Source of the DNA: Mitsuokella jalaludinii DSM 13811
Lineage (GTDB): Bacteria > Bacillota > Negativicutes > Selenomonadales > Selenomonadaceae
Direction of reading: 5' to 3'
Assembly (NCBI RefSeq): GCF_000702905.1
Contig: NZ_JNKR01000002.1
Span: 62,001 to 126,000, forward strand
Length of the DNA stretch: 64,000 bases
A program made the position numbers and the translations under genes. Numbering within the stretch: the stretch's first letter is position 1; each line of letters opens with the position of its first letter. Below, one piece after another: positions 1 to 64,000 of this stretch. A model generated the notes under the pieces. That model worked only from the letters and a program-made list of their open reading frames with translations, was not told the origin of the DNA and searched no databases.

Positions 1-37
1 ATTCGCTTCACGGCAGAGGACTGAGGGGGCGGCCATC

Positions 38-1405
38 GTGACTACAACTGCTACCGCCGCTGTCCATCCCGTCGACCAGAAGCTGCCGTGGGGCAGGACG
101 CTCGTCTACGCCTTCCAGCACGTCCTCGCCATGTACGCGGGTGCTGTGGCCGTGCCGCTCGTCCTCGCGGGGGCGGTTCATCTCAGTACGGAAGAGCTCA
201 TCTACCTCATCAATGCCGACCTCTTCACCTGCGGCATCGCGACGCTCGTCCAGTCGCTGAGCATTCGTGACTATATCGGCTCCAAGCTGCCGATCGTCCA
301 AGGCTGCACCTTCACCGCCGTTACGCCGATGATCATCATCGCCAACACGCACGGCGGCGGCGCGGCCGGCCTGCAGGTCGTCTACGGCGCGGCCATCTTC
401 GCCGGCGTCGCCTGTTTCGTCATCAGCAACTTCTTCAGCAAGATGCTGCGCTTCTTCCCGCCAGTCGTCACGGGTTCGGTCATCACGGTCATCGGCCTCT
501 CGCTGATGCCGGTCGCCGTCAACTGGATTGCCGGTGCAAACCCGTCTGCGCCCGACTACTGTGAGCCGACCCACATCCTCATGGCCGCCGTCGTGCTCGC
601 CATCATTCTCGTCATCTACCGTGTCTGCCGCGGCTTTTTGCGCCAGATCAGCGTGCTTCTCGGCCTTGTCATCGGCACGCTGATTGCCGATGCGTTCGGC
701 ATGGCCGATTTCCACGCCGTAGGGGAGGCGGCAGCGCTCGGCATCACGACGCCGTTCGCCTTCGGCTATCCCGTCTTTGAACCGGTCTCGTGCCTCGCGA
801 TGACGCTCGTCATGCTCGTGACGATGGCCGAGACGACAGGTGATATCGTCGCGGTCACCGAGATTGTCGACAAGCCGATGACCGAGAGCATGCTGACGAA
901 GGCGCTGCGTGCCGACGGCTTCTCCACGGCACTCGGCGGCATCTTCAACACCTTCCCGTACACCGCCTTTGCCCAGAACATCGGTCTCATCGGCATGACG
1001 GGCGTGCGCAGCCGCTACATCGTCGCCGTCTGCGGCGTCATGCTCATGATCCTCGGCCTCTTTCCGAAGATGGCCGCCGTCGTCGCCAGTGTGCCGACGA
1101 TGGTCTTAGGAGGCGCCGGCCTCGCGATGTTCGGCATGGTCGCCGCCAGCGGCTTCCAGGCCCTCTCAAAGGCAGAGCTGCACAAGAAGGGCAACATCAT
1201 GGTCGTCGCCATCAGCGTTGCCGTCGCTCTGATCCCAATCGGCGTGCCGAGCTTCTACAGCAAGTTCCCGACCTGGGTCCAGATCCTCTGCAACAGCGGC
1301 ATCACGATTGGCAGCATCACGGCCATCATATTAAACCTGTTCCTGCGCGACGCGCCGGACCCGGACGAAGAAAAACCTTTGTTTTCCAAGTCCGCACAGA
1401 AATAA
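38..1405 (+). CDS. NCS2/NAT family purine-base permease
   Basis: Cytoplasmic-membrane importer of a purine base (xanthine or uric acid type) of the nucleobase-ascorbate/NCS2 family, probably driven by a cation gradient. The 455-residue length is normal for the family. Hydrophobic segments fill most of the chain; QHVLAMYAG lies near residue 28 and the NAT signature beginning QNIGLIGMTG near residue 313, with ETTGD about 45 residues before it. The GTG at 38 is chosen because GAGGGGG sits at 23-29, eight bases upstream. The gene stands alone before the beta-lactamase. Family assignment is firm; the exact substrate cannot be read from the sequence. Confidence 0.9.
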   Translation: MTTTATAAVHPVDQKLPWGRTLVYAFQHVLAMYAGAVAVPLVLAGAVHLSTEELIYLINADLFTCGIATLVQSLSIRDYIGSKLPIVQGCTFTAVTPMIIIANTHGGGAAGLQVVYGAAIFAGVACFVISNFFSKMLRFFPPVVTGSVITVIGLSLMPVAVNWIAGANPSAPDYCEPTHILMAAVVLAIILVIYRVCRGFLRQISVLLGLVIGTLIADAFGMADFHAVGEAAALGITTPFAFGYPVFEPVSCLAMTLVMLVTMAETTGDIVAVTEIVDKPMTESMLTKALRADGFSTALGGIFNTFPYTAFAQNIGLIGMTGVRSRYIVAVCGVMLMILGLFPKMAAVVASVPTMVLGGAGLAMFGMVAASGFQALSKAELHKKGNIMVVAISVAVALIPIGVPSFYSKFPTWVQILCNSGITIGSITAIILNLFLRDAPDPDEEKPLFSKSAQK

Positions 1406-1439
1406 AAGACCTTACCTGAATTAATCAGATGGAGAATTG

Positions 1440-2342
1440 ATGATGCGTACAAAAGAAAGAAACAGCGGCATCGCCAAAAAGTTTCGTCACATAGTTCTGC
1501 TTGTGCTGTTCTGTCTTTGCCTGTCCTGCAGCATGGGCATGGCCGAATCCCCGGAGCAGCCGGCCTATCTTCATGAGCTTGAGGACTTAGAGCAGCAGTA
1601 TCAAGCCGTCGTCGGCGTGTATGCCATCGACACCGAAACGGGTAGGACCATCGCGTATCATGAAGACAAGCGCTTCTCCTACTGCTCGACGCACAAGGCT
1701 TTGCTGGCCGGAGCCATCCTGCAGCACTTTTCCCTAGCTGACCTGAACGAAGTCATCCACTACAGCGCAGATGACATCCTGTCCTATGCGCCGGTGACGA
1801 AAAATCACATCAGCGAAGGCATGACCCTCGGCAGTCTCTGCGAGGCAGCCATACGCGTCAGCGACAATACCGCGGCCAACCTGATGATGCAGAAATTAGG
1901 CGGCCCGAAAGTTTTTAAGGACTGCCTGCAGGAAATCGGGGATAAGACCACGAGACCCGTGCGCCTGGAACCGGAGCTTAATACGCGGGACGGCAAAAAG
2001 GATACGAGCACCCCGCGTCAGCTCGCCCTCGACCTGCAGGCCTACGCGCTCGGCGACGTCCTGACTGACGAGAAAAAAGCCCTGCTGCTCGATTGGATGC
2101 AGGGCAATGCGACCGGCGACAATCTCATCCGCGCCGGCGTCCCTGAGGGCTGGCAAGTCGCGGATAAAAGCGGCAGCGGGGCCTACGGCACGCGCAATGA
2201 CATCGCCGTCATCTATCCGCCGGACAGAAAGCCCATCGTACTGGCGATTTTGACGACACATAAAGACCGCGATGCCAAAACAGACGATGCCCTGGTGGCG
2301 GAGGCTGCGGGCATTATCGTAAAATCGTTACGCGTAAAATAA
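1440..2342 (+). CDS. class A beta-lactamase
   Basis: Serine beta-lactamase hydrolysing penicillins and possibly cephalosporins, exported across the inner membrane. All class A motifs are present in order: S-T-H-K with the nucleophilic serine at residue 83, SDN at 141, EPELN with the general-base glutamate at 177, and KSG at 243. The N-terminus (KKFRHIVLLVLFCLCLSC then MGMA) is a signal peptide; the cysteines leave open a lipoprotein but no clean lipobox is seen. The start is ATG 1440 or 1443 behind GGAGAA at 1431-1436. No missing motif or frameshift is seen, so it should be active. ACI-type enzymes are known from Negativicutes; whether this is one needs an alignment. No transposase flanks it. 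A strong terminator follows. Confidence 0.93.
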   Translation: MMRTKERNSGIAKKFRHIVLLVLFCLCLSCSMGMAESPEQPAYLHELEDLEQQYQAVVGVYAIDTETGRTIAYHEDKRFSYCSTHKALLAGAILQHFSLADLNEVIHYSADDILSYAPVTKNHISEGMTLGSLCEAAIRVSDNTAANLMMQKLGGPKVFKDCLQEIGDKTTRPVRLEPELNTRDGKKDTSTPRQLALDLQAYALGDVLTDEKKALLLDWMQGNATGDNLIRAGVPEGWQVADKSGSGAYGTRNDIAVIYPPDRKPIVLAILTTHKDRDAKTDDALVAEAAGIIVKSLRVK

Positions 2343-2425
2343 AATATTTGTGATAGCCCCGATGACTTCCATCAAAAGCGGAATAAAGGTACCATTAAAC
2401 TTCCATAAAAAGGAAATAATATTTC

Positions 2426-2457
2426 GAGAGCTGACAGCCGTTCAGCTCTCTTTTTTT
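2426..2457 (+). terminator. intrinsic terminator after beta-lactamase
   Basis: GAGAGCTGA at 2426-2434 pairs perfectly with TCAGCTCTC at 2442-2450 around a 7-base loop, followed directly by seven T residues. Confidence 0.92.
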
Positions 2458-2510
2458 GCGCCGCAGAGAATTTTAATTTCAAAAAGTGAATATGGTTCAT
2501 AATATATTCA

Positions 2511-2539
2511 TTGACAGAGTATATTTGGCATGCTAGAAT
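2511..2539 (+). promoter_or_regulatory. sigma-A promoter of the hutW gene
   Basis: TTGACA at 2511-2516, a 17-base spacer and TAGAAT at 2534-2539 with an upstream TG (extended -10). This near-consensus promoter lies 80 bases before hutW and is overlapped downstream by a Fur-type operator. Confidence 0.85.
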
Positions 2540-2543
2540 ATGC

Positions 2544-2569
2544 TTATCATTAATGATAATGAATATCAA
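2544..2569 (+). promoter_or_regulatory. Fur box (iron-responsive operator)
   Basis: TTATCATTAATGATAA at 2544-2559 is a perfect palindrome continuing into TGAATATC, matching the GATAAT-repeat character of Fur boxes. It covers the expected transcription start of the preceding promoter, so Fur with iron should block hutW transcription. The match is seen; Fur control is inferred. Confidence 0.8.
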
Positions 2570-2620
2570 ATATAAAAATGAGAATCAATAGTCAATAGAA
2601 TCTATAAAGGAGGATAGAAC

Positions 2621-4213
2621 ATGTCTCTGAAAAAATATCTCGAAGACCTCGAACCTGCTAAACGCGAAGTCCTGCTGGGCAGGGAGACAAAAGATGCCCT
2701 GCACGAGGCCTTTGCGGCAAAACGCGTTGTCCATGCGGGCCTGCTCGGCACGCCTGTCATGAAGGACGCACAGCAGGAAGCCTGGGCAAAAGTCATGGCG
2801 GAGCCGGCCGATGCCAGACGCCAGCATGCCGTCTACATCCACATCCCGTTCTGCCAGACAAAATGCCTTTACTGCAGTTTTTTCCAGAATGCGAGCCGTC
2901 AGTCGGTGGAGGACGAGTACATCGATGATTTGCTGACGGAGATGAAGCGCGATGCTCAGCAGAAGCAGCTGCAGACGGCCGTGATTGACAGCGTATTCAT
3001 CGGCGGCGGTACGCCGACCTCGCTTTCCCCGGCCAATGCGGCGAGACTGCTGCAGGGCATCAAAGAATGCTTCCATCTGGCCGCTGACTGCGAACTGACG
3101 CTTGAGGGCCGCATCCACGACCTCGTACCCGAAAAAATCGAAACATGGCTCAAATACGGCGTCAACCGTATTTCGCTCGGCGTGCAGTCCTTTGATACGT
3201 CACTGCGGCGCCGTGTCGGCCGCATCGATGCGCGTGAAGAAGTCCTGCGTCGCCTTGAATTGCTGAAATCGTACGATGTGACGGTCATCGTCGACCTCAT
3301 CTACGGACTGCCGGGTCAGACAAAAGAACTCTGGCTTGAAGATATCAAGACGCTGCTGGCGACGGATGTTGACGGCATGGATCTCTATCAGCTCAACATT
3401 TTCCCTGGCGGCGACCTCGACAAGGCCCTGCAGTCGGGGAGAATCCCAGCCTGTGCGGATATTGCCGGTCAGGCTGACCTTTACATGGCCGCACGCGACT
3501 TACTGCTCGGTGAGGGCATTGAACGCCTGAGCCTCTGTCACTGGCGCCGCCATAAGAGAGAGCACAGCCGCTACAATACCATGGCCAAGACGGGTGCTGT
3601 CGTTTATCCGTTCGGCTGCGGTGCCGGCGGCAACTGCGGCGGCCTGAGCTTCATGCAGCAGCGCGGGCTGAAGTCCTACAGTCAGGCGGTCCGCGCCGGC
3701 CAAAAGCCCATCATGATGATGGCCCATCAGGTCGAACAGAAGCTGCAGATGATCAGCGATACGGTTATCGCCAACCTCGAGAAGGGGTTCGTTGATTTCC
3801 GTCAGCTCTGCCTTGTAGATTCGCGCTTTGAAGAGCTCGAAGAAGTGCTGGAGCTATGGAAGGAACGCGGCCTGATGACAGAAGACCTTGGCATTTACCG
3901 CCTGACGAAGGTCGGTGAATTCTGGTATATCAGCCTGACGCAGAGCCTGATTGAATGCATGCAGGCCATCTGTCAGTCAGAAGATACAGCTTCGTCGCCG
4001 ACAGAGGAGGGGCAGAGCGAAGATGCTCTTGATGCCTGCCTTGCGGAGATGATGCCGGACTCGACTTTTGCAGAGCGCAGTGCCATGGTCAAAAAAATCC
4101 CGATGCCCGTGCGCATGATGCTCAAGCGTTCCTCGAAGGACGCCTTGAAAACCATGCTGGCCGGCCTGCCGCCGACCATGCTCGAACGCATGCTGAGCAA
4201 GGCAAGTTCCTGA
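2621..4213 (+). CDS. hutW: HutW/ChuW-type radical SAM heme-degrading enzyme
   Basis: HemN-like radical SAM protein of the HutW/ChuW group, which opens the heme ring anaerobically and frees iron. The cluster motif is C78-x3-C82-x2-C85 (CQTKCLYC) after VYIHIPF; FIGGGTPT and RISLGVQSFD follow, as in HemN/HutW proteins. At 530 residues it carries an N-terminal extension of about 65 residues and a C-terminal tail of about 60 beyond a Ser/Glu-rich spacer. AAGGAGG precedes the ATG. The gene sits between a Fur-box promoter and a terminator, next to ExbB-ExbD-TonB, a flavodoxin and a heme-type receptor, which favours heme use over coproporphyrinogen oxidation. Family firm; the exact reaction is inferred from context. 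Confidence 0.85.
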   Translation: MSLKKYLEDLEPAKREVLLGRETKDALHEAFAAKRVVHAGLLGTPVMKDAQQEAWAKVMAEPADARRQHAVYIHIPFCQTKCLYCSFFQNASRQSVEDEYIDDLLTEMKRDAQQKQLQTAVIDSVFIGGGTPTSLSPANAARLLQGIKECFHLAADCELTLEGRIHDLVPEKIETWLKYGVNRISLGVQSFDTSLRRRVGRIDAREEVLRRLELLKSYDVTVIVDLIYGLPGQTKELWLEDIKTLLATDVDGMDLYQLNIFPGGDLDKALQSGRIPACADIAGQADLYMAARDLLLGEGIERLSLCHWRRHKREHSRYNTMAKTGAVVYPFGCGAGGNCGGLSFMQQRGLKSYSQAVRAGQKPIMMMAHQVEQKLQMISDTVIANLEKGFVDFRQLCLVDSRFEELEEVLELWKERGLMTEDLGIYRLTKVGEFWYISLTQSLIECMQAICQSEDTASSPTEEGQSEDALDACLAEMMPDSTFAERSAMVKKIPMPVRMMLKRSSKDALKTMLAGLPPTMLERMLSKASS

Positions 4214-4251
4214 AGTCAGCAGCTTATATAGAAAATATAGAAGAGAATTGC

Positions 4252-4318
4252 ATACAGACTCTGTTTTGCTGAAAAAGCTTTTTCGTGCCATGGGCAAAAC
4301 AAGTCTGTATTTCTTTTT
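4252..4318 (+). terminator. intrinsic terminator after hutW
   Basis: ATACAGACT (4252-4260) plus TGTTTTGC pairs with GCAAAACA plus AGTCTGTAT (4294-4310), a 17-bp stem with one bulged C and a 24-base loop, followed by a T-rich run. Confidence 0.85.
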
Positions 4319-4327
4319 TGCTTTTAT

Positions 4328-4346
4328 AAATGATAATGAGTATCAT
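4328..4346 (+). promoter_or_regulatory. Fur box before exbB
   Basis: AAATGATAATGAGTATCAT is a close Fur-box match with inverted repeat TGATA-ATGAG-TATCA at 4331-4345, 32 bases before exbB. Together with the box before hutW it places both transcripts of the locus under the same iron signal. Confidence 0.8.
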
Positions 4347-4377
4347 AAATGCCTAAACATTTGAAGGGAGTATAAAA

Positions 4378-5052
4378 ATGGATCTATTCGGAACAGCGGC
4401 TCATTGGTTTGGACGCGGTGGTTTTGTCATGTACCTCTTACTTTTGGCTTCGATTGGTGCCGTCAGCATCATCATCGAGCGGGCACGTTATTACCGCCGC
4501 AAGCGCCAGCGTTTTCATTTTTTCATACAGCAGTGGCGCAAGGATGCCGCTGTCTATGATGTCTCGGAGCTTGCTGTGCGCTACGGCAAAAGTCACCGTG
4601 TCCTGAACCGCTTAGCGGCAGCCGCCTGCCATGCGGCAGAAAATGGCCGCAGCGTCGAGATTGCCATTGAAAGTGCCGCACAGCTCGAAGCGGCCAAGCT
4701 CAAACGCGGTCTGCCGCTTCTCGGATGTCTCGTTACATTGGCGCCGATTCTCGGCCTCATGGGCACGGTCATCGGCATGATTCAGTCGTTCAGTGTCTTC
4801 AACCTGCAGTCCGGCGGCGCGCCGATGGCCATCACCGGCGGCGTTGGCGAGGCCCTTGTTGCCACGGTCACGGGCCTTGGCGTGGCTACCATCGCCCTGC
4901 TCGGTCACAGCTGGTTTGGCTATCGCCTCGATATCATGGTCACGGACATGGAGCAGACCGGCGGCGTCCTGATGGATGATTTAATGATGAGTCAGGAGCA
5001 TAGGGGGCAGATTCATCAGGAACGGGGGAAATGCAAACATGAAGCTGCGTAA
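4378..5052 (+). CDS. exbB: ExbB/MotA/TolQ family proton-channel protein
   Basis: Inner-membrane subunit of the ExbB-ExbD-TonB motor, which uses the proton gradient to energise outer-membrane receptors. The 224 residues show a first membrane helix near residues 15-30, a long cytoplasmic loop rich in Arg/Lys (IIERARYYRRKRQRF), and two closely spaced helices around residues 118-140 and 155-180 with the family-typical LAPILGLMGTVIGMI. It overlaps exbD by 14 bases. The upstream Fur box suggests iron control. A TolQ or MotA role is unlikely because exbD, tonB and a receptor gene follow. Confidence 0.92.
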   Translation: MDLFGTAAHWFGRGGFVMYLLLLASIGAVSIIIERARYYRRKRQRFHFFIQQWRKDAAVYDVSELAVRYGKSHRVLNRLAAAACHAAENGRSVEIAIESAAQLEAAKLKRGLPLLGCLVTLAPILGLMGTVIGMIQSFSVFNLQSGGAPMAITGGVGEALVATVTGLGVATIALLGHSWFGYRLDIMVTDMEQTGGVLMDDLMMSQEHRGQIHQERGKCKHEAA

Positions 5053-5437
5053 TGCAAGAATGGAGCACAGCCCGCAAATCATGATCATCCCGATGATTGA
5101 CATCATCTTCTTTCTGCTGGTCTTTTTCATGATGAGCACGCTCTACATGACGAATCAGCAGAGCATTCCCGTCAATCTGCCCGTGGCGGCCAGCGCGCAG
5201 CAGGACATCGTCAAGAGCTTTCAGGTAACAGTAGCCAAAGACGGCGCGCTTTATCTGGGCACGGACCGCATGGACCTTGCCGCGCTCAAACAGCATCTGC
5301 AGGAAGAATCGCGCTCGGCGGAAGTCGCCGTCTCCCTGCGCGCCGATGAGGACGTGGACTACGGCCATTTCATCGAAGTCATGGATGAGCTCAAGACCTC
5401 CGGCATCTCGCGCATCAGTCTGGCGGCCAAGAAATGA
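5039..5437 (+). CDS. exbD: ExbD family biopolymer transport protein
   Basis: Partner of ExbB in the TonB motor. The 132-residue protein has the family plan: short cytoplasmic N-terminus, one membrane helix near residues 18-38 that starts with the motif MIDIIFFLL containing the proton-carrying aspartate, and a periplasmic domain ending at residue 132. It overlaps exbB by 14 bases and tonB by ATGA, so the three are translated from one message. Confidence 0.92.
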   Translation: MKLRNARMEHSPQIMIIPMIDIIFFLLVFFMMSTLYMTNQQSIPVNLPVAASAQQDIVKSFQVTVAKDGALYLGTDRMDLAALKQHLQEESRSAEVAVSLRADEDVDYGHFIEVMDELKTSGISRISLAAKK

Positions 5438-6474
5438 TGAATAGGATGAACAGCGTAAAAGACGTAAAGGATAGGATGAAGAAGATGTTTCTTAGGAAGA
5501 CAAAGTGCAGAAATGATGAAAAAAGCGGCAGGAGGCGCAAAAAGCTCCTGCTGCGTCCGCTGCCTCTTTCCTGCCTGCTGCACCTTATCGGACTCATCCT
5601 TTTGGGACTCGTGCTTCATAATAATGCCGTGCAGTCCGAAGAACAGCCGCCCGAGGCTGAAATCGTCATGGAAACAGCAGAGGCAGAGATGCCGCCAGAA
5701 GCTGTACCAGAGGAGCAAAAACAGGATACTTCATCATCTGAGCAGCAGGAAACGCCGAAGCCTGCGTCACCTGAGCCCACGGAATCTCCTGAACCTCAGC
5801 AAAGTCCTGAGCAAAGTCAGCCGGCACCGGCCGCGCAGCCTGCAAAAAAGGCAGAATCGGCTAAGGCAGAAAATAAACCGGCCAAGAATGCAGAAGTACC
5901 GAAACCTGCTAAAGCTGCCAACACGGCCAAGCCCGCAGCATCATCACCGCTGCCCGTTGACTCGGCGCCGGCGACGGCTGCGCATGTGGAAGGCGGCGTT
6001 CCGGTGCAGACAGGGCCGGCCGCTCCTTCAGCCGCGGGCAGTACGGCTCCGTCCGCAGCGGCTGGCACTAGAGAAGGACAGGAGGCAGGTCCTTCCAGCA
6101 CGGCGGACAGCAGCCGCAGTGACAATGGCTCTGCAGCTGCTGCCGGCAGTTCTTCCGATTCTCCGAATTCTTCTGCTGGCTCCGGCAGTACGGAAAGCGA
6201 CGCCGACATCGCCTCGCGTTTTGCCGCCCGCGTCGAGGCCAATAAAGAATATCCGTATTCTGCCGTCCGCCTTGGCCAAACAGGCAGCGTGACCATCTGG
6301 GCAGATCTTTCCGCCGACGGTGCACTCGAGGGCTGCGGCATATCTTCGTCATCCGGCATCAGCAGCCTCGACCAGAGTGCCCTGAAGGCCGTGCGCGCCT
6401 CGTGTCCGTTTCCGCATGGAGCCGGACACAGCATTCATATTGTCGAAACCATTTATTTCAATTTGAATGAATAG
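5434..6474 (+). CDS. tonB: TonB family energy transducer
   Basis: Links the ExbB-ExbD motor to TonB boxes of outer-membrane receptors. The 346 residues comprise a basic cytoplasmic N-terminus of about 38 residues, longer than usual, one membrane helix around 42-62, a low-complexity Pro/Glu then Ala/Ser-rich periplasmic spacer from about 70 to 255, and a C-terminal TonB domain from about 260 with YPYSAVRLGQTGSVTIW. The ATGA overlap with exbD indicates coupling. The spacer is long, as expected to cross the periplasm. The receptor gene two positions downstream is the likely client. Confidence 0.9.
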   Translation: MMNRMNSVKDVKDRMKKMFLRKTKCRNDEKSGRRRKKLLLRPLPLSCLLHLIGLILLGLVLHNNAVQSEEQPPEAEIVMETAEAEMPPEAVPEEQKQDTSSSEQQETPKPASPEPTESPEPQQSPEQSQPAPAAQPAKKAESAKAENKPAKNAEVPKPAKAANTAKPAASSPLPVDSAPATAAHVEGGVPVQTGPAAPSAAGSTAPSAAAGTREGQEAGPSSTADSSRSDNGSAAAAGSSSDSPNSSAGSGSTESDADIASRFAARVEANKEYPYSAVRLGQTGSVTIWADLSADGALEGCGISSSSGISSLDQSALKAVRASCPFPHGAGHSIHIVETIYFNLNE

Positions 6475-6517
6475 ATATCGAAAATCATGCATCAGATATC
6501 TTGAGAAGGAGGTTTTT

Positions 6518-7021
6518 ATGAAAATCTTACTCGTTTATTCCAGCCGTACCGGCAATACGAAAAAAGTCGCCGAAGCCATCGGCGAGGAATTGGGGATTCC
6601 GGCCGTGCCGGTCGAAGAAAAGCCCGCAGCTGCCGACTTTGACCTCGTCATCGCGGGCTTCTGGGTCGACCGCGGCACGGCCGATGCCAAGATGAAGGCT
6701 TATCTCGAAAGCCTCAGAGAGGTTCGCGTGGCCATTTTTGCCACGCTTGGCGCCAAGGCGGATTCCGAACATGCTGCCCATTGCCTCGAAGCGGGCACTG
6801 CTCTTGTGGGCAAGGGCAGTAAAGTCGTCGGTAAGTTTATCTGTCAGGGAAAAGTCGACCAGAAAGTCGCCGAAGCCATGTTCAAGCAGTTCCCGGCCGG
6901 CCATACGCACGCGATGTCTCCTGCCTGGGCAAAACTCTTTCAGGAAGGTGCCACGCATCCCGATGAGCAGGACCTTGCCGCGGCCCGTGATTATTTCAGT
7001 AAGCTTGTTCGAGAGCTTTGA
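6518..7021 (+). CDS. short flavodoxin, possible heme/anaerobilin electron carrier
   Basis: FMN-binding redox protein of 167 residues. The phosphate-binding loop YSSRTGNTKK starts near residue 6 and the fold follows the short flavodoxin plan with a VIAGFWVDRGTAD loop near residue 47. ATG 6518 is chosen because AAGGAGG at 6506-6512 lies five bases upstream; the reading frame is open further upstream but without a ribosome site. It lies between tonB and the receptor. Flavodoxins of this short type are known as partners in anaerobic tetrapyrrole reduction (HmuF of Fusobacterium acting on anaerobilin; BilS with bilirubin reductase). A role in supplying electrons to HutW or reducing its product is inferred from position, not shown. 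Confidence 0.85.
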   Translation: MKILLVYSSRTGNTKKVAEAIGEELGIPAVPVEEKPAAADFDLVIAGFWVDRGTADAKMKAYLESLREVRVAIFATLGAKADSEHAAHCLEAGTALVGKGSKVVGKFICQGKVDQKVAEAMFKQFPAGHTHAMSPAWAKLFQEGATHPDEQDLAAARDYFSKLVREL

Positions 7022-7068
7022 ACAGCATAATAAGGTCCTTTACAAAATATAGAAATGGAGAAAGTAAG

Positions 7069-9099
7069 ATGAAGAAAAATATTGCCATGAAAAAGAAATC
7101 CCTGCTGGCCGCTGCCGTGCTCAGCACGCTTGTCTGTCCTGCTTATATGGGCAGGGCTGCCGCGGCAGACAGCGCGGACGCAGGCACCATCAAGGCAAGG
7201 GATGTCGTCGTTACGGCTTCGCGCACGGAGCAAGAAATTCGCCAGACGCCGACGGCCGTCGAGGTCATCACGCAGAAGGACCTCGAACGCACGGGCGCCA
7301 ATACCCTGACAGAGGCCCTGAAGACGGCCACGGATCTCAACATCACGCAGAGTGCCATGGGCAATAACGTCAGCCTGCGCGGCATGAACAATAACCAGAC
7401 TTTGATTCTTGTCAATGGCCGCCGCGTCCGCACGGAAGATACGAATGACTCGGCCAATAAATACGAGCTCAACCGCGTCAATATGTCCGACGTCGACCAT
7501 ATCGAAATTGTCCGCGGTGCGGCCAGTGCCCTTTACGGCTCGGATGCCATGGGCGGTGTCATCAATATTATCACGAAAAAGAGCAAAAAACCGGAAATCA
7601 CGGTCGGCGGCGACTGGACGACGCATGAAAAAGACGGATATGTCCATGCCGCTTCGGGCCAACAGGGGAAATGGGCCTTTGATATGGATGCGCGTTACAG
7701 CGATACGCGCAACTGGGGGACTCTTGGCTCGACGGCTCAGGTCATCAGCATGGGACCTGCCAGCACGTACACGATGCTGACGCAGACGACAAATCAGTAC
7801 GGCAAGCGTTATTTCTTCGACCTCGACGGACGTTATGCCATCGATAAAAACAAGGAATTTGATATCTTTTTTGATTATATGAAGGAAGACCTCAAGGCCC
7901 TTTCGACTACCAATCACATTGTCAGTTCACCGACTTTCAACCGCACGGTTCTGAGCGCCGGCTACCGCAATGATTTCGACCATGAACGCTGGACGACGGG
8001 CGTGGGCTATAAGGGCAAGGACAGCCGCGGCGATTATGAGATTCGCGCTTACCATACGCAGTTCGATAAGGACCAGAAGATTTATTATACGAGCTATACG
8101 GGCAAGCTGCATAAAGCGGGGGACCTCTCGAGCTCGGATGACATGACGTTCAAGTCGACAACGATTGACGGCCGCCGCTCTTATCAGGCCGACGACAAGA
8201 ACCTTCTGACCTTTGGCGGCAAATACCGCTGGGAAGATTACGATTCCACGCGCCTGACCAGCGATTCGAGCATGCGTTACGCAGCCCTCTATCTGCAGGA
8301 TGAATATACGCCGCAGCGCAACTGGCTGCTGATTCCGTCCGTACGTTGGGATTATAATGATGTCTTTGGCAGCAAAGTCACGGCCAAAATCGGCACGACG
8401 TACAACTTCAGCAAAAATGCGCGCTTCAAGGCCAACTTTGGCAGTGCCTACCGCGCCCCGACGGCCAGCGAGCTCTACATGGACTGGACGCATTCGAGCT
8501 ACGCCTACATCCAGGGCAACCCGAATCTGCGCCCCGAAACGGCCATCGATTATGACTTTGGCTTTGAGGCAGAGAAGGGCAGAACGTCCGGCAAGGTTTC
8601 CTACTTCCACAACCGCGTCAAGGATTTGATTGACTACGAATATCAGGGAGTCAGCCCGACGACGCATCTTTATTCCTATAAATACTACAACGTTGAACAT
8701 GCCGTCATTCAGGGCATCGAGGCCGAGGCCAAACAGCGCGTAGGCGACAAGCTCACACTCGGTGCATCCTACACGTTCCTCGACGCCGTCAACAGCGAAA
8801 CGGACGAACGCCTTGCCAACCGTGCCCGCCACAACGCCAAACTCATGCTGACGTACGATGATACGGCTAAGACCGGCCTCAGCGCCACACTCTGGCAGGA
8901 CTGGCTCATCAACTACCGCTACGAGCTCGGCAATGACAGCGGCATCACGCATCTTTCCACGACGAACTTCGTCATCAACAAGAAATTCCACAGCGGTCTC
9001 AGCGCTTACGTCGGCGTTGACAACATCTTCGATGAGCGTAACGTCAACCTCTTTAACGACGGACGCGTCTGGAGAGGCGGCTTGAAGTATACGTTCTAA
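7069..9099 (+). CDS. TonB-dependent heme/hemoglobin-type receptor
   Basis: Outer-membrane importer of 676 residues. A signal peptide (KKKSLLAAAVLSTLVCPAYM) is followed by a TonB box region (DVVVTASRTEQE), a plug domain to about residue 170 with LVNGRRV and IEIVRGAASALYGSDAMGG, and a beta-barrel ending in the aromatic strand GLKYTF. YRAP at residue 461 and NPNL at 484 with a histidine between them (DWTHSS) match the FRAP/NPNL signature of heme and hemoglobin receptors. ATG 7069 follows GGAGAAAG; ATG 7087 is an alternative. It completes the heme locus started by hutW and probably shares the exbB transcript. Confidence 0.9.
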   Translation: MKKNIAMKKKSLLAAAVLSTLVCPAYMGRAAAADSADAGTIKARDVVVTASRTEQEIRQTPTAVEVITQKDLERTGANTLTEALKTATDLNITQSAMGNNVSLRGMNNNQTLILVNGRRVRTEDTNDSANKYELNRVNMSDVDHIEIVRGAASALYGSDAMGGVINIITKKSKKPEITVGGDWTTHEKDGYVHAASGQQGKWAFDMDARYSDTRNWGTLGSTAQVISMGPASTYTMLTQTTNQYGKRYFFDLDGRYAIDKNKEFDIFFDYMKEDLKALSTTNHIVSSPTFNRTVLSAGYRNDFDHERWTTGVGYKGKDSRGDYEIRAYHTQFDKDQKIYYTSYTGKLHKAGDLSSSDDMTFKSTTIDGRRSYQADDKNLLTFGGKYRWEDYDSTRLTSDSSMRYAALYLQDEYTPQRNWLLIPSVRWDYNDVFGSKVTAKIGTTYNFSKNARFKANFGSAYRAPTASELYMDWTHSSYAYIQGNPNLRPETAIDYDFGFEAEKGRTSGKVSYFHNRVKDLIDYEYQGVSPTTHLYSYKYYNVEHAVIQGIEAEAKQRVGDKLTLGASYTFLDAVNSETDERLANRARHNAKLMLTYDDTAKTGLSATLWQDWLINYRYELGNDSGITHLSTTNFVINKKFHSGLSAYVGVDNIFDERNVNLFNDGRVWRGGLKYTF

Positions 9100-9137
9100 G
9101 TAAAATTAGCGTCTAAGAAGCTGACAGCAGCGAAGGC

Positions 9138-9325
9138 GAGAGGGGACAGTCCTGCGCTCCGCGGTGACATTCGGCTAAACGGATTTTTTGCCTTATAATT
9201 TATCCTTACCAAAGAGCTAAACGCACTTCGTTTGGACGGACGCTCTTTGGCAAGGTTTTTGGCGGGCAAAAAATCCGTTTTTTACGCCGAATGTCAAACG
9301 CTCCGCGCCGGCCTGCCCCCTCTCT
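9138..9325. repeat. large nested imperfect palindrome, copy 1
   Basis: A set of nested inverted repeats: GAGAGGGGACAG-type arms outermost, then GACATTCGGC (9166-9175) with GCCGAATGTC (9286-9295), CGGATTTTTTGCC with GGCAAAAAATCCG, CCAAAGAGC with GCTCTTTGG, and a central AAACG/CGTTT tip near 9220. The whole could fold into one long hairpin. No gene is seen in 9100-9720; short open frames here are by-products of the palindromes. Confidence 0.75.
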
Positions 9326-9401
9326 TTCCCCTCGCAAAAGAGCGCAGCGAATTTTGCGCAACGAAGAAAACAAAGAAGCGTGAAGCCAGTCTGCTGGAAG
9401 T

Positions 9402-9591
9402 AAGGAAAGGGCTGTCACTAAGCGGAGCTTTGGCCGTCTGCGTTAAGAACTTATTTTTTGCCAGCCAGAACCCTTGCAGGGAAGCGTCGTTCAAGCGGAG
9501 CGCGTTTAGCTTCCCGCAAGGATGCGTTAAAAGGTAAAAAATAAGTTTAGCAGCCGGCCACGCGGAGCTTAGGGGCAGCCCTTTCCGCCTT
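9402..9591. repeat. large nested imperfect palindrome, copy 2
   Basis: Arms GGAAAGGGCTG...CTAAGC (9404-9423) and GCTTAG...CAGCCCTTTCC (9567-9586) enclose TGGCCG/CGGCCA, ACTTATTTTTTGCC/GGTAAAAAATAAGT and CCTTGC-GGGAAGC arms, with a tip (GTTCAAGCGGAGCGCGTTTA) that is the reverse complement, with paired changes, of the tip of copy 1. The arms differ in sequence from copy 1 but keep pairing. Confidence 0.75.
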
Positions 9592-9723
9592 CCCATCCCC
9601 GCAGCTTCTTCTTTTCTCACTGCCGCCCCCTAGACGCACGCGCAAATATTGATTATAATGATACATAGACTAATTCGTATAAAAACGGGAACTCCCGCTT
9701 TCATATTTAGGAGGAAATAGAAT

Positions 9724-11376
9724 ATGACGAAAAGCACGAAACCAATCTATGTCATTGGTCATCGCAATCCGGATACGGATTCCATCTGCTCGGCCATCGG
9801 CTATGCGCACCTGAAGCAGGCACTTGGCTTCAACGCAGTCCCGGCACGCGCCGGCAAGGTCAATGCGGAGACGAAATACGCGCTCGACTACTTCCACGTC
9901 GAGCAGCCGCTGCTGCTTTCGGATCTCTATCCGCGCGTCAAGGATGTCACGCTCGACTGCAAGATCGTCGTCCGCCAGCACGACACGCTGCGCCATCTCG
10001 GCGAAGTCATGCGCGGCCATGACCTCAAATCGGTGCCGGTCACGGACAGCAAGGGCATTCTCGTCGGCATCGTCACGGTATCGGACCTCGCGAAGCGCTA
10101 TTTCCAGGAGCTCAGCATGCAGGATCTATCGGAGATGCGCGTGCGCTATCGCGACATCATCGCAGCAACGGACAGCAAGGTGCTCGTCTCGGGCAATGAG
10201 AGCGACTTCATCCACGGCAAGATCCGCATCGCTGCCGGCTCGATCAAGATGATCCAGGACACGGTCGAGAAAAACGACATCGTGCTCGTAGGCGACCGCC
10301 ACGATGAGACGCTCATCGACATCGTCGATCAGGGCATCTCCTGCCTCATCATCACGGGCAATGGCCGCGTCTCGGCTGATGTCATCGAAGCCGCTGAGGC
10401 AAAGCACATCTTCGTCCTCTCGACGCCGTATGACACGTATACGGTAGCCCGCCTGATCAACCAGTGCGTGCCGATCCGCCGCATCATGCATCCGGACCCG
10501 GTCTGCTTCAAGCCGCTCGACCTGCTCTCGGACATCAAGGGCACGATGGAGGAGACGAACTACCGCAACTACCCGGTCCTCGAGAACGGCCGCCTTGTCG
10601 GCCTCGTCAGCCGCGACAACCTCATGCTGCCGGAGCGCGACCGCGTCATCCTCGTCGACCACAATGAGCGCGGCCAGGCCGTCGAGGGCATCGAGGAAGC
10701 CAAGATCCTCGAGATCATCGACCACCATCGCCTCGGCGGCATCCAGACGAGCGAGCCGATCTTCACGCATGCTGAGCCGGTCGGCTGCACGGCCACGATC
10801 GTCGCGAACATGCACTGGCAGAATGATGTCGACATCCCGGCATCCATCGCAGGCCTCCTGCTCTCGGCCATCCTCTCGGATACGGTCCTCTTCAAGAGCC
10901 CGACCTGCACGCCGTACGACAAGAAGACGGCAGAGCGCCTCGCTGAGATCGCCGGCGTCGATATCCAGGAATACGGCATGGCGATGCTCAAGGCTGGTTC
11001 CGGCATCGGCGACATGACGCCGGCTGAGATCGCCAAGAACGACCTCAAGGAGTTCCAGATCGGCGACTACCGCGTCATCGTCAGCCAGATCTCGGTCATG
11101 GACCCGAAGGAAGTCATGGATCTCGAGCCGCAGCTCATCGAAGCGATGCAGAACATCTGCGACAAGGAGGGCTTCGACCTCAGCCTCGTCATGGTCACGG
11201 ACATCCTGCAGGAAGCGACGTACCTGCTCTTCACGGGTTCGCCAAAGACGCTCATCGGCGAGGCCTTCAAGAAGGACGCTAGCGGCACGCACATCTACCT
11301 GCCGGGCGTCATGAGCCGCAAGAAACAGGTCATCCCGCCTCTCTCCGAGGCCGTCAAGCGCATCGGCAAGAACTGA
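9724..11376 (+). CDS. ppaC: manganese-dependent inorganic pyrophosphatase with CBS-DRTGG insert
   Basis: Cytosolic family II pyrophosphatase hydrolysing PPi to phosphate. DHH-type motifs are visible: GHRNPDTDS at residues 12-20, VDHNERGQ and IDHHRLGG near 315-340, and the C-terminal substrate motif SRKKQ near 530. The 550-residue length, against about 310 for plain family II enzymes, is explained by an insert from about residue 70 to 300 holding two CBS domains (the first near SVPVTDSKGILVGIVTVSD) around a DRTGG domain; such enzymes are known to be controlled by adenine nucleotides. A clear AGGAGG precedes the ATG, and TATAAT at 9654-9659 is a candidate -10. Confidence 0.95.
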   Translation: MTKSTKPIYVIGHRNPDTDSICSAIGYAHLKQALGFNAVPARAGKVNAETKYALDYFHVEQPLLLSDLYPRVKDVTLDCKIVVRQHDTLRHLGEVMRGHDLKSVPVTDSKGILVGIVTVSDLAKRYFQELSMQDLSEMRVRYRDIIAATDSKVLVSGNESDFIHGKIRIAAGSIKMIQDTVEKNDIVLVGDRHDETLIDIVDQGISCLIITGNGRVSADVIEAAEAKHIFVLSTPYDTYTVARLINQCVPIRRIMHPDPVCFKPLDLLSDIKGTMEETNYRNYPVLENGRLVGLVSRDNLMLPERDRVILVDHNERGQAVEGIEEAKILEIIDHHRLGGIQTSEPIFTHAEPVGCTATIVANMHWQNDVDIPASIAGLLLSAILSDTVLFKSPTCTPYDKKTAERLAEIAGVDIQEYGMAMLKAGSGIGDMTPAEIAKNDLKEFQIGDYRVIVSQISVMDPKEVMDLEPQLIEAMQNICDKEGFDLSLVMVTDILQEATYLLFTGSPKTLIGEAFKKDASGTHIYLPGVMSRKKQVIPPLSEAVKRIGKN

Positions 11377-11412
11377 CTGCCGCGCAGCGCGCATCATGCT
11401 TGAAACAAACAG

Positions 11413-11453
11413 AGCCTTCTCCCCGGTGCGTCCGCACCGGGGGGAAGGCTTTC
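11413..11453 (+). terminator. intrinsic terminator after ppaC
   Basis: AGCCTTC-CCCCGGTGC and GCACCGGGG-GAAGGCT form a long GC-rich stem with a tiny loop at 11413-11450, followed by a short T-rich stretch. Confidence 0.8.
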
Positions 11454-11499
11454 CTATCGATAGAACAGAAGAACCGATGATACAGATTGGAGGATACTA

Positions 11500-15879
<4,380 letters not shown>

Positions 15880-15927
15880 TTCGCGATTGTTTACAACTGT
15901 ATTCTTTCGATTCTATCCATATTGCTC

Positions 15928-15956
15928 TTGATTTTCTGAGCAATCTCTGTTATAGT
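15928..15956 (+). promoter_or_regulatory. promoter of the structured RNA after ligA
   Basis: TTGATT at 15928-15933, 17-base spacer, TATAGT at 15951-15956 with a TG just before it. It lies 48 bases after ligA and reads into a gene-free structured stretch. Confidence 0.75.
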
Positions 15957-15962
15957 AAAGAC

Positions 15963-16153
15963 TGTAAGGATTACCGCAATCCTTACAGTCTCCTTTCTTG
16001 TTGGGCCTAGATAAGAGGTGGGTCCTAAGGGCGAACGGACCTATCTATGAGAGCGGCAGTGGGAAGCAGTCGGCTGGCACGGAAACATGAGCCGACTGGC
16101 GCCGTTCTCTCAACAAAAAGCTCCGCAGCGATACGCATGCTGCGGAGCTTTTT
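15963..16153 (+). ncRNA. candidate structured small RNA of about 190 nt, unknown family
   Basis: No protein is encoded in 15880-16190. From the predicted start there is a 5' hairpin (GACTGTAAGGATT with AATCCTTACAGTC, 15960-15990), which may also end ligA transcripts. It is followed by a three-way junction closed by TTGTTG (15998-16003) with CAACAA (16111-16116). One arm pairs TAGATA plus GGTCC with GGACC plus TATCTA (16008-16047). The other pairs GAGAGCGGC with GCCGTTCTC and then CAGTCGGCT with AGCCGACTG (16049-16109), with an asymmetric internal loop. The RNA ends at a strong terminator, 16115-16153. I do not recognise it as 6S, SRP, tmRNA, RNase P or a riboswitch class. Confidence 0.65.
16115..16153. 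terminator. bidirectional terminator between the small RNA and the nitroreductase gene
   Basis: AAAAAGCTCCGCAG (16115-16128) pairs with CTGCGGAGCTTTTT (16140-16153); T-runs occur on both strands, so it can end the small RNA on plus and the nitroreductase transcript on minus. Confidence 0.88.
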
Positions 16154-16190
16154 ATTGCTTGTTCCTATGAAGATCATGAAGATACAGGAC

Positions 16191-16763
16191 TCAGCCAAAG
16201 ACCTTGACGCGGGCCTTGATGTCTTCCTTGTCCTTTGCCTGCGGCTCAGCGGCGATGCCACCGAACGGCATCTGGGCGATGAGCTTCCAGGAATCCGGCA
16301 CCGAGAACATCTTCTTGACCGTCTCGTCGATGACGGGGTTGTAGTGCTGGAGGTTGGCGCCGATGTTGAGCTCGCGCAGTGCCGTCCAGATACTGATCTG
16401 CAGCATGCCGTTGGCCTGCTGTGCCCAGATCGGGAAGTTTGCCGCATAGAGCGGGAACTGCTCCTGGAGGCCCTTGACGACGTCCTCGTCGTAGAAGTAG
16501 AGCAGCGTGCCGTAGCCCGCCTTGAAGCTATCAATCTTCTCGCGGGCGACCTTGCCGCCGAAAGCCTCGTAGATGGCGTCCCAGAGTTCATCCTGCTTTG
16601 CTTTCGTCACGACAATCACGCGGGCACTCTTCATGTTGAACGCATCCGGCACGAGCTCCGTCGTGTTCTCGACGAGCGCGACGACTTCTTCCTCTGCGAC
16701 CGGCAGTTCCTTGTTGATGTTGTAGTACGTGCGGCGCTTGGCCAGCGATTCCTGGATACCCAT
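16191..16763 (-). CDS. nitroreductase family protein
   Basis: FMN-dependent NAD(P)H oxidoreductase of the nitroreductase fold, 190 residues, probably a soluble homodimer. The N-terminal RRTYYNI near residue 10 replaces the usual RRSIR phosphate-contact motif, and the middle (QQANGMLQISIWTALRELNIGANLQHYNP) and end (QMPFGGIA) are characteristic of the HBN/NfrA-like subgroup. ATG 16763 is chosen because GAGGAG lies seven bases upstream; the longer open frame has no ribosome site. Substrate unknown. Confidence 0.85.
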   Translation of the reverse strand: MGIQESLAKRRTYYNINKELPVAEEEVVALVENTTELVPDAFNMKSARVIVVTKAKQDELWDAIYEAFGGKVAREKIDSFKAGYGTLLYFYDEDVVKGLQEQFPLYAANFPIWAQQANGMLQISIWTALRELNIGANLQHYNPVIDETVKKMFSVPDSWKLIAQMPFGGIAAEPQAKDKEDIKARVKVFG

Positions 16764-16996
16764 GGTGTTTCTCCTCTTTTCTCTTGATTCTTCTTGTGCT
16801 GTGATATCGTAGCATTCATACAGACGATATCCTTGATTTATGATTAGTATAGTATAATCATTCTCACTTGTCAATATAAAACTTACAACATGGCGCGAAA
16901 GCCTTGCCGCAGTTGAAACGAGCGCAGAGGACTGTTATAATAAAGTATTGCTGATAAGGCCGAAACAGTATCTTGGGAAACGAGAGGGGTGTGCAG

Positions 16997-17740
16997 ATGA
17001 AAGAAGAGACAATCGAGAAGGTGCGACAGGAGCTCGACGGCTGGGAATACCTGGAGAAGCTGCCGGACAGCTGGCATGGCTTCGCGCTGCGCCGCATCGA
17101 GGAGCCGCTCGGCGACTGCTACGACATCTTCACGTATGAGAGCGAATCGCTGCACAAGAGCGCGACGGCGTATTTCCACGAGGAGACGCACGAGTACAAG
17201 CTGCGCATCAAGATCGGGCTCATCGAGCTCTGCCGCATCGAGTTCATCACGGCGGACTTTGCCGTCTTTGAAGCATTGCTCAAAGCGCAGCTCGAGTCCC
17301 TGCTCGCGGAACTCGAGACGTTTGACCCGGCCAGCATCTCGAGCATCGTGCGCGCCAAGGAGATCCTCACGTGGAAGACGGGCAATGAACTGCCAGAGAC
17401 GCTCGAGGGCTTCTCGCTCTTCATCCGGCCCGCCTATCCCGTCAAGATCAACAACGGCTCGTACATCATCATCGACTACGTCGACTTCGCGCTCGAGAGT
17501 AGCGTGACGGTCTACTTCAACATCTACCGCGATGAGTTCTTCAGCGAGGCCCGCATCTGGAATATCCCGGACGTCAACTACGACTTCGACTCGAATACCC
17601 TGCCGGAGCTCGAGGAGCGCCTGCAGACCTACCTCGTGCCGCGCCTGCAGGAAGTCCGACGCCGCGCCGAGGCAGAAGATGCTGCGAAAAAGGCAAAGGC
17701 ATCCGCTGAAGGACCGTGCACAGGGGAGGAACAATCATGA
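16997..17740 (+). CDS. hypothetical protein in the NA37-hflX gene run
   Basis: I do not recognise this 247-residue protein. It is acidic with alternating charged and aromatic stretches, has no signal peptide or membrane segment, and ends in an Ala/Glu/Lys-rich tail after about residue 220. Two similar halves may exist: a strand-rich stretch followed by a helix occurs at both 40-105 and 145-215. ATG 16997 follows GAGAGGGGTG. Its stop overlaps the next gene (ATGA), so it is co-translated with the nucleoid-associated protein, a neighbourhood that gives the only hint about its role. Confidence 0.8.
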   Translation: MKEETIEKVRQELDGWEYLEKLPDSWHGFALRRIEEPLGDCYDIFTYESESLHKSATAYFHEETHEYKLRIKIGLIELCRIEFITADFAVFEALLKAQLESLLAELETFDPASISSIVRAKEILTWKTGNELPETLEGFSLFIRPAYPVKINNGSYIIIDYVDFALESSVTVYFNIYRDEFFSEARIWNIPDVNYDFDSNTLPELEERLQTYLVPRLQEVRRRAEAEDAAKKAKASAEGPCTGEEQS

Positions 17741-18738
17741 TTATCATCGAGAAGGCCATCCTTCACATCCTCGACTTCCATTCTGGTGTGACGGTCTATT
17801 CGGATGCGGAGCTTCCTGTCAAGGACAGCGTCGAGACGTGGCTCTTGAAGCACGTCGAGCGCGCCTGGGGCAGCCAGGACGCCAAGCCAGGCACTTTCTG
17901 CGAGGACAGCGCCTTCCTCAAAGAGCTGCAGGATTACGAGTCGGGAACGCTCGACTTCGTCGCCCTAAGCAAGGCGATTGCCAAGACACTCGACGACGCC
18001 CTGACACACGCCGAGGAGATGCCCGCATCCGATGTCATCGTCGCACAGGCGAGCATCGACGAGGTGCCGTACCTCGTCATCCTGCGCAGCAACAGCCACA
18101 TCGGCTTCACGCACCAGGTCAACCAGACGGAGGACGGCATCCAGAACGAGATCATCAACCACTATTCCATCATGCCGAACCTCTCGCAGAAGATCGACGA
18201 GTTCGCCTTCATCAACGGCCGGACGAAGGCCATCAAGACGGCAGCCAAGAAGTACACGCTCGACGGCGACGCCGTCTTCGTGCTGCCGGAAGTCCTGCTC
18301 GAGTGCAGTCTGACGCCCTCGCCGAAGGAAGCGATGAAGAACCTCAGCAAGGCGGCCGCCCAGGTCGCCGAGTCGTTCGGCCAGGACAAGGTCATGGCCG
18401 AAGCCGCCGTCAAGAGCTACGTGGCCGAGACGATGCAGAAGGGCGCGGAGCTCGACCTGCAGGAGGCGGGCAAGGAGATCTTCCAGGACAATCCCGCCAT
18501 GCAGCAGGAGCTCGACACGGCCATCCGCGATGCGGGCATCACAGAGCCCGTCCAGATGGACCCGGAGGCGACGCTCAAGAAGGTCAGCCGCCACAAGCTC
18601 AAGACCGACACGGGCATCGAGCTGACCATCCCGACGGACTACTTCGACAATACAGAGTTCGTCGAGTTCAACAACAATGAGGACGGCACGCTTTCTATCA
18701 CGCTCAAGCACATATCGAATATCGTCAACCGCGGTTGA
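17737..18738 (+). CDS. nucleoid-associated protein, NA37/YejK family
   Basis: 333-residue cytosolic protein of the NdpA/YejK (37-kDa nucleoid-associated) family, thought to bind the chromosome; the molecular role is poorly defined. Family features seen are the N-terminal IIEKAILHILD, the central VAQASIDEVPYLVILRSN and the positively charged FINGRTKAIKTAAKKY. ATG 17737 has GGAGG about eight bases upstream and overlaps the stop of the preceding gene by four bases. hflX follows after 15 bases, so the run is probably one operon. Confidence 0.85.
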   Translation: MIIIEKAILHILDFHSGVTVYSDAELPVKDSVETWLLKHVERAWGSQDAKPGTFCEDSAFLKELQDYESGTLDFVALSKAIAKTLDDALTHAEEMPASDVIVAQASIDEVPYLVILRSNSHIGFTHQVNQTEDGIQNEIINHYSIMPNLSQKIDEFAFINGRTKAIKTAAKKYTLDGDAVFVLPEVLLECSLTPSPKEAMKNLSKAAAQVAESFGQDKVMAEAAVKSYVAETMQKGAELDLQEAGKEIFQDNPAMQQELDTAIRDAGITEPVQMDPEATLKKVSRHKLKTDTGIELTIPTDYFDNTEFVEFNNNEDGTLSITLKHISNIVNRG

Positions 18739-18753
18739 CCCATGAGGTGTCCT

Positions 18754-20610
18754 ATGCAGATCAATGGAGAGATCCAGAACATCAAACAGTATATCGTCAA
18801 GCGTCTCGAGGCGCTCTACGAGCTGACTGTGCCGATTGGCCAGCTCTCGACGCACGAACTCAATGCAGAGATGCTCGAGGTCACGGAGCTGCTCGGCCGC
18901 GAGGTCGCCGTCTACCTGAACCGCCGGGGCAAGGTCCTGCAGGTGTCGGTCGGCGACACCGACACGGTCGACTTGCCGGAGTTCAAGTCGCGCCGCGCCG
19001 AGGGCAAGCTCACGGGCATCCGCTGTATCCACACGCATCCGAGCGGCGACACGCGCCTCAGTGAGCCCGACTTCTCGTCGCTGCGCCGCCTGCGCTTCGA
19101 CTGCATGGCAGCCATCGGCTTTCGCGCAGACAAGGCGGGGGAGATTGTCGGCTCGCTCGGCTTCTTCACCGGCGACTGCGCTGAGGACGGCACGGAGCAG
19201 CTCAGCAGCGTCGGCCCGCTGCCGGAGCGCGCCCTGCACACAATCAACCTGACGTATCTCATCACGACGATCAACAAGAAGCTCAGCGCGCGCAGCACGA
19301 AGTCGACCGAAGATGAGGAAGAGCGCGCCCTGCTCGCCGGACTCGACTGCGGCAGGACGCTCTGGCCCGTCGACGAGTCGATGGCCGAGCTCGCGCGCCT
19401 CGCCGACACGGCGGGCGCCACCATCGTCGGCACCTTCATCCAGCGCCGCGAGAAGCCCGACGCCGCCTTCTTCCTCGGGCGCGGCAAGGTCGCCGAGATC
19501 GCCATGGAAGTCCAGAACCGCGACGCGACACTCCTGATCCTCGACGACGAGCTCACTCCGTCACAACAGCACAACCTCGAGCAGATGCTCGGCATCAAGG
19601 TCATCGACCGCACGGCGCTGATCCTCGACATCTTCGCGCAGCGCGCCCGCACGAAAGAGGGCAAGCTGCAGGTCGAGCTCGCACAGCTCCAGTACAACCT
19701 GCCGCGCCTCGGCGGCCAGGGCCTCGTGCTCTCGCGCCTCGGAGGCGGCATCGGCACGCGCGGCCCCGGCGAGACGAAGCTCGAAGTCGACCGACGCCGC
19801 ATCTACGCGCGCATCCACGACCTCGAGTCCCAGATCGATGCCGTGCAGAAGAACCGCCACCTGCACCGTCGCCGCCGCAAGCTCTCGCGCATCCCGCTCG
19901 TCGCCCTCGTCGGCTACACTAACGCGGGCAAGTCGACACTCTTGAACCGACTCACGGGCTCGGAAGTCTTTGCCGAGGACAAGCTCTTCGCGACACTCGA
20001 CCCGACGACGCGCCACCTCATCCTGCCCGAGAAGCAGGAAATCCTCCTGACCGACACCGTCGGCTTCATCCAGAAGCTGCCGCACACGCTCGTCAAGGCC
20101 TTCCGCGCGACACTCGAGGAGGTGCAGGAAGCCGACCTCCTGCTGCACGTCGTCGACTGCAGCAACGAGAACTACGAGCAGCAGATCGAGTCAGTCGTCG
20201 AGGTTCTCAAGGAGCTCGATGCCGTCTCAAAGCCGACGCTCTACGTCTTCAACAAGGCCGACCGCCTCAAAGCGTCCGGCACCGAGACGGACGAGCGGGC
20301 AGGGGAGGGACTGACGCCAGCGCAGGAGGCCATGATGCTGCACGGCCGCGAGGGCATCTGCGTCTCCGCTCAGACGGGCGCCAACCTCGACGAGCTCCAG
20401 CGGCTCATCGAACGATTCTTCTCTGAGCAGCAAGTCCGGATGGAACTCCTGATTCCCTTTGCCAAAGGACGGCTGCTGACGGAGCTGCACGATCTCCACG
20501 CCGTCCGCGAGACAGACTACACGGAAGCGGGCACACTCGTCAAGGTCAGCCTGCCCGCCTCGAAGCGGGCGCGCTTCGAGCCCTATGAAGTCCACCCCGA
20601 CAATGAATAA
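18754..20610 (+). CDS. hflX: GTPase HflX with N-terminal JAMM-like domain
   Basis: Ribosome-associated GTPase that splits stalled or stressed ribosomes. The C-terminal two thirds carry the HflX-specific GGIGTRGPGETKLE, a coiled linker, and the G domain (GYTNAGKST, DTVGF, NKAD). The first 180 or so residues are a separate domain with HTHPSGDTRLSEPD at residues 93-106, an exact H-x-H-x7-S-x2-D JAMM/RadC-type metal motif. At 618 residues it is far longer than the roughly 430-residue classical HflX; similar long forms occur in clostridia. ATG 18754 is favoured by GAGGTG at 18744-18749; an ATG at 18742 lacks a site. Confidence 0.93.
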   Translation: MQINGEIQNIKQYIVKRLEALYELTVPIGQLSTHELNAEMLEVTELLGREVAVYLNRRGKVLQVSVGDTDTVDLPEFKSRRAEGKLTGIRCIHTHPSGDTRLSEPDFSSLRRLRFDCMAAIGFRADKAGEIVGSLGFFTGDCAEDGTEQLSSVGPLPERALHTINLTYLITTINKKLSARSTKSTEDEEERALLAGLDCGRTLWPVDESMAELARLADTAGATIVGTFIQRREKPDAAFFLGRGKVAEIAMEVQNRDATLLILDDELTPSQQHNLEQMLGIKVIDRTALILDIFAQRARTKEGKLQVELAQLQYNLPRLGGQGLVLSRLGGGIGTRGPGETKLEVDRRRIYARIHDLESQIDAVQKNRHLHRRRRKLSRIPLVALVGYTNAGKSTLLNRLTGSEVFAEDKLFATLDPTTRHLILPEKQEILLTDTVGFIQKLPHTLVKAFRATLEEVQEADLLLHVVDCSNENYEQQIESVVEVLKELDAVSKPTLYVFNKADRLKASGTETDERAGEGLTPAQEAMMLHGREGICVSAQTGANLDELQRLIERFFSEQQVRMELLIPFAKGRLLTELHDLHAVRETDYTEAGTLVKVSLPASKRARFEPYEVHPDNE

Positions 20611-20639
20611 CTGTAATAGACTGTGAGGTAAGTATTTCC

Positions 20640-21890
20640 ATGTCATTTTCCAAGAAAATCACGGATCTCAAGCGCGAGGTCCTCAAGGAATCCGAACCGC
20701 TCTTTGCGCACATCGAGGATGTGGCCGAGGCCAACACGCTGAAGGTACTCGATGCCATGCGCGAGTGCCGCGTCTCCGACGCCCACTTCAACACGACGAC
20801 GGGCTATGCCTACGACGACATCGGCCGCGGCAAGCTCGAAGAGCTCTACGCGAAGATCTTCGGCGCAGAGCGCGCGCTCGTGCGCACGCAGTTCGTCTCG
20901 GGCACGCACGCGCTAGCGACGGTGCTCTTCGGCATCCTGCGCCCCGGCGACGAGCTCGTCTCGCTGACGGGCAAGCCGTACGACACGATGCAGACGGTCA
21001 TCGGCTACGACAACCCGAGCCCCGGCTCCCTCAAGGAATTCGGTGTGCTCTACAACGAGCTGCCGATGGTCGCGGGCAAAGTCGACATGGCGCACATCAA
21101 GGACGTCATCACCGACAAGACGAAGATGGTCGAGATCCAGCGCTCGCGCGGCTACAGCATGCGCAGCCCGCTCTCCATCGAGGACATCCGCGCCATCACA
21201 ACGGAAGTCCACCGCATCAAGCCCGACTGCATCTGCTTCGTCGACAACTGCTACGGCGAGTTCGTCGACTACGAAGAGCCGACGCAGGCAGGGGCCGACA
21301 TCATGGCGGGCTCCCTCATCAAGAATCCAGGAGGCGGCATCGCGCCGACCGGCGGCTACATCGTCGGCCGCGACGACCTCGTCGAGCTCGCCTCGTACCG
21401 CCTGACGGCACCGGGCATGGGCGACGAGCTCGGCGCGAGCCTCTCGAACAACCGCCTGCTGTTCCAGGGCCTCTTCCTCGCGCCGCACGTCGTCTCACAG
21501 GCCATCAAGGGCGCGATCTTCGCAGCGGGCATGTTCGCCAAGCTCGGCTACAAGACGCTGCCGCTGCCGACGGACGTGCGCGGCGACATCATCCAGGCCA
21601 TCGAGCTCGGCAGCGCCGACAAGCTCATCGCCTTCTGCGGCGGCATCCAGAAGTACTCGCCGGTCGACTCCTTCGCCGCCCCGGAGCCGTGGGACATGCC
21701 GGGCTACGCCGACAAGATCATCATGGCGGCAGGCACCTTCGTGCAGGGCGCTTCCATCGAGTTCAGTGCCGACGGCCCGCTGCGCGCACCCTACAACGTC
21801 TACCTGCAGGGTGGCCTGACCTTCGAGCACGCCATCATCGGCATCATGGGCGCCGCACAGGCCGTCCTTGACCTCGACGAAACGGATTGA
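20640..21890 (+). CDS. PLP-dependent methionine gamma-lyase-like protein (aluminum-resistance family)
   Basis: Fold-type I PLP enzyme of the family annotated as aluminum resistance or methionine gamma-lyase family protein, 416 residues. Seen are the phosphate-binding stretch QFVSGTHA near residue 83, the cofactor aspartate in CFVDNCYGEF near 198, and the Schiff-base lysine in GSLIKNPGGGI near 227. The reaction is not established for the family; sulfur amino-acid chemistry is the usual guess. GAGGTAAG precedes the ATG, 29 bases after hflX; a strong terminator ends the run. Confidence 0.88.
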   Translation: MSFSKKITDLKREVLKESEPLFAHIEDVAEANTLKVLDAMRECRVSDAHFNTTTGYAYDDIGRGKLEELYAKIFGAERALVRTQFVSGTHALATVLFGILRPGDELVSLTGKPYDTMQTVIGYDNPSPGSLKEFGVLYNELPMVAGKVDMAHIKDVITDKTKMVEIQRSRGYSMRSPLSIEDIRAITTEVHRIKPDCICFVDNCYGEFVDYEEPTQAGADIMAGSLIKNPGGGIAPTGGYIVGRDDLVELASYRLTAPGMGDELGASLSNNRLLFQGLFLAPHVVSQAIKGAIFAAGMFAKLGYKTLPLPTDVRGDIIQAIELGSADKLIAFCGGIQKYSPVDSFAAPEPWDMPGYADKIIMAAGTFVQGASIEFSADGPLRAPYNVYLQGGLTFEHAIIGIMGAAQAVLDLDETD

Positions 21891-21915
21891 CACAGAGATA
21901 CGATACGGCAATATC

Positions 21916-21965
21916 AAACGGCGTCTGCCCGAGAACATACACGCTCGGACAGACGCCGTTTTTTG
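21916..21965 (+). terminator. intrinsic terminator at the end of the hflX gene run
   Basis: AACGGCGTCTG (21917-21927) with CAGACGCCGTT (21950-21960) and inner CCGAG/CTCGG, followed by TTTT. It lies between convergent genes and may also end the lexA-like transcript. Confidence 0.9.
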
Positions 21966-22036
21966 TTGTCATGTTGTTATATTGTTATCGTTATTTTTGT
22001 CTGCCTGTTCGTCCCGCACTGCAGAGCAATCCTGAT

Positions 22037-22648
22037 TCAGATCTTATGGTAGACACTGATCACGCGGGCGAGGACCGTGACCACGCTTGGGCACGGCTCT
22101 GCCTCTTCCTCGCGGCTCTTCAGGAGGTAGGTCCCTTTCTGGTCCTGGCGGAAGTAGCGCACGGTTGAGCGCCTGTCCACTTCTGCGACGACAAGGTCGA
22201 AGTCATTGGCAAATTCCTGCGGCGTGATGAAGAGAAAGTCACCCTCTGCGATGCCCGCTTCCCGCAGGCCATCATCCGGCATGCGCACGAGGTACGTCTT
22301 CTTGTGGGTAGCGAGCAGTTCCTGCGGGAAGGAGTAGACGTCGCTGAAATTCTTCTCGTCAAAGAGTGCCGCACCCTTGTGGATGCCGATGAGCATCGGC
22401 ACCGGCACATTCTGGCGCCACGGGCGCTCGTCGAGGATATCGATAGCGCGCGGCTTCGTCGGGTCGCGCTTGATCATGCCATTGGCCTCGAGGCGCGACA
22501 AGTAACTGTGGACCGTTGAGCTCGACTTGAGCCCGACAGCCTCGCCGATTTCCCTTACGGAAGGCGGATAGCCCTTCTCGAGCAGGAAAGCCTTGATGAA
22601 CTGGAAAATCTCTTTCTGGCGGTCACTTGATTTGCTCGTCTTGCGCAT
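22037..22648 (-). CDS. LexA-like repressor without the protease dyad
   Basis: 203-residue LexA homologue. The N-terminal winged helix is typical (RQKEIFQFIKAF, GYPPSVREIGEAVGL, SSSTVHSYLSRLE). The C-terminal S24 fold is recognisable from GIAEGDFLFI, LVVAEVDRRSTVRYF and the VLARVISVY end, but the active site has changed. Aligning GIAEGD with GIMDGD of E. coli LexA puts glycine where the catalytic serine should be (MPDDGL instead of GDSM). TVRYF has arginine in place of the catalytic lysine, and the Ala-Gly cleavage site reads Lys-Gly (HKGAAL). It should bind DNA but not self-cleave. GGGGGA precedes the ATG. SOS control is therefore uncertain. Confidence 0.85.
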   Translation of the reverse strand: MRKTSKSSDRQKEIFQFIKAFLLEKGYPPSVREIGEAVGLKSSSTVHSYLSRLEANGMIKRDPTKPRAIDILDERPWRQNVPVPMLIGIHKGAALFDEKNFSDVYSFPQELLATHKKTYLVRMPDDGLREAGIAEGDFLFITPQEFANDFDLVVAEVDRRSTVRYFRQDQKGTYLLKSREEEAEPCPSVVTVLARVISVYHKI

Positions 22649-22822
22649 AATACATCCCCCTTATCTATCCGATTGCGTCATCAGTCCATTTGTTTCGTTC
22701 TGTTCTCTATTATAGCATATGTATGTTCGAAAAAAAAGAGTTTTATGAATATTAGCGGAAATCGAGGAGCCAGCCGCATGGGTGAGTCATCCTGAGAGCC
22801 ATGAATGCGAAGGGGTCGGAAA

Positions 22823-22886
22823 GTCTTCAAAATGTCTTCAAAGGGATTGGGAAAAATTTGACGATGCCAGACGATGAAGCTATAAT
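22823..22886 (+). promoter_or_regulatory. dacF promoter with upstream direct repeats
   Basis: TTGACG (22858-22863), 17-base spacer, TATAAT (22881-22886). Just upstream GTCTTCAAA occurs twice, at 22823-22831 and 22834-22842, one helical turn (11 bp) apart, the pattern of an OmpR-family activator site. Confidence 0.7.
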
Positions 22887-22948
22887 GCAGGAAGAGTCCC
22901 TGGCGGCATCTTGCCTGGAATTGCCGAAAGAGGGGGACGGATTGGAGC

Positions 22949-23851
22949 ATGAACATCTTGAAATCTTGTAAACGAATCTATACCGCACTGCTGAGCCTCG
23001 TGCTGCTGCTCGTCTGGTCGGCCGTTGCCATGGCCGCGGCGCCGGACATCACGGCAGACGCCGCCATCGTCATCGACGAGGCGACGGGGCAGGTGCTCTA
23101 TGAGAAGAACGCTGACAAGCGCGAATACCCGGCCAGCATGACGAAGATGATGACCTGCATCCTCGCGCTTGAGACGAGCAGTCCCGACCAGCTCGTCACC
23201 GTCAGCCGCTATGCAGCCGATGTCGAGTGCACGCGCCTCTATCCGGGCTACACCCTGCGCATGGCCGACATCCTGCAGCAGATGATGATGATCTCTGACA
23301 ACGGCGCAGCGACGGCCGTCGGGGAGGCAGTCGGCGGAGATGAAGCCACCTTCGCCGCGATGATGAATGAGAAGGCGCAGGCAATCGGTGCCGTCAACAC
23401 GCATTTCGTCAACATGAACGGCATGCCGGACGCCAACCACTACTCGACAGCGCGCGACATGGCCAAGATTGCCGCCTACGCCATGCACAACGACGCCTTC
23501 CGCCAGATTGTCGGCACGAAGGCAAAGAACATCTACTACATCGCGCCGCAGGGCCACAAGACATATTGTCGCAACACGAATGAGCTGCTCGAATCGTATC
23601 CGGGCTGCACGGGCATCAAGACGGGCTGGACAAGCGCCGCACGCGGCTGCCTGAGCGCCGCGGCCAAGCGCGGTGACAAAGAGCTCATCGCCGTCGTCAT
23701 GCATTCCGACGACGACGAGACGCGCTTCAGTGAAGCCGCCGCTCTGCTCGACTACGGCTTCGAGCAGGAAGAAGAGGCCGCAAAAGCAGTAGCTGACAGC
23801 GAGACAACAGCTGACCCTGCGCTTTCGCAGGCCACTGCCGCAGTTCACTGA
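22949..23851 (+). CDS. D-alanyl-D-alanine carboxypeptidase (PBP5/DacF type)
   Basis: Periplasmic serine peptidase trimming the terminal D-Ala of peptidoglycan side chains. 300 residues with a signal peptide ending near AMAAAPD (residue 29), ASMTK carrying the nucleophile near residue 62, SDN near 116, and IKTGWTSAARG near 223. It is about 90 residues shorter than PBP5: the C-terminal membrane anchor domain is absent and replaced by a Glu/Ala-rich tail, so it may be soluble in the periplasm. First of four closely spaced genes. Confidence 0.92.
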   Translation: MNILKSCKRIYTALLSLVLLLVWSAVAMAAAPDITADAAIVIDEATGQVLYEKNADKREYPASMTKMMTCILALETSSPDQLVTVSRYAADVECTRLYPGYTLRMADILQQMMMISDNGAATAVGEAVGGDEATFAAMMNEKAQAIGAVNTHFVNMNGMPDANHYSTARDMAKIAAYAMHNDAFRQIVGTKAKNIYYIAPQGHKTYCRNTNELLESYPGCTGIKTGWTSAARGCLSAAAKRGDKELIAVVMHSDDDETRFSEAAALLDYGFEQEEEAAKAVADSETTADPALSQATAAVH

Positions 23852-23907
23852 TGCAACGGATATACCATGAAATCGAGCCGACTGTAAAGCCGGAGAGAGG
23901 AACACCC

Positions 23908-24423
23908 ATGACAGAAGAAACTTTTGCCAAGAAGCGCGATGAAGTTCTGCAGGCGATGATCACCTTTGACGCCGGTGATGCCAAGCGCATCCAGCACTTC
24001 CTCAAAGTCTACACCTATGCCGCCCTGCTCGGCCGCCAGGAAGGACTGCGCGCAGAGGTCCAGCAGACGCTCGAGCTCGCCGCCATCCTGCACGACATCG
24101 GCATCCATGCCGCTGAGGCGAAGTACAGGAGCGCTGCAGGCATCTACCAGGAAAAAGAGGGGCCAGCACCTGCGCGCAAGCTGCTCGAAGAAGTCTCTGG
24201 CATTCCGGACGCCATGATCGAGCGCATCTGCTACCTCATCGGCCATCATCACACCTATAAAGATGTCGATGGGGCAGACTACCAACTGCTGCTCGAAGCC
24301 GACTTCCTCGTCAACGCCTACGAGGATGAACTTTCCGCCAAAGCATGCAAAACCTTCCGCGAGAAAGTCTTCCGCACGACGAGCGGTACGGCCATGCTCA
24401 ATGCAGTCTACGGCCTTGACTGA
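23908..24423 (+). CDS. HD-domain protein
   Basis: 171-residue metal-dependent phosphohydrolase-like protein. The HD motif lies in AAILHDIGIH near residue 66, with a second histidine pair in GHHHTYKDVDG near 113 and a closing aspartate in LEADFLVN. The start at 23908 is chosen for GAGAGAGG about seven bases upstream. Small stand-alone HD proteins act on nucleotides or are regulators; the substrate is unknown. Lies between dacF and a metallo-beta-lactamase-fold gene in one orientation. Confidence 0.85.
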   Translation: MTEETFAKKRDEVLQAMITFDAGDAKRIQHFLKVYTYAALLGRQEGLRAEVQQTLELAAILHDIGIHAAEAKYRSAAGIYQEKEGPAPARKLLEEVSGIPDAMIERICYLIGHHHTYKDVDGADYQLLLEADFLVNAYEDELSAKACKTFREKVFRTTSGTAMLNAVYGLD

Positions 24424-24471
24424 GCGCCATCTGCTGAAGCGGGCAACAAACAACAGAAAGGAGAGTCTCCC

Positions 24472-25104
24472 ATGATCTTGCAGGCAACTGTCACGAAGTA
24501 CATCCCGACCAACGCCTACATCTACGCCGACAATGAGACGAAGCACGGCTTCCTCATAGACCCCGGCGCACAGGCGGGTAAACTGCTCGAGCTCATCCGC
24601 GAGAAGGACCTGACCATTGAGGCCATCCTGCTGACGCATGGCCATTTCGACCACATCGGCGCCGTCAACGAACTGCAGGCGGTACTCCAGATCCCCGTGT
24701 ATATGGGCGAGAAGGGGATGCTCTACGCCGAGAACCCCGTCTGGAACCTCTCTTCTCAGACCGAGGACCCCATCGTGCTCAAGGATGTCACGTATCTCGC
24801 AGACCATGCTGTCATCGCGCTCAAAGAGAAGCCGTCCTTCCAGCTGGAGCTTCTCGACCTGCCAGGCCACACAGCAGACGGCGTCATCTATTACACGAAA
24901 GAGGATGGGGCCGCCTTTGTCGGCGATTCCATCTTCCAGGGCAGCTACGGCCGCACCGACATGTACGGCGGCGATGAAGAGGCACTGCTGCGCGGCATCC
25001 GCGAGCGCATCCTGACACTGCCCGACGACACCTTGCTGCTCTCGGGCCACTCAGCGCCGACGACACCGGCAGAAGAGCGCGGGCGCAGCTGGTATCTGGT
25101 ATAA
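24472..25104 (+). CDS. MBL-fold metallohydrolase (glyoxalase II-like)
   Basis: 210-residue zinc hydrolase with the HxHxDH motif HGHFDHIG near residue 55, a metal histidine in LPGHTADG near 130, an aspartate in FVGDSIFQGSYGR near 150 and a last histidine in LLSGHSAPTTP near 192. This compact form lacks the C-terminal substrate domain of true glyoxalase II; hydrolysis of a thioester such as a glutathione-like or bacillithiol adduct is plausible but unproven. AAAGGAGAG precedes the ATG. Confidence 0.88.
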   Translation: MILQATVTKYIPTNAYIYADNETKHGFLIDPGAQAGKLLELIREKDLTIEAILLTHGHFDHIGAVNELQAVLQIPVYMGEKGMLYAENPVWNLSSQTEDPIVLKDVTYLADHAVIALKEKPSFQLELLDLPGHTADGVIYYTKEDGAAFVGDSIFQGSYGRTDMYGGDEEALLRGIRERILTLPDDTLLLSGHSAPTTPAEERGRSWYLV

Positions 25105-25228
25105 CGTCAGCCCTGACACACATTTTACGCGAGGGACTCGGGCATCCGCATGCGTCATGTACGCGCACCGGACAACGCAGAGCCTCAGGATAGGGCACAG
25201 AGCTACAGTGTCACAGAAAGGAATCCCC

Positions 25229-26068
25229 ATGATCCAGGATATTGCACCAAAGAAACTCGACAACCAGTACAAGCCGTCGGCTGAGCCGATGGATGACAGC
25301 GTCGTATTCGTCTTCGACGCGCGCACGGTACTTGTGCGCCAGGATGAAGGAAAGCTCTTCCCGACGTTTGCCCAGCTCGGCCGCCCTGACGGCTGCGTCT
25401 ACCTCTTCACGATCGGCAAGAAGGCATTCTTCCTGCTGCTCAGCGAAAAAAGACCAGTCATCCCGGCAGATTTTGCCTTCGAGCCCATCAAGAACATCCG
25501 TCAGAACAAGGAGGCAAAGCTGCCGAGCTTCTACGCCTTCTACACGGCCCTGCACCTCTACGGCTGGTACCACACGAACCGCTTCTGCGGCGTCTGCGGC
25601 CAGCCGACCGTCCTCGACACAAAAGAGCGCGCCCTGCGCTGCTCCAAGTGCAACCATGTCATCTATCCGCGCATCAACCCGGCCATCATCGTCGGCGTCC
25701 TGCACAATGGAAAGATCCTTTTGACGCGCTACGCTGCAAGCCACAGCGACACAACCGTCTACGCGCTCATAGCAGGCTTCACCGAGATCGGCGAGACATT
25801 CGAAGAGACGGTCGAGCGTGAAGTCGCCGAAGAAGTCGGCCTCAAGGTCAAGAACATCCGCTATTACAAATCCCAGCCGTGGGGCAGCGCCGCCGACATC
25901 CTCGCCGGATTCTACTGCGACCTCGACGGCGACGACACCATCCAGATGGACCGCGAAGAGCTCAGCCGCGCCTTCTGGGCAAAGCCAGAAGACGTCATCC
26001 TGCAGCCAGACGACTGGAGCCTCACAAACGAGATGATGGCCCGCTTCAAAGCAGGAGAACCGTGCTGA
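25229..26068 (+). CDS. nudC: NAD+ diphosphatase / NADH pyrophosphatase NudC
   Basis: Nudix enzyme cleaving NAD(H), and in known members removing NAD caps from RNA 5' ends. The 279 residues show a zinc ribbon of four cysteines (CGVCGQ...CSKC) near residues 119-141, the Nudix box GFTEIGETFEETVEREVAEE near 182 and the NudC-specific SQPWGSAADILAGF near 217, a variant of the usual SQPWPFP. ATG 25229 has AAAGGA upstream; a longer frame from 25157 has no site. Last gene of the dacF run. Confidence 0.92.
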   Translation: MIQDIAPKKLDNQYKPSAEPMDDSVVFVFDARTVLVRQDEGKLFPTFAQLGRPDGCVYLFTIGKKAFFLLLSEKRPVIPADFAFEPIKNIRQNKEAKLPSFYAFYTALHLYGWYHTNRFCGVCGQPTVLDTKERALRCSKCNHVIYPRINPAIIVGVLHNGKILLTRYAASHSDTTVYALIAGFTEIGETFEETVEREVAEEVGLKVKNIRYYKSQPWGSAADILAGFYCDLDGDDTIQMDREELSRAFWAKPEDVILQPDDWSLTNEMMARFKAGEPC

Positions 26069-26245
26069 TAAAAGCACGATTCCTGCAGCAAGTGAGAAGA
26101 TGGCACTGCCGATGCAATCGCATACGATAACATGCTATAAACAGATAGCATTATCGTCATTACATCAAGAGCAGGCCGCCAGGCCGCCAGACAGCTGCCG
26201 CACAAAAGAAACTCCGGATTATCCGGACAACAGTCCTAAATCAAA

Positions 26246-26286
26246 CCCCGCATGACCGAATACCATCGATCCTGCGGGGCTTTCTT
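26246..26286 (+). terminator. intrinsic terminator after nudC
   Basis: CCCCGCA (26246-26252) pairs with TGCGGGG (26273-26279), followed by CTTTCTT. Confidence 0.7.
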
Positions 26287-26358
26287 GTATCGAAAACCGC
26301 CTACGAGAAAGCACCGAGCAATCATATTCGCTCAAGCGGCAGGGGAAATCATTTTTTT

Positions 26359-26432
26359 AATACTTAAGTATTGCCATACATACCTAAGTATTACAAAGTA
26401 TTTATGGTAATATATATGGTATTACTTAAGGT
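26359..26432. repeat. three ACTTAAGTA-type palindromic repeats
   Basis: AATACTTAAGTATT (26359-26372, perfect palindrome), ATACCTAAGTATTA (26380-26393) and ATTACTTAAGGT (26421-26432) are variants of one site within 75 bases. Such spacing fits a repressor operator array or iterons, but no cognate gene is adjacent. Confidence 0.5.
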
Positions 26433-26649
26433 GATGCGGATAGATTTCCGCCGGTTTTTCCCAGGATTTTAGGTTAAAATAAAACTTCCGATAATTTATA
26501 CTTATCGGAAGTAATGTGTAAGTAATCTCGTGTATGGCTGAACATTCGATGATAATCCTTACGGTTATTTTGTGTGACTAACGTGATTTTATGTTGCCGA
26601 CTTCCTTGCAGGCTATCATGATTCCATCCGTCACTTGAAACGATAAAAC

Positions 26650-26685
26650 AAAAAGGAAGTTGCTACAGAAGCAACTTCCTTTTTA
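26650..26685. terminator. bidirectional terminator
   Basis: AAAAGGAAGTTGCT (26651-26664) pairs with AGCAACTTCCTTTT (26670-26683) around ACAGA, with A and T runs on both sides. It ends the minus-strand transcript through the carbonic anhydrase gene and transposase remnant. Confidence 0.9.
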
Positions 26686-26696
26686 TTAAGTTCATT

Positions 26697-26912
26697 TTAG
26701 TGTAGTTGAGGCAGATCGCATTGCCAGATAAACCAGTTGTCGTTATAATGTGTGTTACCTTTCCTGTGCAGCCGACATGGAAGAAGCCTTTCGAAATGCA
26801 AAAATAAATGAAATTCCTGCCGAAGTATCCTCGACGTTTTACCCTTGATCGTCTTTACTGCTTTGTGGATACCGAACTGCGGGTCAACCTCCAGCAGCAG
26901 GTGTACATTCAC
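26697..26912 (-). pseudogene. IS200/IS605 TnpA (Y1 transposase) remnant
   Basis: 71 codons whose start (VHLLLEVDPQFGIHKAVKTI, then KGKTSRILRQEF) match the middle of IS200-type Y1 transposases, right after where the HUH motif should be (NVH in place of DHVH). The N-terminal third is missing and the tail after residue 45 is diverged, so it cannot be active. It lies seven bases after the carbonic anhydrase-Nudix gene on the same strand. Family recognition is by the conserved HLLLxVxPQFGIHK stretch. Confidence 0.75.
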
Positions 26913-26918
26913 TGCGTT

Positions 26919-28136
26919 TTAGTCCATCGTGGTTTTCCAGTCCGGCGTACGATGTGCGGCAAAGCAGCGGTGAATCTGGTCGAGGCTGTTTTTCTCGAGG
27001 GCGATGTTTTGCGGCAGTTCCTGCTCGGAAAAATACGCCGCTTCGGTGGTCTCGATATTGGGATGGAACGAGCCGCCTAGGACCTTGCAGAGGGAGAAAA
27101 TCTTGATAATCCCGTAGGGATTGTTGCATCGGTTGTGTCTGCGCCAGTCGTCGATGGCAATGACGCGGGTGATGGCGACATCGAGGCCAGCCTCTTCCTT
27201 GACTTCTTTGATGGTATTATCCGCGACCGACTGATCGACATCACACCAGCCGCCTGGCAGAGACCATTTTCCCGTGCTTTCATGAACGAGCAAGATCTTG
27301 TCCTCCTGGAAAATGGCCGCGCGCGTATCGATCTTGGGCGTCTGATAGCCCGTCTCATTGCAGAAGAGATCTTTGACTTTTGCGAGCGGCAGATCTGCCT
27401 GCGCTGCCATCATTGCGGCGGCAATATCGCGCAGTTCCTGATAGCGCTCAAGGTCAAACCGGTCCCGCCCATAGTGCAGGCCGGCTTGTGCAAGGCTCTG
27501 GATTTTCACGGTCCAGTCAAGCCACCGCTGCTTTGAAGATGGTTCCTGCCCTGCCGCCTCCCCAGACACAGGCTTGTCTGCTGCCGTCTGGATGACATCG
27601 AGCTTCCCGGTGCGGGGATGGATCATCAGGCCGTGTACCTTAATGTTCTTCGGGATATACGGGTTGCCGGCTATCTTGGCCACAGCATCCTTGACATTCT
27701 CGACAGGATCGCGGAACGCGTTGGCCCACGTCTCGAGTTCGCCATGAATCTTGGCAATAGCGCCCTCACTCACGCCATGCGCGCGCATCGCAGCGGCGAG
27801 GCTGTCTGCCGTTGTCTTGGCCATGCCGCACTCGTAATGCCCGACGACAAAGATCTCCTCGACGCCGAGTTCATAGATAGCCACCATCAGGCTGCGGATG
27901 ACCGCATCAAATTCGCCGGTGAGGTAGTTGCCGACCGTGCGGATGATTTTGGCATCGCCGCGCTGGATGCCCATGGCCGGCTCAAGGATCTCCGTCAGCC
28001 TCGTGTCCATGCAGGTGAAAATCGCCATTTTCTTCTTCGGCAGCTTGCTCGCGGCAATATCCTCTTCTGTATAGTCATGCTTGCCATTGGCCACAAATGC
28101 CTTGTTGGCAGCCAGGATTTCTTCTAAACGGTCCAT
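26919..28136 (-). CDS. fusion of beta-carbonic anhydrase and Nudix hydrolase
   Basis: 405-residue protein joining two enzymes. Residues 1-190 form a beta-carbonic anhydrase with zinc ligands in FTCMDTR (C-x-D-x-R near residue 42) and VGHYECG (H-x2-C near 98). After a linker of about 20 residues, 215-405 form a Nudix hydrolase with its own N-terminal helical domain (WTVKIQSLAQAGLHYGRDRFD) and a Nudix box beginning GGWCDVDQSVADNTIKEVKE near 318. Both active sites look complete. AAGGAGG lies seven bases before ATG 28136. No frameshift or internal ribosome site is apparent at the joint. Separately each family is common; the fusion is unusual. Confidence 0.88.
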   Translation of the reverse strand: MDRLEEILAANKAFVANGKHDYTEEDIAASKLPKKKMAIFTCMDTRLTEILEPAMGIQRGDAKIIRTVGNYLTGEFDAVIRSLMVAIYELGVEEIFVVGHYECGMAKTTADSLAAAMRAHGVSEGAIAKIHGELETWANAFRDPVENVKDAVAKIAGNPYIPKNIKVHGLMIHPRTGKLDVIQTAADKPVSGEAAGQEPSSKQRWLDWTVKIQSLAQAGLHYGRDRFDLERYQELRDIAAAMMAAQADLPLAKVKDLFCNETGYQTPKIDTRAAIFQEDKILLVHESTGKWSLPGGWCDVDQSVADNTIKEVKEEAGLDVAITRVIAIDDWRRHNRCNNPYGIIKIFSLCKVLGGSFHPNIETTEAAYFSEQELPQNIALEKNSLDQIHRCFAAHRTPDWKTTMD

Positions 28137-28187
28137 TTCTCTTCCTCCTTGTGTCACGATGAACGGCTCTCCTTGTCATTATAGCAA

Positions 28188-28241
28188 AAATTCCCTCGCA
28201 ACGGCCAGACAGTAAATGCCTTTTGTTGCGAGGGAATTTTA
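28188..28241 (-). terminator. intrinsic terminator after pflB
   Basis: AAAATTCCCTCGCAAC (28188-28203) pairs with GTTGCGAGGGAATTTT (28225-28240); on the minus strand the stem is followed by a T-run. ATTATAGC at 28178-28185 provides a minus-strand -10 (TATAAT) for the next gene. Confidence 0.88.
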
Positions 28242-28267
28242 TGGATATGAGATGTCTCTCGACGCGC

Positions 28268-30547
28268 TCACATCTTCTGATGGGCGCGGCGGGAGATGAC
28301 GTCGAGCTGCTGCTGACGGGTTAGGTCGATAAACTTGACGGCGTAGCCCGAAACGCGGATGGTGAAGTTCGCGTATTCCGGCTTTTCGGGGTGCTCCATG
28401 CAGTCGATAAGCTTGTCAACGCCGAAGACGTTGACGTTCAGGTGATGGGCGCCCTGTTTGAAATAGCCGTCCATCACGCGTACGAGCGTGTCCACGCGAT
28501 CTGATTCGGTATGGCCAAGCGTTTCCGGCGCGATGGTCTGCGTGTTCGAGATGCCGTCGAGTGCGTACTCGTACGGGAGCTTCGCAACGGAGTTCAGGGA
28601 GGCCAGCAGGCCGTTCTGCTCCGCACCGTACGACGGATTTGCGCCCGGCGCGAACGGCGCGCCGGCCTTGCGTCCGTCCGGCAGTGCGCCCGTGGCGCTG
28701 CCGTACACGACGTTGGACGTGATGGTCAGGATGGACGTCGTGGCTTCAGAGTTGCGGTACGTGTGATGCTTGCGCAGTTTCGTCATGAAGGTCTTGAGGA
28801 GCCAGACGGCAATCTCGTCGGCGCGCGGATCGTCGTTGCCGTATTTCGGGAAGTCGCCTTCGACCTTGTAGTCGACGACCAGGCCGGATTCGTCGCGAAT
28901 CGTGGAGACCTTGGCGTACTTGATCGCACAGAGGGAATCGACGACATGGGAGAACCCGGCAATGCCCGTGGCGAAGGTCCGGCGCACGTCCGTGTCGATC
29001 AGGGCCATCTCGGCTGCCTCATAGTAGTATTTGTCGTGCATGTACTGGATGAGGTTCAGGATATTCACGTAGAGTCCGGCCAGCCAGTCCATCATCTGAT
29101 CGAAGCGATGCAGAACCTCATCGTAGTCAAGCACGTCTGACGTGATGGGCATGTACTCCGGCCCCACCTGCATGTGTTTGCCGTCCTTTGTCAGGAATTT
29201 TTCGTCCTTGCCGCCATTGATGGCGTAGAGCAGGCATTTGGCAAGGTTAGCGCGCGCTCCGAAGAACTGCATCTCCTTGCCCGTCTGCGTGGCCGAAACG
29301 CAGCAGCAGATGCTGTAGTCGTCGCCCCAGACCGGCTTCATGACATCGTCGTTCTCGTACTGGATTGAGGATGTCTCAATGGAGATGCGGGCGGCATACT
29401 TCTTGAAGGCTGCGGGCAGGGCAGGCGAATAGAGCACCGTCAGATTCGGCTCCGGGGACGGGCCCATGTTCTCGAGCGTGTGCAGGAAGCGATAGTCCGT
29501 GCGCGTGACCATGTGACGGCCATCCATGCCGACGCCGGCCATCTCAAGCGTCGCCCAGACCGGGTCGCCGGAGAACAGCTGGTTGTACGACGGGATGCGG
29601 GCAAACTTCACCATGCGGAATTTCAGCGTCAGGTGATCGATGAGCTCCTGTGCCTGCGTCTCTGTCAGCGTTCCCTCCGCGAGGTCGCGGCTGATGTAGA
29701 TGTCGAGGAACGTGGAGATGCGGCCGACACTCATGGCGGCGCCATTCTGCGTCTTGATGGCTGCCAGGTAGCCGAAGTAGAGCCACTGGACGGCCTCTTT
29801 GGCATTCTTGGCCGGATTCGAGATGTCGTAGCCGTAGGCCTTGGCCATCTCCTTCATCTGCTTCAAGGCCCGGATCTGTTCGGCGAGCTCCTCGCGCTGG
29901 CGGATGATGTCGTCCGTCATGACACCGCAGCCGCAGTTTGCGAGGTCCTCACTCTTCTTCTCGATGAGGAAATCGATGCCGTAGAGCGCCACGCGGCGGT
30001 AATCGCCGACGATGCGGCCGCGTCCGTACGTATCCGGCAGGCCCGTGACGATATGGCTGTGGCGCGCCCTGCGCATCTCCGGCGTGTAGGCATCGAAGAC
30101 CGCCTGGTTGTGGGTCTTGTGGTACTCCGTAAAGATCTTGTGGAATTTGGGATTGACCTCGTAGCCGTACGTCTTGGCGGCTTCTTCCGCCATCCGGATG
30201 CCGCCGAATGGCATGAACGCGCGCTTCAGGGGCTTGTCCGTCTGCAGGCCGACGACCTGCTCGAGATTCTTCAGCGATTCATCGATATAGCCCGGGCCGT
30301 ACGCCGTGATCCCCGAGACGACTTCCGTCTCGCAGTCCAGGACACCGCCCCGTTTCCGCTCTTCCTTCTGCAGCTCCTGCACTTTGCCCCAGAGCTTGTC
30401 CGTCGCCTCCGTAGGGCCAACGAGGAAGTTCTCGTCACCGTCATAAGGCGTGTAGTTATTCTGGATGAAATCTCGTACATTGACATCATCTGTCCACTTT
30501 ACACCCTTGAAGCTTCTCCATGCAGCATCTCGATTCATGCCGTTCAT
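28268..30547 (-). CDS. pflB: formate C-acetyltransferase (pyruvate formate-lyase)
   Basis: Glycyl-radical enzyme converting pyruvate and CoA to acetyl-CoA and formate in anaerobic fermentation. 759 residues, standard length. The two catalytic cysteines are in [11 protein letters not shown] and the radical glycine in [19 protein letters not shown] near the C-terminus. ATG 30547 follows AAGGAGG; the frame stays open upstream without a site. pflA lies just upstream on the same strand but has its own promoter. A class II FNR-type site lies in front of this gene. Confidence 0.96.
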
Positions 30548-30619
30548 CGCATTTCCTCCTTCTTCCAGACCTCTATGCACGTGTGCGTCTATGCATATTT
30601 TTGTTTCTCGCTGATTTAT

Positions 30620-30661
30620 ATCATACCGTTTTTTGCGCGGCCCGTCCTTGATTCCAATCAA
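30620..30661 (-). promoter_or_regulatory. FNR-type promoter of pflB
   Basis: TTGATTCCAATCAA at 30648-30661 is a perfect TTGAT-N4-ATCAA FNR/CRP-family palindrome. On the minus strand it is followed after 22 bases by TATGAT (30625-30620), which places its centre at about -41.5, the classical class II activation geometry. Confidence 0.8.
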
Positions 30662-30702
30662 AGAATCATGCCAAGCATCACATTTTCTCCAGAACTTCTA
30701 CT

Positions 30703-31434
30703 TCAGACAGCACCGAGGATGGCCCGCGCCTGCTGCACGTCCTCCTCCGAAGGCGGCTGCACATCGCGGAGCTGATTGGGAATGCCGAGCTCGTCCCATT
30801 TATAGAGGCCCATGTTGTGATACGGCAGCACCTCGATGCGCTCCACATTCGTCAGCGTATCGAGGAACGACCGCGTGCGCCGGAGTGAATCGGGCGCATC
30901 CGTCCATCCCGGCACCAGCACCTGACGGACCCAGATGGGCTTGTGGATGGCGGACAGATAGCTAAACATGTCCCGGATATTGTCGTTGGGACAGCCAGTG
31001 AGTTTCTGGTGCGCATCCGCATCGATGTGCTTAATATCCACGAGCAGGAGGTCGGTCACCTCCATGAGCGCCTGGAACTTGCCGAAAAAAGGCTCCCGGC
31101 GCGTAAAGGGCTGCCCGGCCGTATCGATGCAGGTGTGCATGCCGCGCGCCTTTGCCTTTCGGAAGAGATCCAGCAGGAAATCCATCTGCAGCAGGGGCTC
31201 GCCGCCGCTCACTGTGATGCCCCCCTCGTCTCCCCAATAAGGCCGATAGCGCTCCGCCTGGTCCAGCAGCTCATCTGCTGTCCGCAGTTCACCGCCCCGC
31301 TGCCCGTTCCACGTATCCACGTTATGGCAGTACAGGCAGCGCATCGCACAGCCCTGCAGGAAGATGATGAAGCGCGTCCCCGGTCCATCCACTGAGCCAA
31401 ACGTTTCGATGGAATGAATGCGTCCCTGAATCAT
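30703..31434 (-). CDS. pflA: pyruvate formate-lyase activating enzyme
   Basis: Radical SAM enzyme that installs the glycyl radical on PflB. 243 residues; the cluster motif is C-x3-C-x2-C in QGCAMRCLYCHN near residue 29, followed by GGVTVSGGEPL-like GGITVSGGEPLLQ. GAGGAG precedes the ATG. The order is pflA then pflB on the minus strand, the reverse of the common pflB-pflA order, and each has a separate FNR-type promoter, so the activase can be made independently. Confidence 0.95.
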   Translation of the reverse strand: MIQGRIHSIETFGSVDGPGTRFIIFLQGCAMRCLYCHNVDTWNGQRGGELRTADELLDQAERYRPYWGDEGGITVSGGEPLLQMDFLLDLFRKAKARGMHTCIDTAGQPFTRREPFFGKFQALMEVTDLLLVDIKHIDADAHQKLTGCPNDNIRDMFSYLSAIHKPIWVRQVLVPGWTDAPDSLRRTRSFLDTLTNVERIEVLPYHNMGLYKWDELGIPNQLRDVQPPSEEDVQQARAILGAV

Positions 31435-31484
31435 GATATCTCCTCACAAAAAAGACCCAGCAAGGAATCTGTATCCTCAAGGTC

Positions 31485-31526
31485 ATCATACAAGGTATTG
31501 CTGAAAATTTCCTTGACTGACATCAA
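31485..31526 (-). promoter_or_regulatory. FNR-type promoter of pflA
   Basis: TTGACTGACATCAA at 31513-31526 (9 of 10 FNR half-site bases) is followed on the minus strand after 22 bases by TATGAT (31490-31485), the same geometry as at pflB. Confidence 0.75.
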
Positions 31527-31616
31527 AGACATGCCAAAATCAGATTGGCCGGGGCTCAATCGCTCACCCGCTCCATGAGTCAGCAGTCCCACTGGCAGGA
31601 ACGGGCACACGGAGCG

Positions 31617-32141
31617 TCATGCCTCTTCTCCCGAGGATCCCGGACGAGCCAGCAAGCCCTCGAGCCGGTGGTAGTGCAGGAAATCCCCGCGCTCCCCCAG
31701 CGCACCGATCTCCTGCGGGCTGGCCAGGCGAAACGCCTCGACTTCATCGTCCTGGATCCGGACATCCGCCTGCGTAAAATCGCCCCAGAATTCATAGATG
31801 TCCACGAAATAATTGTTCTGCTCGGCCGGGCTGTCGCTGCGGTACGTGTGGATGCAGCGGCCCTGCTCCATCGTGAAGTGAAGACCTGTTTCCTCGGCCA
31901 CCTCCCGGAGCACCGCCTCCTCCGAACGCTCCCCGGCCCGGACGCCGCCGGGAATCTCCCATTTCAGCGGAGCCCATTCCTTATCCGCCTTGCGCTGCGT
32001 GATGAGGATGCGCCCTGCCCGATCGCGGATCAGCGCCAGAACCGTCAGATGATAGTCCCCCGGCTTCATGTGCCAGTCATTGCGGATCATCCTGCGCCCC
32101 GTCACGTGCTTCTCCCTGTCATAAATATCCCAGTATTCCAT
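31617..32141 (-). CDS. Nudix hydrolase
   Basis: 174-residue Nudix protein with the box beginning GGVRAGERSEEAVLREVAEE near residue 65 and an N-terminal EYWDIYDREKHVTGR that resembles isopentenyl-diphosphate isomerase-like or MutT-like Nudix proteins of Firmicutes. It is probably cytosolic; substrate unknown. GAGGTG precedes the ATG. It stands alone upstream of pflA. Confidence 0.85.
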   Translation of the reverse strand: MEYWDIYDREKHVTGRRMIRNDWHMKPGDYHLTVLALIRDRAGRILITQRKADKEWAPLKWEIPGGVRAGERSEEAVLREVAEETGLHFTMEQGRCIHTYRSDSPAEQNNYFVDIYEFWGDFTQADVRIQDDEVEAFRLASPQEIGALGERGDFLHYHRLEGLLARPGSSGEEA

Positions 32142-32233
32142 GCCTGCACCTCTCTTGTGATTTATTATGATTATTATACCACCAGAAATATCGTATTACC
32201 AGTTATGCCTCAGAAAAAAACGCGCGCGGAGCG

Positions 32234-32269
32234 CGCAAAAAAACAAGCTCTTTACAACAGAGCTTGTTC
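32234..32269 (-). terminator. intrinsic terminator after the small coiled-coil gene
   Basis: AACAAGCTCT (32241-32251) pairs with AGAGCTTGTT (32259-32268); on the minus strand seven T residues follow. Confidence 0.85.
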
Positions 32270-32283
32270 CCTTTATCATGCAT

Positions 32284-32487
32284 TCAGTTTTTGATGACTT
32301 CCAGCACTTTGTCGGCAGAGATGTCGTGTTCGCTCATGTAATCGAGGAGTTCCTTGTAATCGGCCTGAGCCTTCTTTGCTCTGACCTCCTCGAGCTCAGC
32401 TTTGAGCTTTTTGATCTCGTCTTTTTTCTTCTGGATCTTCGCCTCGATGGTTTCGATCTTCGCTTCGTAATTTACCGTTCTAGCCAT
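32284..32487 (-). CDS. small coiled-coil protein (DUF4315-like)
   Basis: 67-residue highly charged protein, nearly all of residues 5-45 predicted coiled coil (KIETIEAKIQKKKDEIKKLK), ending in a short helix pair (ISADKVLEVIKN). The layout resembles DUF4315 proteins of mobile elements, a tentative assignment. AGGACAGGTG precedes the ATG. The insertion sequence starting at 32510 lies only 22 bases upstream of the start codon, so the native promoter has been moved about 1.5 kb away. Its own terminator follows. Confidence 0.7.
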   Translation of the reverse strand: MARTVNYEAKIETIEAKIQKKKDEIKKLKAELEEVRAKKAQADYKELLDYMSEHDISADKVLEVIKN

Positions 32488-32542
32488 TCTTTTACACCTG
32501 TCCTTTATCCAGCAGTTTACAGCTTTTGAGACATAATAAAAT

Positions 32543-32604
32543 CACGTAGCCCCTGCTGGTGTATAATAGATTCACCACAAACCAAACACGAGAGGTGCTA
32601 CGTG
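32543..32604 (+). promoter_or_regulatory. leader hairpin covering the transposase start
   Basis: CACGTAGCCCCT (32543-32554) can pair with AGGTGCTACGTG (32593-32604), which contains the ribosome site and GTG start of the transposase. TATAAT at 32562-32567 lies between the arms, so transcripts from it lack the left arm whereas read-through transcripts from outside carry both. Confidence 0.65.
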
Positions 32605-33966
32605 GTGTCTCAATTATACACCAGTCAGTCAACAGTTGACAAACTCTTGACGATTTTTTCTTCCTTGTTTCTCGCTGCAACGAGACCGACGCGCCATTTG
32701 CTGGCGTGGCTTCTCATTGCTCAGCTGGCTCTGGAGTCGGCTTCGTCGGTGCGCTGCCTGTTCCGGCAGTTCCTGTCGAAGCAGACGGACACATCGCTCA
32801 ACAGCTATTACCGTGCCCTTGGCAACGGCCTCGTCACGGATGCATCCATTCGCCAGGCCTTGGCGCTGCGGGCGCTTGCCATAGTGCCAGAGGCACTGCG
32901 GCAGGAGCCTATCCTGCTCAGCGTGGACGACACGTCCATTGCCAAGTGGGGCAAGCACTTCGACGGTGTGGGCATTCTGTACGACCATGCCAAGCACGAT
33001 GGCAAGTCCTATTTCAATGGCCATGCATTTGTCAGCTTGACGATGAGCGTGCCGGTCCTCCATGAGAACGCAGGCAAGCAGCAGATCCGTTATATCGCGG
33101 TGCCGATTGGCTACGTCATGAGCAACGGCGAAGCCTCGAAGCTGACGCTTGCCTGCCAGCTTCTCGATGAAGTCATGCCAATCCTTGAAAAGCGCCAGGT
33201 CATCCTGCTCTTCGACAGCTGGTATGCCAAGCGTGAGCTGCTCGCGCATGCACTCCGCTACCCGAATCTCAGCGTGATCTGCAATGCACGTCATGATACG
33301 GCGATGTTCGAACTGCCGGGTCCGACGGCAGGCCGCCGAGGTCGTCCGCCGAAGTACGGCAAGCGACTGATGCTGGATGAGATTGCCGATGATCTCAAAA
33401 ATTATCTTTGTCGGATGGACGACTATTTTGTCGCCCACCGTCTGGTGAAGACACGCATCTTCGGTGACCGCACCGTTCATGCCTATGTGACGCTGAGCAA
33501 GAGCGGCTCGTACCGTCTCTTTTTCAGCACCGTAGATCCGATGGCCCTGCACATGAGCATTGCCTGGCAGGAGAACAAGACGCTCCGCAACACCAGCTCC
33601 AAGCATATGGCGATTTACCCGCTTAAGCTCTACAAACTCCGCTGGGGCATTGAGACGAACTACTACGAGCAGAAGATGTTCTGGGAGCTCGGCAGCTACA
33701 AAGTTCGCACGAAGACTGCGATTGAGCACCTGCTAAACCTGACGAATGCCGGGCACGCTCTCATGAAGATCCTGCCATACGAGGACGAGAAGCTGAGCGC
33801 CTACCGGGACAAGAGCCCGCAGGAGCTGCGGCACGCGCTGAGTCAGCAGATCCACAAGGAAGCATTTTTCGCCACTTTGGTGTCCAAAGCCCAAAGTAGC
33901 ATAAATTCAAGCGCTCTGCTCAAAGCCTTGCAAGCCTTGGCTTGGGGCGATGGGCAAGCGGCTTAA
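32602..33966 (+). CDS. DDE transposase of the insertion sequence
   Basis: 454-residue transposase. The catalytic aspartates appear to be in LLSVDDTSIAKWG near residue 106 and LLFDSWYAKRE near 202, and the glutamate in LRWGIETNYYEQKMFWELG near 350 (Y-x-R-W-x-I-E signature of IS4-like enzymes). GRRGRPPKYG near 248 is an AT-hook-like basic patch. GTG 32602 follows GAGAGGTG. No frameshift or stop, so the enzyme should be active. Confidence 0.9.
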   Translation: MVSQLYTSQSTVDKLLTIFSSLFLAATRPTRHLLAWLLIAQLALESASSVRCLFRQFLSKQTDTSLNSYYRALGNGLVTDASIRQALALRALAIVPEALRQEPILLSVDDTSIAKWGKHFDGVGILYDHAKHDGKSYFNGHAFVSLTMSVPVLHENAGKQQIRYIAVPIGYVMSNGEASKLTLACQLLDEVMPILEKRQVILLFDSWYAKRELLAHALRYPNLSVICNARHDTAMFELPGPTAGRRGRPPKYGKRLMLDEIADDLKNYLCRMDDYFVAHRLVKTRIFGDRTVHAYVTLSKSGSYRLFFSTVDPMALHMSIAWQENKTLRNTSSKHMAIYPLKLYKLRWGIETNYYEQKMFWELGSYKVRTKTAIEHLLNLTNAGHALMKILPYEDEKLSAYRDKSPQELRHALSQQIHKEAFFATLVSKAQSSINSSALLKALQALAWGDGQAA

Positions 33967-34170
33967 AAGCTGTAAACTGCTGCTTTATCGTATAATAAAT
34001 AATTGAAATTTTCCCTATTATAACACTATCCCGGCCCAGAAAAAAGTCTTTTATTCCATTTTTTTGTCAAAAATTTCGCATGAGCAACGCGATTTCCCCG
34101 CACAAGAATAACTCCTTTTTTCACAGTATACATCTTAGCAGACTGCACAGGACGCTGCGGATTGGCATAG

Positions 34171-34200
34171 AAAAAGAGACGCTGGAATGCGTCTCTTTTG
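34171..34200 (-). terminator. intrinsic terminator after the MFS remnant
   Basis: AAAAGAGACGC with GCGTCTCTTTT around a short loop; T-runs on both strands. Confidence 0.8.
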
Positions 34201-34219
34201 ATTCGATATGCCGTATGGA

Positions 34220-35029
34220 TCAGGCTTCGTGTTCTTCGTGGAGATGGCGGTTCTGCGTCTCTTTCATGAGCAGGGCAACGATGAAGAGGCAGGCCTCGAA
34301 GGCGACGACGATGATGTCGAGGGCGGCGACGTGGCCGAGCGTCGTGGTCAGGAAGCCCATGAGCGGGCCTGAGAAGAACGAGAGGAAGTAACTCGAAGCG
34401 CCGACGATGCCGGTGGCCAGACCGATCTGGCTCGTGCTGACGCCATCCTGGGCAATCGTGTAGCCGAGCACGTAGATGGCGTGGAGGCCGATGCCCATGA
34501 GGCCGCCGACGATGTAGAGCACCGCGGAACTCTGCGGGATGACGTGGAAGATCAGGAACGCGCAGAGTGCGTTGAGTCCGGACAGGCAGATGATGGTCGG
34601 CTTGCGGCCGAAGCGGTCGGCGAAAAAGCCGAGCACGACGCCGCTGAGGCCGCCGATACCGTAGATGGCTCCGAAGAAGGAGCCGGCCTCTGTCGGGCTG
34701 AATCCCTTATACGTCATGAAGAGATACGGGCCCATCGAAGCAAAGCCCCAGTACGGGATGATGTTGAGGATCTGGATCAGGACGCCGAGCCAGACGACTT
34801 TGTTGAAGCCGACCGTGCGGATTGCCTCAATCAGATGAATGCGCTTGATGTCCGTCGAGGTATCCGTGTATTTTCTCTTGAAGCCGAAGATCAGCAGCAG
34901 GCCGAAGATGACGGTGGCGATACCCATGTGCGTCAGGCCGACGCTCCAGTCCCCCGTGCGCTCCAGGCTCCAGCCGTAATACGTCGGGCCGACATACGCG
35001 CCGATGGAGTAGAACGTACATTTTGCGAG
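34220..35029 (-). pseudogene. N-terminally truncated MFS transporter
   Basis: About 270 codons encode the second part of a major facilitator transporter: from about helix 5 (SIGAYVGPTYYGWSLE) through the charged central loop and the last six helices, with the MFS loop motif GFFADRFGRKPT intact. The first four or so helices are missing; the codons before AKCTFYSIG read into the spacer after the neighbouring terminator. At roughly 300 codons against about 430 it cannot form a whole transporter. The breakpoint lies near 35030-35040. Confidence 0.8.
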
Positions 35030-35097
35030 ATATGGCGAATGAGTGCGATAAAATAGGGATAAAAACACGCGAAGAAGCGCGAAATGTGCACAGACAT

Positions 35098-35146
35098 GAA
35101 AAAGGCTCTCTGCCTCCGGCACAGCCGGCAGACAGAAAGCCTCTCG
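35098..35146 (-). terminator. intrinsic terminator after the TrxR-like gene
   Basis: On the minus strand AGGCT-CTGTCTGCC pairs with GGCAG-AGAGCCT, followed by TTTTT. Confidence 0.78.
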
Positions 35147-35177
35147 TTCTGGAATGGGAATGGATATGGGTATGGAC

Positions 35178-36827
35178 TCAGGCCCGGCTCGCTTCCATCA
35201 GGTCGAGCAGCTGCGCAGCCGTCTTCTTGCCGAAGTGAGGGCCGTCCTCATTGATGAGGAAACACGGCACGCTCATGACCTGATACGCTTCGCGCAGCGC
35301 GGGATAGAGGTTGAGGTCGTAGACATCCGTCGTAATCCTGGGATTCAGGGTCGCGAGGCGCTGGGCTGCTGTGACGAGCTCCGGGCAGAGCGTGCAGGAC
35401 AGGCTGACGAAGATGCGCAGATGACAGGGCGTATCCCAGTCGAGCAGACGCTGACGCAGCGATTCGTCCAGGGCCTGTCCCGGCCCTGCTGCATTGTAAA
35501 GTCCCAGCACAAAGGAAGTGAATTCATGGCCGCCCGGCACGCCGTGAAACGCGATGCCGGCAGGCTCGCCGCCGCAAAAGACGCGGACGCAGGGGCGCTC
35601 GCCTTCGGCAGCCGCCTCCTCCGCCGGCACGCGCACGACCTGGAGCTTATCCGTCAGGCGCGCGAGCTCGTCCACATACGATGCGAGCTCGCCGCTCTTG
35701 GCCGAATCATCCAGGTAAAGGCGCAGTTCCAGGCTGCGGTCCATGCGGGCAAAGACCGTCTGCAGCTGCTTGACGATCTCCGGCTGGAAGATCTGGCTGG
35801 AAGCGGCTTCTGCCGCAGGTTCCTCCGGCACGGCAGCAGCAGGGCGCAGCGGGCGGATGCCCGTCTTCTTCTGCATCTGCAGTGCGTAGCGCTCAAGCTC
35901 TGTCGCAGCCAGCGCTCCGTCGCCGGCCGCCGTGATGCACTGGCGCAGCGGCTTGATGCGGATGTCGCCAGCCGCGTAGAGGCCATCACAAGATGTCTTC
36001 ATCGACGCGTCCGTGATCACATATCCCTTCGGATCGAGGTCTGCAATGCCCCGGACCAGTTCGGTCGCCGGTTCATAGCCGGCAAAGACGAAGACGCCAA
36101 ATGTGTCCTTCCCCGCATCATACGTCTTGACCTCCCCTGTCTCAGTATCCCGGCAGGTCAGACGGCGCAGCAGGCCATCTCCCTCGACAGACTCCACGAC
36201 GGTGTGCGTCCGCACGGTGATGTCCGGATGATTGCGCGCTTCATCGGCCGTAGCCTTGGCACAACTGAAATCATCGCCGCGCACCAGGCAGGTGACATGT
36301 GACGCGTACTTCGTCAGGAACACGCTCTCCTCAGCCGCCGCATAGCCGCCGCCGATGACAAAGACCTGTTTGCCGCGAAAGAATTCGCCGTCACACGTCG
36401 CACAGTAGGCGACACCGCGGCCGCGGAAGGTTTCCTCCCCGGCAAAACCTGCAGAGCGCGGGCGCGCTCCGGCAGCGAGCAGGACGCCGAAGCAGGAGAG
36501 CAGGCCCTGTGTGGTGTGCACGGTCTTGATCTCGCCGCTCATGTCGAGAGCAGTGACCTCGGCCAGCTTGAATTCTGCGCCAAAAGCTTCGGCTTGCTGG
36601 CGCATGTTCTCCGTCAGGGCCGCTCCGCTGATGGAAGCAATGCCCGGATAGTTGACGACGCGGTCGGTGATGGTGATCTGGCCACCGAAGTGTTCCTTTT
36701 CAATCACCAGGACGCGGTAGCAGGCCCGCGCCAGATAGATGGCTGCCGTAAGGCCTGCCGGACCGCCGCCAATCACGATGACGTCGTAAAGCTCCCGTGC
36801 AGGAGCTTTGACGGATGCTTCCGCCAT
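35178..36827 (-). CDS. thioredoxin reductase/AhpF-like flavoprotein with C-terminal Trx-fold domains
   Basis: Likely NAD(P)H-dependent electron donor to AhpC. Residues 10-310 are a thioredoxin-reductase unit: FAD motif GGGPAGLTAAIY near 19, redox CATC near 142, NAD(P)H motif GGGYAAAEE near 158 and GDIRIKPLRQ near 297. After an Ala/Pro linker, residues 340-549 resemble the twin thioredoxin-fold region that sits at the N-terminus of AhpF, with a second disulfide C-T-L-C near 490. The order is therefore the reverse of classical AhpF. Its ATG overlaps the ahpC stop by one base, so the two are coupled. Confidence 0.88.
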   Translation of the reverse strand: MAEASVKAPARELYDVIVIGGGPAGLTAAIYLARACYRVLVIEKEHFGGQITITDRVVNYPGIASISGAALTENMRQQAEAFGAEFKLAEVTALDMSGEIKTVHTTQGLLSCFGVLLAAGARPRSAGFAGEETFRGRGVAYCATCDGEFFRGKQVFVIGGGYAAAEESVFLTKYASHVTCLVRGDDFSCAKATADEARNHPDITVRTHTVVESVEGDGLLRRLTCRDTETGEVKTYDAGKDTFGVFVFAGYEPATELVRGIADLDPKGYVITDASMKTSCDGLYAAGDIRIKPLRQCITAAGDGALAATELERYALQMQKKTGIRPLRPAAAVPEEPAAEAASSQIFQPEIVKQLQTVFARMDRSLELRLYLDDSAKSGELASYVDELARLTDKLQVVRVPAEEAAAEGERPCVRVFCGGEPAGIAFHGVPGGHEFTSFVLGLYNAAGPGQALDESLRQRLLDWDTPCHLRIFVSLSCTLCPELVTAAQRLATLNPRITTDVYDLNLYPALREAYQVMSVPCFLINEDGPHFGKKTAAQLLDLMEASRA

Positions 36828-37390
36828 CAGAGCGCTCCCACGAGGTCAAGGCTCGGCTTCAGCGTCTCTGCACCCGGCTGCCATTTTGCCGGGCAGACCT
36901 CATCCCCATGCTCGTGAACGAACTGGCATGCCTGCACCTTGCGCAGCAGCTCATCGGCATTGCGGCCGACATTGCCCGCATTGACCTCATAAGCGACAAT
37001 CTTCCCCTCCGGATTGATGATGAAGGTTCCGCGCTCTGCAAGACCGGCCGACTCGATGAGCACCTCGAAGTCGCGCGCCAGGGCGTGCGTCGGATCGGCT
37101 ACCATCGGATACGTGATCTTGGCGATGCGCTCCGAATGATCGTGCCATGCCTTGTGGACGAACTCCGTGTCGCACGAGACGGAATAGATCTCACAGCCGA
37201 GTTTCTGGAAGGCATCGTAGTGATTCTCCAGATCCTCAAGCTCCGTCGGACAGACGAACGTAAAATCGGCAGGATAGAAGAAGAATACACTCCACTGGCC
37301 AAGAAGATTGTCCTTCGTAATGGTGCGGAATTCATGATTCTGGTACGCTTTCACCGAGAACTCGCTGACTTCTTTGTTGATCAATGACAT
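36827..37390 (-). CDS. ahpC: peroxiredoxin AhpC
   Basis: Typical 2-Cys peroxiredoxin reducing peroxides in the cytosol. 187 residues, normal length; the peroxidatic cysteine is in FTFVCPTELED near residue 47 and the resolving cysteine in DEVCPAKWQPG near 166. ATG 37390 follows AGGAGGAG; a few in-frame codons upstream are not needed. First gene of the ahpC-reductase operon; a Fur/PerR-type box lies about 60 bases upstream. Confidence 0.95.
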   Translation of the reverse strand: MSLINKEVSEFSVKAYQNHEFRTITKDNLLGQWSVFFFYPADFTFVCPTELEDLENHYDAFQKLGCEIYSVSCDTEFVHKAWHDHSERIAKITYPMVADPTHALARDFEVLIESAGLAERGTFIINPEGKIVAYEVNAGNVGRNADELLRKVQACQFVHEHGDEVCPAKWQPGAETLKPSLDLVGAL

Positions 37391-37450
37391 AAGATACTCC
37401 TCCTTTTGATGCCCGTAACGGGCCATTAATTTACTGTTTTTAGCTTTAAC

Positions 37451-37467
37451 TAATGATAATTAATATC
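37451..37467 (-). promoter_or_regulatory. Fur/PerR-type box before ahpC
   Basis: TAATGATAATTAATATC has the AT-rich inverted-repeat look of Fur-superfamily operators; in front of ahpC, PerR is the more natural regulator. Assignment between Fur and PerR is not possible by eye. Confidence 0.55.
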
Positions 37468-37497
37468 GTTTACAGGGATATCATACCATGTGACCAC

Positions 37498-37534
37498 AAA
37501 AAAAGCAAGCATATTTTTGAAAATATGCTTGCTC
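37498..37534 (-). terminator. intrinsic terminator after the Gfo/Idh/MocA gene
   Basis: AGCAAGCATATTT and AAATATGCTTGCT pair around a short loop at 37504-37533; on the minus strand a run of seven T follows. Confidence 0.88.
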
Positions 37535-37562
37535 CATATGGCTGCTCACACTCGACCGTTTG

Positions 37563-38540
37563 TCATTCCTCTTCCGGATAACGCATGCCCCAGTCCTGGC
37601 GGGCTTTCGTCATCAGGGCCATGACGTCGACGGTGTAGTCGAGATGCATGAAATCCCGCTGCCCCGCGACGGTGCGCTCCATATCCTCGATCTCGTAGCA
37701 GAGCGCATTGGCTGTCTCCCCTGCGACGATCTCCTCCTTGCGGCCGTCCTCCGTCCAGGTGATCACCGCCTTGTCGCCGCGCGGGTACTCCATGAGCTCG
37801 ACATACGCCTTGTCGAAGGAGAGCATGCCGCGCTTCGGCTGCTTGGCGTGCAGCGACAGCATGACGGTCGCCATCTCCCCCTGCTCGTTCTTCAAGAGCA
37901 TGCTGGCCTGCTCGTCGACACCGGTCGGCGCATAGAGAACCTGGGTGGCGATTTCCTGCGGGCAGGAGCTCATGAACCAGCGCGCGAAGGACAGCGCATA
38001 GACGCCGATGTCGAGCATGGCGCCGCCCGCGAGGCTGCGGTTGAAGAAGCGGTTTTTCATGTCATACGGCTTGTAACTGCCGAAATTCAGCGTCATGAGG
38101 CGCAGCGGGCCAAAGTCGCCGCGGTCGATGCGCTCGCGCAACACGCGGTAGATCGGCATGTGGTAGATGGTCTGAGCCTCAGCGAGCACGAGGTGATGCT
38201 CCATCGCGAGCTTGACCGCCTCTTCGAGCTCGTAGTAGTTGAGCGTGATGGACTTCTCGCAGAGCACGTGCTTGCCGGCAGCGAGTGCCTGGCGCAGGTA
38301 CTTGATATGCGTGTTGTGCGGCGTCGAGATGTAGATGATGTCGACGTCCGGATCCTGGAACATGTCTTCGATCTTGTCGTAAACCTTGCCGATGCCGTAC
38401 TGCTCGGCAAACTGAACGGCCTTCGCGTGCGTGCGGTTGCCGACGGCGTAGAGATTGCCGCCGAGCCTCTGCATCGCCTCAGCGAGCTGATGACCGATGA
38501 CGCCGCAGCCGAGCGTAGCCCATCTGTACTGTACTGCCAT
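37563..38540 (-). CDS. Gfo/Idh/MocA family oxidoreductase
   Basis: NAD(P)-dependent sugar or cyclitol dehydrogenase-like protein, 325 residues. N-terminal Rossmann motif WATLGCGVIGHQLAEA near residue 7, the family motif CEKSITLN (usually EKP) near residue 96 and a C-terminal beta-sheet domain with GGAMLDIGVYALSF near 165. Substrate unknown; members act on glucose-fructose type sugars or dihydrodiols. GGAGGGG precedes ATG 38540. Stands alone. Confidence 0.9.
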   Translation of the reverse strand: MAVQYRWATLGCGVIGHQLAEAMQRLGGNLYAVGNRTHAKAVQFAEQYGIGKVYDKIEDMFQDPDVDIIYISTPHNTHIKYLRQALAAGKHVLCEKSITLNYYELEEAVKLAMEHHLVLAEAQTIYHMPIYRVLRERIDRGDFGPLRLMTLNFGSYKPYDMKNRFFNRSLAGGAMLDIGVYALSFARWFMSSCPQEIATQVLYAPTGVDEQASMLLKNEQGEMATVMLSLHAKQPKRGMLSFDKAYVELMEYPRGDKAVITWTEDGRKEEIVAGETANALCYEIEDMERTVAGQRDFMHLDYTVDVMALMTKARQDWGMRYPEEE

Positions 38541-38729
38541 GATACCCCTCCACTCTTTCTTGACAAAACAATACTGCAGATTCAGCAGATTCACTTGTAG
38601 GATAGCAGGGATGCGCGCCAAAAGCAAGATGCTGCACGGATTTGCCTTTGTGCCCACTATCCGCTACAATAAAGAGAACAAACAAATTGAAACGAACTCC
38701 GATGATACCGGTCGAAAGGATGAACAGAC

Positions 38730-39380
38730 ATGACAAAGGATGAGATGATGCAGCAGAAAAAGATCACGACGGCGGGCAATCCAGCAAAGCCGACAGGGGA
38801 AGCCGGCGAAAAGATGCTCGCACGCATGAACGAGAGCCACGCCGAGCTCACGGCCTGGGGCCTCTCCTTCTTCCACTGGCAGGGCAACGAAGATGTCCTC
38901 GACATCGGCTGCGGCGGCGGGGCCAACCTGCACCGCATGAGCGGCCACATCGAGAGCGGCCATCTGACGGGCGTCGACTACGCCAGGACGTCGGTCGAGA
39001 CATCACGCCAGACGAATGCTGACGACATCGCCGCCGGCAAGATGACGGTCTGCGAGGGCTCGGTCGAAGCACTGCCGTTTGCTGACGATGCGTTCGACAA
39101 GATCACGACGGTCGAGAGCTTCTACTTCTGGCCCGATCCGCCCGAAAACCTCAAGGAAGTCCGCCGCGTCCTCAAGAAGGGCGGCACCTTCCTGCTCATC
39201 TCCGAGATCTACGACCATCCGGGCCTCAGCGCCGAAGTCCAGGAGAACATCAAGAACTATCACCTCTACAATCCGACGCCAGAGACCTTCAAGGCCATCT
39301 TCCGCGCCGCAGGCTTCCGCTCCGTCGCCGTCCACATCGAAGAAGAGCATGGATGGATCTGCATCGAGGGAACAAAGTAA
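38730..39380 (+). CDS. class I SAM-dependent methyltransferase
   Basis: 216-residue methyltransferase with motif I VLDIGCGGGANL near residue 57, the acidic loop GVDYARTSVE near 82, EGSVEALPFADDAFD near 113 and the post-motif LKEVRRVLKKGGTFLLISE near 140 (UbiE-like). Substrate unknown. AAAGGA lies about nine bases before the ATG. Confidence 0.87.
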   Translation: MTKDEMMQQKKITTAGNPAKPTGEAGEKMLARMNESHAELTAWGLSFFHWQGNEDVLDIGCGGGANLHRMSGHIESGHLTGVDYARTSVETSRQTNADDIAAGKMTVCEGSVEALPFADDAFDKITTVESFYFWPDPPENLKEVRRVLKKGGTFLLISEIYDHPGLSAEVQENIKNYHLYNPTPETFKAIFRAAGFRSVAVHIEEEHGWICIEGTK

Positions 39381-39464
39381 AGCGCCTTTTCCATGCAAAT
39401 GATAGAAGAGGCGCCAGCACCGATGTCAACAGAAAGCAGCATAATCCTGCCAGAATGATGGAGA

Positions 39465-39510
39465 CAGCAGGGAATGGCTGGGCGCAACGTTGCCCGGCCA
39501 TTCCCTGCTG
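39465..39510. repeat. 46-bp hairpin with nested palindrome
   Basis: CAGCAGGGAATGG (39465-39477) pairs perfectly with CCATTCCCTGCTG (39498-39510), enclosing a GC-rich inner stem around GCAACGTTGC. A weaker terminator-like stem GCGCCT/AGGCGC (39382-39413) lies between it and the methyltransferase gene. Otherwise nothing coding is seen in 39381-39620. Confidence 0.7.
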
Positions 39511-39619
39511 TCCTGCACGACCAAAAAGTAATGCCTGCCTCATCGCCACATCCCTGCGCTCCGCTAAAGCCGACGGCTACGCGAGGAAAAACACATCGCG
39601 TACAATATCGCGTATCATG

Positions 39620-40790
39620 GTCAACTACCCCCACCTAACGCCTTCGGCGTTTGAGGTGGGAGCTTGTAAGTCGGAACTGCATAGGTACTAACGAAATCGA
39701 AAAGATGTCTTCCTAAATCCGCCTACATCATCGGGTGGCTGACAACACCCGCTTTGCTAAGGAGTTTACTCCGAAGCAGTTGTTATCCTTTCGTAACGAG
39801 GATGGTTATCTCCGGAAATCCACATAGTTCCGAGGAGCTGAATATTCATAGCTCCGATACGGTCATCATTAGATCTGTAACCACACTGGCAACGATATAA
39901 GTGTTTGTGATGGTCACGATTTTCTTTGTGGATAGTGCCGCATTTGGGACAACGTTGAGAGGTATACTTAGCAGATACCTTCAGAACTTCGGAACGATTT
40001 TCATGAGCCTTATAGGTCAGGAATTGCTCCAACTGATAGAACGCCCAGCTGCGCAGGTCGTAATTTTGTTTCGCAGTTTTGGAAAGATTGGACGCTTCGA
40101 AGCTAACACCGGTCAGATCTTCAAGCACAAACAGCGTATCTTTGCCGTATTTTTCAACGAGTGTCTTAGAAATCTGATGGTTTACATCAGACATCCAACG
40201 GTTCTCTCGTCCCAGCAAAATGTTCGCCCTCAAAAGTGCATTTGGTTCTTTTTCCGAGTGTGTTGATCGATAGGATTTGACCATCATCAACGAAACTGTA
40301 ATCTCGGTTACGAACCAAATCAGCTTGCGGACGAGTAAAGAATATCGGCTTCCAAAGCCATTCCAATGTCTTGGCGATGCGTTGCCAGTTGCCATTCTCA
40401 TCCTTATATCTGTAGGGATTTTGGAAGAGCTGTTGTTTTACCGTCTTATATCTGGCAATCGTCGTCTTGATAGAAGACTGGGCCAGCTGCGATTTCAGAC
40501 CGAACTGGCTGCGCAGGTCACTGTACAGTTCTCTGTTGAGACTTTGGTAGACCATGTTAAATCGGTTGTCGAAGATGTACTGCGACACGAAGTTACAAGC
40601 CTGACGGTATTGTTCAGTCATCTGACGGAACAGAGTCTCTTGTTCGGGAGTAACATGTATACGAAGTTTTATCGTTTTAGTTAGGTTAGACATTTTTTCA
40701 CCTGCCTTTCTAAAATCTATATTACTTCATCGAAAATTATTATATCATATTTTTGCTGAAAGTCTATTATTTATTATTGAAGGGAGGAAG
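39620..40790 (-). mobile_element. degenerate IS200/IS605-group (IS1341-like) element
   Basis: A tnpB pseudogene with its right end. About 105 bases after the tnpB stop, CCCACCT-AACGCC and GGCGTT-AGGTGGG (39630-39660) form the hairpin typical of the right end and omega-RNA of IS605-type elements; on the minus strand it is followed by GGGTAGTTGA. No tnpA gene is present. The left boundary near 40790 is uncertain. Confidence 0.7.
39766..40693 (-). pseudogene. tnpB: tnpB, internally deleted and frameshifted
   Basis: RNA-guided TnpB nuclease remnant in two frames. The first (40693 to about 40230) runs through LGKRTKCTFEGEHF, the second resumes at RENRWMSDVNHQISKTLVEKYG near 40210 and ends at 39766. 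Comparison with whole TnpB (about 370-400 residues) shows loss of roughly 80-90 residues that include the first RuvC aspartate. The later catalytic glutamate (FVLEDLTG), the zinc finger (CPKCGTIHKEN...CQCGY) and the last aspartate (RSNDDRIGAMN) remain. It cannot cleave DNA, though the omega-RNA region appears intact. Confidence 0.85.
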
Positions 40791-40808
40791 CGGGCATTCT
40801 TCACCAAC

Positions 40809-41333
40809 CTAAGAGGTCGGGGTCTCCTGCCCACGATATGATGAAATCCCCTTCCTCTTCTTCGCCTGCTCAATCAGAGCAGCGGCCTCCTCAAACGCGT
40901 GCGGCAGGTAGTCCTCCTCCCACTCGCGCCCCTTCTTCTCCTGCGCCTTGATCTCCTTCCAGCCCGTCAGCGGCTTGCCCGCATCGTCGAGCATCGGCTC
41001 GTGGAAGACATGCGGATGGCGGCGCACCATCTTGTCCGCCGCGGCCTGCGCGACATCCTCCAGCGAGAAAAGGCCTTCCTCCTGCGCCAGCTGCGCATGG
41101 AAGACCACCTGCAACAGAAGGTCGCCGAGCTCTTCCTTGAGATTCTCCGCCCGGCCCGTCTCCCGCAGGATATCGATCCCGCCGAGCACTTCCGCCGCCT
41201 CCTCGATGCAGGCAGGCTTCAGGCTCTCATGCGTCTGCGCCCCATCCCAAGGACATCCCCCCGGCCCCCTGAGCCGCGCCACAATATCACAAAGCCGCCC
41301 GACCGACGCCAATCGATTCTTTTCCTCATCCAT
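40809..41333 (-). CDS. mazG: MazG nucleotide pyrophosphohydrolase
   Basis: 174-residue single-domain MazG, a house-cleaning enzyme hydrolysing NTPs to NMP and PPi. Motifs: LRGPGGCPWDGAQTHESLKP near residue 22, EEAAEVLGGID, and the metal-binding ELGDLLLQVVFHAQLA near 66, then KMVRRHPHVF near 100. ATG 41333 follows AAAGGAAAG. Only 18 bases separate the stop from the presumed left end of the degenerate IS605-type element, so the final few residues may derive from the element. Confidence 0.92.
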   Translation of the reverse strand: MDEEKNRLASVGRLCDIVARLRGPGGCPWDGAQTHESLKPACIEEAAEVLGGIDILRETGRAENLKEELGDLLLQVVFHAQLAQEEGLFSLEDVAQAAADKMVRRHPHVFHEPMLDDAGKPLTGWKEIKAQEKKGREWEEDYLPHAFEEAAALIEQAKKRKGISSYRGQETPTS

Positions 41334-41448
41334 AAAAGTCTTTCCTTTCATTTTACCTTTTTAACGACACGAAAACGTACCGAGGCAAGGCTCACATCTC
41401 ACCGTCTCATTTTGCCATTCAAAAGCATCTTCCAATACACAAGCCCAA

Positions 41449-41524
41449 GGACAGGAAGTCCCCATGCCTATAAGCGAAGCTTCAGCCTGCTGCGCGTAGC
41501 GTTAGGCATGGGGACTTTCTGTCC
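41449..41524. repeat. tandem palindromic element, unit 1
   Basis: Arms at 41449-41470 and 41503-41524 pair at 21 of 22 positions (CCCCATGCCTA with TAGGCATGGGG at the inner end), enclosing a 32-base loop with AAGCGAAGCTTCAGCC. The same loop returns about 120 bases later in unit 2. Confidence 0.8.
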
Positions 41525-41572
41525 GCCTCGATTTACAGCAACACGAAAGCTCCTTCTAGCACACGAGCCCAA

Positions 41573-41635
41573 GGTCAGGCTATAAGCGAAGCTTCAGCCC
41601 GCTGCGCGCAGCGTTAGACAGGCTGACTCCTGACC
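41573..41635. repeat. tandem palindromic element, unit 2
   Basis: GGTCAGG (41573-41579) pairs with CCTGACC (41629-41635) around the loop TATAAGCGAAGCTTCAGCC...GCAGCGTTAG, which is nearly identical to unit 1, and with matching flanks (GAGCCCAAGG before, CCGCCTCG after). The arms differ from unit 1 yet still pair. Confidence 0.75.
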
Positions 41636-41652
41636 GCCTCGCTTTGCCAGAC

Positions 41653-42540
41653 TCATCTCCCCCGCAAACTCTCCGCCACCGTAAACAGCACGATTGCCGC
41701 CCAGACGAAACCGAGCGCGCTGATCTGCGCCATCCCGAACGACTCGTGGAAGAAGAAAATTCCGAGCAGCAATCCAATCGTCGGACTGATGTACTGGAAG
41801 AAACCGAGCACATTGAGCGGCAGGAGATTGGCCCCGTACGAGAACAGCACGAGCGGCACAGCCGTCACGACACCGGTTCCCATCAGGAGCAGTGCGAGAT
41901 TCGGCGTCGCCAGCGTGAAGTGGCTCTCAGGAGACGCCATGAGCATGCCGATGTACGGCACGGCAAACGGCATCATCAGCAGCGTCTCGAGCGTGATGCT
42001 CGAGAATGGGTTGAGGTGCAGCTCTTTCTTGAGCGCACCGTAGATCGAGAACGACACGGCCAGCACGACAGCCACCCAGGGCAGTTTGCCGAGCTGGTAC
42101 GTCATGAGCACGATGCCGATGGCCGCAAGCAGGAGACTGATCTTCTTGAGCCCCGAGATGCGCTCGCGAAAGAACACGATGCCGAACAGCACGCTCATGA
42201 GCGGATTGATGTAGTAGCCGATGCTCGTATCGATGACATGGTCGTGATTGACTGCCCAGATATACGTCAGCCAGTTCAGGCTGATGATGAAAGCCGCCAG
42301 CAGGAGGATCAGGCTGCGCTTCTTGTCCTGCCAGAGCGCGCGGCAGTCCTCTTTAAAACTCTGCCAGCGCCTCGTCACGACGAGCACGATGACCATGAAG
42401 AAGAACGACCAGACAATGCGGTGCGCCAAGATCTCGTTGGCCCCCGCCCGCGCGAGCAGGTTCCAGTAGAGCGGCAAGATACCCCATATGATATACGTTG
42501 ACAGAGCCGCTATCATACCCGTGCGGCGCGCGTGATCCAT
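41653..42540 (-). CDS. rarD: RarD-type EamA family transporter
   Basis: 295-residue inner-membrane permease with ten hydrophobic segments of the drug/metabolite transporter superfamily. IIWGILPLYWNLL near residue 17 and HRIVWSFFF near 40 are the RarD signature; VLGFFQYISPTIGLLLG near 250 is also typical. Transported compound unknown. TGGAGGA precedes ATG 42540. Single gene between palindromic repeats and the opt terminator. Confidence 0.92.
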   Translation of the reverse strand: MDHARRTGMIAALSTYIIWGILPLYWNLLARAGANEILAHRIVWSFFFMVIVLVVTRRWQSFKEDCRALWQDKKRSLILLLAAFIISLNWLTYIWAVNHDHVIDTSIGYYINPLMSVLFGIVFFRERISGLKKISLLLAAIGIVLMTYQLGKLPWVAVVLAVSFSIYGALKKELHLNPFSSITLETLLMMPFAVPYIGMLMASPESHFTLATPNLALLLMGTGVVTAVPLVLFSYGANLLPLNVLGFFQYISPTIGLLLGIFFFHESFGMAQISALGFVWAAIVLFTVAESLRGR

Positions 42541-42607
42541 ATGTATTCCTCCATTCGGACTGTTCAGTAGTCGATAATCCAAAACACATACCTATCAGTA
42601 TAGCACA

Positions 42608-42649
42608 AAAGTCAGCCCGCGGCGCGGAGAACCGCACCGGGCTGACTTT
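42608..42649 (-). terminator. intrinsic terminator after the OPT transporter gene
   Basis: AAAGTCAGCCCG (42608-42619) pairs with CGGGCTGACTTT (42638-42649). Confidence 0.82.
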
Positions 42650-42690
42650 CTACTGCTATTTCGATGGATTTCGATATGGAGGCGACGGGA

Positions 42691-44619
42691 TCACTTGACT
42701 GCGCGCTTGGCCATCGCGTAGAGGAAGATGCAGAGCACGAAGTAAGCGACGATACCCGCAAACGTCGCGGCAGGCGAAGCGGCCCAGGCCTTGGCAAACC
42801 AGTCGATGCCCGCGATGTGCAGGACCGCGCTGATGAGGCTGCCGATGGCGCCGCCCGCGACGAAGCCCGAGGCGACCGTGTTGCCCTCGCTGAGGCGCTT
42901 GGCGTTGACCTTTGCGTCATCGCTGCTGTGCGAGACAAAGTACGAGATCAGGCCGCCGACGAGGACCGGCGTATTGATGCCCATCGGCAGGTACGAGCCG
43001 AGCGCAAAGGCGAGCGGCGGAATCTTCATCATCCAGAGCAGGACCGCGAAGAATGCGCCTGCCATGTAGAGCGGCCACGGCGCGTCGCCGCCGTCCATCA
43101 TCGGCTTGACGATGGCTGCCATCGCATTGGCCTGCGGCGCCGCCAGCGCCCCCTCGCCCGTGAAGCCGTAGGCGTGGTGCATGAGGAAGACGACGCCGAC
43201 CGAGACAACGCCCGCGAGCACGATGGAGACGAGCTGCCACTGCTGCATCTTCTTCGGCGTCGCGCCCGTGATGTAGGCGACCTTGAGCTCCGACATGAAG
43301 TTGCCCGAGACGGCGAGCGTCGCGCAGAGGAAGGCCGCCATCATGAGGATTGCGATGATGCCCGTCTTGCCCGCCATGCCCGCGCCGCCCATGACGACAG
43401 CCGAGACGATGATCATGAAGATCGTCATGCCGGAGACCGGCTCATTGCCCGTGAAGGCAATCGAGCTGATGCCGACAACCGAGAGCATCAGCGCAAAGAG
43501 CATGACGAGCACAAACGCGATGGCGGTCTGCGTCAGGCTCTCGGCGCACATCACATGGAAGAAGACGGCAAACAGGATGGTCATGAGCAGGCTGCCGAAG
43601 ACGATCTGCGTCATCGGCAGATCCTGCTGCGTGCGCAGCAGCATGCCCGAGGAAGAAGCGCCCTTCGAGAAGAGGTCTGCGACAGCGCGCTTGACGACGC
43701 GGACGACGACGCCCGACATCGAGAGCAGTCCGATGATGCCCGACATCGCGAGCATGCCGATGCCGATGTGGCGGACGTACTGCGAGAAGACCGCGTCGAC
43801 CGGTGCATTGGCGAGCAGCATCGTCTCACCGCCGACGACCATCGTGTGGTCGCCGCCGAGATAATAGGCGACCGGGATGCAGACGAGCCACGAGAAGAAC
43901 GAGCCAGCCGCGATGATGGCCGCATAGCGCAGGCCCGTGAAGTAGCCGATACCGAGCAGCGCCGCGTCGTTGTCGAGGCTGAAGACGAGCTTGTACTTGT
44001 CCGCGAGCACCTGGCCCCAGTGGAACGTCGTCGTCGTCAGGAGTTCCTGCCACCAGCCGAGTGAGTTGAGCACGAAGTCATAGACGAGCGCGACCGCACC
44101 GCTCACGAGCATGATGTGCGCCTTCGAACCCTCATCCGACTCGAGCACCTCCGCCGCCGCACTGCCCGACGGGAACGGGTAGACACCGTCCATCTCCTCG
44201 CAGAAGTAGCGGCGGAAGACCGTCGCCAAAAAGACGCCGAGCACACCGCCGAGCACGATCGGGATGGCCATCTCGAGGAACGAGACATCTTCGATGTTCA
44301 GGATGTAGAGCGCCGGCAGGATGAACATCGCGCCGCCGATGATATTCGTACCGGCACTCGCGATGGCCTGGATGTGGACCGTCTCCGGGAAGGCGTTCCT
44401 GCGGTGAAAGAGTACCGCCATGCCCATGGCCAGCACCGACACCGGTGCAAAGGCATCGACCGTCTGCCCGATCTTCAGGCAGAGATAGCCGACCGCCAGA
44501 GCAAAGAGCACCGAGAAAAATAATCCCCAGAACACGACGTACGAGTTGATTTCCTCGTACGTCTGATGGGGCGACATCCGTGGTGCATACGGACGCCGCG
44601 TCTTGTTTTCATCTGACAT
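42691..44619 (-). CDS. OPT family oligopeptide/metal-chelate transporter
   Basis: 642-residue inner-membrane transporter of the oligopeptide transporter family, with about 14-16 hydrophobic segments and the family-typical GVYPFPSGSAAAEVL-like VYPFPSGSAAAEVLES near residue 149 and ALGSYLPMGINTPVLVGG near 565. Bacterial OPT proteins import peptides or metal chelates by proton symport. GGGGGA lies five bases before ATG 44619. Single gene, divergent from the histidine kinase. Confidence 0.92.
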   Translation of the reverse strand: MSDENKTRRPYAPRMSPHQTYEEINSYVVFWGLFFSVLFALAVGYLCLKIGQTVDAFAPVSVLAMGMAVLFHRRNAFPETVHIQAIASAGTNIIGGAMFILPALYILNIEDVSFLEMAIPIVLGGVLGVFLATVFRRYFCEEMDGVYPFPSGSAAAEVLESDEGSKAHIMLVSGAVALVYDFVLNSLGWWQELLTTTTFHWGQVLADKYKLVFSLDNDAALLGIGYFTGLRYAAIIAAGSFFSWLVCIPVAYYLGGDHTMVVGGETMLLANAPVDAVFSQYVRHIGIGMLAMSGIIGLLSMSGVVVRVVKRAVADLFSKGASSSGMLLRTQQDLPMTQIVFGSLLMTILFAVFFHVMCAESLTQTAIAFVLVMLFALMLSVVGISSIAFTGNEPVSGMTIFMIIVSAVVMGGAGMAGKTGIIAILMMAAFLCATLAVSGNFMSELKVAYITGATPKKMQQWQLVSIVLAGVVSVGVVFLMHHAYGFTGEGALAAPQANAMAAIVKPMMDGGDAPWPLYMAGAFFAVLLWMMKIPPLAFALGSYLPMGINTPVLVGGLISYFVSHSSDDAKVNAKRLSEGNTVASGFVAGGAIGSLISAVLHIAGIDWFAKAWAASPAATFAGIVAYFVLCIFLYAMAKRAVK

Positions 44620-44921
44620 ACAAATCCCCCTAATCAGCACTGTCCACTCGTCATGGATAACAGCACTACTACAGTTTACGTCAGGGCGGGATGTCTGTCA
44701 AGAATGTAAAACGCCGGATTCGCATGTATACAAGGTGATACAGCCTATATCACCGGTAAAATAGTTGCAACTGTCTTTTTTATGTGTACAGATATTGTCT
44801 CTTACAAATGGACAATATCGATCTCAAAACGAGACATAGCAGGAAAACGCACGCCCCTGTCGAATAAAAAATCAAAAAGAACGCAAAATAAGTGGACAGA
44901 AAATAGAAAGAAGATGTACCT
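44620..44921. other. intergenic region between divergent opt and histidine kinase genes
   Basis: No gene, and in particular no response-regulator gene, is found. A perfect short inverted repeat GGTGATA/TATCACC lies at 44735-44755 and could be an operator. The last 150 bases are AT-rich and probably contain the kinase promoter. Confidence 0.5.
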
Positions 44922-46688
44922 ATGTTCCATTCCAAGATTACAAGGCGCCTCGTCACTTCATTTTTACTCATCGTGCTCGTCTCCCTCTCACTGCTCGGCA
45001 TCCTGCTGCTCAACTACTTCCGCGACTACACGATGCAGCAGGAGAAGAACGCCCTGATCCTCAACGCAAAGATCATCGAGACATCACTGGAGGACCAGCT
45101 CTACAGCAGGGACGTATCTGGGCTCCACACGACGCTGCAGGAGCTCCACGAGAAGACCGACCTGCGCGTGACCGTCATCGACGCCGATGGCGCCGTCCTC
45201 AGCGACACGGCCGACCCAAACCAGGCCATGAACAACCACCTCGACCGCGAGGAAGTCCAGCAGGCCATGACGGAGCCCTATGGGTTCGCCATCCGGCAGA
45301 GCGAGACACTGAAAGAGAACCTCATGTACGTCGCGGTCCCGGTCTACCGGGGCGGCCAGCTCATCGGCATCATCCGCACCTCCTCCTCACTCGTCTCGAT
45401 GGAACAGTCGTACCACACGGGCCTGCGCGTCATCCTCTCCGCCCTCTTCTTCGCGCTGCTCGCCGCGCTCATCATCGCCATCTGGCTCGCGCACCGGCAG
45501 GTCCAGCCCATCCGCTGCCTGAGCCTCGACGCCATGGAGATCGCCAGCGGCAACCTCCACAAGCGCCTGCAGTGGCAGAGCGGCGATGAGTTCGACACAC
45601 TCGTGCAGACCATCAACCAGCTGACGCGCAACCTCTCCGCCAAGATACAGGAGTCACAGGCCGAGGCCGAGAAGATGAGCCTGATCCTCAACCACACCGA
45701 CAACGCCATCATGCTCATCGACGAACGCGGCCTCATCGTCGACACGAACCGGCAGGCTGAAGAGGACTTCCAGCTGCAGGGAAATGCCCTGCACCGCCAC
45801 AGCATCCACGTCATCGGCAGCGCAGAGCTCTCCGAGACCGCGCAGGAAGTCTGCCGCCAGGGCAAAGCGCAGACCATCACGCTGACCATCCGCAGCAAGA
45901 CATACCAGGTCTTCCTCGCGCCCTTCTACGACGGCCCCGACGAACTCGTGCTCGCCGTCTTCCACGACATCTCTCTGCTGAGGGAAATCCACCAGCGCCA
46001 ATCCGAGTTCGTCAGCAACGCCGCCCACGAGCTCGCCACCCCGCTGACCTCCATCTCCGGCTTCGCCGAGACCCTTTTAGACGACGATTTCAAAGACCCC
46101 GAGGCCAGCCGCCACTTCATCGGCATCATCTACCGCGAGGCCCAGCGCATGAACAGTCTGATGAAAGGCCTACTCGAGCTCGCCCGCCTCGACAGCACCC
46201 ACGGCAAGACCAAGATCAAGCGCATCCCCGTCGAGGTCAACACCATCCTGCACCAGACCGCTGAGCAGCTGCAGGCCAAGGCAAAGAGCAAGGGGCAGAC
46301 CCTCATCGAAGAGCCCGCCCCCATCCCCCTCTACGTCCTCGCCGCCCCCGAGCTCTTCGGGCAGATCCTCTACAACCTGACTGAGAACGCCATCAAGTAC
46401 ACCCCAGAGGGCGGCACCATCCACCTGAAGAGTCGGCAGGTCGCCGACCATCTCGAGCTCACCGTCGCCGACAACGGCATCGGCATCGGCCCCGCCGACC
46501 TCCCCCGCATCTTTGACCGCTTCTACCGCGTCGACAAAGCCCGAGCCCGCAAATCCGGCGGCAACGGCATCGGCCTCTCCCTCGTCAAATTCCTCGTCGA
46601 ACTATTTGGCGGCACCATCGACGTCAAGAGCCAGATTGGCCAAGGCACCACCTTCACCCTGACCTTCCCCCTCACGACAAAATCCTAA
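44922..46688 (+). CDS. orphan sensor histidine kinase (PhoR-like)
   Basis: 588-residue membrane kinase: transmembrane helix at about 10-32, periplasmic sensor domain to about 165, second helix at about 167-190, HAMP (AHRQVQPIRCLSLDAMEIASG), PAS domain from about 250 to 350, then HisKA with the phospho-accepting histidine in NAAHELATPLTS (Ala replaces the usual Arg of HELRTPL) and an HATPase domain with LTENAIKYTPEGG, DNGIGIG and GGNGIGLSL. The layout matches PhoR/PnpS/WalK-type kinases. No response regulator gene is adjacent, which is unusual for this class. A strong terminator follows directly. Confidence 0.92.
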   Translation: MFHSKITRRLVTSFLLIVLVSLSLLGILLLNYFRDYTMQQEKNALILNAKIIETSLEDQLYSRDVSGLHTTLQELHEKTDLRVTVIDADGAVLSDTADPNQAMNNHLDREEVQQAMTEPYGFAIRQSETLKENLMYVAVPVYRGGQLIGIIRTSSSLVSMEQSYHTGLRVILSALFFALLAALIIAIWLAHRQVQPIRCLSLDAMEIASGNLHKRLQWQSGDEFDTLVQTINQLTRNLSAKIQESQAEAEKMSLILNHTDNAIMLIDERGLIVDTNRQAEEDFQLQGNALHRHSIHVIGSAELSETAQEVCRQGKAQTITLTIRSKTYQVFLAPFYDGPDELVLAVFHDISLLREIHQRQSEFVSNAAHELATPLTSISGFAETLLDDDFKDPEASRHFIGIIYREAQRMNSLMKGLLELARLDSTHGKTKIKRIPVEVNTILHQTAEQLQAKAKSKGQTLIEEPAPIPLYVLAAPELFGQILYNLTENAIKYTPEGGTIHLKSRQVADHLELTVADNGIGIGPADLPRIFDRFYRVDKARARKSGGNGIGLSLVKFLVELFGGTIDVKSQIGQGTTFTLTFPLTTKS

Positions 46689-46698
46689 CAGGCACACA

Positions 46699-46737
46699 AA
46701 AAGGCTTCCATCGAATCACCTACGATGGAAGCCTTTT
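46699..46737 (+). terminator. intrinsic terminator after the histidine kinase gene
   Basis: AAAAGGCTTCCATCG (46699-46713) pairs with CGATGGAAGCCTTTT (46723-46737). Confidence 0.9.
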
Positions 46738-46854
46738 CCATTCTCACTAGAAACGTATAACGCTGCTCGGTTGCAAAAGCAAGGCGACCGCCCAAAGGGC
46801 CAGTCGCCGCGCGTCCCACTAAGACCGGAGAACACTTTGCGATAACGTACCTCA

Positions 46855-47038
46855 GGGCGAGGGGATATCTGTCGCCTGCAGGAGCGCAGTGACCGCCCGC
46901 AGGGCTGGTCCCCAAGCAGGCCGTGTCAAGGCTCTGCGATGTCAAAGCGCCGCGGCAGGCGGCGAACCGCCAATGCCCCGCGCACTCACATGGGGACCAT
47001 TCAACGGAGCGACGAAGCCGACAGATATCCCCTCGCCC
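46855..47038. repeat. nested palindrome element beside the methyltransferase gene
   Basis: GGGCGAGGGGATATCTGTCG (46855-46874) has an exact inverse complement at 47019-47038; inside, TGGTCCCCA (46906-46914) pairs with TGGGGACCA (46991-46999). A sub-motif GACCGCCC...GGGC.GTC occurs both inside (near 46891) and just before (near 46786) the element. No gene is seen in 46740-47050. Confidence 0.78.
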
Positions 47039-47052
47039 CGTCGTAGCCCCAC

Positions 47053-47733
47053 TCATTTCCTGCAGACAAATCCTGCAAACGATCCCGTCCGCGTGACCAT
47101 GACCTCCCGGTACATGCTGCGCAGCCGCTCCTCGAGACTCTCCGCCGTATCAAAAGGCGGCGTGAAGAACCCCATCGGCACGCAGAACGCCCGGACAAAG
47201 AGATCCGTGACCCGGTTCTGCCCCTTGATGTAGCAGCATCCCGTGAACGTGCCGCCCTTCTTCAGCACGCGATGCGTCTCACAAAAGGCAGCCATCTTGT
47301 TCGGGAACGCGTGCAGCCCATTGAGCGAGAGCACGCAGTCAAATGAGCTGTCGAGATACGGCAGATTGCCGACATCACCGCGCGCAAACTCCACCTGATG
47401 CAGGCCGCGCGCCGCAGGCGACGCCATCGCCTGCGCGAGCATCTGCTCCGAGTAGTCGAGGCAGACGATTCGCGCCGACTTCATCCTGCGGTAATGCGGC
47501 AGCGAGAGCACGCCCGTGCCGACTGGCACCTCGAGCAGCGTGCCCGAAAAGTCCTCCGGCAGCCCCTGGAACGCCTGCCGGACGAACGACTCGTAGCGCG
47601 GCCCGCGAAGCTGCCAGAAAAAGCGGTTGGCAAGCCTGCCGAGCAGGCTCTCATTCTTCATCATGCCGTCGTATCCCTTGCTGAGCTGTCCGACGACTGC
47701 ATACGCATTGTGCACGATCTCTCTGCGCTCCAT
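47053..47733 (-). CDS. class I SAM-dependent methyltransferase
   Basis: 226-residue methyltransferase with motif I LLEVPVGTGVLSLP near residue 67 (VPVGTG replaces the usual GxGxG), CLDYSEQMLAQA near 90, FARGDVGNLPYLDSSFDCVLS near 115 and HRVLKKGGTFTG near 155. Substrate unknown; UbiE/menaquinone-type relatives are common. ATG 47733 follows GGTGAGGGATGAG; an upstream ATG at 47772 has no site. Confidence 0.85.
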   Translation of the reverse strand: MERREIVHNAYAVVGQLSKGYDGMMKNESLLGRLANRFFWQLRGPRYESFVRQAFQGLPEDFSGTLLEVPVGTGVLSLPHYRRMKSARIVCLDYSEQMLAQAMASPAARGLHQVEFARGDVGNLPYLDSSFDCVLSLNGLHAFPNKMAAFCETHRVLKKGGTFTGCCYIKGQNRVTDLFVRAFCVPMGFFTPPFDTAESLEERLRSMYREVMVTRTGSFAGFVCRK

Positions 47734-47868
47734 CTCATCCCTCACCTTTCCGCTGCCTGTATCGCTTCTCATATTACCTACTATACTATCACGCAGGCGG
47801 GCGGCTGGATATGGGATTTGTCACAGATGGGATGGAAATGGTATTGGATTGTCCTGTTTTCGAGCGTC

Positions 47869-49209
47869 TTATTTCCGCAACGTCTCGCGGTCGATCTCCG
47901 TGCCGTCCGGCAGGAAGCAGGCAATCTCCACGCTCGCATCCTTGACGCAGAGCGTCAGGTAATTGTCCGTCTCCGGCTGCGGCGCGATGACCTTGTCGAG
48001 CGCATGGTCGACCCAGAGCCCCGGATAGCGCACATTGCCCGCGACGCCCGTCAAGACGTAGAGCGGGCCGCTTGCATCACGCTGGAAGTCCTTGATATGG
48101 CCGCGGTTGCGGTACGTGTGCAGGTGCGCCGAGAAGACGACATCGATGCCCGCCTCATCGAAGAGCGGCATCCAGGCACGGCCCTCGTCCGAGAAACCCT
48201 CCTTGCGGTCTGGCCGGTTCGTGATGCGGTACTGCAGCGGGTCCTTGTGCATCAGCACGATCTTCCACGTCTTGTCGGTCTTCTTGACATCCTCGCGGAA
48301 CCACGCCTGCTGCGCTTCAAGCAGGCCCTGATGGAAATCCGCTGCCTCCTCCGTCTGCGTGTCGAGCACGATGAAGTGCGCCGGGCCGTAGTCGAACGAG
48401 TAGTAGCGTCCCGCAAACTCCTCGCTGCCGTTTGCAGGCAGTGCGAATTCGTGCAGGTACGCCACAGGCTCGCGGACCTTCCAGTCCTCGTTGTAGGTCT
48501 CGTGATTGCCCATCAAGGGGGCCACGGGGATACGGTCGATGATGCCCGCGACCGCGTCGAACCACGCCTCCCATTGGCGGTGGTCCTCGCCGTTGTCGAC
48601 GAGATCTCCCATATTGATGAAGAAGTCTGCTCCTTCATTGCGCTCTGCCGCCCCCTGCGCGAGATGCTTCCAGTCCGTGTAGTCATTCGACTGCGAGTCC
48701 GGGAACATCAGCGCCGAGAATGCGCCGCCGTCATCCGTCTGCAGCGCGTGCCAGTCATCACACTGGCCGTCCGCCTTGATGCGGTACTCATACGGCTGAC
48801 CCGCCTCCAGTCCGCAGAGCCTTGCCGTGTAGAGCTCGACCGTCACGCCGTCGTCCGTGAACGACTCGCGCGCAGCCGGGCTCGATTCGATGGCCTTCTC
48901 GCCCTTCAGGCGGTACTCGACGACCGCATCTGTCCATTTCACATCCGCCTGCCACATGATCGTGCGCGCATGGGCATTGTCCGATGCGATGACCTGGCGC
49001 AGATCGCGCAGGACGGGCTTGCCCTGCGCTGCACCGAGCGCATGCTTGGCCAGCCGTCCCGCCAGCTCCGTGCGCGAGAGCGCCCAGCCGCCGCCTGCCA
49101 GCACCACAGCACCCGCGCAGATGGCCAGGAACCTGCGCCGCGACATCGTCCTGCCCTGCGCCTCATTCTCCTGGCGGCCATGATCTTGTCTATCGTGATC
49201 GTTATCCAT
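47869..49209 (-). CDS. Tat-exported purple acid phosphatase-like metallophosphoesterase
   Basis: 446-residue phosphoesterase. A twin-arginine signal SRRRFLAICAGAVVLAGGG lies at residues 23-41, so the protein is exported folded. It is followed by a fibronectin/purple-acid-phosphatase N-terminal domain (about 65-145) and the metallophosphoesterase domain with MFPDSQSND near 168, INMGDLVDNGE near 197, LMGNHETYN near 233, LMHKDPL near 317 and FSAHLHTYRNRG near 362, which supply the two-metal site. Substrate unknown. AAGGGA precedes the ATG. Confidence 0.9.
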   Translation of the reverse strand: MDNDHDRQDHGRQENEAQGRTMSRRRFLAICAGAVVLAGGGWALSRTELAGRLAKHALGAAQGKPVLRDLRQVIASDNAHARTIMWQADVKWTDAVVEYRLKGEKAIESSPAARESFTDDGVTVELYTARLCGLEAGQPYEYRIKADGQCDDWHALQTDDGGAFSALMFPDSQSNDYTDWKHLAQGAAERNEGADFFINMGDLVDNGEDHRQWEAWFDAVAGIIDRIPVAPLMGNHETYNEDWKVREPVAYLHEFALPANGSEEFAGRYYSFDYGPAHFIVLDTQTEEAADFHQGLLEAQQAWFREDVKKTDKTWKIVLMHKDPLQYRITNRPDRKEGFSDEGRAWMPLFDEAGIDVVFSAHLHTYRNRGHIKDFQRDASGPLYVLTGVAGNVRYPGLWVDHALDKVIAPQPETDNYLTLCVKDASVEIACFLPDGTEIDRETLRK

Positions 49210-49311
49210 GATAATTCCCTTCCTGATTCAAAACGAGCAAGCTAACTCACTGTATTTATTCTAGCAAGTCTTTGTAAAATTCACCTGAAAATCCTGCCTG
49301 CCTCTATCATA

Positions 49312-49357
49312 CAAAAAAACTGCCGCTTTGCGAAATGCTTATCGCGAAGCAGCAGTC
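49312..49357 (-). terminator. intrinsic terminator after the UxaA-type gene
   Basis: ACTGCCGCTTTGCG (49319-49332) pairs with CGCGAAGCAGCAGT (49343-49356) with one mismatch; on the minus strand a T-run follows. Confidence 0.82.
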
Positions 49358-49408
49358 ATAGAGCCGAGGCATGGCTCAGGGGGACAGCGACAGGGGGATG
49401 TGCTGCAA

Positions 49409-50926
49409 TCAGACGTAGCGGCAGACGTGATCGACTGCGATGTCTGAGAAGCCGAATGCCTCAGCCTTCGTCAGGCGGCCATTGGCAATGGATGCAATCT
49501 CCTTGACGAGCGCGCGGCCCATCTCCGGGACGGACTTCTCACCGCGCACGATGGGGCTGAGGTCAGCATCCATATTGTCCTCCATGCAGCGGTACGTCCG
49601 CTCATTGGCCGTGACTTTGCAGACCGGCACGATGGCATTGCCCGTCGGCGTGCCGCGGCCCGTCGTGAAGATGATGACCTGGCAGCCCGCCGCGGCCATC
49701 GAGGTCACCGACGAGATGTCGTAGCCCGCCGTATCCATGACGAGCGCACCGCGCTTCGTCGGGCGCTCCGCCTGCTCGAGGACCTCGACGATCGGACGCG
49801 TGCCGCCCTTGCGGATGCAGCCGAGGCTCTTTTCGTCGAGCGTCGAGAGGCCGCCCGCCTTGTTGCCAGGCGTCGGCTGGCCGGCGCGGCAATCCTGGCC
49901 TGCCGCACCGAGATGCGCCTCATACGCCTCGCAGACGCGGATGATCTGGCGCTGGATCTCAGGCGTCGCCGCACGCTTGGCGAGGATGTGCTCGCCGCCG
50001 ATCCATTCGATGGACTCGCTCATCATAGCAGAAGCGCCCATGTCGACGAGGATGTCGCTGAGCTCGCCGACAGCCGGATTGCAGGCGATGCCCGACGTCG
50101 CATCCGAACCGCCGCACTCGATGCCGAGCAGGAGCTCCGACGCAGGGAACAGCTCCTTCTGCTGCATGCCGGCCTGCTGCGCCATGTCGCGCGCGGCGCG
50201 CACGGCCTTCTCAATTGTCTTGAGCGTGCCGCCCTCCTCCTGGATGCCGAACGAAGCGACAGGCTTGCTCGTCATCTTCTGGATCTTCTCGCGCAGCGCC
50301 GCATGCGGAACCGTCTCACAGCCGAGACCGATGATGACGACGCCGTAGACATTCGGGTTGCAGGCAAAGCCCGTCAGCACCTTCTGGCTCATGGCCGTAT
50401 TGGCCGCCACATCCGAGCAGCCCGTGTTGAAGACGATGTTGACCGCGCCGCGCACCTGGCTCGCGACGATGCGGCAGCACTCACTGCCACAGGCGCACGT
50501 CGGCAGGATCAGGATGTGATTGCGCACGCCCGGACGTCCCTCCGCGCGGCGGTAGCCCCAGAACGAGAACGGCGCGAGGTCCGGCGCGCCGGCTGACTGC
50601 TTGGCCTGCATCACGAAGTCATCGCCTGCAAGCTCGCTCTCATAGTCGCGCGGCACGCTCTTTAAGTTCTGGTCGTTGACCCAATGGCCCTTCTTAACCG
50701 GATCGACGAGTTTGCCGAGGCTCTCGCCGTACTTGAAGATCTCCGCCCCCTCTGCGAGATCTTCAAGCGCAATCTTGTGGCAGTACGGGATATCCTCCTC
50801 CGCCACGAGCGTCCGGAGCTCTGCGCCGTCCTGATAGGCGACGCTCTGTCCGCGCTTCACTTCCTTGACACACGTCACGACATTATCGTGTTCGTCCATC
50901 AGCAATGCATTGATGCTCTGTTCCAT
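49409..50926 (-). CDS. UxaA/GarD family sugar-acid dehydratase
   Basis: 505-residue dehydratase of the altronate/galactarate family, probably iron-dependent, acting on a sugar acid in the cytosol. The N-terminal SAF-like domain (to about 90) and large C-terminal domain (from FWGYRRAEGRPGVRNHILILP near 123) are both present as in UxaA (about 495 residues). CACGSECCR and GCETVP are family stretches rich in cysteines. ATG 50926 is favoured by GGAGG seven bases upstream. A LysR gene is divergent, so this is a likely regulated pair. Altronate versus galactarate cannot be told apart. Confidence 0.88.
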   Translation of the reverse strand: MEQSINALLMDEHDNVVTCVKEVKRGQSVAYQDGAELRTLVAEEDIPYCHKIALEDLAEGAEIFKYGESLGKLVDPVKKGHWVNDQNLKSVPRDYESELAGDDFVMQAKQSAGAPDLAPFSFWGYRRAEGRPGVRNHILILPTCACGSECCRIVASQVRGAVNIVFNTGCSDVAANTAMSQKVLTGFACNPNVYGVVIIGLGCETVPHAALREKIQKMTSKPVASFGIQEEGGTLKTIEKAVRAARDMAQQAGMQQKELFPASELLLGIECGGSDATSGIACNPAVGELSDILVDMGASAMMSESIEWIGGEHILAKRAATPEIQRQIIRVCEAYEAHLGAAGQDCRAGQPTPGNKAGGLSTLDEKSLGCIRKGGTRPIVEVLEQAERPTKRGALVMDTAGYDISSVTSMAAAGCQVIIFTTGRGTPTGNAIVPVCKVTANERTYRCMEDNMDADLSPIVRGEKSVPEMGRALVKEIASIANGRLTKAEAFGFSDIAVDHVCRYV

Positions 50927-51106
50927 GTTCATTCCTCCGCTCTTCTCGATTCCGTGAATCCAAAGTCTTCGTCTTTCGTCATTACCCAAAGCATACCGCA
51001 TTTTCCCTATTTATTCCAATTTATAGATTTTACATCCGGATAAATACAGGATTATAATAGAGACAGATTCCCTGCAGCGCTACGACAGCAGAAAGAAGGA
51101 ATGCAT

Positions 51107-52042
51107 ATGCAGCAGGACATGCGCTACGTCTATGAAGTCTACAAGCAGAAGAGCTTTTCCAAGGCCGCGCAGGCGCTCTTCATCACCCAGCCGGCCCTGA
51201 GCATCGCGATTGGCAAGCTCGAAGACAAGATCGGCATGCCCATCTTCGACCGCAGCACGCGCCCCATCAGCCTGACCACCGCCGGGCGCGTCTACCTCCG
51301 GGCCATCGAGCAGACGCGGGCGCTCGAACAGGACCTTCGCCATCAACTCGATGACATCCGCGAGCTAAAGCGCGGCGAGATCACGATCGGCAGTAGCCAT
51401 TTCATCAACGCCTACATCCTGCCCCGCATCCTCACCGCGTTCAACCAGGCCTTCCCGCAGATCCGCCTGAACCTGCTCGAAGGCAGTTCCCACGCGATGG
51501 CCCACATGCTGGAGCAGGGCGAGATCGACCTGACCTTCAGCTGTGACGACTGCGTCATAAAGAACTTCGCGAGCACGCCCGCCTTCACCGACACCATCCT
51601 GCTGGCCATCCCCGGGGACGGTCCCCGCCACGCGCAGCGCGAGCGCCTGACGGCAGCAGACATCCTCGCCGGGCGGCACCTCGACCCCGGCTGCCCGAGC
51701 GTCGACCTCACGGACTTTGCCGCAGAGCCCTTCATCCTGCTGCGCAGCGGCAACAACCTGCACGACCGCGCCATGCGCTTCTTCCACCGGGCAGGCATCG
51801 AGCCCGCGGTCAAGATGGAGCTCTCTCAGATGGCCACCGCCTACCGCCTCGCCGAAGCAGGCTTCGCCGCCACCTTCCTGAGCGACCGCCTCATCGTCCA
51901 CAAGAACAGCCGTCTCTCATTCTACCGCCTCGCCGCCCCCGAGAGCCGGCGCAGCTTCTACGCCCTGACGAATCCCAAGCGCTACACGTCAGAAGCCGTC
52001 CAGCAGTTCATCGGCCTCATGCCGCAGGCCAGCGCAATCTGA
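51107..52042 (+). CDS. LysR-family transcriptional regulator
   Basis: 311-residue regulator with the N-terminal winged helix (FSKAAQALFITQPALSIAIGKLE near residue 17) and a C-terminal periplasmic-binding-like effector domain. It is divergent from the UxaA-type dehydratase with about 180 bases between them, the usual layout for control of a neighbour by a LysR protein responding to its substrate. ATG 51107 has GAAAGAAGGA at the right distance; ATG 51101 is too close. Confidence 0.92.
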   Translation: MQQDMRYVYEVYKQKSFSKAAQALFITQPALSIAIGKLEDKIGMPIFDRSTRPISLTTAGRVYLRAIEQTRALEQDLRHQLDDIRELKRGEITIGSSHFINAYILPRILTAFNQAFPQIRLNLLEGSSHAMAHMLEQGEIDLTFSCDDCVIKNFASTPAFTDTILLAIPGDGPRHAQRERLTAADILAGRHLDPGCPSVDLTDFAAEPFILLRSGNNLHDRAMRFFHRAGIEPAVKMELSQMATAYRLAEAGFAATFLSDRLIVHKNSRLSFYRLAAPESRRSFYALTNPKRYTSEAVQQFIGLMPQASAI

Positions 52043-52049
52043 CACAAAA

Positions 52050-52093
52050 AATCGCATCGCCTCCGGATAGTACATCCAGATGGCGATGCGATT
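52050..52093 (-). terminator. intrinsic terminator after the esterase remnant
   Basis: AATCGCATCGCC (52050-52061) pairs with GGCGATGCGATT (52082-52093); on the minus strand TTTTTT follows. Confidence 0.8.
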
Positions 52094-52105
52094 GTGTCCG
52101 GCACA

Positions 52106-52452
52106 TCATTGACATAGACCCGTTTGAGCGCGCCGGGCGACGTGCCCTGCGTCAGATCCTGCTCGCGAAGCGTCATGCCGTAGTCCTCAATGGCAAACGT
52201 GCTCGCATCGACCGCCGCAGCCGGTATCGGCCGATCATACGAGAGCACGATGGCCTTGAGCTTCGAGCCATCCGTATCGACAACCCCCACCGTCCGGACA
52301 TCCCGGATGGCCTGGTCGGCCGTCGTGACAAAGTCCGGCTCCTGCTGCTGCACTTGCGGCGCAGACGGCACCTCTGCCGCCCAGACAGGAGCCGCCGTGC
52401 CCAAAGAAAGCATCACCGCCAACGATAGGATTGCCCTGGTTTTCCGATTCAT
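52106..52452 (-). pseudogene. 3'-truncated exported protein (esterase Ig-like N-terminal domain)
   Basis: A signal peptide (RAILSLAVMLSLGTAAPVWA) and about 90 residues of an N-terminal domain (KAIVLSYDRPIPAAAVDAST...KRVYVNDVP) resembling the Ig-like domain in front of some secreted esterases. After NDVPDT the frame runs straight into the gene's own terminator and on into the end of the LysR gene, so the catalytic part has been lost by deletion. Domain identification is tentative. Confidence 0.65.
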
Positions 52453-52567
52453 ACACAAACCCTCAATTCCAACAAAACACGAAACCCTGTCCGCATTTTA
52501 CACCTTTCCGGCCAGACAAAAAAGAGGATATCCATTAGAATCCGTACGGCACTCAACAGGATAAGCA

Positions 52568-52608
52568 AAGGGTGCGCTCAAGAAAGTAACTTTCTTGAGC
52601 GCACCCTT
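52568..52608. terminator. 41-bp near-perfect hairpin
   Basis: Twenty-base arms at 52568-52587 and 52589-52608 are exact inverse complements (AAGGGTGCGCTCAAGAAAGT). It ends the AAA-ATPase pseudogene transcript. Confidence 0.8.
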
Positions 52609-52611
52609 GCA

Positions 52612-53912
52612 TTATATTGCAATCACGTAGACTTTCTTGTCGCAAAAGGCTATCCCATACCTCCATACATTCTGTATGCCTCGCTTTTGGAATTCTGTCT
52701 CATGTGGTTGAGGATTTCTGTCGCATAGATGTCGCGGATTTCTTTATTGGGGATGCGCAGGGCATAGCGGTTGCGGCGGGTGGCGACTGATGTGGTGGTG
52801 GTCAGATAGCCGGTCAGCAGGAGAATCGTATACAGGGCACTCTTGTCGCGCCCGATATCTTCATAGATGACGCGCTCGTTCAGCGTAACCTGTATCGTGT
52901 CGCCATCCAGGAGCGTCTGCAGTGCCTCGATCCGCTGCGCATCCGCCTTTTCGAGCAGTGCGCGCAGGATGCCATTGCCAGAGGTATTGACCCAGTAATC
53001 GCCAAAGCGGTCATTGCGGAAGAAATTGATGACTGACCACGGGTTGTAAATCTCCACTTCACCAAAATGGTAGCCGTCGTACCATCTTCGGATTTCAGGC
53101 AGGCGGTCCTCGCGTCCCAGATCATGCGCCATCTCGGTGACTTCCTCCGACGTGAAGCCGATGACGTCGTCATAGCGCGTGCTCAAGACAGAGCAGACAT
53201 CGAGGTTGTTGAGGTCGCTGAAAATGCTTTCCTTAGCCACACGCAGGACGCCAGTCAGCACAGCAAATGCCAGATTGTCATTGCTCTTGAGCGCACTGCC
53301 GAGCAACTGCTTCAGGAAGGCAATGCATTCCCGATAAAAACCATTCTCCCAAGCCTGTTGGACAGGTGCATCATATTCATCAATGAGCAGGATGACCTGC
53401 CGCCCATAATGCTGACGCAGCATCTCCATCAAGAGAGCCAGCGCCGCAGAAAGGCGCGCTTCATCCGCTTCCATCTCTACAATCTGCTGGAAGCGCTTCT
53501 TCAACGGATCCTGCACGCGCGGGCTGTCGAGCAGATAGGTGTACCGGAGAAATAGCATGCTGATGTAACTGGAAAACAGCCCCTGCATCATCTCCCAGCT
53601 CAGACCATTCGTATCCTTGAACGTCAGGAACACCACCGGATACTGCCCGCACGCCCCCATATACGACGCCCCAGCCCGCTCGATGTCCAGCCCCACGAAG
53701 AGTTCACGGCTCTTGTCTGCCTTATCAATGGAAAAGAACCAGTCGAGCATGCTCATCGTCAGCGTCTTGCCGAACCGCCTCGGTCTCGTCAAGAGCGTCA
53801 CTTTGCTATGCTCATCCAGCAGTTGCCGAATGAACCGCGTCTTGTCGACAAAATAATACCCCTTCCGCAATTCGCAGAAGTCTTCCACGCCGATTGGCAT
53901 TGCCTTGTGCAT
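52612..53912 (-). pseudogene. AAA-ATPase/PD-(D/E)XK protein with deleted nuclease domain
   Basis: The 420-codon open frame (53912-52650) encodes the AAA-ATPase-like domain: GYYFVDKTRFI near residue 18, Walker A TRPRRFGKT near 42, Walker B VILLIDEYDAP near 173, and conserved YNPWSVINFF near 290. Complete members are about 520-560 residues with a C-terminal PD-(D/E)XK domain. Here the frame stops after about 15 junction residues, but the family's usual last residues (YGIAFCDKKVYVIAI) remain in another frame at 52612-52660. So most of the nuclease domain was lost by a frame-disrupting deletion near 52660-52690. The ATPase part may still be made. Confidence 0.8.
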
Positions 53913-54066
53913 ACTGTCACCACCTTTTACTTATTGCCGTTTTTTTCATTATAGCACATCCGAAGGGTGCCGCGCCTCTGGTAATGCGTCTATGGTGTGC
54001 CAGAGTGCCGGGGACTCTGACGACACATCTTTTGGTATGATATAAGAAGAAAATGAGGTGTTCGAC

Positions 54067-54330
54067 ATGGTCAACTTCAAATGGAATCAGAAACGCGCGC
54101 TCGAAGTCGCGAAGGAAGACGGCATTTCTATTGGTGAGGCACGTGGCGAAGCGCGTGGAGAGGCACGTGGAGAGGTGCGTGGTAAGCTGATTGGCGAACG
54201 CAATGCCATGATGAAAGTCGCGCTGTCGCTCTTGAAGAAGGGACTTCCTGTAGGTGTCATCACCGATTCGACCAACCTCTCACTCGAGGAAGTCCGCAAG
54301 ATTGCCAAGGATAATGGACTGGCTTTCTGA
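54067..54330 (+). CDS. small RpnS-like protein (C-terminal tail of Rpn nucleases), copy A
   Basis: 87-residue protein corresponding only to the C-terminal domain of Rpn-type nucleases; no nuclease domain precedes it. After MVNFKWNQKRALEVAKEDGI there are tandem four-residue repeats (GEAR three times, then GEVR, GKLI) encoded by 12-base units. A helical end follows (LLKKGLPVGVITDSTNLSLE, then EVRKIAKDNG). Known RpnS proteins are made from internal starts of rpn genes, carry variable four-residue repeats in a dimerising helix, and block the toxic full-length protein. GAGGTG at 54055-54060 favours ATG 54067. A stand-alone antitoxin or orphan role is inferred. Confidence 0.8.
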   Translation: MVNFKWNQKRALEVAKEDGISIGEARGEARGEARGEVRGKLIGERNAMMKVALSLLKKGLPVGVITDSTNLSLEEVRKIAKDNGLAF

Positions 54331-54366
54331 CAGCGCGCAACGGTGAACAACGAATGCATAAAAAAT

Positions 54367-54405
54367 CAAGAGGCATAGGAGTCGTAGCTCTTATGCCTCT
54401 TGTTG
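54367..54405. terminator. bidirectional terminator of copy A
   Basis: CAAGAGGCATA pairs with TATGCCTCTTG; the same hairpin ends the other two copies. Confidence 0.85.
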
Positions 54406-54461
54406 TCTTTGTGATGAACTCCCCCAAGGGGATGGTTGCGGTATTGCCCATCGCGCGGCGC

Positions 54462-54548
54462 TCAGAACTGCCAGTTGATGCCGACGTTGCCCTGCCATTT
54501 TTTATGCCAGTCGCTGCCAAAGGAGCGCTGGAAATTGTTGACGATGCA
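54462..54548 (-). pseudogene. C-terminal remnant of an outer-membrane beta-barrel protein
   Basis: About 28 codons ending GINWQF and a stop give alternating hydrophobic residues and a terminal phenylalanine, the signature of the last strand of a BAM-inserted barrel. Nothing of the gene remains upstream because the HigBA operon begins there. Low information; the barrel type is unknown. Confidence 0.55.
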
Positions 54549-54577
54549 CAATCTGGGATCTAGCAACATTCTAGGGG

Positions 54578-54606
54578 TTGACATTATGAGATATATCTCA
54601 TAAAAT
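54578..54606 (+). promoter_or_regulatory. higBA promoter with operator between -35 and -10
   Basis: TTGACA (54578-54583), 17-base spacer, TAAAAT (54601-54606). The spacer and first bases of the -10 form a perfect 20-bp palindrome, TTATGAGATATATCTCATAA (54584-54603), an ideal site for autorepression by the HigA-type antitoxin. Confidence 0.85.
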
Positions 54607-54623
54607 ATAAACAGGAGGAGTAT

Positions 54624-54977
54624 ATGAGATTTGAAGTCAAATTTTATGAAACAACAGACGGCAAGAAACCCGTAGAAGATTTTTTATTGAGTCTAGAGAA
54701 CAAAATGCAGGCTAAGATGGTGCAGATGATGGAACTCTTGGAAGAAAAGGGGACCGACTTGCGTGAACCTTACACAAAGCCTTTGGGCGATGGTATTTTT
54801 GAGCTGAGATGTAAGCAATCTAGCAACATCTCTCGTGCTCTTTTCTTCTTCTTTCTCGGTGGTAAAATCATTATAACAAATGGATTCATCAAAAAGACCA
54901 ACAAGACACCACCAAAGGAAATCCGCTTAGCAAAAGAGCGGCGTGCAGACTACATACAGCAACAGGAGGATTTATGA
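54624..54977 (+). CDS. HigB/Gp49-type toxin of a type II toxin-antitoxin system
   Basis: 117-residue RelE-superfamily protein of the phage Gp49-like (HigB) group, expected to cleave mRNA on the ribosome. YETTDGKKPVEDFL near residue 8, KPLGDGIFELR near 52 and the strand FFFFLGGKIIITNGFIKKTNK near 73 are family features. GGAGGAG precedes the ATG. The stop overlaps the antitoxin start by four bases. Toxin-first order is typical of higBA. Confidence 0.9.
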   Translation: MRFEVKFYETTDGKKPVEDFLLSLENKMQAKMVQMMELLEEKGTDLREPYTKPLGDGIFELRCKQSSNISRALFFFFLGGKIIITNGFIKKTNKTPPKEIRLAKERRADYIQQQEDL

Positions 54978-55270
54978 TGAAAAGCTTACAAGAATTTAAA
55001 GCCGAGCGAATGAAGGACCCAGCATTTGCAAAAGCATACGCTGAATCGGAGCCTGAGATCAACATCATCCGCGCAATTGTCGAGGCTCGCAACCGGCAGA
55101 ACCTTACGCAAAAGGAATTGGCCGAAAAGACGGGTATTGCACAGACTGAGATCAGCCGCATTGAGAGCGGTGCCCGCAACCCATCCTTGAAGATCCTGCA
55201 ACGGTTAGCAGATGGCATGGGAATGGTTCTCAAGGTTTCGTTCGAGCCAAAGAGGGAGATACATGCATAA
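54974..55270 (+). CDS. HigA-type XRE antitoxin
   Basis: 98-residue DNA-binding antitoxin. An N-terminal helix (SLQEFKAERMKDPAFAKAY) that should bind the toxin is followed by a helix-turn-helix (QNLTQKELAEKTGIAQTEIS then RIESGARNPSLKIL). It would neutralise HigB and, with it, bind the palindrome at 54584-54603. Its stop overlaps the next start (TAATG), so the RpnS-like copy B is probably co-translated as a third gene. Confidence 0.9.
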   Translation: MMKSLQEFKAERMKDPAFAKAYAESEPEINIIRAIVEARNRQNLTQKELAEKTGIAQTEISRIESGARNPSLKILQRLADGMGMVLKVSFEPKREIHA

Positions 55271-55590
55271 TGTTCGACATGGTCAACTTCAAATGGGATC
55301 AGAAACGCGCACTCGAAGTCGCGAAGGAAGACGGTATTTCTATCGGCGAGGCACGCGGAGAAGCACGTGGAGAGGCACGTGGTGAACGCAATGACATGAT
55401 GAAAGTCGCACTGTCACTCTTGAAGAAAGGGCTTCCTGTAGGTGTCATCACCGATTCGACCAACCTCTCACTCGAAGAAGTCCGCAAGATTGCCAAGGAT
55501 AACGGGCTGGCTTTCTGACGGAGCGCGACGGTGAATAACAATTGCATAAAAAAACAAGAGGCATAGGAGCCGTGGCCCCTATGCCTCTTG
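55269..55590 (+). repeat. RpnS-tail repeat unit, copy B
   Basis: Same module as at 54058-54405 with its terminator (CAAGAGGCATAGG / CCTATGCCTCTTG, 55555-55590), which here also serves the autotransporter gene on the other strand. Confidence 0.85.
55270..55518 (+). CDS. small RpnS-like protein, copy B, third gene of the higBA operon
   Basis: 82-residue paralogue of copy A with fewer four-residue repeats (GEAR three times then GERN), otherwise nearly identical (LLKKGLPVGVITDSTNLSLE, then EVRKIAKDNG at the end). It starts with ATG overlapping the antitoxin stop; GGGAGA lies upstream. The repeat number difference between A and B is the kind of variation described for RpnS helices. Whether it is a functional antitoxin or a passenger of the duplicated module is open. 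Confidence 0.78.
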   Translation: MFDMVNFKWDQKRALEVAKEDGISIGEARGEARGEARGERNDMMKVALSLLKKGLPVGVITDSTNLSLEEVRKIAKDNGLAF

Positions 55591-55620
55591 CTGTACCCGC
55601 TTGCAGCAAGGTATGCGATG

Positions 55621-58600
55621 TTATTTGGTTGCTGCTTTCTTGTCCTGCGCGGCGAGGAGCTGCTGGACCATGGCCTTGAGTTCCTTGATCTCGCTGTCCT
55701 GCTTCTTGAGCTGATCGTCCTGACGGGCGACGGTTGCGCGCAGCTCCGTGATCTCCTGCGTGGAGCCCGGGCGGATCTGGGATTTGCCCTTCGGGCCGAA
55801 CTTGAAGCTGACGCCTGCATTGATCATGTTCTCGCCATTGCCGAAATTCGTGCCGAGGCTGAACATCGTGTCCTCATCCGGGCGGTAGAACGCGCCGACA
55901 GCCGCACTGTTGGCATCGCGGTAGTTGCCGTAGCCAACAGCGAAGTCCCACTTGTCATCCGGGTCGAAATCAAGAGGATGCAGCGCCGCCAGAGCCGCCG
56001 CACCGGCACCGACCTTGTTGATCTTGCTGTCGAGGTTGTTCACACGGCCATTGATGTTCGTGATGCTCGAAGCATTCGAAGCCACCTGGCTGTCGAGCGC
56101 CGAGATGTTCTCACCAGCCGTGTTGGACGATTTCACGTACGTGCCATCCTTCTGGACGCGCGTCTCGTTGTAGACCGTGCCTGCATTGACGGCAGCCTTT
56201 GAGCCTTTCTCGATGGAAGCATCTTCATTGACCGTAAGATGATCTGTCGTGATGTTCTTAGCCGTTGCATTATTGACTTGGATACCTTTGTTCAGAGATA
56301 CCTGGTAATTTGCCGGTTTTGTCGGATCTGTCTCTGTATTTGTCACAGTGATATTCGAGCCATCGCCCTTGACAGTACCTACGCCACCATCTTTGCCATC
56401 CTTACCATTTTTACCAGCAGGCCCTTGTGCACCGGTATCACCTTTATCACCCTTCGGACCTTGGGCTCCAGTTGCACCGGTATCACCTTTGTCGCCCTTG
56501 TCTCCTTTCGGGCCTTGTTCACCAGTTGCACCGGTATCACCTTTGTCGCCCTTGTCTCCTTTCGGGCCTTGTTCACCAGTTGCACCGGTATCACCTTTAT
56601 CACCCTTGTCTCCTTTCGGGCCTTGTTCGCCAGTTGCACCGGTATCACCTTTGTCGCCCTTGTCTCCTTTCAGGCCTTGTTCACCAGTTGCACCGGTATC
56701 GCCTTTGTCTCCCTTGTCTCCTTTCGGGCCTTTGAAGTCCGGATCATCTTTCAGAGCATCTTTATCCAACGTAACCAATACTCGTTTGTCGCCTTCACTG
56801 CCGACTTCCCGTGCTAACAAGCCATCGCCAAAGTCAAACTGCAGATTGCTGATCGTCATATCCTTTGCAATCTGGTTTCCGCCTGTATACACACCACTGG
56901 CAACTTTACCGCCGGTATAGATCTGAACAGGCAGATTCATCACGGCCTTCAGCTGTGCCACGTTAACTGCATCCGTATCGTTGAAGCCAGCAGCTAAGTT
57001 GGTAATCTGACGGGTAATAGCCGGGGTAGTTACGTTATCGTCTTTATCCTTTTCTTCTGCACGACCGACCGAAACTGCAGCCGCCGTCGATTTCCAGGTA
57101 GAAGACGTATCAGTCGATGCCTTCTTTGTAGCGGGATCATAACCAACTGCATCCTTATCGATAGCAGCTACAGAACCGGCACCGATGGCTACACCGCCTG
57201 TTTTTTCGACGTTGGCATTATGGCCGAGAATCGTTGCATCAGTTACCGATGTCGTCATCTTGCTGTCAGCCGAGCCGATGATGACAGAGCCATTTGCGCC
57301 TGTCACTTCACGGTTATCACCGAGGAGCTGGATGTTATCTGTCGTCTTGACGACGTTCCTGGAACCCAGTACGGATACGCCATGAGACGAATCAACGGTA
57401 TTGCCGATACCGGAAACCACAACAGCTCCCTTGGCATCCTGCTGAAGTTTCCCCTTCAATGTATCCTGAAGCGCTTTGGCCGAATCGCCGCCTTCCGTCG
57501 GAGCCTCGATATCGGTCAGCGAATTGGTGACTTCATTGCCCGCACCGAGAATGGTCGTATTGTTGGAGTTGGCAATCCGGTTGGCCGTACCGACGATGCT
57601 GCTAGCCACGCCCGAATTATCAGCTGCGTCCTTATCCTGATATTTATACGATTCAATGCTGTTCAGCGAACCATCTACGGTAGCTGCGAAGTTCTGAATC
57701 TTCTTCTTGGCCGTCGTAGCGGAATAAGCACCCGTTACAGTAGCGAACGTGCCGTTGTTGAAGCTATTCGTGCCAAGGGTCGTCATATTGATGTTATTGA
57801 AGTTATCGCGCAGTTTCTGAGAATCTGTACCATCTACGTCTATATCGGCAATGGCCCCTTTATACATATGAGAACCGACCATCAGACTGCCTGTACGAGC
57901 AAAGCTGTTACGGCCAATGGCAATACCACCGGCTTCATTTCCCGGTGTAAGCGGAATGTTATTGTCATCAAACTTAGTCTGGCCAAAGGCCCAGTTCTTC
58001 TCGGTATTGCCGTACATATTTTCAACACGTGCATTCTGGCCAAGGGCAATGCTGCCACCCTGATTAACATAGGAATCAACATGGGAATCCTGGCCGATGG
58101 CTACATCACCGCCGTTGGCATTCGGTTTGCCGTCGCTGGAACGAATCCAGGAGCCAGTACCAATAGCGACACCGTTAGCACTGCCTGCATAAGCCGTATC
58201 GCCGATGGCAACGGCACTCGCCTTATCTGCGTTTGCTCCAACACCTGCCGCCAGAGCATTAGTTCCGGTAGCGCCATCATTCTTGTAATTCTTTGCAGTA
58301 GAATCCGTGGAATTTACACTGTAGAAATGCGTCTGAGCCGCTTTCAACTGAGCCACATTGACGGCATCCGTATCCTGCGTGCCAGCTGCGACGTTAGTAA
58401 TCTGGCGGGTAATGTTCTTAGAAGCATCGCCGACGGAAACGGCAGCCGCCGTCGATTTCCAAATGCCGCTTGTATCTTTATTGCGGTCAGTTCCAGACGG
58501 ATCATAACCAACTGCATCCTTATCAACAGAAGCTACCGAACCTGCACCAAGGGCCACACCGCCATCGACCTTAGCATTGGCATTATGACCGACGATGACA

Positions 58601-59796
58601 GTGTCTTTATTTGAGGTTGTGATTGGCGTCTTTTCGTCGGCATTGCCGATAATCACGTTATGGGTCTGGCCTTCTGCTACGGTGCGATAATCGCCGATGA
58701 CCGTATTGGAATCAGCGCCCTTATTGATCGTAACACTCTGACCCAGTACCTTTACATGGCTGGCATCGGTAATGGAACTGTTGAACCCATCCAGATAGTT
58801 GTACTGTACTTTCTTGTAAGTCGTCGATTTCATGGAGTTCCCCACGCCCATGATTTGTGAATTCTGGGTCTTTTCAGCGCTGTTGCCACCGCCGATGACC
58901 AGGGTAGCACCGCCTGCACTGCTGGCAACACCATCCATCAGAGCTTTCTGCATATCGGCAGCAGATTTGAACAATGAACTGTAAGCAGACGTATCAAATG
59001 AAGCGATGGAGTCTTTGACGCTATTGCCTGCGCCCATAACGATGGCCCCATTGCTGTTGGTCACTTTGTTGGCCGTACCGGAAATCATATTGGCTACACC
59101 ACTAGTAGAGTCATAACTTGATAAAGACTCATTAGAATTAAAGGTGCCGATAACTGTAGCAAAAGCATTTTTTGTAGCATTGCCCGTATCAGAAAGACCG
59201 GCCGCTTCATACTGATTAGTCTGTACATTATAGCTGCCAATGGTAGTAGCAAAACCGCCGCCGGTATAGGAATTGGTCCCCAAAGTAGTGGAAGCTACAC
59301 CAAACTGACGCAGTTGGTCTGCTGTGGTATCACCGATGGAAATCTTATTTTCTGCCAGTGTATGAGCACCGATTTCGATGGAGCCTGTACGGGCATACGA
59401 ATTCGTTCCTATTGCAATAGCCTCGGGTAAATTCTTTTTAGCATGTTCATTCGAGTGAATATTCCAGCCCGTCTGGACTAAGCCATGCCACATAGTGGGG
59501 TCTGCTTTTTCTCCAAACGAAAGCATAGATTCCTGTGTCCCGCCGCCGATAAAGACCTTGGCATTCTTGCCGATGGCAATATTGGTCCCATCGTTGACCG
59601 GACTGATGTCGTAAGCAATGGGCTGGGCCCCTTTGTCCACAATATCCTTGTCCGCGGCCCAGCTGATGCCTGGCGTGCATCCCCACGTCAGGGCACCGGC
59701 GGTGAGAGCCATGGCGATGATGCGGGCCGGGGCTGGGGTGCTATGGTCGATAGACGGTTGACTGCTCTTGTGGTTCCGCTTAGCAAGTTCGGACAC
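55621..59796 (-). CDS. YadA-type trimeric autotransporter adhesin with collagen-like region
   Basis: Surface adhesin, 1391 codons from a GTG. Signal region IIAMALTAGALTWG...ISWA near residues 27-47; then two similar passenger halves of YadA-head repeats (AIG-type, for example AIAIGTNSYARTGSIEIGAH), each closed by a neck module ITRQITN.AAG...DAVNVAQLKA; a collagen-like stretch of about 38 Gly-X-Y triplets at about 1021-1136; a stalk; and a YadA membrane anchor from about 1270 (ALHPLDFDPDD...VGYGNYRD...AGVSFKFG). Unusually, a coiled coil of about 50 residues follows the anchor. The expected ATG at 59851 with a good ribosome site is out of frame by one base, so this gene may be poorly expressed or broken. 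Confidence 0.85.
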   Translation of the reverse strand: MSELAKRNHKSSQPSIDHSTPAPARIIAMALTAGALTWGCTPGISWAADKDIVDKGAQPIAYDISPVNDGTNIAIGKNAKVFIGGGTQESMLSFGEKADPTMWHGLVQTGWNIHSNEHAKKNLPEAIAIGTNSYARTGSIEIGAHTLAENKISIGDTTADQLRQFGVASTTLGTNSYTGGGFATTIGSYNVQTNQYEAAGLSDTGNATKNAFATVIGTFNSNESLSSYDSTSGVANMISGTANKVTNSNGAIVMGAGNSVKDSIASFDTSAYSSLFKSAADMQKALMDGVASSAGGATLVIGGGNSAEKTQNSQIMGVGNSMKSTTYKKVQYNYLDGFNSSITDASHVKVLGQSVTINKGADSNTVIGDYRTVAEGQTHNVIIGNADEKTPITTSNKDTVIVGHNANAKVDGGVALGAGSVASVDKDAVGYDPSGTDRNKDTSGIWKSTAAAVSVGDASKNITRQITNVAAGTQDTDAVNVAQLKAAQTHFYSVNSTDSTAKNYKNDGATGTNALAAGVGANADKASAVAIGDTAYAGSANGVAIGTGSWIRSSDGKPNANGGDVAIGQDSHVDSYVNQGGSIALGQNARVENMYGNTEKNWAFGQTKFDDNNIPLTPGNEAGGIAIGRNSFARTGSLMVGSHMYKGAIADIDVDGTDSQKLRDNFNNINMTTLGTNSFNNGTFATVTGAYSATTAKKKIQNFAATVDGSLNSIESYKYQDKDAADNSGVASSIVGTANRIANSNNTTILGAGNEVTNSLTDIEAPTEGGDSAKALQDTLKGKLQQDAKGAVVVSGIGNTVDSSHGVSVLGSRNVVKTTDNIQLLGDNREVTGANGSVIIGSADSKMTTSVTDATILGHNANVEKTGGVAIGAGSVAAIDKDAVGYDPATKKASTDTSSTWKSTAAAVSVGRAEEKDKDDNVTTPAITRQITNLAAGFNDTDAVNVAQLKAVMNLPVQIYTGGKVASGVYTGGNQIAKDMTISNLQFDFGDGLLAREVGSEGDKRVLVTLDKDALKDDPDFKGPKGDKGDKGDTGATGEQGLKGDKGDKGDTGATGEQGPKGDKGDKGDTGATGEQGPKGDKGDKGDTGATGEQGPKGDKGDKGDTGATGAQGPKGDKGDTGAQGPAGKNGKDGKDGGVGTVKGDGSNITVTNTETDPTKPANYQVSLNKGIQVNNATAKNITTDHLTVNEDASIEKGSKAAVNAGTVYNETRVQKDGTYVKSSNTAGENISALDSQVASNASSITNINGRVNNLDSKINKVGAGAAALAALHPLDFDPDDKWDFAVGYGNYRDANSAAVGAFYRPDEDTMFSLGTNFGNGENMINAGVSFKFGPKGKSQIRPGSTQEITELRATVARQDDQLKKQDSEIKELKAMVQQLLAAQDKKAATK
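56471..56738 (-). repeat. 54-bp tandem repeats encoding the collagen-like region
   Basis: Five units start at 56471, 56525, 56579, 56633 and 56687 with only a few substitutions, each coding for GPKGDKGDKGDTGATGEQ. Exact 54-bp spacing makes strain-to-strain length change likely. Confidence 0.9.
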
Positions 59797-59851
59797 GACG
59801 ATGTAGCACTGTCGTGCCTTGCTTGTAGATGACTTTGTAGATTCGATTCAT
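59797..59851 (-). other. frameshifted ESPR start of the autotransporter gene
   Basis: ATG 59851, preceded by GGAGGGGAAG, opens MNRIYKVIYK, the start of an extended signal peptide region (ESPR). The continuation KARQCYIVVSELAKRN lies in the next frame, joined to the main gene. One extra base within 59821-59827 (TACAAGCAAGG where TACAGCAAGG would keep frame) separates them. Confidence 0.8.
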
Positions 59852-60050
59852 TCGGTCTTCCCCTCCACTCTCATTTATCACTGAATTCATATGATTAAAT
59901 TTAGTTTTAGGATAAGACCTATTGTTGTCGCACAGTCAATCTCGACATTGTTATCTATCATCGTTCTTTAGATATGTATGATATATCAATTTGTTGTTGC
60001 TGGAGATAAAAACAGCATGCGGCAGGGATAATGTCGCATGCTGTGAGGGG

Positions 60051-60926
60051 TCAACCGGATATGCTTTCTGCTGAAGGCGCGCTGCTGTCATCTCTTTGGA
60101 TAGGCACCTGGAAGCGCAGGGTTTCGGCGGTCTTGCGGAAATCCTGCGCATCAAGGACGCCGATGATCTGGCAGGTGACATCGCCGATCAGCGTGCAGTT
60201 CTCTTGCTGGCAGTAGGCCAGGAGCTTCTCCATGTAGGCCGGGGCCTGCTCAAAATCTTCGAAATAGACACAGGCACACGTACTGCTCTCGTACGTCTCC
60301 GTCTTTACTTTCTCCGTGCTGTCATCGGGGACGATCATGCCAATCCGATCTGCCCGGCAGCGCCCCGCGAGGAAATCCTCCTGTTTCACCGTCAGGAAGG
60401 CATTGTACGGATAGACGCCGCGAATTTTCTTCTTGTGCAATTCTCCTTCCATGCACGAGAGATCGTAGACGACGCTGCCGAAATCCTCCTGGAAGTAATT
60501 GCGCACCGCCTTCTTCATGTAGACATGGGATGACGGCACGTACCCAATCGTCAAGGTGTCCTTGGGCGGCCGGTGTGTGAAATAGTCATTCCAGCGAAGG
60601 ACCTTCTGGAGCTCTCTTTTCTGCCATTGCAGCTCACGCATCTTCCGGTCCAGCTCAACGACCTTCTGGCTATACGTATGCACTAGGAAGTCGGCACTGG
60701 AGTGATCCAGGATAGCCGCAATCTCCTTGAGGCTCAGGCCTAGATCCTTGTTGTGCTGGATCATGTGGAACACCATGCTCTGCCTGACATCGTAGATGCG
60801 GTAGTTGCTCTTCGGATTGACCTCTATCGGCTTCAGCAGTCCTTTCTCATCATAGAGCCGCAGTGTCGCCAATGTCGTATGATTCAACTTGGCCATCTGG
60901 CCGATTGTAATCTTGTTGTTCTTCAT
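60051..60926 (-). CDS. MerR-family regulator with GyrI-like effector domain
   Basis: 291-residue regulator: N-terminal MerR winged helix (ITIGQMAKLNHTTLATLRLYDEKGLL) with RIYDVRQSMVFHMI, a dimerising coiled coil around residues 80-110, and a C-terminal ligand domain of the BmrR/GyrI type from about 125. Such proteins activate efflux or stress genes from promoters with long spacers when they bind lipophilic cations. No obvious target is adjacent. Lies between the autotransporter and XRE genes. Confidence 0.88.
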   Translation of the reverse strand: MKNNKITIGQMAKLNHTTLATLRLYDEKGLLKPIEVNPKSNYRIYDVRQSMVFHMIQHNKDLGLSLKEIAAILDHSSADFLVHTYSQKVVELDRKMRELQWQKRELQKVLRWNDYFTHRPPKDTLTIGYVPSSHVYMKKAVRNYFQEDFGSVVYDLSCMEGELHKKKIRGVYPYNAFLTVKQEDFLAGRCRADRIGMIVPDDSTEKVKTETYESSTCACVYFEDFEQAPAYMEKLLAYCQQENCTLIGDVTCQIIGVLDAQDFRKTAETLRFQVPIQRDDSSAPSAESISG

Positions 60927-60971
60927 GATTATCCCTCCGCGAATGCTGTCATCTCGGCTGCCACAGTCTCA

Positions 60972-61220
60972 TCATGCAAGCCCAACCAGGTAATCCAACG
61001 ATACATGATAATACTTCGCCAGTATGATGAGCCGCTCTATCGGCAGCTTGCGCTTGCCGAGCTCATACATGCCATAGGCGACCTGACTGCAGTGCAGGAC
61101 CTTGGCGACATCCGCCTGGGATAAGTTATTGCGCTCACGCAGATCTTTTAGATTCTTTGCCCAGATACTAGGCGTATGACGCAGGGCGGCTCCATCCGCC
61201 TTAGGCTGACATTCCCCCAT
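60972..61220 (-). CDS. XRE-family regulator downstream of a G9 tract
   Basis: 82-residue helix-turn-helix protein (WAKNLKDLRERNNLSQADVA, KVLHCSQVAYGMYELG, KYYHVSLDYLVGL). The start at 61220 gives the same length as the paralogue at 61694-61942. Nine G residues (minus strand, 61237-61229) lie eight bases upstream and may act as the ribosome site; two other start codons further upstream read through the tract in different frames, so tract length could alter expression. Targets unknown. Confidence 0.75.
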   Translation of the reverse strand: MGECQPKADGAALRHTPSIWAKNLKDLRERNNLSQADVAKVLHCSQVAYGMYELGKRKLPIERLIILAKYYHVSLDYLVGLA

Positions 61221-61228
61221 CGCGACGT

Positions 61229-61237
61229 CCCCCCCCC
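61229..61237 (-). repeat. homopolymeric G9 tract upstream of an XRE gene
   Basis: Nine C on the plus strand (G9 on the coding strand). With nine G, a leader frame starting at an ATG behind AAAGGA (MDVQVTTAKC) passes out of frame; with ten it would join the XRE frame. Confidence 0.7.
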
Positions 61238-61693
61238 GTGTACATTTGTGCACTTTGCGGTTGTAACCTGTACATCCATGACAATGACATTCCTTTCTAA
61301 AAATAACGGGACTGTTCTCATACATGCATCTGCCATATGGCTAATGCACGTTTAGTTTTATCATAACCCATATCTTAAGATTAGGGTCAATATGCATTTT
61401 GATTTTACAGATTCAGAAATACAATCCATATATTTGCCAATATACAAGAGAAGTTCTTCCTTCTGTCTGTATTGTACTACGACTTCCCTTGAATACATAC
61501 CACTATTCTGCTGTCTTGCAGAAAAAATGAGATAGATCACACAGAAAAAGGATGTATTTATCTTGCAGGTGTGTGATATTATGAAATTGCGATTACAGAT
61601 TGTATAGCACATTGTTATAAAACAAGACACTAAGAAGGCCGTGTGTCATTTGCCACACGGCCTTCTGTTCATCCTATGGAAGCGTGATGTCAA
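61238..61693. other. AT-rich spacer between the two XRE genes
   Basis: No convincing gene; one 89-codon minus-strand frame is low-complexity and lacks a ribosome site. The end holds a strong hairpin, AGAAGGCCGTGTG (61633-61645) with CACACGGCCTTCT (61654-61666), that terminates the second XRE gene. Confidence 0.55.
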
Positions 61694-61942
61694 TCAGCCC
61701 TGATCTTGGAGTCCGGCCAGGTAGTCGAGCGATACATGGTAGTACCTTGCCAGCTTCACGAGGTTATCAACCGAGATTCGGCGCTTGCCAAGCTCGTACA
61801 TGCCGCACGCGACCTGACTGCAGCGGAGGACCTTCGCCACATCTGTCTGCGACAGATTGTTGGCCTGGCGGAGTTCTCGCAGCCGCTTGGACCACACGGC
61901 GACATTCCTTGTCATCTGCGATGTCTTCTCCTTTCCAGCCAT
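61694..61942 (-). CDS. XRE-family regulator coupled to an autotransporter anchor remnant
   Basis: 82-residue helix-turn-helix protein closely related to the one at 60972-61220 (WSKRLRELRQANNLSQTDVA, KVLRCSQVACGMYELG, YYHVSLDYLAGL). Its ATG overlaps the stop of the upstream YadA-anchor fragment (TGATG), implying that the two were once one translation unit. An XRE gene right after a surface-adhesin gene suggests control of adhesin expression; this is inference. Confidence 0.82.
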   Translation of the reverse strand: MAGKEKTSQMTRNVAVWSKRLRELRQANNLSQTDVAKVLRCSQVACGMYELGKRRISVDNLVKLARYYHVSLDYLAGLQDQG

Positions 61943-62445
61943 CAGCCCTGACTCTTGTCGAGCTTGGCAAGGATTTCCGTCATCTTCTGCTCGAGAGCAT
62001 CGATGCGCTTATCCTTGTCGGCATTGTCCTTCTTGAGCTCGTCGGTCCCCTTCGACTGTGCGTCGATGACTTTGGCCATCTGCGTCTTCGTCAGAGCATG
62101 GTGGTCCGAGCCGCCCGGGCCGAACTTGACGGTCACGCCCGCATTGAGGCCCACATCGCCATTGCCGAACGAAACGCCGAAGCAGAACAGGCTGTTCTCA
62201 TCCGGCTGGTAGAACGCGCCAACCGCGCCTGCATTCGAATTGCGGTAATGGCCGTAGCCAAGCGCGAACTGCGCTTTGTCGTCCGGATCGAATTCCTGTA
62301 TCGGATGCAGCGCCGCCAGGGCATTGCTGCCCGCCGCCGCACGGCTGATGTCGTTCTCGATGAGGCGGCTCGTCGTCTTGAGGCCAGTGTCCAGCGCGGA
62401 CAAGTTCTGGCCGACGGTATTGTTTTCCTTGATTATGGATTCAAA
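61942..62445 (-). pseudogene. 5'-truncated trimeric autotransporter, anchor domain only
   Basis: The frame holds the last stalk residues (NTVGQNLSALDTGLK), a complete YadA anchor (ALHPIQEFDPDD...LGYGHYRNSNAGAVGAFYQPDE...AGVTVKFG) and a C-terminal coiled coil (ELKKDNADKDKRIDALEQKM), all parallel to the large autotransporter at 55621. A stop lies just before the stalk and no head or signal sequence exists upstream; a start at 62403 would give 153 residues that could not be exported. Confidence 0.82.
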
Positions 62446-62512
62446 TCACATGCATCTAACCACGCCCAGAATGGCCAATTGAGTTAGAATTCACTGTCGA
62501 CGGTTGGAGAGC

Positions 62513-62541
62513 TTGCGCGTACCTTTCCGCCGTGCTATAAT
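62513..62541 (+). promoter_or_regulatory. promoter of the antisense antitoxin RNA
   Basis: TTGCGC (62513-62518), 17-base spacer, TATAAT (62536-62541) with TGC before the -10 (extended -10). Confidence 0.8.
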
Positions 62542-62547
62542 AGACAT

Positions 62548-62632
62548 AGAAAAAGAGGCCACCGTAGACGGTTGTCCTCAACTGTTGATCAAAAAGATGA
62601 CCGTATAGTTGTGAGCTTGGCGGTCATTTTTT
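62548..62632 (+). ncRNA. candidate antisense RNA antitoxin (type I system)
   Basis: From the expected start near 62548 the RNA runs about 85 bases, complementary to the 3' untranslated end and last 18 or so codons of the toxin gene on the other strand. It ends at the hairpin ATGACCG (62597-62603) / CGGTCAT (62621-62627) followed by six T. Convergent overlap at the 3' end with a strong dedicated promoter is the layout of TxpA/RatA- and BsrG/SR4-type systems. Confidence 0.7.
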
Positions 62633-62730
62633 GTGCTTCTGTCTTTCCCGAGAGCGTAGCCCAGAGAAAAGCAAGCAATCGCAAATCCGAGGACATTCAT
62701 GACAATGCCATAGAGCGTTCCTTCGTTCAT
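62578..62730 (-). CDS. small hydrophobic type I toxin candidate, 50 residues
   Basis: Very short gene: MNEGTLYGIVMNVLGFAIAC, then FSLGYALGKDRS and a polar, tyrosine-containing tail ending TVIFLINS. Residues 6-27 form one membrane helix followed by charged residues, as in Fst/TxpA/holin-like toxins that damage the membrane. AAGGAGG at 62739-62745 lies eight bases before ATG 62730; an ATG at 62736 is too close. The mRNA, from an extended -10 at 62891-62896, has a 5' hairpin, a 5' arm (62834-62860) able to pair with its 3' end (62557-62579), and a terminator there. I cannot assign a named family. Confidence 0.72.
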   Translation of the reverse strand: MNEGTLYGIVMNVLGFAIACFSLGYALGKDRSTKNDRQAHNYTVIFLINS

Positions 62731-62833
62731 GCGCATCCCCTCCTTCCAGTTGAGATCTGCCGCAAAGCAACAGTCCGCTGTGGAGGGCGTACAAAAATCC
62801 CTCCATCGTCAAACATCAAAGTAATCTGATAGA

Positions 62834-62899
62834 GAGGACAACCGCCTACCGTTGGTGGCCATCGGGAGCAAGCATGCTCCCGATTCTTTTATTATAGCA
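62834..62899 (-). promoter_or_regulatory. toxin promoter, 5' hairpin and 5' pairing arm
   Basis: On the minus strand TGC-TATAAT (62899-62891) is an extended -10. Downstream comes the hairpin ATCGGGAGCA/TGCTCCCGAT (62861-62884), then the arm 62860-62834, which pairs with 62579-62557 over 22 base pairs with one four-base bulge and one mismatch. Confidence 0.68.
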
Positions 62900-62904
62900 T
62901 ACGA

Positions 62905-63110
62905 TTTCGGCAAAGAGAATGCATCATCAACAACATCAAGAGCTACAGCATCTTCGTCCAGAAGGTCCGCGATGGCCTGCAAAACGGGCTCGAACTCAGG
63001 ACGGCTATCCGTCAGGCCATCACTTACCTGTAAGCGTCATCACCGATTCTACCAGCCTCTCACTCGAAGAAGTCCGCAAGATTGCCAGGGATAACGGGCT
63101 GGCTTTCTGA
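62905..63110 (+). pseudogene. decayed Rpn-type nuclease gene (RpnL body fragment plus RpnS tail)
   Basis: Codons 62905-63033 read ...ECIINNIKSYSIFVQKVRDG...AIRQAITYL then stop, matching the region after the nuclease domain of Rpn family proteins (YSxFVxKVR). From 63036 another frame gives VITDSTSLSLEEVRKIARDN to the end, the tail seen in copies A and B. The part between, including the four-residue repeats, is deleted, and the nuclease domain upstream is gone, replaced by the type I toxin locus. Confidence 0.75.
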
Positions 63111-63182
63111 CAGAGCGCAACGGTGAACAACGAATGCATAAAAAATCAAGAGGCATAGGAGCCGCAACTCCTATGCCTCTTG
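63036..63182 (+). repeat. RpnS-tail repeat unit, copy C (5'-truncated)
   Basis: Last 24 codons, spacer and terminator (CAAGAGGCATAGGAG / CTCCTATGCCTCTTG, 63147-63182) match copies A and B almost base for base. Confidence 0.85.
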
Positions 63183-63211
63183 TTGTACTTGTAACAAAAT
63201 CTCTTGCTGTG

Positions 63212-63628
63212 TCAGGGAATGGAGCGGAAATGAACGGAGATGACGTTTCCCATGGGGGGCTGCTCGTCCTGTTTCTTCCCGGTTGCCTGGATCCGGCGCA
63301 GATGTTTCACATTGTGTCCTATCTTGCCCGGACGCTCTTTTTTCTGCAGCAGTTCGAGCATGTTGAGCTGCTGCAGGACGCTCTTGAGTGTGCCGCTCTT
63401 CCTCGCCCGGCGGATTTTCTGCGCGAGCAGGATGAGGACGGCGTCTTCGACTTTGGCAAGGTTCGCATTGTGCTGCGGGCCAAGGCCGAGTTCTTCTGCC
63501 ATTCCGATTTTCCTGAGGTAATCTGCGAGGCTGCCGCGCGCAAAAGCGAACGCCATCCTCTCGTGAAGACGGACTGCTGCACGTACCATGATTCCGTCCA
63601 ACCTCACATCAAAATCAGTATGTCTCAT
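63212..63628 (-). CDS. hypothetical protein
   Basis: 138 residues, unrecognised. Basic, mostly helical, without signal peptide or membrane segment; MRHTDFDVRLDGIMVRAAVR near the start and repeated Leu/Arg/Lys-rich helices (LILLAQKIRRARKS). Start 63628 has AAAGGG about nine bases upstream; the longer open frame runs through a hairpin and is unlikely. Its position beside the accessory cluster and a low match to any housekeeping family suggest a mobile or lineage-specific gene. Confidence 0.6.
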   Translation of the reverse strand: MRHTDFDVRLDGIMVRAAVRLHERMAFAFARGSLADYLRKIGMAEELGLGPQHNANLAKVEDAVLILLAQKIRRARKSGTLKSVLQQLNMLELLQKKERPGKIGHNVKHLRRIQATGKKQDEQPPMGNVISVHFRSIP

Positions 63629-63736
63629 AGGAACACACCCTTTCTGATGAATCAGAATCATCGTTTTGCTTGTCCTGCCAGAAGGAGTTGCCTTCTGGCA
63701 ATTCTTTCCTACGCTCTTATTTCGCGGCAAACAAGA

Positions 63737-63776
63737 AAAATCCTGCCGGAATGCGGTGCTTTCGGCAGGATTTTTT
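63737..63776. terminator. bidirectional terminator after glnB
   Basis: AAAATCCTGCCG (63737-63748) pairs with CGGCAGGATTTT (63763-63774), T-runs on both strands. A smaller stem GGACCCC/GGGGCCC follows at about 63788. Confidence 0.85.
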
Positions 63777-63867
63777 ATATAAGAAAGGACCCCTTGCGGG
63801 GCCCTCCATTTGGGGATACATCAAATCTATGGGGTTATGAGGATTCGAGTTATATGTTCAGGATACC

Positions 63868-64000
63868 TTATTTGGTGTCCATGATGGCTTCCGGGCCGCG
63901 ATCGCCGGTGCGGATGCGGACGGCATCGGTGAGCTCGTAGACGAAGATCTTGCCATCGCCGATGTTGCCTGTGCGCACGGCTTTCTGTGCAACTTCGAGC
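63868..64000 (-). CDS. glnB: nitrogen regulatory protein P-II, C-terminal part (runs off the window)
   Basis: The last 43 residues of a PII signalling protein that senses 2-oxoglutarate and ATP/ADP. The C-terminal PII signature is clear: TGNIGDGKIFVYELTDAVRI followed by RTGDRGPEAI. The start and the T-loop lie outside the window, so GlnB versus GlnK cannot be decided. A terminator follows about 90 bases downstream. Confidence 0.9.
   Translation of the reverse strand, partial: LEVAQKAVRTGNIGDGKIFVYELTDAVRIRTGDRGPEAIMDTK

Follow-up and report, generated by a model that had tools for sequence, protein, structure and literature searches.

CU-rich and C-rich single-stranded motifs that bind Shine–Dalgarno (SD) sites are established for Gram-positive small RNAs (sRNAs), as two reports describe (PMC4132741, PMC9410917). 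In LhrC of Listeria, CUCCC...UUUU lies within a single-stranded stretch (PMC4132741). Like the anti-SD sRNAs LhrC, IsrR of Staphylococcus, and FsrA and RoxS of Bacillus, the element described here is intergenic and has a predicted promoter and terminator of its own. It lies in the window (the whole stretch of Mitsuokella jalaludinii DNA that was analysed, 64000 bases), where a promoter, a hairpin at the 5′ end, a body with branches and a convergent terminator take up the gap between ligA and a nitroreductase-family gene (Table 1). The initial annotation had placed a structured RNA here, and both its coordinates and its description of the parts were correct. We tentatively propose, with rather less than even confidence, that this gap encodes a lineage-specific, independently transcribed and trans-acting structured sRNA of ~190 nt.

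The promoter is of the extended −10 type; the arrangement TTGATT-17-TATAGT with TG upstream of the −10 was observed once, as against 0.3 occurrences expected in shuffled sequence. It had been described as near-consensus. A promoter with an extended −10 does exist, but with 9 of 12 consensus positions matched and a weak −35, that description was generous. The spacing from the −10 indicates that the RNA probably starts within 15961–15964. Directly behind the promoter we found the 5′ hairpin that had been claimed, a perfect 14-bp inverted repeat, and further on the perfect 9-bp stem and the strong terminator of the earlier description, together with a 10-bp arm in the predicted fold. Judged by its sequence, the terminator can serve both the candidate RNA and the convergent nitroreductase gene. 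A promoter and a terminator of its own, as expected of an independent sRNA, are thus both present as sequence matches. The plus strand downstream of the candidate carries no gene until about 16996, which supports the earlier proposal that a structured RNA is encoded here on its own and not as a leader. The unit is conserved in a sister species, M. multacida DSM 20544, whose orthologue is likewise flanked by ligA and the nitroreductase gene. The host genome holds one copy.

Table 1. Coordinates of the predicted parts of the candidate RNA gene, its neighbours and the housekeeping RNAs of the host genome (window positions unless a contig, C, is given).
Feature	Position	Strand	Details
ligA, NAD-dependent DNA ligase, upstream neighbour	13840..15879	+	
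Extended −10 promoter	15928..15956	+	TTGATT 15928-15933, 17-nt spacer, TG 15948-15949, TATAGT 15951-15956
5′ hairpin, 14-bp perfect inverted repeat, loop ACCGC	15959..15991	+	fold and repeat search
Invariant block CTCCTTTCTTGTTGGGCC, includes linker CUCCUUUC	15990..16007	+	
Junction-closing helix P1, 5′ strand UUGUU	15998..16002	+	partner 16112-16116
P1, 3′ strand AACAA	16112..16116	+	overlaps terminator A-tract
Arm P2	16016..16046	+	predicted fold; 10-bp stem 16016-16025/16037-16046, loop UAAGGGCGAAC
Arm P3	16049..16109	+	GAGAGCGGC (16049-16057) / GCCGUUCUC (16101-16109) and inner stem
P3 inner stem, 9 bp, perfect	16067-16075/16090-16098	+	loop GGCACGGAAACAUG
Strong terminator	16115..16153	both directions	A- and T-tracts flanking both sides
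Nitroreductase-family protein, convergent neighbour	16191..16763	−	PF00881, E 2e-16
6S RNA copy of host genome	C4:12204-12376		
tmRNA copy of host genome	C24:3256-3592		
SRP RNA copy of host genome	C6:73340-73439		

In the reading that we prefer, transcription from the extended −10 promoter to the intrinsic terminator would yield an RNA of ~190 nt, laid out as a 5′ hairpin cap, a short CU-rich linker that stays unpaired (CUCCUUUC), a body of two arms and the terminator. The linker would pair with the SD regions of a few mRNAs and so keep ribosomes from binding; the role of the 5′ hairpin and the body would be to confer stability or bind protein. The linker is complementary to SD sequences, and its core, CCUUU, is predicted to be unpaired with a probability of 0.81–0.99 in both species, so that on predicted pairing it constitutes a single-stranded, CU-rich, SD-complementary motif.

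Candidate targets were scanned in the window and 400 kb of genome, with tail-shuffled controls that retain CTCCTT. Over 319 predicted starts, the energies of the block averaged −12.7, compared with −12.1 when the tail was shuffled and −11.5 when the block was fully shuffled; none of these starts was an outlying target, and the best shuffled blocks bound better than the real block did at its best site. Exact SD partners (AAGAAAGGAG) before an ATG numbered 7 and 5 in the two carriers and 6 in a genome without the RNA. Because the target energies contain no outlier and exact partners are equally common in the non-carrier, pairing of the linker with SD sites in trans is plausible but no more. The leader of one treC-like gene, AAGAAAGGAGCATATACATG, is the same in the two species carrying the candidate RNA, and its duplex is predicted at −17.7 kcal/mol; we rejected it as evidence, since 28 of the 319 predicted starts were as good. 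This glycosidase gene (loci L074 and L075, near 1500) resembles that of trehalose-6-phosphate hydrolase, a name assigned from the start of the protein, and the leader stretch TTCTCAGAAGAAAGGAGCATATACATG is likewise shared without change by both carriers.

The absence of an SD-target signal exceeding shuffles is what would be expected if a stand-alone structured RNA acted instead through its folded body, by binding a protein or a small molecule, with the CU linker a mere spacer. We consider this possible, though doubtful. It draws further support from the loops UAAGGGCGAAC/UACGGGCGAAU and the apical GGCA-CGGAA segment, which are kept between the two species while the stems change. The preservation of pairing through sequence change counts, in turn, for the trans-acting sRNA that we prefer. 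When the two sequences were aligned with the fitted model, pairing was found in 89.2% of 65 cells; four pairs had changed at both bases and two at one base, and slid-partner controls gave none changed at both. When the 3′ letters were shuffled, the observed paired percentage was reached in 15 of 500 cases and the observed covariation score in 91 of 500, a comparison that involves two sequences only. When the differing letters were permuted in a plain alignment, an energy as low was reached in 5 of 1000 permutations for the window species and 46 of 1000 for M. multacida. By stem, three of the nine pairs of the P3 inner stem are changed on both sides in M. multacida; in P2 one pair has both of its bases replaced, two have a single base replaced and one is broken, the one-sided changes both retaining pairing on the plus strand via G-U and the broken pair being A-C. 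These modelled pairings lend moderate support, from one species pair, to conserved pairing between the two species.

A body-acting RNA would fit less easily with the modest stability of the body and with a first-arm fold that differs between the species. In M. multacida, P2 is 3.3 kcal/mol worse than the preferred fold, in which GGUCC pairs with the preceding GGGCC (probability 0.96–0.97, as against 0.01 for P2); in the window species the corresponding values are 0.00 for the GGUCC/GGGCC pairing and 0.99–1.0 for P2. The branched body of the proposed three-way junction is likewise predicted, but its closing helix, P1, lies ≤0.4 kcal/mol from the best fold and has a pair probability of only 0.22–0.55 here and 0.24–0.60 in the orthologue. 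Because P1 is formed in about half of the ensemble and the species prefer opposite first-arm pairings, we do not regard the three-way junction as a settled fold.

The fold energy of the whole region is far below that of shuffles (z −6.57, and z −7.35 for 15957–16154). The 5′ hairpin and the terminator account for most of this large score. The body minus these two parts gave z −2.39 on the plus strand and −2.33 on the minus strand (300 shuffles), and that of M. multacida −2.26 and −3.12, respectively. When the window was divided into 158-nt stretches without overlap, 808 over the two strands, the core (body and hairpin) came fifth by energy excess and fell outside the top ten by z; its fold is therefore not unique in the window.

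The opposite strand of the body is predicted to fold to much the same degree, which would be consistent with there being no functional RNA at all, the gap comprising a promoter that is weak or spurious, a palindromic operator just behind it, the terminator of the nitroreductase gene and incidental sequence between them. We judge this unlikely, even though the hairpin follows directly after the −10, where it could be a protein site in DNA, and the symmetric terminator is found 37 nt past the nitroreductase stop. The conservation of the gap bears on this point. With the terminator set aside, the transcribed region agrees with that of M. multacida at 114 of 146 ungapped columns, the DNA identity of the adjoining genes being 1820/2025 for ligA and 527/575 for the nitroreductase gene. 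The promoter aligns with 24 of 27 ungapped columns identical (Z 6.6 against shuffles) and contains CTGTTATAGTAA unchanged, and the hairpin aligns with Z 5.3 and the terminator with Z 14.7, 38 of its 39 bases being identical. The body between them is itself conserved (Z 12.0), which counts against incidental sequence, whereas the spacers outside the unit scarcely align against shuffles (Z 2.0 before the promoter, Z 0.6 after the terminator). Because promoter, hairpin, body and terminator align and the outer spacers hardly do, the conserved unit starts and ends as an RNA gene would. The 5′ hairpin of M. multacida is an 11-bp version with one bulge, one G-U pair and a different loop length; an RNA could tolerate such a difference in arm spacing and the change of one A-T to G-T, whereas in a DNA operator both would be odd. 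Functional spacer DNA can be conserved to a similar degree, since the divergent spacer beyond the nitroreductase gene, which is expected to hold two promoters, also aligns between the species (Z 8.5). Similarly, the identical 18-base run CTCCTTTCTTGTTGGGCC is insignificant when taken alone, because at the divergence of the two species it has a chance P of 0.26.

The opposite first-arm pairings could also be read as the two exclusive states of a young, genus-restricted riboregulator, in which the conserved GGUCC would pair either with the preceding invariant GGGCC or with the following GGACC/GGGCC. Since the models of the two species stand in opposite states, a ligand, a protein or an mRNA could flip such an RNA and alter access to the anti-SD linker; as an account of the fold models, we hold this to be very improbable. 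That a short ORF within the transcript makes this a small protein gene is the least credible of the readings considered, for although small TTG- and GTG-started frames are present, an 8-nt indel and different stop positions leave no ORF conserved between the two species, no SD-preceded ATG is common to both, and a 246-aa ORF (16047–16787) runs antisense through the nitroreductase gene.

Returning to the trans-acting sRNA that we favour, its distribution was assessed by BLAST and by a covariance model (R1) in 189 genomes of the family, and by the model alone in samples of 380 class and 398 phylum genomes, the three sets overlapping; searches spanning more than 40 genomes applied stricter filters, under which weak matches are lost. 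BLAST at E≤0.01 gave a match in four of the family genomes, two of which were short pieces (21 and 38–40 nt), and, apart from the host, a single genome among the 189 yielded a full-length relative. The model detected the element in two family genomes, both Mitsuokella, so the suggestion that it occurs after ligA across the Selenomonadaceae was not supported. It matched four of the class genomes at E≤0.5 and two of the phylum genomes at E≤0.1; in all three sets, convincing scores were confined to the two Mitsuokella copies. The two extra class matches (19.1 bits, E 0.35–0.39) came from related genomes (L057 and L058) and were treated as chance; an ORF spans the L057 match. The pattern CTCCTTTCTTGTTGGGCC was found in three contigs when genome contigs were searched, one from M. 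multacida and two from Clostridia. The Clostridia contigs (16.3 and 12.2 bits) were again treated as chance: read on the reverse strand, one match (L053) is a leader in which an SD precedes an ATG, and the other (L051) contains an SD-like AAAGGAGG.

Among the 30 ligA loci, 19 lay on the plus strand, and the bases following ligA contained the element in two of these 19. A scan of both strands of 28 ligA loci (the two Mitsuokella loci excluded), together with L056–L058, gave matches only in L057 and L058. No copy of the candidate RNA was found in the third Mitsuokella genome. This genome, which is rated 100% complete, has no match to the LigA protein of the window, and its nitroreductase gene stands in a different context. 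On these sequence searches, the element appears to be lineage-restricted, or else to change too fast to be recognized further away.

At the gathering score, Rfam 15 gave no match anywhere in the 64000-base window, in agreement with the initial remark that the element resembles no familiar riboswitch or housekeeping RNA motif. The best sub-threshold match in the region was to rimP (24.6 bits against a gathering score of 47) and lay on the opposite strand; the RT-8 RNA motif (RF03029) gave a weak match of 18.8 bits, with E 0.82 in 341 bases, where its gathering score is 87. With nothing at the gathering score and the loose matches far below threshold, assignment to a known Rfam family was rejected. 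A housekeeping RNA was rejected because 6S RNA, tmRNA and SRP RNA each score over threshold elsewhere in the genome (Table 1), and a repeat or mobile element because the genome has just one full-length match and there is no phage match. A literature search of titles and abstract openings returned no paper on a Mitsuokella sRNA; the motif may already have been predicted in the human-microbiome RNA survey PMC8040213.

Two other structured features of the window are recorded here in their own right. A near-perfect inverted repeat of ~130 nt (9166–9303; z about −7 on both strands) occupies part of a 625-nt spacer between the ORFs 7018–9099 and 9724–11376, and is possibly a palindromic mobile element. 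A strong hairpin, GGGTGCGCTCAAGAAAGTAACTTTCTTGAGCGCACCC, at approximately 52572–52607 lies between two minus-strand ORFs (51982–52458 and 52650–53912) and is probably a terminator.

We conclude that the gap downstream of ligA is a good candidate locus for a structured orphan sRNA at the level of the genus, new in sequence and ordinary in kind. Should it be transcribed, Mitsuokella would have in it a structured sRNA and a recently arisen RNA gene, which two close species carry and which the third genome of the genus and the remaining family genomes that were searched lack.

Set beside described RNAs, the candidate resembles the RT-8 motif (RF03029) weakly and in its promoter-hairpin part alone, and differs from it in that neither adjoining gene is a reverse transcriptase. 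It shares with 6S RNA (RF00013) a comparable length and a stand-alone position; it differs in having branched arms and no 6S match, and the genome has its own 6S RNA elsewhere. From LhrC, IsrR, FsrA and RoxS it is set apart by a linker, CUCCUUUC, that lacks the UCCC core motif of anti-SD sRNAs, by its branched body and by the absence of any sequence relation in the Rfam searches. What it has in common with these four is a stretch between stem-loops, predicted here to be unpaired, that is CU-rich and complementary to SD sequences.

Follow-up and report, generated by a model that had tools for sequence, protein, structure and literature searches.

Two small genes of Mitsuokella jalaludinii DSM 13811, designated here rpnS-A and rpnS-B (copies A and B), descend from an rpn gene, and the genome assembly holds no nuclease that matches them. 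Both are almost certainly RpnS-derived genes, that is, derivatives of the antitoxin that blocks the nuclease toxin RpnL (Zhong et al., PMC10327210). On balance they are probably functional orphan antitoxin genes, which is the most likely reading, and the main rival to it is that they are decaying leftovers. The locus illustrates concretely how a gene-within-gene antitoxin has become a gene in its own right because the toxin around it was lost, and a single locus supplies both the parental and the derived form. Experiments can now ask whether orphan RpnS proteins shield cells from RpnL nucleases of foreign origin, and whether the number of repeats determines the specificity of that shielding. 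The two genes lie in the window, the whole 64,000-nucleotide stretch analysed, as follows.

54067–54330, + strand: rpnS-A, orphan RpnS-like protein of 87 aa with five 4-aa repeats
55270–55518, + strand: rpnS-B, orphan RpnS-like protein of 82 aa with three 4-aa repeats

As a preliminary description of this DNA had proposed, both genes encode only the C-terminal tail of Rpn. Their matches to TIGR01784 are confined to positions 204–273 of 273 (A, 26.7 bits, E 4.4e-6; B, 25.2 bits, E 1.3e-5), and both score under the whole-protein cut-off of 52.1 bits because only the tail is present, as expected. The RpnS-like nature assigned to them earlier is borne out by this homology together with a syntenic full-length ortholog, the repeat anatomy, an internal start and a fold match to 7TH0. 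Pfam matches to PASTA, HTH_15 and AbiEi-type families scored under their cut-offs and were rejected. The 12-base repeat units are present at 54132–54182 in A and 55351–55386 in B; the expected five are found in A (GEAR GEAR GEAR GEVR GKLI), but B has three (GEAR three times, followed by GER) and not four. Repeat number thus varies, with five units in A and three each in B and in the tail of Mitsuokella multacida. Similarly, the NTG-TTC-GAC-ATG motif taken to mark a shared start occurs in both copies, but translation most likely begins at ATG 54067 in A and at ATG 55270 in B. The GTG at 54058, from which the listed ORF of A (54058–54330) counts 90 aa, ranks under ATG 54067, which is preceded by GAGG (54055–54058) at 8-nt spacing. 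Ribosome-site sequences can be read for A, for B and for the M. multacida tail. At 22 residues past ATG 54067 in A and 25 past ATG 55270 in B, the two copies fall just outside the residue range of the proteins surveyed by Zhong et al. (PMC10327210), a range that is descriptive and not defining.

The parent of these tails is known, because M. multacida DSM 20544, the closest to the host among the genomes compared, carries a full-length rpn gene (297 aa; contig L010, 3356–4249) at the matching chromosomal locus, flanked, as in the host, by the LysR-type regulator and the trimeric autotransporter. A related RpnL tail therefore exists in the lineage. The nuclease region of this gene matches PF04754 (21.4 bits, cut-off 21) and TIGR01784 (positions 63–273, 43.7 bits, under the cut-off of 52.1), and A and B each share about 90% identity with its tail (91% for A). 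Within it, GAGG-TGTTTGAC-ATG provides a ribosome site and a start codon for the tail alone at 8-nt spacing, and would fit the internal start expected for RpnS. The M. multacida gene has the tail, the locus, the promoter region and the internal start in common with A and B; unlike them, it has a nuclease domain.

The elements around copy A, two of them retained from the ancestral gene, are listed here.

54005–54046, + strand: retained promoter region of ancestral rpn (by identity to L010), with a putative extended -10 element (TGATATAAG) read from the sequence
54055–54069, + strand: GAGG-TGTTCGAC-ATG, the formerly internal RpnS ribosome site and rpnS-A start codon, same as GAGG-TGTTTGAC-ATG in L010
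54367–54402, + strand: terminator hairpin of A, repeated after B and after a third copy

The 41 nt before A are 90% identical to L010 3293–3333, which lies just upstream of M. multacida rpn, and GAGG-TGTTCGAC-ATG comes directly after them. Since both elements now adjoin, A consists of the old rpn promoter region and the internal RpnS start, joined by a deletion. A predicted AAA-ATPase gene (PF09820; 52650–53912, - strand) lies between the LysR gene and A and is absent from that position in M. multacida.

Copy B follows a HigBA toxin-antitoxin pair, and its surroundings comprise the following.

54578–54606, + strand: promoter-like site of higB-higA-rpnS-B, TTGACA-17-TAAAAT, 11 of 12 positions, consensus match only
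54624–54977, + strand: HigB/Gp49-type toxin gene (PF05973, E 2.7e-27)
54974–55270, + strand: HigA-type HTH antitoxin gene (PF01381, E 1.9e-16)
55553–55592, no strand assigned: terminator hairpin common to B and the convergent autotransporter gene

Here rpn sequence is retained from TGTTCGAC onward and is preceded by the end of the HigA-type gene, so that B is without the GAGG internal ribosome site retained in A. The rpnS-B ATG overlaps the HigA stop codon (TAATG), with GGGAG 11 nt upstream. This overlap and the near-consensus promoter before higB add B to a higBA operon as its third gene. The order of a HigB-type toxin followed by an HTH antitoxin places the neighbours of B, and not A or B themselves, among HigBA systems. 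As in other HigBA operons (PF05973 with HTH_3), higB and higA are intact and here precede B; the difference is the Rpn-derived third gene added 3′ of higA.

A further rpn copy is found beyond the autotransporter gene.

62942–63107, + strand: third, broken rpn copy, with 35 nuclease-region codons and the last 28 tail codons, matching L010 3864–3969 and 4162–4330

The earlier statement that the window contains no nuclease domain is thus almost correct, except that 35 nuclease-region codons persist at 62942–63047. The nuclease has been lost from all three host rpn copies; of the PD-(D/E)XK nuclease RpnL that characterizes a complete Rpn toxin-antitoxin locus, they preserve this 35-codon fragment only.

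The host genome (2.41 Mb, 99.99% complete, 66 contigs) was searched for a full-length rpn gene with a matching tail, as had been recommended, using the tails and the M. multacida nuclease as queries. The sole genuine matches were A, B and the third copy. Because the genome is without an RpnL of matching tail, A and B are orphans, as was first suggested. A PF12784 profile search of the same genome was uninformative, since its controls gave no match either. At the start of host contig C12 (L013 1–738), an unrelated Rpn gene truncated by the end of the contig is followed by a stand-alone tail of 67 aa, which is unlike A and B and has about six fewer 4-aa repeats than its Rpn gene. The suggestion that A and B target RpnL proteins of phages or mobile elements did not find support, because tail and full-length queries returned no RpnL with an A/B-type tail from viral contigs, phages or plasmids. 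One viral match (L042, 44% over a short stretch within an unrelated 438-aa ORF) was set aside. Outside M. multacida, the searches yielded no candidate target RpnL, and the chromosomal rpn of sister Mitsuokella would be the best candidate target.

Stand-alone RpnS genes are already known, because rpnES (ypaA) and rpnCS have been published as separate genes (Zhong et al., PMC10327210) and five loci in the host's bacterial family (L019, L039, L045, L061, L069) carry a full-length rpn with an adjoining stand-alone tail. In E. coli MG1655, ypaA was confirmed to adjoin rpnE. Like A and B, the E. coli genes are small Rpn tails with variable 4-aa repeats, their own start codon and a parent rpn. They differ in lying downstream of rpn, whereas here RpnL is lost, A has inherited the former rpn promoter and B forms part of a higBA operon. 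What is new in Mitsuokella is the occurrence of orphan copies without RpnL, an in-situ deletion with the promoter kept, and capture by higBA; no description of these was found.

The predicted structure of the A protein is consistent with an RpnS fold. In the AlphaFold model (mean pLDDT 60, moderate in the helices and low over the repeats), a long first helix (residues 29–57) bears the repeats and is followed by two short ones (62–69 and 73–82). Foldseek against the PDB returned E. coli RpnA-S (7TH0) as the second-ranked match, with the highest probability among the matches listed (0.98; TM 0.84 on target, 0.9 Å rmsd over 42 alignment columns, target of 46 residues); with an E-value of 0.75, it is the probability and the superposition that carry this match. 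A profile built from 17 tails matched the 7TH0 sequence at E 0.0024, alongside some helix-turn-helix proteins of similar score. The A model and RpnA-S have in common the three-helix fold with repeats on the long first helix. They differ in that RpnA-S is made from inside rpnA, whereas A and B are separate genes with five or three repeats.

The most likely course of events begins with an ancestral Mitsuokella rpn whose product was a nuclease toxin, RpnL, and which also yielded the inhibitory tail, RpnS, through an internal start. In one copy, a deletion removed the nuclease and brought the rpn promoter directly before the ribosome site of the internal RpnS, so that the old promoter would now drive the antitoxin alone (A). 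A second tail became the last gene of the higBA operon, with its ribosome site within the 3′ end of HigA (B). If expressed, each protein should form a helical dimer through its repeat-bearing helix and block RpnL nucleases with a compatible tail, such as a sister Mitsuokella RpnL arriving by transfer, to the benefit of the host. The difference of five versus three repeats would direct A and B to different partners. An analogy weighs against the antitoxin reading: A has two more repeats than M. multacida RpnL, and in E. coli a single extra repeat abolished inhibition, leaving RpnCS unable to counteract RpnCLS (PMC10327210).

The main rival holds that A and B are paralogs that lost their nuclease, with tails persisting only because the loss was recent and any protein roleless. 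This is a real but lesser possibility, since rpn loci are prone to breakage and fusion (PMC10327210), the third copy at 62942–63107 is clearly broken, and a third Mitsuokella genome retains only a decayed tail end of about 28 last codons at a contig start (L113 1–122). Against decay stand the intact frames of A and B, which have plausible start sites, promoters and terminators, and the exact RpnS start site kept in A. Substitutions also argue against it. Start codon aside, 15 synonymous changes separate A from B but only 2 that alter an amino acid (dN/dS about 0.05–0.1, depending on method). In a neutral simulation about 12 of 17 changes were expected to alter an amino acid, and none of 100,000 runs gave two or fewer; the A/B protein was therefore constrained in the past. 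Over the stretch common to the third copy, private changes number two amino-acid and one synonymous in the third copy against none and three in A, although these numbers are small. Part of the constraint could predate the deletions, however, and the divergence may have accumulated while both tails were within full-length genes, which leaves selection on the stand-alone form unproven from one genome.

For B, a role as functional third component of higBA, with a helix-turn-helix-like fold that regulates the operon or modulates HigB or HigA, would agree with the TAATG overlap, the one promoter-like site before higB and the helix-turn-helix DNA-binding domains among the fold neighbours of the A model. 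It is improbable, given that A was retained without higBA and that all 25 other HigBA loci of the host's bacterial family lack a tail after HigA. On this count a recurring higBA-rpnS cassette was rejected as well, and the link between B and higBA is thus one event in one genome. It is highly unlikely that the chief role of stand-alone tails is to donate sequence for recombination that swaps the specificity tails of RpnL genes: two E. coli strains do carry a single rpnE fused to an S-type tail (L142, L143), but the host has no RpnL to receive the tails of A and B.

Repeat numbers elsewhere bear on what stand-alone tails pair with. In the family pairs and at C12, the stand-alone tail and the adjoining RpnL differ across the repeat region in every pair examined. 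Among the E. coli rpnE/ypaA loci counted (L107 and L125–L141, with both genes), RpnES and the adjoining RpnE differ in repeat number at 17 of 17 loci, or 7 of 7 distinct combinations. This does not amount to significant avoidance of equal numbers, because RpnL usually has more repeats and random pairing of the 7 combinations would yield only about 0.4 equal pairs. Should pairing depend on matching repeats, many RpnS proteins encoded on their own would not serve the adjoining RpnL. Stand-alone RpnS proteins might, tentatively and with considerable doubt, be generally shields against other RpnL variants and not antitoxins of the adjoining RpnL, toxin-free immunity genes that could be kept after toxin loss, since repeat numbers differ in every pair examined and the published RpnC test indicates that such differences should prevent pairing.

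The locus as a whole has been rearranged. Near-identical terminator hairpins at 54367–54402, 55553–55592 and 63140–63182, which follow every rpn copy and also precede the autotransporter, were probably the sites of recombination that reshuffled it. A 395-nt stretch (62531–62925), 90% identical to the M. multacida sequence between rpn and the autotransporter, is now displaced beyond the autotransporter and adjoins the third rpn remnant. The trimeric autotransporter itself (55621–59796, - strand) contains five 54-nt collagen-like repeats at 56453–56732 (GPKGDKGDKGDTGATGEQ).
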